Source: a virus
IMG/VR virus record: IMGVR_UViG_3300044997_001121
Span: 1-25,413 of that record
DNA: 25,413 bases
Direction: 5' to 3' (one strand)
This document shows, in pieces, positions 1 through 25,413 of this stretch (position 1 is the first letter of the stretch; the number at the start of each line of letters is the position of its first letter). The notes under the pieces are model-generated. The model had not been told where the DNA came from and searched no databases. It saw only the letters and a list, made by a program, of their open reading frames with translations. The translations under genes were made by a program, and so were the position numbers.

Positions 1-132
1 CCCTTCATCTTTATTCGGAACGAAACTTCTAATAAAGGCCGTATAGAAGCTGTGACGAATGTTAAGAAAGATGATATTGTGCTTGAGAGAGTTACATCGG
101 GGGTTATTAAACCTCGAGTTAAGTTAAAGTAG
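1..132 (+). CDS. 3' end of an unidentified protein (partial)
   Basis: The reading frame is open from base 1 to a TAG at 130-132 and gives the last 43 residues of a protein whose start is outside the window. The tail is basic (ends KPRVKLK) and mixes short beta-prone stretches with charged residues. I do not recognise the family. It lies upstream of a hairpin region and a late promoter, so it is probably the last gene of the preceding, likely structural, transcription unit. No signal peptide or membrane segment can be judged from this fragment. Confidence 0.55.
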   Translation, partial: PFIFIRNETSNKGRIEAVTNVKKDDIVLERVTSGVIKPRVKLK

Positions 133-147
133 AAAGTTTGCGGCCTG

Positions 148-177
148 CTTGGGGCTTCGCCCAAGATATAGAGCCCC
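148..177 (+). other. Intergenic hairpin region with two competing stems
   Basis: CTTGGG (148-153) can pair with CCCAAG (160-165) around a GCTTCG loop. The same G run, GGGGCT (151-156), can instead pair with AGCCCC (172-177). The two stems exclude each other. No U-tract follows directly, so this is not a textbook intrinsic terminator; it may end or process the upstream transcript. The gap between genes (133-273) holds only this and the late promoter. Confidence 0.35.
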
Positions 178-217
178 CTGCGCTTTTCATAGAGTTGTAG
201 AGGTGTGTTGGTGGGAT

Positions 218-225
218 TATAAATA
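218..225 (+). promoter_or_regulatory. T4-type late promoter (TATAAATA)
   Basis: An exact TATAAATA octamer, the T4 late-promoter -10 recognised by the gp55-type late sigma with the gp33/gp45 coactivators, lies 48 bases before the ATG at 274. It sits in a non-coding gap directly before a run of virion-linked genes, which is where a late promoter is expected. No -35 element is needed for this class. Confidence 0.7.
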
Positions 226-273
226 CCTTTTATACGGATAAGTCTACGGAAAACTCCGGTAAAAAGGAAAAAT

Positions 274-1701
274 ATGCCACTAGATGATTTAACCCAGAGC
301 ATGCCTGTGCCTGGAAAACCTGCAATTAAAAAATCTTCCTCTAAAAAAGATAAGATTGTTATCAATCCAGTGGTTGCAGATCTTGTTAGGGAAAATCAGC
401 TTGATAAAAAGGTTGTGACTGACAGGCATAGAAAAAGAGTTGCAAACCAGCTCAACAAAGTCAGAATACGTCTCAAGAAAATCAGATCAAGAAGCAAGCT
501 CAAAGAAGAAATAGGGTTTGAGGAGTTTAGCTCGATTGCTGATATAGTTGAACAATCCCTTATTACCCAACAAGAAGAAGCGTCGCTTCTATTCAAGGCA
601 ATAGAGAGTGGCATTTCAATTCACGCTCTGAAAGAAGTTTTTAGAAGAGGGCTGAATGATGTTCGTGAAAACAAAACACCCCAACAAGTCGCCTTTGATA
701 GAGTGAATTCATTTATCAATGGCGGGCACGCCACACATCTAGATAGTGATATCTTTGAATCCCTTGATGAGAACCTGAGAGATTGGTTCAAAGACAAATG
801 GGTAAGAATGGACACTAAAGGCAATATCAAAGGTCCTTGCGCAAGGGAAGATGGTGAAGGCAAACCTAAATGCCTCCCACTTGCTAAAGCGCGCGCAATG
901 GATAAGGACAAAAGAGCCGCTGCAGTCAAACGCAAGCGACGTGAAGATCCTAATCCAGAAAGAAGCGGGGCAGCCATCAATGTTCGCACCGAAGAAAAAG
1001 ATGCGTGCTATCAAAAGGTGAAATCACGCTACAAAGTCTGGCCAAGCGCATATGCCTCAGGTGCTTTGTCAAAGTGTAGAAAAGTAGGCGCTGCTAACTG
1101 GGGTAATGAAAAGGAGTTAGAAGAAATGAGCAATGATGAAGGAATTGGAAACCAAGGGGGTAGACTAGATGAAGTGTCTAAAGAAACAAAGATGAGATAT
1201 ACTGCTAAGGCTGCTGCCTCTACTCATAAGCCTAAAGAAGGCGAAAGCCTTGATGGATACTTAAACAGACTCCATAAAAGAATGAGCGGCATTAAGAAAG
1301 CACTTAAGTCAACTAATCCTTCCGATAGGTTTCAGAAGGAAGAAGTTTCTATCCCTGATAAAACCACAATGAAACTTAAGAAGATCATCAAACAACTACA
1401 AAAATCGGTTAAAACACACCATAAGCAAAGCGTTGCACTTAAAAAGCTAGTAGATCAGGACAAACCTGATGTGAATGAGCAAAAAAATTGTGGCTGCGGT
1501 GAGATTCCGTGTATTACTTACGGCAATAGCAATGAAAATTTTATGGATGGAAGGAATCCTCAAGACAAAGGTGATATGGCAAGACATGGGCTTAAGGGTA
1601 AAACCCTTGGTCAATTAAAAGATATGCTTTCTTCTGATTCTGCTTCACCTAGAAAAAAGCAGCTTGCCCACTGGTACATTAACATGCATAAGAAGACATA
1701 A
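274..1701 (+). CDS. Conserved T4-like phage protein, probable virion-associated, basic and modular
   Basis: 475 residues; ATG preceded by AAGGAA at good spacing. I see several modules. Residues 1-130 are a Lys/Arg-rich helical part. Around 165-220 is a module with C-A-R-E-D-G and P-K-C-L-P followed by a basic helix (KRKRRED). Around 240-275 is the motif YKVWPSAYASGALSKCRKVG, common in uncharacterised phage proteins. The C-terminal part (about 430-475) has GRNPQDKGD and QLAHW, also typical of marine T4-like phages. The middle has a long charged helix (KTTMKLKKIIKQLQK). Function is unknown; its place under a late promoter and ahead of head-related genes suggests a virion or assembly role. Paired cysteines (for example C-G-C-G near 407) could bind metal. 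Confidence 0.75.
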   Translation: MPLDDLTQSMPVPGKPAIKKSSSKKDKIVINPVVADLVRENQLDKKVVTDRHRKRVANQLNKVRIRLKKIRSRSKLKEEIGFEEFSSIADIVEQSLITQQEEASLLFKAIESGISIHALKEVFRRGLNDVRENKTPQQVAFDRVNSFINGGHATHLDSDIFESLDENLRDWFKDKWVRMDTKGNIKGPCAREDGEGKPKCLPLAKARAMDKDKRAAAVKRKRREDPNPERSGAAINVRTEEKDACYQKVKSRYKVWPSAYASGALSKCRKVGAANWGNEKELEEMSNDEGIGNQGGRLDEVSKETKMRYTAKAAASTHKPKEGESLDGYLNRLHKRMSGIKKALKSTNPSDRFQKEEVSIPDKTTMKLKKIIKQLQKSVKTHHKQSVALKKLVDQDKPDVNEQKNCGCGEIPCITYGNSNENFMDGRNPQDKGDMARHGLKGKTLGQLKDMLSSDSASPRKKQLAHWYINMHKKT

Positions 1702-1703
1702 AA

Positions 1704-1997
1704 ATGCTTACATTTAAGCAGTTTATTAGTGAATCGGCCGCCTGGCAGAGAAAAGAAGGCAAGAGCCCTACCGGAGGCCTTAATAAGAAAGGTATCATGA
1801 GCTACAGAAGAGAACACCCGGGTAGCAAATTATCTCTTGCTGTTACTACAAAACCTTCAAAATTAAAGCCAGGCAGCAAGGCAGCTAACAGAAGAAAGAG
1901 TTTTTGTGCTAGAATGGGTGGAGTTAAGGGTCCTATGAAGGATGAAAAGGGCCGTCCAACAAGAAAAGCACTTGCTCTTAGGAAGTGGAACTGTTAA
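1704..1997 (+). CDS. Candidate internal head protein with T4-like capsid-targeting N-terminus
   Basis: 97 residues, very basic. The first ten residues, MLTFKQFISE, align with the T4 internal-protein capsid-targeting sequence MKTYQEFIAE: Met1, Thr3, aromatic 4, Phe7, Ile8 and Glu10 agree. T4 protease gp21 cuts after Glu10. The rest has AWQRKEGK, GLNKKG, SYRREHPGSKL, KLKPGSKAANRRKSFCARM and ends ALRKWNC, a conserved small protein family of marine phages with no assigned function. Its high positive charge suits a protein packaged with DNA. Its TAA overlaps the ATG of the next gene by one base (TAATG), indicating coupled translation. The family assignment is from memory; packaging is inference. 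Confidence 0.75.
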   Translation: MLTFKQFISESAAWQRKEGKSPTGGLNKKGIMSYRREHPGSKLSLAVTTKPSKLKPGSKAANRRKSFCARMGGVKGPMKDEKGRPTRKALALRKWNC

Positions 1998-2416
1998 TGA
2001 AGACTTTTATGACATTCTTAGAAGAAAAAGCCACCGGATGCCCCTTGGCAACGCGTGATTTGGGTGTGAATTTAATGAACCGACAGAACGCCATAGATAA
2101 TTTTGGTTATGGCCCTATGAATCCTATGGAAGAATCTAAGGAATTTTGGGAAAAAAAGGCAAAAATATGGAATGTGTCTGTCGATTATGCAAAAACATCA
2201 AGATGTGGCAATTGTGCTGCATTTAATATATCAGATCAGATGCGCAAGTGTATAAAAAACGGACTCCAAAACGGTGAAAGCGCTAATGTAGGTGCTGAAG
2301 GTACTATTAATAAGGCTGATTTGGGATATTGTGTAGTTCTACACTTTAAATGTGCAGGGACTCGCACCTGTGACGCATGGCTAACCAACGGGCCACTAGA
2401 TAATAAGGACGTATGA
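1997..2416 (+). CDS. Cysteine-rich conserved phage protein with T4-like capsid-targeting N-terminus
   Basis: 139 residues from the ATG at 1997 (TAATG overlap); a GTG at 1985 would add four residues but overlaps the upstream gene further. It starts MKTFMTFLEE, again matching the T4 capsid-targeting decapeptide with Glu at position 10. The C-terminal half holds a conserved cysteine set: RCGNCAAF (C-x2-C), a lone Cys in RKCIKN, GYCVVLHFKCAG, and TRTCDAW. This arrangement is widespread in T4-like phages of bacterioplankton, where it is sometimes labelled high-potential-iron-sulfur-like; it probably binds a metal or an Fe-S cluster. The adjacent dps-like gene makes iron chemistry plausible. The TGA overlaps the next start (TGATG). 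Confidence 0.8.
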   Translation: MKTFMTFLEEKATGCPLATRDLGVNLMNRQNAIDNFGYGPMNPMEESKEFWEKKAKIWNVSVDYAKTSRCGNCAAFNISDQMRKCIKNGLQNGESANVGAEGTINKADLGYCVVLHFKCAGTRTCDAWLTNGPLDNKDV

Positions 2417-2856
2417 TGGAAGAACTAGTAAATTTACTAAGAAAAACACTTGCTGATACATTTACACTTTATCTTAAAGCACACTACTACCATTGGAATG
2501 TAGAAGGTAAGGATTTTCCTCAATACCACGAATTTTTAAACAATCTTTATGAAGATATTTACCGGTCTGTTGATACATTTGCTGAACATATTAGAGCATT
2601 AGGGGCCTACTCTCCTGGCTCACTTGAAGAATTTAAAGCGATTACAACTATTACAGAAAACTCTACAATGCCTATGTCAGCTGAGAGTATGTTTAGCGAC
2701 CTAGATACACAACTAGCTCAATATTACGCGACACTTTTGCCTGTTATGAGAATATCTGAACTATTTGCGGAATTTGGAATAGCAAACTATGTTCAGGATA
2801 GAATGGCCACAATTAGAAAGCATCAATGGATGGTTAGATCTATCTTAAAGGATTAA
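2416..2856 (+). CDS. dps: Dps-like mini-ferritin
   Basis: 146 residues from ATG 2416 (6 bases after AAGGA; ATG 2413 is an equally coupled alternative that adds one Met). The family is recognised from LADTFTLYLKAHYYHWNVEG and the following helix ending AEHIRALG. The inter-subunit ferroxidase ligands are all present: His26, His38, Asp53 and Glu57, with spacings of 12, 15 and 4 that match bacterial Dps proteins. Dps forms a 12-subunit shell that oxidises and stores iron and protects DNA from peroxide. There is no long basic N-terminal tail, so direct DNA binding by such a tail is unlikely. It is coupled to two candidate capsid-internal proteins, suggesting a role in DNA protection or iron control late in infection. 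Confidence 0.85.
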   Translation: MEELVNLLRKTLADTFTLYLKAHYYHWNVEGKDFPQYHEFLNNLYEDIYRSVDTFAEHIRALGAYSPGSLEEFKAITTITENSTMPMSAESMFSDLDTQLAQYYATLLPVMRISELFAEFGIANYVQDRMATIRKHQWMVRSILKD

Positions 2857-2859
2857 AAA

Positions 2860-3099
2860 ATGCGCAACTTTAAATCTTTAGAAACAATTATTCGAGGAAT
2901 GTATACTAATTACTCACCTGCTAAAGTAGATGATTCGAGTGTTACAAAGGTGGATATAAACAAGTACTTTAAAGATAGGTTTATTAACCCCCCTTACAGC
3001 AAAGAAAAAGATAAAGCAACTCAAGATGATATAGATAACTATCTTCGTACAAGAAATTTAAGAGCTCAGACTCAACTTAAAATAATAGATAACCCATAG
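2860..3099 (+). CDS. Small conserved phage protein, unknown function
   Basis: 79 residues, three bases after the Dps-like gene. It begins MRNFKSLETIIRGMY, resembling the start of other small T4-like phage proteins, but it lacks Glu at position 10 and so does not match the capsid-targeting pattern. The protein is hydrophilic and rich in Lys/Asp, with no Cys, signal peptide or membrane segment. It lies inside the virion-linked run and is probably co-expressed with it. I cannot assign a function. Confidence 0.65.
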   Translation: MRNFKSLETIIRGMYTNYSPAKVDDSSVTKVDINKYFKDRFINPPYSKEKDKATQDDIDNYLRTRNLRAQTQLKIIDNP

Positions 3100-3107
3100 G
3101 AGATATC

Positions 3108-4166
3108 ATGCTTTTTAATAGCCCTAAAGACCTTATCAATAAGGTTGCAAATATAATAAAAGAAGGTAACGAAAAATATTCCAAGGAACAAGCTAAAATG
3201 AACAAGCTTGTTGCTGAGAAGATGCTTTCTCCAAAGCAAAAGAAGATTGCTGCGTTAGCTGGCGACCAAAATAAAATTGATGCAGCGGACTTTGCTGCAT
3301 TAAGAGCCGGCAAACAAGTTGAAGAAGATTCAGAAACTGCTGGAAAGCCTTTTAAGTATAACAAAAAGACAGGTACATTCCATGAAGCGGAAAGTTTACC
3401 AGTGACAATTACACCTGGATCCACTGATCCAGGTGGTCCCCTGTCGACACCTCGAAAAAACGCATATCAAAAAGCTCTAGCAACCCTAGCAGCATCAAAA
3501 AAAGCGCCGAAGTTGAGTACAGATATGGCTAATAGAAGACCGGCAAAAGAAGAAACCGATACTCCCGGCAACGGGCGCGCCCACCAGTGTGCTGTCCACG
3601 TGAAGCATAAGACTATGGGAGAAGGCAAGACTCTAACTACACAGCATGCTTTACCTGATGAAACTGGGGCTATTTCTTGGTATGATGTTATGTTTGCAGA
3701 AGGTATAGTAAGAGTTGCCACCAATGAGTTAGAAGTACTTGTATCTGAAGAACATACACACAACAAAAAAAGTATGAAAAAAGAATCAAGTCTTGATGAA
3801 GGCCGCGGTCGCCCTCGCATGAACCCTGACGATCCTAAGTGGAAGAAAATGGAAGCAAAGCCAAATAAGAATGACGACGAAGAAGAAAAAAGACATGAAG
3901 GCCCTGCAAGACCAGGTAGCCCTCACCTAACCACTGAGCCTGATAAACACATTTCTGTACAGCTTAAAGTTGCACATGATATGAAGGATGAAAAAGGCGG
4001 CTCAGATGTAAAATTTGCTAATGGTAAAACGCATTTTGTAAGGCATGATGTAGCAGGTAAAGTGCTTCATGCCTTAGATAAGCTCAAGCCAGCCGATAGA
4101 GCAGAAGTGCATGATCATATTGCTCAGTCACATCACAATCTAATGGCTGTCCACAAGGTTTTGTGA
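3108..4166 (+). CDS. Conserved modular phage protein, possible head/scaffold-associated
   Basis: 352 residues; GGAGAT lies 5 bases before the ATG. N-terminal helical part (about 1-70) contains SPKQKKIAALAGDQNKIDAA, a segment common to marine T4-like phages. A second module (about 158-222) runs HQCAVHVKHKTMGEG to WYDVMFAEGI and looks like a small beta-rich domain. A disordered charged linker follows, with an AT-hook-like GRGRPR (3801-3818) and a DDEEEEK tract. The C-terminal part (about 280-352) is rich in His and Asp. No enzyme motif is seen. Position among virion genes suggests a head-associated role. The linker near residue 105 is encoded by a perfect 10-bp hairpin. Confidence 0.7.
   Translation: MLFNSPKDLINKVANIIKEGNEKYSKEQAKMNKLVAEKMLSPKQKKIAALAGDQNKIDAADFAALRAGKQVEEDSETAGKPFKYNKKTGTFHEAESLPVTITPGSTDPGGPLSTPRKNAYQKALATLAASKKAPKLSTDMANRRPAKEETDTPGNGRAHQCAVHVKHKTMGEGKTLTTQHALPDETGAISWYDVMFAEGIVRVATNELEVLVSEEHTHNKKSMKKESSLDEGRGRPRMNPDDPKWKKMEAKPNKNDDEEEKRHEGPARPGSPHLTTEPDKHISVQLKVAHDMKDEKGGSDVKFANGKTHFVRHDVAGKVLHALDKLKPADRAEVHDHIAQSHHNLMAVHKVL
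3412..3435 (+). repeat. Perfect 10-bp inverted repeat inside a coding region
   Basis: CACCTGGATC (3412-3421), loop CACT, GATCCAGGTG (3426-3435). It falls in a linker-coding part of the 3108-4166 gene. It is stable and GC-richer than its surroundings. It may simply reflect codon choice, or be an mRNA structure. Confidence 0.55.
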
Positions 4167-4372
4167 TGGGTATTAATGTAGGGTCATTTGTTATAACTAA
4201 TGGTAAGGCTAATGCTACAATAACAGAAGCGTCGGTCGAGATAAAGAAGGCGGTCAAGAGACCTGGCCGTCCTTCGAAGGATAATAAAAAAGAGCAGATA
4301 GTAGTACAAAATAGTTCCAAACCAATAAACAAGAGTTCGGCCTATCTAGTTGATATGCTGACAAAAGACTAA
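4166..4372 (+). CDS. Small basic protein with AT-hook-like motif
   Basis: 68 residues from ATG 4166, which overlaps the upstream TGA by one base (TGATG); a GTG at 4163 is a less likely start. The protein is Lys-rich, with KRPGRPSK (4256-4279) matching the P-G-R-P core of AT-hook DNA-binding motifs. It otherwise lacks recognisable domains. It may bind AT-rich DNA, or the motif may be chance in a disordered basic tail. It closes the first structural run; a late promoter follows immediately. Confidence 0.6.
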   Translation: MGINVGSFVITNGKANATITEASVEIKKAVKRPGRPSKDNKKEQIVVQNSSKPINKSSAYLVDMLTKD

Positions 4373-4373
4373 T

Positions 4374-4381
4374 AATAAATA
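4374..4381 (+). promoter_or_regulatory. Late promoter, cyanophage-like variant (AATAAATA)
   Basis: AATAAATA fits the NATAAATA late-promoter form described for T4-like cyanophages and differs from T4 TATAAATA at one base. It lies in the 32-base gap before the 4405 gene, about 24 bases from its start codon, and the strong AGGAGA ribosome site lies between. Confidence 0.55.
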
Positions 4382-4404
4382 TTATATTTAAACAGGAGAA
4401 AGAA

Positions 4405-5244
4405 ATGGCACAATGGGGAAAATCAGACGCCGCTTCAAATAGCGTGCTATGGGCTCCTACTAGGGTTAAGGCAACACCTAATACTACTAACAGAGACGCT
4501 CTTTTTTTACATACAACACCAGATGCGTTTATTACAGGTGTTACAACAGGTCAGTTTTGTGTGGATGCTAATGAAATTGCAGTTGGAGCAGGCAATGTAA
4601 CACAAATAATTATCACATCAGGTGGTTCAGGATATTCTGGTAATACAACAGCATCATTTTCAGGTGGCGGTGGTTCAGACGCAGCTGCAAACGCTTTCTG
4701 CAATACTTCGACAGGGAGAATCACAGCAGTAAATATTACAGATGGGGGTAGCTCATACGTTACTAACCCTACCGTTACTATTACTGCGCCAAGTTTAATT
4801 ACTTTCAACGGTAATACAGCTGTAACAAGCAATACGATTGCCGTTTCATCTGCTAACAGCAAACTGACTGTAGGTGATAAGGTAGTTTATGCAGGTAATG
4901 CTACTTCAACCCCTATAGGGCTTGTCAATAACACAACATATTTTGTTTCGTTTGCAAATTCAACAGTAATAGCTCTTTCAGCAACTGAAGGTGGTGCTAA
5001 TATTTCTATTACTTCGGCTGCTTCAGCAAGCGCTAGCGCCGGTGGAGCCACTCTTCGGGGTGAGACAGCTACTGCTACCGCAGTGGTTGGTGGTGCCAAG
5101 AATAAAGGTGTTGCTCACACAGGCTGGAATTTAAGAACTGTAGGCTCAGGGGGTAGAGCCGGCAGAGTTCAATATGAAACATTAGTCGCCATGGGTACAT
5201 TAAATACCGATGGCAATGATGATTCAGTTCTTCCCGACGCATAA
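4405..5244 (+). CDS. Virion structural protein, beta-rich decoration/fibre type
   Basis: 279 residues with a strong AGGAGA ribosome site and its own late-promoter motif, which suggests high expression. The N-terminus (MAQWGKSDAASNSVLWAPT, then NRDALF) and the C-terminus (GWNLRTVGSGGRAGRVQYETL) match a structural protein common in T4-like phages of bacterioplankton. Between them sit inserted beta modules. Residues 65-126 carry two GGS(G/S)Y units of the kind found in phage fibres. About 140-202 resembles the 'N-T-I-V... GDKVVYAGN... NNTTYFV' module found in adhesins and fibres. It is rich in Gly, Ser, Thr and Asn, with Cys52 and Cys99. It is probably an exposed virion protein; the exact position (capsid decoration, neck or fibre) is not clear. 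Confidence 0.75.
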   Translation: MAQWGKSDAASNSVLWAPTRVKATPNTTNRDALFLHTTPDAFITGVTTGQFCVDANEIAVGAGNVTQIIITSGGSGYSGNTTASFSGGGGSDAAANAFCNTSTGRITAVNITDGGSSYVTNPTVTITAPSLITFNGNTAVTSNTIAVSSANSKLTVGDKVVYAGNATSTPIGLVNNTTYFVSFANSTVIALSATEGGANISITSAASASASAGGATLRGETATATAVVGGAKNKGVAHTGWNLRTVGSGGRAGRVQYETLVAMGTLNTDGNDDSVLPDA

Positions 5245-5246
5245 AA

Positions 5247-6257
5247 ATGACTGATAGGTCTAAAAAAATATCAGAGCTTACACCTCTTGTTTCAGCGGCA
5301 CCAGAGGATTTACTAGTAATAGTAGATAGTCCGTCAGGCGTCGCTGAAACAAAGAAGATAACAGTCGCTAATTTCTTTGGTAACGTAGCGTCTAATGCTC
5401 AGTTTAAGGCCTCGGTGTCTGTAAACGGTGCGGTAAACATTACAAACACTATCTTTGTTAACAATGTATCTTACTTAAACGCTAATGCAAATGTAAGAGG
5501 TGTGATCTCGGTTAACGGTTTACCCGTTATTAATTCATCAGGTTATTGGGTTGGCAATACTTCTGGGCTTAAAGGTGAAAAAGGCGATCAAGGCTTAGCT
5601 GGTAATAAGGGTGATACAGGTGCAGCAGGCAACAAAGGAGATAAAGGCGATAAAGGTGAAGTCGGCGCAACAGGTCTAACAGGCGCAACTGGTAATAAGG
5701 GTGATACAGGTAGCACTGGTGTAACTGGAGCTAAGGGCGACATAGGATCACAAGGGCCACAAGGACCCCAGGGCGTAGTCGGTGGTATATCATATTCTGT
5801 GACCGCTAATTCAGGTTTATATTACTTTTCTGGGCTCACTGGTAGTAATCCCACATTGTCCTTGATTAGAGGATTTACCTATTACTTTAATATTTCTGCA
5901 TCAGGTCATCCATTTTGGATTAAAACTGTACAAGAAACTGGCACGGGTAATTCTTATTCCACCGGTGTAACAAATAATGGTACAGATAATGGTACAGTTA
6001 TATTCACTGTGCCGTCAAATGCACCATCGACTCTATATTACAATTGCCAATATCATAGCTCAATGGCAGGTACCATTAATATAGATGATGTAGGACCACA
6101 AGGACCCGCAGGTAATAAAGGCGACAAAGGTAATAAGGGTGATACTTCTTTAGTGCCAGGGCCATATGATAACGACACAGCAGCTCAAGCAGCCGGGGTA
6201 AACGTAGGGGGCATGTACTATAACCCATCGGGAGTCGTTTACGTAAGACTTAATTAG
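5247..6257 (+). CDS. Tail/virion fibre with collagen-like repeats and a cupredoxin-like domain
   Basis: 336 residues, two bases after the previous gene. The N-terminus (KKISELTPL... DLLVIVDS... KKITVANF) is the usual phage fibre attachment type. Residues 107-180 and 283-299 are Gly-X-Y collagen-like repeats rich in GDKG and GNKG, expected to form a trimeric stalk. Between them (about 180-280) is a beta domain resembling plastocyanin-type cupredoxins: GHPFWIKT gives His221, and CQYHSSM gives Cys267, His270 and Met273, the C-x2-H-x2-M spacing seen in amicyanin. The C-terminus (GMYYNPSGVVYVRLN) is typical of short phage fibre tips. It probably acts in host attachment or surface decoration; actual copper binding is untested. 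Confidence 0.8.
   Translation: MTDRSKKISELTPLVSAAPEDLLVIVDSPSGVAETKKITVANFFGNVASNAQFKASVSVNGAVNITNTIFVNNVSYLNANANVRGVISVNGLPVINSSGYWVGNTSGLKGEKGDQGLAGNKGDTGAAGNKGDKGDKGEVGATGLTGATGNKGDTGSTGVTGAKGDIGSQGPQGPQGVVGGISYSVTANSGLYYFSGLTGSNPTLSLIRGFTYYFNISASGHPFWIKTVQETGTGNSYSTGVTNNGTDNGTVIFTVPSNAPSTLYYNCQYHSSMAGTINIDDVGPQGPAGNKGDKGNKGDTSLVPGPYDNDTAAQAAGVNVGGMYYNPSGVVYVRLN
5565..5786 (+). repeat. Collagen-like Gly-X-Y coding repeat
   Basis: About 24 consecutive Gly-X-Y triplets. At DNA level a 21-base unit at 5601-5621 recurs exactly at 5691-5711, showing recent internal duplication or gene conversion. A shorter Gly-X-Y run lies at 6093-6143. Confidence 0.8.
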
Positions 6258-6258
6258 T

Positions 6259-6654
6259 ATGCACAATGAAAAACTTGATGAAAGCAATTTTTTACTTTAT
6301 GCTGCTAGATACTATGATAACCCGTCATGCCTGAATACAGCGGAATTCTATGAAGATTTAAATAGATTTAAGTATATTAAAAGACTTTTTAGTAGGTATA
6401 AAGAAACAGGTGAGCTTAAAGAAAGATTGATAATGAACCACATTATAGTTCTTTACAATCTGTTTGGTGTTCCAGCAACTACTAGAATGCTCTTTTTGAA
6501 ACTTAAAGGTTACTATCCTCTCTTAAAACCTTTTCTAGTTTTTCTAAATTATTGCCCTGATAGAATAGAAAAAATAGGACCAGAATCAAGTAATATTTTA
6601 ATATCGGATATTAAAATGGACCAAAAAATAATTAATGCATTAAGAGGTATTTAA
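6259..6654 (+). CDS. Conserved T4-like phage protein, unknown function
   Basis: 131 residues, one base after the fibre gene. The core (LKERLIMNHIIVLYNLFG, then ATTRMLFLKLKGYY) is a helical segment I know from uncharacterised proteins of marine T4-like phages. It is mostly helical, with a hydrophobic face but no clear membrane segment or signal peptide. The TAA overlaps the next ATG by one base (TAATG), so the two are probably co-translated. Function unknown. Confidence 0.7.
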   Translation: MHNEKLDESNFLLYAARYYDNPSCLNTAEFYEDLNRFKYIKRLFSRYKETGELKERLIMNHIIVLYNLFGVPATTRMLFLKLKGYYPLLKPFLVFLNYCPDRIEKIGPESSNILISDIKMDQKIINALRGI

Positions 6655-7109
6655 TGGCTTCTAAGGTAATAGATCTTTTTTTAATATATCAGTTTTTAAA
6701 AAGACTATCAACCCCCTTCAAGGAATGGGAAGCTTATAAGCTTGGCATTATTGATATGGAAGGTAATGTTCTTCGTAAAAGTAACACTCTTAAAAAAAGT
6801 GAAGAAAAAAATGCGTGGGGATATTTTGATAGACTAATAGCTAACTTAAAAAAGCTTTTAGGTAAAATTCCAGGCGGCAAATCAAGAATAGCATCCTATG
6901 CAGCAGCTCTTCTTCTTTTAAAAGAGCAAAATACAGGCATTGAAGTGCCAGAAAATGAGCTCTTAGAAATGCTTGAAGAAGAAATAGCAAATATAGTTGG
7001 TGATGGTAAGATAGCAGGGGTGGGTGTTGGTTCTCAAGGTGAGCCGCCTGTAAGTAGAAAAAAAATAATTTTTAAAAAAGTGCTAACTAGGAAGACACCA
7101 AATGCGTAA
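6654..7109 (+). CDS. Conserved T4-like phage protein, unknown function
   Basis: 151 residues. The start (MASKVIDLFLIYQFLKRLSTPF, split as MASKVIDLFL and IYQFLKRL) and the segments WEAYKLGIID and PGGKSRIASYAAALLLLKEQ are conserved in marine T4-like phages. The C-terminal third is Gly/Lys-rich (GVGVGSQGEPPVSRKK) and probably flexible. There is no enzyme motif. It overlaps the upstream stop by one base and the downstream lipoprotein start by eight, so it belongs to the same message. A structural or tail-completion role is possible but not shown. Confidence 0.7.
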   Translation: MASKVIDLFLIYQFLKRLSTPFKEWEAYKLGIIDMEGNVLRKSNTLKKSEEKNAWGYFDRLIANLKKLLGKIPGGKSRIASYAAALLLLKEQNTGIEVPENELLEMLEEEIANIVGDGKIAGVGVGSQGEPPVSRKKIIFKKVLTRKTPNA

Positions 7110-7494
7110 GCTTATACTTCTTATTAGTTTATTGTTAGCGGGATGTAGTTCTTTTTTTTTAGCAAAATACGACACATCAGAGCATAGTATAGTAAATGAG
7201 ATAAGTACACTGGCGCAATTAAACAAAAAAAATTGTAATGATTCTGTATACATGAAAAAGGTAGCTAACGACCTTTACTTTAAAACTATACTCTTAAAAA
7301 ATCTTTCCAGTGGGTTTAAATATAATGATGATGCAATAAAAGCAGAAGATAATTTATCAAAAATAGCTGAAGGCTTGGTTAATCGATATGCAACAGATGA
7401 TGATGTTAGTGCTTTATATTGTGAGTTAAAGCTTACTGCAATACAAGACACCTCTGTTGCAATTCAACGTGTTATAGCTAGGAAGCCAAGATGA
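7102..7494 (+). CDS. Predicted phage lipoprotein
   Basis: 130 residues. The first 14 form a lipoprotein signal peptide: basic start (MRK), hydrophobic LILLISLLL, then a lipobox L-A-G-C with Cys15 as the lipidation site. The mature part is helical and charged, with Cys residues near 45 and 107 that could pair in the periplasm. It starts 8 bases inside the upstream gene and ends overlapping the next (ATGA). It lies just before a holin gene, so it may act in lysis. Superinfection exclusion at the inner or outer membrane is the other common role for phage lipoproteins. It is longer and less Pro-rich than the Rz1 found at 10390, so it is unlikely to be the outer spanin. Confidence 0.7.
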   Translation: MRKLILLISLLLAGCSSFFLAKYDTSEHSIVNEISTLAQLNKKNCNDSVYMKKVANDLYFKTILLKNLSSGFKYNDDAIKAEDNLSKIAEGLVNRYATDDDVSALYCELKLTAIQDTSVAIQRVIARKPR

Positions 7495-7727
7495 TAGACG
7501 AGATAAAAACCTTTCTTATGTGTGATAGTGATTTTACAAAGAAAATCGCTGCGCAAACAATTAGAATTAATGAATCATTTATTGCAGGCAAAATTAAAAA
7601 GTCCGAATACGTTGAACTACTATATGATCTTAAGCTTCAAAAAGATACAAGTCAGTCCTTAAAGCAACTTGCAGTCAAAGAATCTCTAAATAAACTCATA
7701 GATGGTTTAATTGCTGCTGTAGTTTAA
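7491..7727 (+). CDS. Small conserved phage protein, unknown function
   Basis: 78 residues, ATGA overlap with the lipoprotein gene. It starts MIDEIKTFLMCDSDFTKKIA and continues with amphipathic helices (AQTIRINESFIAGKIKKSEY). Similar short helical proteins occur beside holin genes in marine T4-like phages. No signal peptide, membrane segment or metal site is seen. Coupling to the lipoprotein and the holin suggests a part in late functions, but this is context only. Confidence 0.65.
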   Translation: MIDEIKTFLMCDSDFTKKIAAQTIRINESFIAGKIKKSEYVELLYDLKLQKDTSQSLKQLAVKESLNKLIDGLIAAVV

Positions 7728-7738
7728 GAGAGATACTT

Positions 7739-8095
7739 ATGGCCAGAACAAAAGCAATAAAGACTCAAATGTCTGAAGTAGCAGTTAATAGAGAACATTG
7801 GATGAATTCAAAATGGCGTCCTATGATGGGTTGGACTTACATGCTTACCTGTCTGTTCGATTTTATTGTTGGTCCTATCTTCTATAACTTGCTTCAGTTC
7901 TATAGTCATGCAAATACATTAGCAATGTGGCAACCCCTTACACTAGGCGGCGGTGGTCTATATCACTTAGCAATGGGTGCAGTTCTTGGCGTAGCAGCAT
8001 GGTCAAGAGGACAAGAAAAAATAGCAAATATTTCTAGTGTTTCGGGTACTAGTAAAGCAGGTAGTGCAGAATCCGAAAGCATGGAACCTAGATAA
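7739..8095 (+). CDS. Holin, three-TM type
   Basis: 118 residues. The segment KWRPMMGWTYMLTCLFDFIV and the two hydrophobic stretches that follow (GPIFYNLLQFY and GLYHLAMGAVLGVAAW) match the 3-TM holin group known from gene-transfer agents and many phages. Holins collect in the inner membrane and open it at a set time so that endolysin can reach the cell wall. The N-terminal 25 residues and the Ser/Glu-rich C-terminal tail are soluble. The stop overlaps the next ATG (TAATG), tying it to the XhlA-like protein. No endolysin gene is visible in this window. Confidence 0.75.
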   Translation: MARTKAIKTQMSEVAVNREHWMNSKWRPMMGWTYMLTCLFDFIVGPIFYNLLQFYSHANTLAMWQPLTLGGGGLYHLAMGAVLGVAAWSRGQEKIANISSVSGTSKAGSAESESMEPR

Positions 8096-8334
8096 TGGAA
8101 ACTTTCGACACCGGGGCACGAATAGCAGTGCTAGAAAACGAATTAAAAAATATTGCTTCTGATATTAAGGAAATTAAAGTGGAACAAAAAGAGCAGCATG
8201 ATGCTCTGATGAAACACTTTGTTAATATAGAAGAGCGATTAACAAACCTCGAAAAATGGAGGTGGATGGTTGTTGGTGGTGCTATGGTCCTTGGTTTCCT
8301 TCTTTCAAATATTAGTAAAGTAATGTCTAGTTGA
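8095..8334 (+). CDS. XhlA-like coiled-coil membrane protein
   Basis: 79 residues. Residues 8-55 form a coiled coil (RIAVLENELKNIASDIKEIK, then HFVNIEERLTNLEKWRW), followed by one C-terminal membrane segment (about 56-72, VVGGAMVLGFLL). This is the layout of XhlA/hemolysin-like proteins encoded beside holins, which are thought to anchor or tune the lysis machinery. It overlaps the holin stop by one base. The promoter for the replication genes begins inside its last codons. Confidence 0.7.
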   Translation: METFDTGARIAVLENELKNIASDIKEIKVEQKEQHDALMKHFVNIEERLTNLEKWRWMVVGGAMVLGFLLSNISKVMSS

Positions 8335-8360
8335 TTTTTATTTTCGCGCTCTACTATAAT
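8331..8360 (+). promoter_or_regulatory. Sigma70-type promoter ahead of the primase gene
   Basis: TTGATT (8331-8336), an 18-base spacer, and a perfect TATAAT (8355-8360). Transcription would start near 8367, about 20 bases before the primase ATG. It marks the change from late/lysis genes to DNA metabolism. The AGTTGATTT...ATTTTCG stretch recurs ahead of the DUF932 gene at 22972. Confidence 0.65.
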
Positions 8361-8387
8361 GTAGTGTACGGAAATAATAGGCAACAT

Positions 8388-9404
8388 ATGTTACTGACTG
8401 ATAAAAAATATATTTGTGTAATATCTAACAGGCTTGAGAGATTTACCCGCAAGTCTGATAAACTATACAGCTGCAGATGCCCTATCTGTGGTGACTCAAA
8501 GACAAATCGTACAAAAACGCGCGGCTTCTTCTATGAGAAGAAAGACCATATGCTATATTATTGCCACAATTGTGGTGCATCGATGCGTTTTGGAACATTT
8601 CTCAAGACATTTGATCCGGTAATGCATGCCGACTATGTAAATGAGACATTTCTTGAAAAAAATAATAAAACACCTGAACGTAAAGAGACTAAATTAGAGT
8701 TTGTACAGCCCGTCTTTGTAAAGACTGGGGTACTGGCTGGTCTTAAAAAGATCTCCTCGCTCGAGGTTAATCACCCTGCTAAACTTTACGTTCAGAAAAG
8801 AAAGATCCCTCCCGACCGGCACTACAAACTATTCTATGCACCGCGATTTAAGGAATTTGTTAATGGTCTTATACCTAATAAATTTGCTGATGTATCCCGG
8901 GACGAAGCAAGACTAATTTTACCTTTTCTAGACGAAGAAAAACGATGCTTCGGGTTTCAAGGCCGCGCAATTGGAAATTCAAGCATTCGTTATATAACAA
9001 TCATGCTTCGCGATGACAAGCCTAAGATTTTTGGACTTGATGCTTTAGACACGAGCAAGGAAGTTATAGTCGTTGAAGGACCCATTGATTCTCTGTTTCT
9101 CCCTAACGCTATTGCTATGGCTGGCTCGGATGCTAGTTTGGTGTGGCTACCGCAGGAAACCCATAAAAGAGTTACGTTTGCATATGATAACGAACCAAGA
9201 AATAAAGATATCGTTAAGAAGATGCAAGGTGCTGCTCACAAAGGGTTTAAGGTGGTAGTTTGGCCAGCTGAGCTGAATTCCAAAGATATAAATGATATGA
9301 TTCTTTCTGGATTAACGTCAGTTGAAATTAAAAAAATAATAGCTGAAAATAGCTATGAAGGGTTGGCAGCTAGGCTAGCAATTACGAACTGGAGCAAGTT
9401 ATGA
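8388..9404 (+). CDS. DNA primase, T4 gp61-like (zinc finger plus TOPRIM)
   Basis: 338 residues from ATG 8388 (preceded by AGG at 9 bases and by a promoter); an in-frame TTG at 8331 lies upstream of the predicted transcription start and is rejected. The N-terminal zinc-binding domain has CPIC (Cys31, Cys34) and CHNC (Cys59, Cys62). The TOPRIM catalytic part has EVIVVEGPIDSLFLPNA (Glu230, Asp234) and FAYDNE (Asp267). It makes RNA primers on the lagging strand, working with a gp41-type helicase not present in this window. Its TGA overlaps the thyX ATG (ATGA). Confidence 0.85.
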   Translation: MLLTDKKYICVISNRLERFTRKSDKLYSCRCPICGDSKTNRTKTRGFFYEKKDHMLYYCHNCGASMRFGTFLKTFDPVMHADYVNETFLEKNNKTPERKETKLEFVQPVFVKTGVLAGLKKISSLEVNHPAKLYVQKRKIPPDRHYKLFYAPRFKEFVNGLIPNKFADVSRDEARLILPFLDEEKRCFGFQGRAIGNSSIRYITIMLRDDKPKIFGLDALDTSKEVIVVEGPIDSLFLPNAIAMAGSDASLVWLPQETHKRVTFAYDNEPRNKDIVKKMQGAAHKGFKVVVWPAELNSKDINDMILSGLTSVEIKKIIAENSYEGLAARLAITNWSKL

Positions 9405-10060
9405 GTGTGAGGTTGATCAGTTATTCGCAACCACCAGAATCAGAACAAAATCTTACCGCTCAGGAGCTTGTAGCGTTTTGCGCAAGAGTATCCAATCCAT
9501 CAAATCAGTACAATAACGAAACAGCTGATCAGCTAATTGTATATCTCATCAAAAATAAGCATTGGTCGCCGCTTGAAATGGTTTCGGTATGTATTGAAGT
9601 TAACACTACAAGAGACATAGCGAGACAAATGCTCCGCCATAGGAGCTTTTCATTTCAGGAGTTTAGTCAACGATATGCAGACCCTACTAAGGAGCTGAAT
9701 TTTGTAACTAGAGAAGCTAGACTACAGGACTCAAAGAACAGACAGAATAGTATCGATATAGACGATCTAATGCTACAATCTGCATGGGAATTAAAACAAC
9801 AGGCAATTATTCAACGAGCTAAGGACGTATATACCTGGGCCATTGAAAACGGTATTGCCAAGGAGCAAGCCCGTGCAATCCTCCCGGAAGGCTTGACAGA
9901 ATCTAGACTCTACGTGAACGGAACACTGCGGTCCTGGATACACTATATACAACTACGCACTGATGCGAGCACTCAAAAAGAGCATCGTAAAGTAGCTTTT
10001 GAGTGTTCTAAAGTTATATCAGCAGTGTTTCCTTTGATTGATTCCTACGGAACCGGCTAG
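9401..10060 (+). CDS. thyX: FAD-dependent thymidylate synthase ThyX
   Basis: 219 residues, close to the usual ThyX length. It contains the signature RHR-x7-S: Arg79, His80, Arg81 and Ser89 within RHRSFSFQEFSQRY. The C-terminal substrate-binding block (LPEGLTESRLYVNGTLRSW, then HYIQLR and TQKEHR) is also complete. ThyX makes dTMP from dUMP using methylene-tetrahydrofolate, NADPH and FAD, and differs from the ThyA-type enzyme of T4 itself. It starts inside the primase stop and ends one base before the spanin gene. With nrdA and nrdB it supplies nucleotides for replication. Confidence 0.93.
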   Translation: MSVRLISYSQPPESEQNLTAQELVAFCARVSNPSNQYNNETADQLIVYLIKNKHWSPLEMVSVCIEVNTTRDIARQMLRHRSFSFQEFSQRYADPTKELNFVTREARLQDSKNRQNSIDIDDLMLQSAWELKQQAIIQRAKDVYTWAIENGIAKEQARAILPEGLTESRLYVNGTLRSWIHYIQLRTDASTQKEHRKVAFECSKVISAVFPLIDSYGTG

Positions 10061-10061
10061 C

Positions 10062-10667
10062 ATGTCTTTAATGTTTTTAATAAATTTTATCCCGGATTGG
10101 TTAGTACATGCAGCTGTTCTCGCAGGAGCACTTCTTATATTCTCATCATTTGTTTTATACTCAATACCGTTCGTTAATCAATATAGACTACCCTTCTTAT
10201 TCACCGGGCTGGTTGTTTGCTGTATTGGGTTTTTTATTGAAGGGGTGCTCTTTTCTAATGGATGGTGGGAAGCAAAAGTTAAAGAATTAGAAATTAAAGT
10301 CGCAGCAGCACAAGCTAAAGTAGCTGTAGCAAATGTTAAAATTATTACAAAATATGTTGATAAAGTAAGAATAGTAAAGGAAACAGCAGATGCAAATGTC
10401 AAATATATCGAAACTTACATTACAAAGCATGATAACGATATTGATTTCCCTAAGTCTTTTATCATGCTCCACGACAGTGCCAGTCAAAATGAAGTTTCCG
10501 GAAGCCCCGGAACAGCTGATGAAACCCCCTCCGAAGTTAAAGCCAGTGAACTCCTTACAACAGTCGTCGAAAACTATGGAACCTGCAACGAGCTCCGTGA
10601 AACAGTAATAGCTTGGCAAGAGTGGTATAAAACACAAAAAGAAATATTCGAAGGCACCTTCAAGTAA
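10062..10667 (+). CDS. Rz: Inner-membrane spanin (Rz-like)
   Basis: 201 residues from ATG 10062, one base after the thyX stop; a TTG at 10038 lies within thyX and is rejected. Two hydrophobic segments (about 13-33 and 38-58) flank a short loop with Arg, so by the positive-inside rule the C-terminal part faces the periplasm. Residues 65-120 form a coiled coil (AKVKELEIKVAAAQAKVAVA). The end (CNELRETVIAWQEWYKTQKE) is typical of Rz-type proteins of marine phages. It spans the periplasm and, with an outer-membrane lipoprotein, fuses inner and outer membranes at the end of lysis. The partner Rz1 is embedded in another frame (10390-10608). Two membrane segments are unusual; classical Rz has one. 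Confidence 0.75.
   Translation: MSLMFLINFIPDWLVHAAVLAGALLIFSSFVLYSIPFVNQYRLPFLFTGLVVCCIGFFIEGVLFSNGWWEAKVKELEIKVAAAQAKVAVANVKIITKYVDKVRIVKETADANVKYIETYITKHDNDIDFPKSFIMLHDSASQNEVSGSPGTADETPSEVKASELLTTVVENYGTCNELRETVIAWQEWYKTQKEIFEGTFK
10390..10608 (+). CDS. Rz1: Outer-membrane spanin Rz1, embedded in the Rz gene
   Basis: 72 residues in a different frame, lying completely inside Rz. The start ATG 10390 has AAGGA 8 bases upstream; ATG 10396 and 10429 are alternatives. A signal peptide ends in a lipobox L-L-S-C with Cys26. The mature part is Pro-rich and short (PEAPEQLMKPPPKLKPV), as expected of Rz1. Embedded Rz1 genes are known from lambda and many phages, and the partner gene and the frame arrangement both fit. 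It should be lipidated, sorted to the outer membrane and bind the C-terminus of Rz across the periplasm. Confidence 0.75.
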   Translation: MQMSNISKLTLQSMITILISLSLLSCSTTVPVKMKFPEAPEQLMKPPPKLKPVNSLQQSSKTMEPATSSVKQ

Positions 10668-10678
10668 GTAGAGGTTAT

Positions 10679-12478
10679 ATGAGCGTAGAAACAGTACACG
10701 GTCTTCAAATTGACCGCACAAGAGATTCGTTGTTTGATGAATTAGGACTCAAGAGACTTAAAGAGTCGTACATGACAGAAAGTGAAGTTTCACCACAAGA
10801 GAGGTTTGCACATGTATCAAAAGCTTTTGGTTCAAACTTGGAACATGCTCAAAGACTTTATGACTATAGTAGCAAGCATTGGCTATCTTACAGCACTCCT
10901 ATTCTTTCATTTGGTCGTAGTAAGCGGAGTCTTCCTATATCATGTTTTTTACCTTATCTTCACGATTCTGCGGAAGGGCTCGTTGACTGCCTGTCGGAAG
11001 TCAACTGGCTCTCAATGCTAGGGGGTGGCATTGGTATTGGTATTGGGATTCGTAGTTCTGATGATAAGTCTGTGGGCGTTATGCCTCATCTTAGAACTTA
11101 TGATGCAAGTTCTTTGGCTTATCGTCAAGGTAGGACTCGCCGCGGCAGCTATGCTGCTTACCTTGATATTTCTCACCCTGATATTTTAATTTTTTTGGAA
11201 ATGAGAAAGCCCACGGGCGATCAAAATATGAGATGTCTCAATCTCCATCATGGTATTAATATTACTGATGACTTTATGGAGATTATAGAGAAAAGTATGG
11301 TTGATCCGAATGCGGACGATTCATGGGAGCTAAAAGACCCACACAACGGAACAGTAAGAGAAAAGCTATCTGCAAGAGAGCTTTGGCAAAGAATTCTTGA
11401 GATGAGAATGATGACAGGCGAGCCGTATCTTCACTTTATAGATACTAGTAATAATAGCATGCCTGAGTCTCAAAAAGCTCTCGGTCTGAAAATAAGACAA
11501 TCAAACTTATGTTCAGAAATTATTTTACCCACAGATAGAGAGAGAACTGCCGTTTGTTGTCTTTCATCTGTCAACCTGGAGTATTACGATGATTGGAAAG
11601 ATGACCCTAACTTTCTCGGCGACATTGCAGAAATGCTTGATAACGTGCTTCAATATTTTATTGACAACGCTTCAGATAGCATTCACCGCGCTCGCTTTAG
11701 TGCCGCTCGCGAGCGGAGTATTGGCGTCGGAGCTCTCGGATTTCATGCGTACCTTCAAAAGAAAAACGTTCCATGGGAATCTGCGCTAGCTGTTAGTACT
11801 AACGTTAAAATTTTCAAGTATATCAGGAGGCAGTTAGATGCGGCAAATAAAAGGCTCGGAGCAGAAAGAGGAGAAGCCCCTGACGCTGCTGGAACTGGCA
11901 ATCGTTTTTGCCATGTTATGGCTATTGCTCCTAATGCTTCTTCAAGTATTATCATGGGTAATACGTCTCCCAGTATTGAGCCGTATCGGGCCAATGCATA
12001 TAGACAAGACACACTTTCAGGTTCGTTCTTAAACAAGAATCGATATCTGGATAAGCTAATAAAAAAGCTCTGTCAGGGCGATCCAAGAATAGACTACAAT
12101 GAGACATGGTCTAGCATTATTGCTAACGACGGATCAGTGCAGCACCTAGAATTCTTGGATGAATGGACAAAGGATGTATATAAGACTTCCATGGAAATTG
12201 ATCAAAGATGGATAGTGCAGCATGCTGCAGACAGACAACAGTTTGTAGACCAAGCGCAATCACTTAATCTCTTCTTTAGACCCAATACAAACGTTAAGTA
12301 TCTGCATGCAGTACATTTCATGGCCTGGAAACAAGGGCTTAAAACGCTTTATTACTGCAGATCAGAAAAAATCGGCAAAGCTGATAAGGTTGCAAAAAAA
12401 GTAGAAAGACAAATAATTGAAGAAATCGATATGAAGCAGCTAGCCGAAGGTGAGATGTGCTTAGCTTGTGAAGGGTAA
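10679..12478 (+). CDS. nrdA: Ribonucleotide reductase class Ia large subunit, no ATP-cone
   Basis: 599 residues; AGAGG lies before the ATG. The catalytic set is complete: redox pair Cys89 (PISCF) and Cys293 (AVCCLSS), Asn276, thiyl Cys278 and Glu280 in SNLCSEI, radical-path Tyr558-Tyr559 (TLYYC), and C-terminal shuttle cysteines 594 and 597 (CLACEG). It reduces ribonucleoside diphosphates together with NrdB. It is about 150 residues shorter than E. coli NrdA; the missing part corresponds mainly to the N-terminal ATP-cone, so dATP feedback through this domain is probably lost. Thioredoxin or glutaredoxin partners are not in this window. nrdB follows after 49 bases. Confidence 0.93.
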   Translation: MSVETVHGLQIDRTRDSLFDELGLKRLKESYMTESEVSPQERFAHVSKAFGSNLEHAQRLYDYSSKHWLSYSTPILSFGRSKRSLPISCFLPYLHDSAEGLVDCLSEVNWLSMLGGGIGIGIGIRSSDDKSVGVMPHLRTYDASSLAYRQGRTRRGSYAAYLDISHPDILIFLEMRKPTGDQNMRCLNLHHGINITDDFMEIIEKSMVDPNADDSWELKDPHNGTVREKLSARELWQRILEMRMMTGEPYLHFIDTSNNSMPESQKALGLKIRQSNLCSEIILPTDRERTAVCCLSSVNLEYYDDWKDDPNFLGDIAEMLDNVLQYFIDNASDSIHRARFSAARERSIGVGALGFHAYLQKKNVPWESALAVSTNVKIFKYIRRQLDAANKRLGAERGEAPDAAGTGNRFCHVMAIAPNASSSIIMGNTSPSIEPYRANAYRQDTLSGSFLNKNRYLDKLIKKLCQGDPRIDYNETWSSIIANDGSVQHLEFLDEWTKDVYKTSMEIDQRWIVQHAADRQQFVDQAQSLNLFFRPNTNVKYLHAVHFMAWKQGLKTLYYCRSEKIGKADKVAKKVERQIIEEIDMKQLAEGEMCLACEG

Positions 12479-12527
12479 GAAAATAAAAAAGGATAAGAAA
12501 ATACTAAACACTAGGAAGGATTAATCA

Positions 12528-13514
12528 ATGATACGCAAGACAAAGCCAAGACTCACCGACGAAAGGGATTCGTTTAAACCGTTTCATTACCCATGGGCAT
12601 ACGAAAGCTGGCTTAAGCATGAACAAGCACACTGGCTACATACAGAAGTCCCCATGCTTGAAGATGTTAAGGATTGGAAAAATAAACTGACCGATTCGCA
12701 AAAGCATTTTCTAACAAACATCTTTAGATTCTTTACACAAGGTGACGTTGATGTGGCCGGCGGGTATGTTAAGAACTATTTACCTTATTTCCCGCAACCA
12801 GAAGTAAGAATGATGCTTTGTGGTTTCGCTGCTCGCGAAGCTCTGCATATTGCAGCCTACTCACATCTCATCGAAACTCTTGGAATGCCAGAATCAACCT
12901 ATGGTGAGTTCTTAGAATATGAATCAATGAGAGCAAAGCACGATTACTTTGTGGAGTTATCACATAAGAATGGTACACCTGCTTCAGTAGCAGCAAATAT
13001 TGCGGCCTTCTCGGCATTTACGGAAGGTATGCAGCTATTTAGTTCATTTATTATGCTTCTAAACTTTCCAAGACACGGGCTAATGAAAGGTATGGGTCAG
13101 ATCGTTACATGGTCGATTGTAGATGAGACAATGCATGCTGAATCTATGATTAAGTTGTTTAGAACATATATAGAAGAAAATAAAGAGCTGTGGAATAACG
13201 AGCTTAAAAGCTCAATTTATGTGATTGCAGAGAGTATGGTAGCTTTGGAAGACAGATTTATTGATTTATCGTTCAGCATGGGTGATATGCCTTCTCTTAC
13301 CGCAGATGAAGTTAAGCACTACATACGATACATTGCAGACCGCAGACTTATTTCGCTAGGCCTCAAGGGCATCTTTAAGGTTAAGAAGAACCCATTACCA
13401 TGGGTAGAAGAAATGATTAACGCACCAACACATACCAACTTTTTTGAAAATAGAGCAACAGATTACGCAAAGGGCGCCTTGTCTGGTACCTGGGAAGATG
13501 TATGGGCAGCATAA
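12528..13514 (+). CDS. nrdB: Ribonucleotide reductase class Ia small subunit
   Basis: 328 residues; AGGAAGGA precedes the ATG. The di-metal ligands and radical site can be placed: Asp73 (FTQGDVD), Glu104 and His107 with the radical Tyr111 (REALHIAAY, E-x2-H-x3-Y), Glu166 (FTEGMQLF), Glu200 and His203 (VDETMH). The D-to-E spacing of 31 equals that of E. coli NrdB. The retained tyrosine means a normal Tyr-radical enzyme (class Ia). It forms the radical used by NrdA. It is shorter than E. coli NrdB, as is common in phages. The zinc-ribbon gene follows after 21 bases. Confidence 0.93.
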   Translation: MIRKTKPRLTDERDSFKPFHYPWAYESWLKHEQAHWLHTEVPMLEDVKDWKNKLTDSQKHFLTNIFRFFTQGDVDVAGGYVKNYLPYFPQPEVRMMLCGFAAREALHIAAYSHLIETLGMPESTYGEFLEYESMRAKHDYFVELSHKNGTPASVAANIAAFSAFTEGMQLFSSFIMLLNFPRHGLMKGMGQIVTWSIVDETMHAESMIKLFRTYIEENKELWNNELKSSIYVIAESMVALEDRFIDLSFSMGDMPSLTADEVKHYIRYIADRRLISLGLKGIFKVKKNPLPWVEEMINAPTHTNFFENRATDYAKGALSGTWEDVWAA

Positions 13515-13535
13515 AACAATACTAAGGGGTGTAAT

Positions 13536-13745
13536 ATGACACAAGTTGAAGAAAAAGCAGTTTTAGAAGAAGATGAGCATTATTGTGTAAATTGTGACAC
13601 GCAATTTGAAGTTAACACCGAGTATAATATTGAATATGTTACTTTTTGCCCTTTTTGCGGGGAAGAACTAGTTGAGTCGTTTGAAGAAGATGAAGATTAT
13701 GACGATGAGCTTGATCTTTTAGGGGATTACACTGGACACAATTAA
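13536..13745 (+). CDS. Small acidic zinc-ribbon protein
   Basis: 69 residues; AGGGG ribosome site. CVNC (Cys17, Cys20) and CPFCGEEL (Cys38, Cys41) form a C-x2-C...C-x2-C zinc ribbon. The C-terminal third is strongly acidic (EEDEDYDDELD). Such small zinc ribbons are common next to nucleotide genes in marine T4-like phages. A role as a DNA mimic, as a partner for RNA polymerase, or in RNR regulation is possible, but nothing in the sequence decides. The last base overlaps the ATG of the RuvC-like gene. Confidence 0.7.
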   Translation: MTQVEEKAVLEEDEHYCVNCDTQFEVNTEYNIEYVTFCPFCGEELVESFEEDEDYDDELDLLGDYTGHN

Positions 13746-14302
13746 TGCTTTGCGCCGGGATTGATTTATCCCTAAGTTCACCTGCTGTATGCATTAATAT
13801 CGATCCATGTAGCTTCGCTTTTAATACGTGCAAATTTTATTGCTTGACAAGTAATAAAAAGCATGTATTAAAAGGCGAAGTGCTTGAGTGTGCTTTATTC
13901 CCTGATTATGCTACGCAATTACAAAGATATCACAACATATCCAATTGGATAGTAGAAAAAATAAACCTGTATAAGGTCAATGTGGTTTTTTTAGAAGACT
14001 ATAGTTTTAATTCTACCGGTAGAGTATTTAATATTGCAGAAAACGCAGGAGTATTAAAATATAGATTATGGAACGAAGGCAAGCAGATATACACTATTCC
14101 TCCCACTGTAATAAAAAAAACCGCTACAGGCAAAGGCAACTCTAATAAAGAAATTATGCAGCAATTTTTTATAGAGGAAACCACGGTTAATTTTAAAGAG
14201 CAGTTTAAACTAACTGAAAAACAGTGGAGTCCATCCTCAGATCTTATAGACAGCTACTATGTTTGTAAGACGGGTTGCTTTAATTACTATAATATGCTAT
14301 AA
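13745..14302 (+). CDS. RuvC-like Holliday-junction endonuclease
   Basis: 185 residues with an RNase H fold of the RuvC type. The acidic residues are Asp7 (AGIDLSLSS), Glu84 (VFLEDYSF), Asp166 and Asp169 (SDLIDSYY, D-x2-D as in E. coli RuvC). A basic loop ATGKGNSNK with IPPTVIKK precedes the last helix. It would resolve branched recombination or replication intermediates before packaging, the job done by gp49 in T4. The protein has 8 Cys, more than usual. A strong promoter lies in its last 28 bases. Confidence 0.82.
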   Translation: MLCAGIDLSLSSPAVCINIDPCSFAFNTCKFYCLTSNKKHVLKGEVLECALFPDYATQLQRYHNISNWIVEKINLYKVNVVFLEDYSFNSTGRVFNIAENAGVLKYRLWNEGKQIYTIPPTVIKKTATGKGNSNKEIMQQFFIEETTVNFKEQFKLTEKQWSPSSDLIDSYYVCKTGCFNYYNML

Positions 14303-14303
14303 T
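14275..14303 (+). promoter_or_regulatory. Extended -10 sigma70 promoter
   Basis: TTGCTT (14275-14280), a 17-base spacer, then TGC-TATAAT (14295-14303), an extended -10 with a perfect hexamer. A second TATAAT lies 10 bases upstream (14288-14293). Start of transcription would be near 14310, 18 bases before ATG 14328. It probably drives the run of small genes and the sugar cassette. Confidence 0.7.
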
Positions 14304-14327
14304 ATGTTATTCTTCGCGAGATGATAA

Positions 14328-14549
14328 ATGAAAACTACCAACTGCTTTAGCTACGACTACTCAAATATTAGGCCTATGCACATCTTTCAGAAAGATGAAA
14401 GATCTATATTTGTATATAGAGAGCAATACGGTTTTGTGCTTCTTCAAAAAGACAGAAAACAACAACAGAGACTTAAAGTAAATAAAGTAGAGTTAAACTC
14501 ATTTATTATTAATCTTATTACCGGTGGTTGGAAAGAAATAAATGCTTGA
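14328..14549 (+). CDS. Small hypothetical protein, first gene after a strong promoter
   Basis: 73 residues. It is polar, with several aromatic residues (CFSYDYSN, FVYREQYGFV) and a basic stretch (KDRKQQQRLKVNK). No signal peptide or membrane segment. I do not recognise the family. Being the first gene behind a near-consensus host-type promoter, it may be expressed early and could be a host-takeover factor; this rests on position only. It overlaps the next start by 8 bases. Confidence 0.6.
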   Translation: MKTTNCFSYDYSNIRPMHIFQKDERSIFVYREQYGFVLLQKDRKQQQRLKVNKVELNSFIINLITGGWKEINA

Positions 14550-14871
14550 TATGGGTTTTGTAGAAAAAATTTTAATTTTGTTCGGGGTGCTCTCTATCTT
14601 AGAGATTGTAGTAAGGGTTTATTTAATGAAGACAGGGCATTCTTCAGGAGATAAAAAAAAATGCGAGAACTCAGCTCAACAATTACCTAATGATTGGGTT
14701 ATCCCATTAAATTTTTATGTTCAAGACGGTATCTGGTATGCATGGGATTTAGATGGCAACTTTATTACACAGGCAACCACTAAAGAGTTGCTTTTATTAG
14801 AAATTATGAATAAACTAGAAGTACCTCCCAAACGACTGGTTGTTAATAATGATACACCCACTACGACATAA
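14542..14871 (+). CDS. Small membrane protein, unknown function
   Basis: 109 residues from ATG 14542; ATG 14551 would remove three residues and avoid the overlap. One N-terminal membrane segment (about 5-28, VEKILILFGVLSILEIVV) is followed by a basic linker and a soluble domain with aromatic residues (NFYVQDGIWYAWDLDGNFIT). The Lys-rich linker suggests the soluble domain faces the cytoplasm. Unknown family. The 3' end overlaps the next gene. Confidence 0.6.
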   Translation: MLDMGFVEKILILFGVLSILEIVVRVYLMKTGHSSGDKKKCENSAQQLPNDWVIPLNFYVQDGIWYAWDLDGNFITQATTKELLLLEIMNKLEVPPKRLVVNNDTPTTT

Positions 14872-15061
14872 TAATAGACGCCCTGTATATAAGATCCGGG
14901 AAAACATAATTTTGAGAAATATTTTTAACAATAATGATATTCATGGTGATATTATTAACGAGGAAGATATTGAAGGAAAAACATTTTACATAGTAAGATC
15001 TAACAACCGTGTATACAAACTAGCAAAAGAAGCTCATAGCCTGATTAAGAAGACTAAATGA
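14849..15061 (+). CDS. Small hypothetical protein
   Basis: 70 residues from ATG 14849; an in-frame TTG at 14840 would add three residues. It starts inside the previous gene (23-base overlap) and its TGA overlaps the next ATG (ATGA). It is rich in Asn, Ile and Arg; the C-terminal part (GKTFYIVRSNNRVYKLAKEA) looks like a small beta unit followed by a helix. No known motif. Confidence 0.55.
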   Translation: MIHPLRHNNRRPVYKIRENIILRNIFNNNDIHGDIINEEDIEGKTFYIVRSNNRVYKLAKEAHSLIKKTK

Positions 15062-15228
15062 AAACTAACTCGCAATTTAAAATGCCCAGGGATCTTAAAA
15101 GAATGCTATGTCTTATGAATGATAAAGCAAAGACTGGTATTTACAAAAGTATGTTTATTAATGCAGCAGTATCTTTTGAAGATGCAAAGAAAAAACAGTC
15201 TAGAGGAAAAGATGAACCAAAAGAATGA
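15058..15228 (+). CDS. Small basic phage protein (56 residues)
   Basis: ATG 15058 overlaps the upstream TGA (ATGA) and the frame ends at TGA 15226-15228. The protein begins MKTNSQFKMPRDLKRMLCLM and has a basic helix followed by YKSMFINAAVSFEDA. Short proteins with the FKxPxxxKRM...YKxMxIxA pattern are familiar from T4-like phages of marine bacteria. Function unknown. Tight overlaps on both sides support it as a real gene. Confidence 0.6.
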   Translation: MKTNSQFKMPRDLKRMLCLMNDKAKTGIYKSMFINAAVSFEDAKKKQSRGKDEPKE

Positions 15229-15502
15229 ACAGCACTTTAACGAAGAAGCCAATAAAAATTTTATTAAGTATGCGCTTTCGATTGCGGAAGTTAATATTAG
15301 CTTTATAAAATCTAATGGTGAGCTTCGTAATATGAAATGCACTTTAAAAGACGATCTTATTAAAGACTATAGTAAGAAAACTGATAGAGTAAAGACTCCT
15401 AGTAATGAAATACAACCAGTTTTTGACTTAGACAAGCAGGAATGGAGATCGTTTCGTTGGGATAGCATTAAACATTTTAATTTTACGTTAGGAAAACTAT
15501 AA
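15212..15502 (+). CDS. Small SH3-fold/WYL_2-like phage protein
   Basis: 96 residues from ATG 15212, with GGA 7 bases upstream; the same frame is open further upstream but covers the preceding small gene. The pattern 'S-N-G-E-L-R-N-M-K-C-T-L' followed by VFDLDKQEWRSFRWDSIKHF resembles the SH3-like phage family sometimes named WYL_2 or DUF2693. Such proteins are suspected to bind nucleic acid or a ligand, without a proven role. It ends with TAATG on the nucleotidyltransferase start. Confidence 0.65.
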   Translation: MNQKNEQHFNEEANKNFIKYALSIAEVNISFIKSNGELRNMKCTLKDDLIKDYSKKTDRVKTPSNEIQPVFDLDKQEWRSFRWDSIKHFNFTLGKL

Positions 15503-16095
15503 TGAGAGTAGGGTTTACATGTTCTACATTTGATCTGTTTCATGCAGGACATATCGATATGCTCCAACAAGCTAGGCGGGTTTGCGACTATCTTATAGTA
15601 GGGTTACAAACAGACCCTTCGATTGACCGATCTTTTAAGAGTAAACCTATTCAATCGATAGTTGAGAGACAGCTGCAGCTTAAAGCAACACAACTTATCG
15701 ATGAGATTTATGTGTATGAAACTGAAAAAGATCTAGAAGATCTTTTAAATATTTTACAAATAGATGTGCGCATTATAGGTGAAGAATATAAAAATGTACC
15801 TTTTACCGGCAAAAATATCTGCTTAGAAAGAGGCATTGAAGTGGTATATAATAGACGCCGCCACACTTTTAGCTCATCAGAGCTCCGTCAGCGGGTTATG
15901 GATGCGGAAAGCAAAAAGGTTGATACAGTTCATATTACACCGTATGGATTGACCATGGTAGATTGCGCAATAACGGGAGCCGCCGGAGTAGATACTATTG
16001 AGATTAGTGATTCTAAAGACCCTGCTCTTTTAGAGGGTTTGTACTCGTGGAAATTTAGTGGTTTAGATACAACTTTTACCACATCTAATACCTAG
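15502..16095 (+). CDS. Cytidylyltransferase-like nucleotidyltransferase with C-terminal extension
   Basis: 197 residues. The first 133 form a cytidylyltransferase of the TagD/HldE-C type: GFTCSTFDLFHAGH has the HxGH site (His14, His17), followed by DYLIVGLQTD, IDEIYVY, RIIGEEYK and a TFSSSELR end motif in place of the usual ISTT. It transfers a nucleotide from NTP to a sugar or polyol phosphate. With the heptose kinase and isomerase downstream, activation of heptose-1-phosphate is the favoured role; glycerol-3-phosphate (CDP-glycerol) is the alternative. Residues 134-197 form an extra segment (VDTVHITPYGLTMVDCAITG) not expected in the family and unrecognised. It is coupled to galE (no gap). 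Confidence 0.8.
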   Translation: MRVGFTCSTFDLFHAGHIDMLQQARRVCDYLIVGLQTDPSIDRSFKSKPIQSIVERQLQLKATQLIDEIYVYETEKDLEDLLNILQIDVRIIGEEYKNVPFTGKNICLERGIEVVYNRRRHTFSSSELRQRVMDAESKKVDTVHITPYGLTMVDCAITGAAGVDTIEISDSKDPALLEGLYSWKFSGLDTTFTTSNT

Positions 16096-17100
16096 ATGAG
16101 TGAAATTAATAATAAGTGGGTCGCTATCACTGGTAGCGCAGGATATATTGGATCCGTTCTAGCTAAACACTGCAAAGGGTGCGGATATAACGTCTTAGGT
16201 ATTGATATCGTTTACGGATCTGAAGGTTCTAACGTATATTATAACAAGCATGCGTATATTGATGTAGCAATGGGTGCATGTATTTCATCCTACGTTTTTA
16301 CTACCTTGATTCAATATTACGGTATTGATACCATCTTTCATCTAGCTGCATCCGCTGATGTTAAACAGAGTCAAGAAACCCCTATGAGGTTTTATGAGAA
16401 TAACGTAGGCAACACAGCAGCAATGCTTCAGAATTTGTCTTCTATTTCATGGAAAGGCAAAATAATATATTCTAGCACAGCTGCAGTATATGAAGAGAGT
16501 AATACTCCTGTAGCAGAAGAATCAGAAAAAAAGCCGCCCAATTACTATGGTGATTCAAAATTAAAGTCAGAAAAACTGTTTGACGTTATTTACGAGAGAC
16601 ACGGTATTTCAAGTACTGTTTTTAGATATTTTAACGTTGCAGGAGCAAGGGGCGATGTTGGAGACAGACCAGAAACAACACATATTATCCCTATTATGTG
16701 TAAGTCAGCTTTTACTGGTACTCCGTTTTTTTTATTTGGTAACGACTATGATACAAGAGATGGGACAGCTGTCAGGGACTATATTGACGTAAATGATGTG
16801 TGTAGAGCTCATTTTCACGCTAGTGATTTTTTAGATTTAAATCCAGGTGTGCATATCTTCAATCTAGGCACAAGTATTGGCACGTCGCTCAATGAGCTTA
16901 TTCATACTTTTGAAGACGTAAATAAAATAGATCTACAGTATATACTAAGTGGTAGAAGAGAGGGTGACCCCGGCTATCTAGTCGCTGACCCAAGCAAATT
17001 TATTAATGAAACCGGATTTTTTTATCAAAGCAGTTTAAATTCGATTATTAAGTCTAGTTGGGACTTTTATTGTTATAGGGAAGAAAAAAATGGCATTTGA
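16096..17100 (+). CDS. galE: NAD-dependent sugar epimerase, GalE-like
   Basis: 334 residues, normal GalE length. Extended SDR features: NAD site TGSAGYIGS (12-20), SST at 126-128, catalytic Tyr151-x3-Lys155 (YYGDSK), FRYFNVAGA, GTAVRDYIDVNDV and the C-terminal REGDPGYLVADPSK, a GalE signature. It most likely interconverts UDP-glucose and UDP-galactose (or the N-acetyl forms), giving a sugar donor for the next gene's product. A heptose-epimerase role is less likely because the GalE C-terminal motifs are intact. Starts directly after the upstream stop and overlaps the glycosyltransferase by 11 bases. Confidence 0.85.
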   Translation: MSEINNKWVAITGSAGYIGSVLAKHCKGCGYNVLGIDIVYGSEGSNVYYNKHAYIDVAMGACISSYVFTTLIQYYGIDTIFHLAASADVKQSQETPMRFYENNVGNTAAMLQNLSSISWKGKIIYSSTAAVYEESNTPVAEESEKKPPNYYGDSKLKSEKLFDVIYERHGISSTVFRYFNVAGARGDVGDRPETTHIIPIMCKSAFTGTPFFLFGNDYDTRDGTAVRDYIDVNDVCRAHFHASDFLDLNPGVHIFNLGTSIGTSLNELIHTFEDVNKIDLQYILSGRREGDPGYLVADPSKFINETGFFYQSSLNSIIKSSWDFYCYREEKNGI

Positions 17101-18085
17101 AGAGAATGAAATTTCTGCTAAGGCTCAAGGCGGCACAGAGATGATGAAGCGTGGGCTGGCTGAGAGACTTCCGCCAGGCCTGGCAGATGATTTCCAAATT
17201 ATTTGTTCTAGAGTCAGAGATCTTGAAGAGGATAAGATTCGAATTTATTGGCTGCACGATTTACCAGATGACCCGGAGACTAGCCATCTTAGGGACCAAA
17301 CAAGCAGGGACCGCTTTCATAAGTTAGTTTTTTGTGGTCAATGGCAGTATTATCGGTATCAACATATGCTTGGTCTTCCTTATGATGACGACGCAATCAT
17401 TATTGAGACTGCTATTGATCCGATTCCTTTTAAGGAAAAGAGCAAAGATGAAGTAAGGCTTATTTACACATCCACCCCTCAGCGTGGATTGGCGTTGTTG
17501 GTGCCGGTGTTTGAAAAGTTAGCTGAAAAGTATGATAATATTTACCTAGATGTCTTCTCAAGCTTTAAGATCTATGGTTGGGAAGATGCTGATAAGCAAT
17601 TTGAGCCTTTGTATGAGAGATGCCGCAACCATCCTCGTATTAATTACCATTCTTATGCTTCAAACGATGTAGTAAGAGAGGCTTTACAGAATGCACATAT
17701 TTTTGCATATCCATCTATTTGGTTTGAATGCAATAGCAGATCTCTTATTGAGGCTATGTCTGCCGGCTGTTTGTGTATTCACCCAAACAAAGGGGGATTA
17801 ATAGACACGGCTGGTGGTCTAACATTCATGTATCAGGGCACAGAAGATATTAACAAACATGCTGGTATTTTTTATCATGCACTAGATAATACGATTTCTA
17901 CAGTTAATACTAAAGAATTACAGATATACCAACAATTTGTAAAGACATATGCAGATACAAGATTTAACTGGCAAAAGATTTCAGATCAATGGACCGACCT
18001 GCTTACAGGTATGAAGGAGCGTTATTCAACGGTTGAAAGCAGAAAAATGACTAAAGGTCCGATGTTTATATATAACACGTTATGA
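17090..18085 (+). CDS. Glycosyltransferase, GT4-like (GT-B)
   Basis: 331 residues. The N-terminal part has the AQGGTE glycine loop (12-17) and IYWLHDLPDD. The donor-binding C-terminal half has RLIYTSTPQRGL, YASNDVV, ALQNAHIFAYPS and the E-x7-E site (Glu213, Glu221) in ECNSRSLIEAMSAG. It transfers a sugar from a nucleotide donor to an acceptor that cannot be named from sequence; LPS, a virion protein or modified DNA are options. It has no signal peptide. The start lies within the galE end and the stop overlaps the kinase ATG (ATGA). Confidence 0.83.
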   Translation: MAFEENEISAKAQGGTEMMKRGLAERLPPGLADDFQIICSRVRDLEEDKIRIYWLHDLPDDPETSHLRDQTSRDRFHKLVFCGQWQYYRYQHMLGLPYDDDAIIIETAIDPIPFKEKSKDEVRLIYTSTPQRGLALLVPVFEKLAEKYDNIYLDVFSSFKIYGWEDADKQFEPLYERCRNHPRINYHSYASNDVVREALQNAHIFAYPSIWFECNSRSLIEAMSAGCLCIHPNKGGLIDTAGGLTFMYQGTEDINKHAGIFYHALDNTISTVNTKELQIYQQFVKTYADTRFNWQKISDQWTDLLTGMKERYSTVESRKMTKGPMFIYNTL

Positions 18086-19062
18086 TCCTAGTAAAGACTC
18101 CACTTAGGGTTAGTTTTTTTGGAGGCGGTAGTGATATCGCCTCATTTTATTCAAGACATAACGGAATCTGCTTATCTACTACAATTGACAAGTACATGTA
18201 TATTACTGCATGTAAGACATCATTGAGCGGTATAAAAGCAGTGTACAATGACATTGAGGTAGTTGAGAATATCAATGAGTTAAAGCACGACAGAATAAGA
18301 AATATTCTTCTTGCCCACAATATTAGTAAAAATATTGAAATTGCTTCATTTTCTGAAATTCCTACTAAGGGCACAGGTCTCGGCTCATCATCTTCTTTTA
18401 CTGTAGGGCTTTTGAACGCGATTTACAAATACAAGAAATATAAGTCATTTAATAAATTTGATCTTGCTGAAGATGCATGTTCGATTGAAATTGATGCGTG
18501 TGGGGAACCTATTGGCAAACAAGATCAATATGCAGCGGCTTTTGGCGGTCTTAACCAATATACGTTTTATTCTGATCATTCTGTTAAAGTAACCCCGGTT
18601 CATACATCCAGCAACACTGTTGGTAAACTTAATAATAATTTATTGCTTTTTTTTACTGGCATTAGTCGTAACGCTTCAAGTATTCTACAAGAGCAATCTA
18701 GAAATAATAATCACGACAATTTATTATTACTTGCAGACATGGCAAAAACCGCATATAAAAAGATCGTAAAAGATAAATTAGACGATTTTGGGGATATGCT
18801 GGATATTGCATGGAAACTTAAAAAGAGTCTTGCATCTAGTATAAGTAATAATGTAATAGATGGTTATTATGAGGAATTGAAGAAAGCTGGAGCCATGGGC
18901 GGCAAGCTCCTAGGTGCCGGTGGTGGGGGATACTTTTTAGTCTATGTGCCTGGTGATGTTTATAAGTCAAAAGTAATTGACAAAGCGAAAAAGCTAGGAT
19001 TAAAGTATTTTGACTTTAAATTTGAATATGAAGGTAGTAGAGTAATTTATGAAAATAGATAA
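18082..19062 (+). CDS. hddA: GHMP kinase, D-glycero-D-manno-heptose-7-phosphate kinase type
   Basis: 326 residues. GHMP motifs: PLRVSFFGGGSD (7-18), phosphate loop GTGLGSSSS (97-105), GEPIGKQDQYAAAFGGLN (141-158) and GAGGGGYFLVY near 282. The PLRVSFFGGGTD-type start and the GKQDQYAAAFGG segment are typical of the HddA branch, which phosphorylates heptose-7-phosphate at C1. It works with the SIS isomerase next door. The 1,7-bisphosphate phosphatase (GmhB, HAD family) that should follow is not in this window and may be host-supplied. It overlaps the isomerase gene by 14 bases. Confidence 0.85.
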   Translation: MILVKTPLRVSFFGGGSDIASFYSRHNGICLSTTIDKYMYITACKTSLSGIKAVYNDIEVVENINELKHDRIRNILLAHNISKNIEIASFSEIPTKGTGLGSSSSFTVGLLNAIYKYKKYKSFNKFDLAEDACSIEIDACGEPIGKQDQYAAAFGGLNQYTFYSDHSVKVTPVHTSSNTVGKLNNNLLLFFTGISRNASSILQEQSRNNNHDNLLLLADMAKTAYKKIVKDKLDDFGDMLDIAWKLKKSLASSISNNVIDGYYEELKKAGAMGGKLLGAGGGGYFLVYVPGDVYKSKVIDKAKKLGLKYFDFKFEYEGSRVIYENR

Positions 19063-19636
19063 TTATATACAAACATATACTGATTCACTGAAAAAAGGTA
19101 TAGAGAGTATAGACCCTGTCTTAGTAGATAAAGCTATTAATTTTTTAGTTAATACTACACTGCACAGGGGGACGATATTTGTTTGTGGAAACGGAGGTTC
19201 AGCTGCCATAAGTGAACATTTTCTTTGTGACCATACGAAAGGGATATATGCAGATACACGTTTTCTTCCTCGAGTTATATCCCTTCCATCAAGTATTTCT
19301 CTAACTACTGCCATAGCCAATGATATAGCATTTGAACACATTTTCAGCTATCAGCTGGACATGTTTTCTCAGACGGGGGATACATTAGTAGCTATTTCCT
19401 CAAGTGGCAATTCACCAAACATTATTAGAGTACTTAGAGCAGCAAAAAACAGCGGCGTTAATACAATTGCACTGGTTGGATTTGATGGTGGAGAAGCACT
19501 AGATATTGCTGATGTGGTACTTCATGTACCGATATCAAATTACGGTATTGTAGAAGATGCACATCAGGCGCTGATGCATATCATGGCGCAATTTATTAGA
19601 TTGACGTTTAAAACTAAAGAAAATATTAAACTTTAA
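19049..19636 (+). CDS. gmhA: SIS-domain sugar-phosphate isomerase, GmhA-like
   Basis: 195 residues, the usual length for a phosphoheptose isomerase. FVCGNGGSAA (44-53) and ISSSGNSPN (116-124) bind the phosphate; VEDAHQALMH (168-177) supplies the C-terminal Glu/His. The region after the first motif reads CDHTKG (60-65), as in a subgroup linked to surface-sugar loci, in place of the AEL segment of E. coli GmhA; Asp61 would stand near the usual catalytic Glu. It should convert sedoheptulose-7-phosphate to glycero-manno-heptose-7-phosphate, the substrate of the kinase before it. Substrate is likely but not certain for this subgroup. Confidence 0.83.
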   Translation: MKIDNYIQTYTDSLKKGIESIDPVLVDKAINFLVNTTLHRGTIFVCGNGGSAAISEHFLCDHTKGIYADTRFLPRVISLPSSISLTTAIANDIAFEHIFSYQLDMFSQTGDTLVAISSSGNSPNIIRVLRAAKNSGVNTIALVGFDGGEALDIADVVLHVPISNYGIVEDAHQALMHIMAQFIRLTFKTKENIKL

Positions 19637-19637
19637 A

Positions 19638-20492
19638 ATGATCTTGCTTGACCTTAATCAGGTCTGTATTGCTAATTTAGTAGCGCAGATTGGAAACCAT
19701 ACAAATATAGAAGTAGACGAGGACCTTTTTAGACACATGGTTCTTAATACTATTCGATCATTAAAAACAAAATTCTCACTTGAGTTCGGCGAACTTATTA
19801 TATGTTGCGATGATAGGAAGGTGTGGAGAAAAGAAGTGTTTCCTTACTATAAAGCAAATAGAAAAAAATTAAGAGAAGAATCTGAACTTGATTGGAATAA
19901 AATATTTAACCTACTTAATAAAATTAAGTTAGAACTCAAAGAGTTTTTTCCTTATAGAGTAATTCAGGTTAAAGGTGCTGAAGCTGATGATGTAATTGGC
20001 ACTTTAGTTATAAAACACGGACAAATGCTAAATACCGGAGAGCCAATACTTATTCTCTCAGGTGATAAGGATTTTGTGCAATTACAAATTTTCGGCAATG
20101 TTAGTCAATACGACCCAATACGTAAAAAAGCTATCAAGAATAGTAACCCAGTGAATTTTACAAGAGAGCTTATTATTAAAGGTGATAGAGGTGACGGTAT
20201 ACCTAATATCTTTTCGCCCGATGATAGCTTTGTAAACAATATTCGCCAAAAACCTGCTAGATTAGACAGGTTTGAAGGTATGAATAATCCTAGAAAAGAG
20301 CTTACCGGTGAGCTTCTTAAAAATTGGGTTCGTAATGAACAGCTTATAGATCTTACTTTTATCCCAGATAATATTCAGACTGAAGTTATAAATGAATATG
20401 AAAAGGAAAGTAACAAGTCTAAAAATAAAATTTTTAACTTTCTTGTTGAAAAGAAGCTTAAAATTCAACTCGAACATATCAATGAGTTTTAA
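19638..20492 (+). CDS. rnh: T4 RNase H-like 5'-3' nuclease (FEN family)
   Basis: 284 residues. Acidic metal-site residues of the FEN/5'-exonuclease fold are present: Asp5 (LLDLNQ), Asp59 region (CCDDRKVWR), FPYYKANRKK, AEADDVIG (Glu115, Asp117, Asp118), SGDKDFVQL (Asp143, Asp145) and GDRGDGIPN (Asp183, Asp186) before the helix-hairpin-helix. It removes RNA primers and adjacent DNA from the lagging strand, matching the primase at 8388. It follows the isomerase after one base, so replication and sugar genes share a message. Its Arg codons are mostly AGA/AGG. Confidence 0.88.
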   Translation: MILLDLNQVCIANLVAQIGNHTNIEVDEDLFRHMVLNTIRSLKTKFSLEFGELIICCDDRKVWRKEVFPYYKANRKKLREESELDWNKIFNLLNKIKLELKEFFPYRVIQVKGAEADDVIGTLVIKHGQMLNTGEPILILSGDKDFVQLQIFGNVSQYDPIRKKAIKNSNPVNFTRELIIKGDRGDGIPNIFSPDDSFVNNIRQKPARLDRFEGMNNPRKELTGELLKNWVRNEQLIDLTFIPDNIQTEVINEYEKESNKSKNKIFNFLVEKKLKIQLEHINEF

Positions 20493-20948
20493 ATGAAAAA
20501 ATCTATATCTGAGTTACTAAAGAGCTGCAATGAGCTTAGAGGTATTGAAGCGAAGGTTAATTTTCTAAAAGCCAACGATAATCCTGTTCTGCGCATTATT
20601 TTAAAATGTGTATTTGATTCTAAAATTATCTTCCTTCTACCTGAAGGCACGCCACCTTATAAGCCAAGCGAACATCTTGATTTAGAAGGAAGATTATACT
20701 CGGAGGCAAGAAGACTCTATCTTTTTATCGAAGGCGGCAACCCTAACCTTACCAAATTTAAAAGAGAGTCATTATTTATTCAGCTAATAGAATCATTAGA
20801 TAAAAATGATGCAGAGTTGATGGTATCGGTCAAAGATAAGAAGTTACCATACAAAGGCGTTACTGAAAAGGTAGTAAGGGAAGCGTTCCCAGATTTAATT
20901 TCAACAGAGGAGAAAAATGAGCAAGTCACAAAAGAAAACCAACTTTAA
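20493..20948 (+). CDS. Conserved T4-like phage protein (DUF6433-like)
   Basis: 151 residues, starting directly after the RNase H stop. Conserved segments are KIIFLLPEGTPPYKPSE, RLYLFIEGGNPNLTKFKRES and DKKLPYKGVTEKVVREAFPDL. I associate these with DUF6433 of marine and enteric T4-like phages; the name is from memory. In such phages it lies near gp44/gp62-type or RNase H genes, suggesting a replication-linked role, but function is unknown. The C-terminal tail is acidic and overlaps the start of the next small gene by 32 bases. Confidence 0.75.
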   Translation: MKKSISELLKSCNELRGIEAKVNFLKANDNPVLRIILKCVFDSKIIFLLPEGTPPYKPSEHLDLEGRLYSEARRLYLFIEGGNPNLTKFKRESLFIQLIESLDKNDAELMVSVKDKKLPYKGVTEKVVREAFPDLISTEEKNEQVTKENQL

Positions 20949-21090
20949 CAGTTATGAGGATACAGATAAACCTCATCACCAAATTAAGCAGTTTAAAAAT
21001 GCAAAAGAAAAAAAATCTTTTAAGAACTTAGAAAATATTTTAAAGTCCAAAGATATTATTAAGCTTATGTCATTGGATGATAATTACTAA
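20917..21090 (+). CDS. Small basic hypothetical protein (57 residues)
   Basis: ATG 20917 follows a strong AGAGGAG ribosome site and the frame ends at TAA 21088-21090. The protein is Lys-rich (KNAKEKKSFKNLENILKSK) with an acidic C-terminal end and no membrane segment. It overlaps the end of the upstream gene in another frame. No family recognised; the ribosome site is the main support. Confidence 0.6.
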   Translation: MSKSQKKTNFNSYEDTDKPHHQIKQFKNAKEKKSFKNLENILKSKDIIKLMSLDDNY

Positions 21091-21199
21091 TGAATAGATG
21101 GTTTTGGAATAGCTTTTTTATTGTTAAAATGAGTCATTATTAGTTAGTATCTCTGATTACATCAGGCGAAAAAAAGATAAGTAGAAAGGCTAAAATAAT

Positions 21200-21502
21200 A
21201 TGCCCTTTTATACCTTTTTAGACACAACTACTAACGAGGTCATTGAGGTTAAATTAAGTTTAAGCGAGTATAAGCAGTTTAATGCTGACAACCCTCATTT
21301 AACGAGATATTATGACATATCAACTATACCTAGTATAGTCAGTGGCGTTTGTGGTATAAGAAATGACAATGGTTGGAAAGAAGTTCTATGTAAGGTAAGT
21401 GAAAAACACTCTAGTAGCGCTTTAGCAGAAAAAACCCTTAAGAAATCTATTAAACAAATTAAAACCCAAAATATTATTAAAAAGCACCTAGGTAGTAGAT
21501 GA
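21200..21502 (+). CDS. Small FmdB-like phage protein without zinc cysteines
   Basis: 100 residues. The start (MPFYTFLDTTTNEVIEVKLS) and the following 'E-Y-K-Q-F-N-A-D-N-P-H-L' pattern match a phage family related to FmdB-type regulatory proteins; the C-terminal part has GWKEVLCKVSEKHSSS. The zinc-ribbon Cys pairs of FmdB are absent. A 109-base gap precedes it (21091-21199) in which I see only a 17-codon reading frame and no clear promoter. The stop overlaps the nuclease ATG. Confidence 0.68.
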   Translation: MPFYTFLDTTTNEVIEVKLSLSEYKQFNADNPHLTRYYDISTIPSIVSGVCGIRNDNGWKEVLCKVSEKHSSSALAEKTLKKSIKQIKTQNIIKKHLGSR

Positions 21503-22161
21503 GATTTCAACACAACCCTTTACCTGTAATAGAACTTAATAGTGTAGAGAGAGATAAGAAACGTTTTTATTTAGTTGACGGAGAGGAATTACCGTCAGTT
21601 ACAACAGTATTGTCCTCGTTCAAGAGCGGTTCTTTATCAGAATGGAGAAATAGAGTTGGTAAAGAAGTAGCAGATAAGATTGCTACTACAGCTGCTAGTA
21701 GAGGTACCGCTGTTCACAAGATATGTGAAGACTATGTTAACAACCTAGACGATTATTTAAAAGGTAAAATGCCATTAAGCATTTCTCTTTTTAATCAGAT
21801 AAAAGAATATCTCGATAAGAACCTAGAAAGCGTATATAACATAGAAATTCCATTGTATTCCAAAAAGCTTAAAGCAGCAGGTCGATGTGATATGCTCTGT
21901 CGAGTGGGCGGGAAGGTTTGCATAGTAGACTACAAGACATCAACAAAAATAAAGAAGGTTGAGTGGATTGAAAACTATTTTCAGCAAACAACAGCGTATG
22001 CAATAATGGTAGAAGAGTTGTATAATTTACCCGTTGATAATATAATACTGGTTATAGCTGTCGAAGAAGAAAATACACCTCAAATCTTTGTAAGATCCCC
22101 AAATGACTACAGGGATAGTACAATAAATTTATTTAATCTATATCATAATAATGTTACGTAA
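21499..22161 (+). CDS. PD-(D/E)XK exonuclease, RecB-like
   Basis: 220 residues. The RecB-type nuclease site is visible: RGTAVHKICEDY with His73, Glu116 (NIEIPLYS), GRCDMLC with Asp131, VDYKTS with Asp144 and Lys146, and the helix FQQTTAYAIMVEEL with Gln162/163. The early motif LPSVTTVLS is usual for phage exonucleases of this group. It would degrade or process DNA ends in recombination or host-DNA breakdown. ATGA overlap upstream; its end overlaps the next gene by 11 bases. Confidence 0.85.
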   Translation: MRFQHNPLPVIELNSVERDKKRFYLVDGEELPSVTTVLSSFKSGSLSEWRNRVGKEVADKIATTAASRGTAVHKICEDYVNNLDDYLKGKMPLSISLFNQIKEYLDKNLESVYNIEIPLYSKKLKAAGRCDMLCRVGGKVCIVDYKTSTKIKKVEWIENYFQQTTAYAIMVEELYNLPVDNIILVIAVEEENTPQIFVRSPNDYRDSTINLFNLYHNNVT

Positions 22162-22696
22162 AAAAATTAAATGCTCAACTACGCAAGCTGTATTAATTAA
22201 TTCAGTAAATGAGCCTGTTCAAGAGATTCTTAAAAAGATAGGTATAAATTATAAGATGTCTAAAACTGTTATGGTTCAGTCAGTTCGAACGTACTTAGAC
22301 AATCAAAGCAATCCTGTTAGAACATGTAACGCTATATTATTTAAACTGGGCGTACCAGTTCAATTTAATACAGAAGTAAGAAAGAGTAGAATTTATGCAC
22401 TTACAGCTCTAGATGAAGCTATTGTTCAAGGTGAAGATTTCGATCCTTGTACAGTTATACATCACGCAGAGATGCGTTTAGCTAAAATAGAGAAAATTCT
22501 GGGCAAGGATAGTTCAGTATATGAAGAAAAAGAAACAAAAATATCATCTAATGCTCAGATAGCTAGAGAGATTTATGCAAGTATGTCTGACAAAAAAACG
22601 GGTGATATCGTAAATCAAATATCATTAAGGCTAGGCATAGAGAAGCAAAAAGCATATTCTTTGTTTTACGGGGCTAAAAAAGCTCTTACAGTTTAA
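22151..22696 (+). CDS. Conserved phage protein, unknown function
   Basis: 181 residues, starting inside the nuclease gene. It is helical, with IGINYKMSKTVMVQSVRTYL, IYALTALDEAIVQGEDF and a C-terminal helix-turn-helix-like part (IVNQISLRLGIEKQKAYSLF), which could bind DNA. It is probably co-expressed with the exonuclease, so a role in recombination or its control is possible. The stop codon is immediately followed by the first base of a tRNA gene, which may require RNA processing right at the gene's end. Confidence 0.68.
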   Translation: MLRKKIKCSTTQAVLINSVNEPVQEILKKIGINYKMSKTVMVQSVRTYLDNQSNPVRTCNAILFKLGVPVQFNTEVRKSRIYALTALDEAIVQGEDFDPCTVIHHAEMRLAKIEKILGKDSSVYEEKETKISSNAQIAREIYASMSDKKTGDIVNQISLRLGIEKQKAYSLFYGAKKALTV

Positions 22697-22771
22697 GCGG
22701 GTATGGTGTAGTGGCTGCGCCCTGGTCTTCCAAGCCAGAGAGGATGGGTTCGATTCCCACTATCCGCTCCA
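22697..22771 (+). tRNA. tRNA-Gly (anticodon UCC)
   Basis: 75 bases with encoded CCA (22769-22771). The acceptor stem pairs GCGGGTA with TATCCGC (one G-U). The anticodon stem CTGGT/GCCAG encloses loop CTTCCAA with anticodon TCC at 22729-22731. The T loop is TTCGATT; its stem has one A-C mismatch. It reads GGA (and GGG) glycine codons. It begins at the base after a stop codon. Confidence 0.92.
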
Positions 22772-22789
22772 TTTACTTCAGGAGGTGCC

Positions 22790-22972
22790 ATGGATTACAG
22801 AAGAGCATCAGAACTAGAAGAAATGATAGAACATCAAATGTTCTATGGTATACCCATTTCAGATATCGATTCTTCCATGCTTGATGAAATGGAAACAGAG
22901 GATCTTAGAGATCTCTATGTCATATTAAATATGCTTCATTGGGATGCAATAGATAAAATAGTACAAAAATAA
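22790..22972 (+). CDS. Small acidic hypothetical protein
   Basis: 60 residues behind a very strong GGAGGTG ribosome site 2-3 bases before the ATG. The protein is acidic and helical (ELEEMIEHQMFYG, DEMETEDLRDLYVILNMLHW), with no Cys and no membrane segment. Such small acidic helical proteins are common early phage products; some are inhibitors of host proteins, but nothing specific is visible here. The gene sits between the tRNA and the DUF932 promoter. Confidence 0.62.
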   Translation: MDYRRASELEEMIEHQMFYGIPISDIDSSMLDEMETEDLRDLYVILNMLHWDAIDKIVQK

Positions 22973-22973
22973 G

Positions 22974-23002
22974 TTGATTTATTTTCGTGCCGAAAATAAT
23001 AT
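22974..23002 (+). promoter_or_regulatory. Promoter-like region with a 7-bp hairpin ahead of the DUF932 gene
   Basis: TTGATT (22974-22979), 17 bases, TAATAT (22997-23002), a -10 with 4 of 6 consensus bases. Within the spacer ATTTTCG-TGC-CGAAAAT (22981-22997) is a perfect inverted repeat that could be an operator or RNA hairpin. The AGTTGATTT...ATTTTCG string is shared with the primase promoter region. Confidence 0.45.
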
Positions 23003-23032
23003 ATCGTGTCATTTGAAAAGGAGATATATGAC

Positions 23033-23965
23033 ATGGCACATCTGATTGAAACTATTGCTTACGCTGGTGAAGTTCCTTGGCACGGTCTTGGCAAGGAAGT
23101 TCCTGCCGATCTGTCCCCCGAGCAAATGCTCAAGACTGCTGACCTTGATTGGTCCGTAAATAAGGTACCTGCTTTTATTGACGTCAACGGCGCTAAGCGG
23201 GCTACCGGTCGTTATGCACTGGTTCGTTCTTCCGATAATTTGATTCTCGACATTGTTACCGAGGACTGGAACCCGGTTCAAAACCAAGAAGCATTTGAGT
23301 TCTTCAATGATTTTGTTCATTCAGGCGATATGGAAATGCATACTGCTGGGTCTATCAAGAAAGGTCAAGTCGTTTGGGCTCTTGCTAAGATCAAGGATGG
23401 CTTCGAGCTGTTTGGTGGAGATGAAGTTAAGGGGTATTTGCTTTTTACTAATCCTCATAAGTTTGGTCAGTCTATTGATATTCGGTTTACCCCTATTCGT
23501 GTCGTATGCAATAACACCCTTACACTTGCTCTTGACCAAAAGACTACTAATTCCTACAAGATGAATCACCGTAAGTCGTTTGATGGTGATGTTGCTAAAG
23601 AAATGCTTGGTATTGCTAAGGATAAGCTGCAGATGTATAAGGATATGGCTCAGTTCCTTGGTAGCAAGCGTTATAACGATAATAAGGTTAAGGAATACTT
23701 TGCTACTATCTTCCCGACGCTCTCTAAGGAAGAAGAGAAGGTTTCCCGCAATGCTATCCAAGCTTTGGATGTGCTTGAGAAGCAGCCTGGTGCTAAGTTT
23801 GCTGAAGGCAGCTGGTGGCAGCCGTTCAATGCAGTTACGTTCATGACCGATCATTTGCTTGGTCGTAGTAATGAGACTCGTATTCAGTCAGCTTGGTTCG
23901 GTCCTAATAAGAGTCTAAAACTTAGAGCCCTTGAAAAGGCAGTTGAGTTTGCAAAAGCTGCTTAA
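23033..23965 (+). CDS. DUF932 (phage/plasmid-like TIGR03299-type) protein
   Basis: 310 residues from ATG 23033, 9 bases after AAAAGGAG; an in-frame GTG at 23006 would read through the ribosome site and is rejected. Family features are AYAGEVPWHGLGKEV near the start, ADLDWSVNK, the core 'R-F-T-P-I-R-V-V-C-N-N-T-L-T-L-A' and a C-terminal VTFMTDHLLGRSNETR. The molecular role of this family is not established; it occurs in phages, plasmids and islands. Codon use differs from neighbours: 10 of 11 Arg codons are CGN (7 CGT), while nearby genes use AGA. That fits either recent transfer or selection for high expression, and the strong ribosome site favours the latter. Confidence 0.82.
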   Translation: MAHLIETIAYAGEVPWHGLGKEVPADLSPEQMLKTADLDWSVNKVPAFIDVNGAKRATGRYALVRSSDNLILDIVTEDWNPVQNQEAFEFFNDFVHSGDMEMHTAGSIKKGQVVWALAKIKDGFELFGGDEVKGYLLFTNPHKFGQSIDIRFTPIRVVCNNTLTLALDQKTTNSYKMNHRKSFDGDVAKEMLGIAKDKLQMYKDMAQFLGSKRYNDNKVKEYFATIFPTLSKEEEKVSRNAIQALDVLEKQPGAKFAEGSWWQPFNAVTFMTDHLLGRSNETRIQSAWFGPNKSLKLRALEKAVEFAKAA

Positions 23966-24171
23966 TGTCTGATTTCAATAAGATCTACAACCCACCTGTA
24001 GATCTTATTGAACAGAAGTCATTTAAGATTAAGCGAACTTTGGGAGCTATCAAGCTGAACAAGTCTAAAAGGGCCAACTGGCTTTTTTTACCTGGATTTT
24101 ATTTACGCTGTACCTATATAATACATTGTGGGTACGATATAATATTATTAGTTCTTATAGCAAGTTCATGA
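23965..24171 (+). CDS. Doubtful small gene overlapping hairpins
   Basis: 68 residues, TAATG overlap with the DUF932 gene. The first 40 residues (MSDFNKIYNPPVDLIEQKSF, then KIKRTLGAIKLNKSKRANW) look like a plausible small basic protein. The remainder becomes hydrophobic and is encoded across a probable intrinsic terminator (24067-24089) and AT-rich DNA. The start region is encoded by a perfect 16-bp inverted repeat. It may be a real short gene read through the terminator, a decaying remnant, or a fortuitous frame over non-coding RNA structure. Confidence 0.35.
   Translation: MSDFNKIYNPPVDLIEQKSFKIKRTLGAIKLNKSKRANWLFLPGFYLRCTYIIHCGYDIILLVLIASS
23974..24012 (+). repeat. Perfect 16-bp inverted repeat after the DUF932 gene
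   Basis: TTCAATAAGATCTACA (23974-23989), 7-base loop, TGTAGATCTTATTGAA (23997-24012). The arms match without error. It begins 9 bases after the DUF932 stop. As RNA it would form a long stable hairpin, probably a 3'-end protector or processing site; as DNA it could bind a dimeric protein. Confidence 0.75.
24067..24089 (+). terminator. Probable intrinsic terminator
   Basis: AAAAGGGCC (24067-24075), loop AACT, GGC then seven T (24080-24089). GCC/GGC pairs extend through G-U and A-U pairs into the T-run, giving a bidirectional-looking terminator. It separates the DUF932 unit from the iscU promoter. Confidence 0.55.
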
Positions 24172-24218
24172 ATTACTGTATAAGCAAAAAAGAAAAGTGT
24201 TCTGACCACTAGTAGACT

Positions 24219-24247
24219 TTGACTTGTCCTACATAACAAAATTTAAT
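24219..24247 (+). promoter_or_regulatory. Strong sigma70 promoter at the iscU start
   Basis: TTGACT (24219-24224), exactly 17 bases, TTTAAT (24242-24247): five of six bases match in each box. Transcription would begin at about 24253-24255, at or next to the iscU ATG (24255). A TATAAT at 24247-24252 with TTGTCC (24224-24229) also has 17-base spacing but would start inside the gene. Confidence 0.65.
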
Positions 24248-24254
24248 ATAATAA

Positions 24255-24641
24255 ATGGCATATTCCGATAAAGTAATTGATCACTACGAAAATCCTAGAA
24301 ACGTTGGATCGTTTGACAAAAGCGACAGTACTGTAGGTACAGGTATGGTTGGTGCACCTGCCTGCGGGGATGTAATGAAACTACAAATAAAAGTCAACGA
24401 TCAAGGCATTATTGAAGATGCAAAATTCAAGACCTACGGCTGCGGTAGCGCTATTGCCAGTTCAAGTCTCGTAACCGAATGGATTAAAGGTAAAACACTT
24501 GATGAAGCCGTCAGCATAAAGAATACTCACATTGCGGAAGAGTTATCATTGCCACCTGTAAAAATACATTGCAGTATTCTTGCTGAAGATGCAATTAAGG
24601 CAGCAGTCAAAGACTATCAATTAAAATGTCTTTGTAGTTAG
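24255..24641 (+). CDS. iscU: Iron-sulfur cluster scaffold IscU
   Basis: 128 residues, the same length as E. coli IscU and very similar to it by recall. All working residues are present: Cys37 and Asp39 (GAPACGD), Cys63 (YGCGSA), His105 and Cys106 (KIHCS), and the HscA-binding LPPVK (99-103). IscU receives sulfur from IscS and iron, assembles 2Fe-2S or 4Fe-4S clusters and passes them on with HscA/HscB. Those partners are absent here and would come from the host. The C-terminus KCLCS adds two unusual cysteines. No ribosome site is seen; the promoter predicts a leaderless message. The closeness to gamma/beta-proteobacterial IscU suggests acquisition from a bacterium with an ISC system. Confidence 0.93.
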   Translation: MAYSDKVIDHYENPRNVGSFDKSDSTVGTGMVGAPACGDVMKLQIKVNDQGIIEDAKFKTYGCGSAIASSSLVTEWIKGKTLDEAVSIKNTHIAEELSLPPVKIHCSILAEDAIKAAVKDYQLKCLCS

Positions 24642-24650
24642 GAACTAAAT

Positions 24651-24962
24651 ATGTTAACAATAACCCAAGATGCACAGAAAAAAATTAAAGAAATTTTACT
24701 TGATGAACCCACCGCAAGATATGTAAGGGCATTTATTTCTGGTGGTGGATGCGCAGGGTTTAATTATGGATTTACCATTGAAGATGAAAAGAATGAAGAT
24801 GATTTTATTGTTAATGAATTACTAGTTGATTCAATAAGTATGCAATATTTTGATGGAGCAACTATAGATTACAAAACTGATAAACTACAAGGCTCACAAT
24901 TTGTTATTTTAAATCCAAATGCAAAAACAACATGCGGGTGTGGCAGTAGTTTTTCAGTTTAA
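24651..24962 (+). CDS. erpA: A-type iron-sulfur carrier, ErpA/IscA family
   Basis: 103 residues, 9 bases after iscU, with AGGA 7-8 bases before the ATG. Cluster ligands Cys34 ([11 protein letters not shown]), Cys95 and Cys97 (TTCGCGSSF) are intact. The segments [14 protein letters not shown] and [16 protein letters not shown] point to the ErpA branch more than IscA. It takes clusters from IscU and delivers them to target enzymes. Pairing with iscU in one unit gives the phage both a scaffold and a carrier. It is possible that the true orthologue is IscA; a tree would decide. Confidence 0.88.
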
Positions 24963-25016
24963 TTTTCATCACGTTAATTAATAATGTAAAGTAACTTGAG
25001 ACCTGTGTGAAAGCGC

Positions 25017-25030
25017 ATCTCGCAAGAGAT
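25017..25030 (+). other. Leader hairpin with GCAA tetraloop ahead of the formate dehydrogenase gene
   Basis: The 121-base gap 24963-25083 is long for this genome. It holds ATCTC-GCAA-GAGAT, a stem capped by a GNRA-type loop. CTTG at 24995-24998 can also pair with CAAG at 25023-25026, giving an alternative fold. No near-consensus promoter is seen in the gap. A ribosome site (AGGAGAG, 25069-25075) lies 8 bases before the start codon. Confidence 0.35.
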
Positions 25031-25083
25031 AAAGTCTTATTTGGGCAACAGATATATTACATATACCTAGGAGAGAAATTTAT

Positions 25084-25413
25084 ATGTCAAAAGTGCTTTG
25101 TGTTTTATATGATGATCCTGTAAACGGCTATCCAACCAGCTATGCAAGGAATAATATTCCTAGAATAACGCATTATCCAGACGGACAAACAGTTCCTAAT
25201 CCACATCAAGTGGATTTTCAGGCTGGCACATTATTAGGCAGCGTAACTGGCGAATTGGGTCTAAGAAAATTTTTAGAAAGTATGGGACACGAGTTGGTTG
25301 TCACATCAGACAAAGACGGTGCAGATTCAGAATTTGATCGACATTTGCCAGATGCAGAAATAGTAATCAGCCAACCTTTTTGGCCGGCATATTTAACTGC
25401 CGAACGGATCGCT
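25084..25413 (+). CDS. fdh: NAD-dependent formate dehydrogenase, metal-free type (5' part, runs off window)
   Basis: 110 residues are visible, open to the window end; the bacterial enzyme is about 400. The N-terminus matches the Pseudomonas-type enzyme closely as I remember it: [26 protein letters not shown], then [28 protein letters not shown] and [17 protein letters not shown]. These belong to the N-terminal catalytic-domain half of the D-2-hydroxyacid dehydrogenase fold; the PFWPAYLT segment lines the formate site. The enzyme oxidises formate to CO2 with NAD+, needs no metal or Fe-S cluster, and is the last step of C1 oxidation in methylotrophs. The NAD-binding domain and the catalytic Arg/His lie beyond the window, so intactness is not proven. 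Confidence 0.9.

Follow-up and report, generated by a model that had tools for sequence, protein, structure and literature searches.

Two neighbouring phage proteins with a T4-type capsid-targeting decapeptide: predicted internal head proteins of a T4-superfamily phage

Does the ten-residue sequence that opens two adjacent proteins of an environmental phage address them to the head interior? In T4, the capsid-targeting sequence (CTS) brings a protein to the prohead core, gp21 removes the CTS, and the mature protein is injected (PMC9026906, PMC12373910). Residues 4 and 7 of the CTS target, residues 8 and 10 govern processing, and gp21 cuts after L/I-x-E (PMC9026906). The window, i.e., the whole stretch of viral DNA that was analysed (25,413 bases), is devoid of head genes and has the following features (all on the + strand).

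218–225, T4-type late promoter −10 element, TATAAATA, 48 nt 5′ of the ORF 274 ATG
274–1701, ORF 274, first gene of the operon, 475 aa, pI 9.7, untagged
1704–1997, ORF 1704, DUF6321 protein, 97 aa, pI 11.2, predicted internal head protein
1704–1733, capsid-targeting decapeptide MLTFKQFISE, N-terminus of ORF 1704, predicted cut E10/S11
1997–2416, ORF 1997, cysteine-rich, 139 aa from the ATG at 1997, predicted internal head protein
1997–2026, capsid-targeting decapeptide MKTFMTFLEE, N-terminus of ORF 1997, predicted cut E10/K11
8331–9404, T4 gp61-like DNA primase, T4 superfamily marker that fixes the synteny
19638–20492, T4 rnh-like nuclease, T4 superfamily marker

The two decapeptides and their operon

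The initial annotation had read the starts of these neighbouring ORFs as T4-type CTSs. Both decapeptides were present in frame at exactly 1704 and 1997, and both were aligned without gaps to MKTYQEFIAE of T4 IPII/IPIII (sequence taken from the T4 record), sharing with it M1, T3, an aromatic residue 4, F7, I/L8, and E10. M1, T3, F7, and E10 are identical to T4 in both, as are I8 in ORF 1704 and K2 in ORF 1997; F4 and L8 are conservative changes. Each decapeptide lies at the extreme N-terminus, is about 10 residues long, and ends in E. The targeting residues are F4 and F7 in both ORFs, and the processing residues are I8/E10 in ORF 1704 and L8/E10 in ORF 1997. The descriptions of the first protein as basic (pI 11.2) and of the second as cysteine-rich (7 Cys in 139 aa) also held. 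If the GTG at 1985 were used as an alternative start, MELL would be added to ORF 1997.

The ORF 274 stop lies 2 bases before the ORF 1704 start, and the ORF 1997 start overlaps the ORF 1704 stop; the three genes are therefore taken as a single packed operon. When both strands were scanned, TATAAATA at 218–225 was the sole exact T4-type late promoter match in the window, and in relatives a T4-type late promoter element was also found 5′ of the same operon. CTAAATA was located upstream of 17% of tagged ORFs vs 2.2% of random positions. An untagged Ferritin/Dps-like protein (2413–2856; PF00210, E = 4.7e-21) follows ORF 1997 directly in the same operon.

The seven cysteines of ORF 1997 are invariant among 11 homologs. 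All seven T4-type orthologs (L082–L085, L087–L089) carry the tag or a close variant, and it is missing from the distant homologs (L090–L093). Relatives are annotated as "high potential iron-sulfur protein"; this identity (HiPIP, PF01355) found no support for ORF 1997, for which there was no Pfam match, no PDB match, and a poor structure model (pLDDT 50). Its cysteines allow a guess at a possible Fe-S or zinc/metal protein. A small tagged protein unrelated to ORF 1997 (L167) had a weak HIPIP match just under the curated cut-off.

Several other window genes were recorded. A NifU/IscU-like Fe-S scaffold (24255–24641, phrog_8429) is followed by a small protein resembling an A-type Fe-S carrier (24651–24962); the pair might be a phage Fe-S assembly pair serving cysteine-rich cargo. 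A row of heptose-pathway-like sugar-nucleotide genes (15502–19636) comprises a glycosyltransferase (phrog_2170) and, by resemblance, a nucleotidyltransferase, an epimerase, a GHMP-type kinase, and an SIS-type isomerase. Gly-x-x collagen-like repeats (GEKGDQGLAGNKGDTG...) at 5247–6257 belong to a probable virion or fibre protein, and a single tRNA gene was found at 22697–22768 (Rfam RF00005, 47.7 bits).

The tag in other viral sequences

With only five to six specified positions, and with helix predicted at low confidence for residues 4–13, the shared N-terminus could be a common generic helical start or a chance convergence that has no targeting role. The motif search of phage proteins proposed in the initial annotation bears on this. 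In 11 T4-superfamily genomes or fragments, M-x-[ST]-[FY]-x-x-F-[IL]-x-E was found at 14 of the 5,556 candidate ORF starts, a frequency that is biased because some genomes were picked via relatives of the two window genes, the permuted controls sharing the same sequences. Among 11,258 column-permuted motifs run on these sequences, the mean was 0.04 and the maximum 6, the permuted motifs thus being about 400 times rarer than the real one; those scoring 6 were near-versions of the true motif. A chance origin of the tag motif is excluded.

As a positive control, T4 was scanned in six frames with a relaxed motif, and only IPII, IPIII, and gp61.1 were matched. T4 gp61.1 (AF158101 18966–19130, L097; 54 aa) opens with MKTFKEFIKE, by sequence a perfect CTS. 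No description of gp61.1 as an internal protein was found, and it may be an unrecognised one.

Viral contigs were also scanned with a DNA pattern encoding M-K-T-[FY]-x-x-F-[ILMF]-x-E and with a decoy made of the same letters in another order. Among the matches listed, 122 of 129 tag matches opened an ORF of 40 aa or more vs 15 of 80 decoy matches (p = 4e-31), and several of these 15 fit the tag too. A generic start does not account for the rarity of the permuted motifs or for a decoy that is seldom N-terminal; the residue after the tag, the T4-type association, and the virion detection of tagged proteins described below also stand against it, and we regard it as hardly credible.

The same tag is borne by unrelated bodies: among the matches listed, the 123 tagged ORFs with 50 aa or more formed 76 clusters. 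Pfam names part of this cargo (adenylate kinase, ART-PolyVal, DUF3990, HD domains, cytidylyltransferase-like, GNAT, HNH, DUF6267, HIPIP, and 2OG oxygenase). For a signal of a known kind, the cargo range is wider than described in the literature covered (open-access papers). On the minus strand of L234 (6505–9422), four adjacent, mutually unrelated ORFs each start with MKTFKQFI[TSL]E and form an operon of tagged cargo.

Tagged loci are associated with T4-type genes. T4-core genes were present at 81 of 120 tag loci vs 18 of 85 decoy loci (p = 3e-11, among the matches listed). This per-locus comparison took the place of one counting S77/gp23 per contig (8 of 25 long tagged contigs vs 4 of 25 decoy contigs), which is a weak test, the contigs being fragments. 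Homologs of gp20, gp21, gp22, and gp23 are present in four window relatives (G003, G008, G019, and G031), and the S77 prohead protease scored above the cut-off in seven relatives, including the near relative G019, where it accompanies gp20–gp23. G003 has gp21 and gp22 as the immediate neighbours of a tagged ORF, one on each side. Of the long relatives, G015 is the nearest; it lacks S77 and these head genes, since its contig breaks off inside the gp18...gp23 region, and the absence of S77 was accordingly rejected as counter-evidence. Several, not all, of the long tagged contigs without S77 have T4 gp17 or gp41 homologs, and in some long tagged contigs no clear T4-type gene was found. Other phage groups may use the tag, because gp17/gp41 homologs are missing from some of the S77-less tagged contigs.

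The residue after E10, which lies outside the search pattern, was Ala in 46 and Ser in 19 of the tagged proteins (65 of 123, 53%) among the matches listed, compared with a background of 7% and 7.5% (about 15%) further on (p = 3e-23); with one member per cluster, p was 3e-13. Ala/Ser at this P1′ position would be expected for cleavage by a T4-type prohead protease. ORF 1997 has Lys at P1′, an uncommon residue there (about 4% of tagged proteins among the matches listed). In the window's relatives, gp23 propeptides end in FLTE/S, NLFE/A, FLSE/S, and SLME/V, and that of T4 ends in FLTE/A; the first three thus have L-x-E before S/A, as T4 does. Because these ends resemble each other, the head proteases of the window's group probably share T4 specificity, as far as can be judged from the alignment.

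Virion proteomes and DUF6321 proteins

Published virion mass spectrometry (MS) of three T4-like cyanophages was used: S-SCSM1 (PMC9602691, flagged in the GenBank record), S-CREM2 (PMC10665884, Table 3), and S-SZBM1 (PMC9146016, Table 1). The relaxed motif for this comparison was fixed before the S-CREM2 proteome was read. Over the three phages, 5 of 8 tagged CDSs were detected in virions vs 125 of 710 others (18%; p = 0.006). In S-CREM2, 4 of 5 were detected, namely the SAM hydrolase (MKDFDSFLEE), ORF13 (MKDLHSFLTE), ORF136 (MQTFSMFFSE), and NMNAT (MKNFSSFLTE/A); gp92, a weak motif match (MLTYTVILED), was undetected. One of the two in S-SCSM1 was detected (NMNAT, MKSFLQFLKE/A, and not ORF30), and 0 of 1 in S-SZBM1. 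Two proteins that do not fit the motif were detected as well, namely the S-CREM2 kinase (GTG start, VKRFDAFLTE) and the S-SZBM1 NMNAT (9-mer MRFRQFIIE/A). An intermediate motif, widened after S-CREM2, gave 6 of 8 (p = 0.0006), the earlier relaxed motif being retained as the test. With a stricter motif the numbers were too small for testing (one detected in S-CREM2, 1 of 2 in S-SCSM1, 0 of 1 in S-SZBM1).

Members of one tagged family (about 106 aa, SVNISGDFNGNLY...), encoded beside terminase genes, went undetected in the S-SCSM1 and S-SZBM1 virion proteomes; they are either too small or scarce, or else unpackaged. They are the following.

L383 4270–4590, S-SCSM1 ORF30
L401 22311–22628, S-SZBM1 ORF191

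A Cas9-like protein (L394 7704–10313, minus strand) was also detected in S-CREM2 virions; close to its N-terminus it has LRFASFMAE/A, which resembles a tag that is internal or has a misplaced start.

The NMNAT/cytidylyltransferase proteins (S-SCSM1 ORF91, S-CREM2 ORF154, S-SZBM1 ORF140) resemble the window proteins in their N-terminal tag, and their presence in virions was detected by experiment; as cargo they differ from the window proteins. In the passages covered of the three cyanophage papers, no tag is described for NMNAT. The authors of the S-CREM2 proteome noted that strongly expressed proteins may co-purify with virions (PMC10665884). A short way 5′ of gp61, nrdA, and nrdB, S-SCSM1 and S-CREM2 have several of the genes for the virion proteins named above, and the window has its tagged genes at the corresponding place; the order virion-protein cluster, gp61, nrdA, nrdB is common to all three.

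These proteomes are of whole virions, in which head and tail were unseparated, and the tag might accordingly address proteins to another virion part (tail or neck) or to a membrane-bound assembly site. In T4, this sequence sends proteins into the head (PMC9026906), the predicted cut fits a protease acting inside the prohead, and the tagged gene of G003 lies within a head gene cluster. An address outside the head interior is thus considered very unlikely.

The homologs of ORF 1704 provided a comparison in which proteins were picked for their body, whether tagged or untagged. ORF 1704 belongs to DUF6321 as a full-length member (PF19846; E = 3.4e-22, 79.3 bits vs gathering 28.5, profile 1–72 of 72). 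Its T4-type homologs mostly have E-final propeptides of 9–13 residues followed by SAAW, TAAW, or AAW, and untagged homologs start with M-A-K-TAAW, the point where the tagged ones would be cut. T4-core genes were found at 9 of 15 tagged and 3 of 19 untagged DUF6321 loci (p = 0.01; tagged and untagged sorted by eye). Unlike ORF 1704, podoviral members are untagged, and the S-SCSM1 member forms the C-terminal end of a larger virion protein: ORF29, detected by MS (PMC9602691), combines the ORF 274 region and a C-terminal DUF6321 in one chain. ORF 274 also matches S-CREM2 ORF160, another virion protein by MS (PMC10665884).

Gene positions of DUF6321 bear on a further reading, according to which the tag does serve T4-type head packing, but the proteins work only within the prohead (as assembly core or in DNA condensation) and are uninjected. 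In the T7-like podoviruses P-SCSP2 and HTVC168P, untagged DUF6321 genes lie between the scaffold and major capsid genes, and in cyanophage S-CREM1 a tagged one (MKTYNDFITE/V) lies between gp16 and gp17; such positions, the strongly basic ORF 1704 (pI 11.2), and a reported effect of T4 IPIII on head assembly too (PMC9026906) are in its favour. T4 IPI, IPII, and IPIII are nevertheless described as injected, each blocking a type IV restriction enzyme (PMC12373910), and the tag is also found on enzymes for which a part in assembly is not apparent (NMNAT, SAM hydrolase, ADP-ribosyltransferase, and adenylate kinase types). A role confined to the prohead is considered rather unlikely.

Head loading and its wider meaning

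The reading preferred here, with a probability of about 0.88, is that ORF 1704 and ORF 1997 belong to the internal head proteins of a T4-superfamily phage, loaded by the CTS and trimmed by a gp21-type protease. The CTS assignment of the initial annotation was supported by five independent lines, i.e., modular occurrence, Ala/Ser at P1′, T4-type association, the starts of untagged DUF6321 proteins, and published virion MS. Predicted packaging of the two proteins is well supported by homology, and the subsequent course (scaffold docking, cleavage, retention, and injection) is proposed as follows. Late in infection, both would be made from the tightly packed operon behind the T4-type late promoter. 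The propeptide M-x-T-F-x-x-F-I/L-x-E would dock its cargo to the prohead scaffolding core via F4 and F7 (targeting by these positions was shown for T4 IPIII), and the shell would close around the docked proteins. A gp21-type prohead protease would then cut after E10, giving N-termini SAAWQRKEGK... (ORF 1704) and KATGCPLATR... (ORF 1997), and the mature proteins would remain amid the packaged DNA and probably be ejected with it.

Known systems resemble this scheme to different degrees. T4 IPII/IPIII share with it, besides the decapeptide, unrelated bodies behind one tag, and T4-type late genes and a head module are present in the window's relatives; the window bodies are unrelated to IPI–III, however, and belong to an environmental T4-superfamily phage known from sequence and not to a coliphage. 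T4 Alt, a virion ADP-ribosyltransferase, is a packaged enzyme that also has a short propeptide with a final E (MELITELFDE), and ADP-ribosyltransferase-like proteins recur in the tagged cargo (ART-PolyVal); its propeptide sequence is not of the IP type, and neither ORF 1704 nor ORF 1997 is an ADP-ribosyltransferase. In the giant phages phiKZ/SPN3US, N-terminal propeptides are cut after Glu by a gp21-related protease and cargo is ejected, whereas several of the propeptides are longer than 100 residues and cleavage in phiKZ follows the motif S/A-x-E (PMC5694885, PMC9026906).

CTS-tagged internal proteins are known, with ORF 1704 and ORF 1997 as new members, and a T4 review already suggests that T4-like phages can package various proteins by means of the CTS. 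The breadth beyond T-even phages and the connection with unexplained enzymes of cyanophage virions seem new; no open-access paper on a CTS in cyanophages or on this connection was found. One exchangeable tag would load many unrelated cargoes in T4-like phages of aquatic bacteria. We consider it fairly probable that a single ten-residue address controls head loading across much of the aquatic T4 superfamily and that its carriers, to which gp61.1 may belong, are a large, mostly unread pre-packed set delivered upon infection. This set may include NMNAT, SAM hydrolase (possibly anti-restriction), kinases, ADP-ribosyltransferases, and cysteine-rich proteins such as ORF 1997.

Cyanophage virion MS has repeatedly yielded unexplained enzymes (NMNAT, SAM hydrolase, kinase). 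The tag is a simple sequence rule that would explain several such finds and predicts many further proteins, among them ORF 1704 and ORF 1997, that marine and freshwater T4-like phages may bring into their hosts. Since the tagged proteins of T4 are injected counter-defence proteins, tagged genes would be good first-strike candidates for host takeover or anti-defence.
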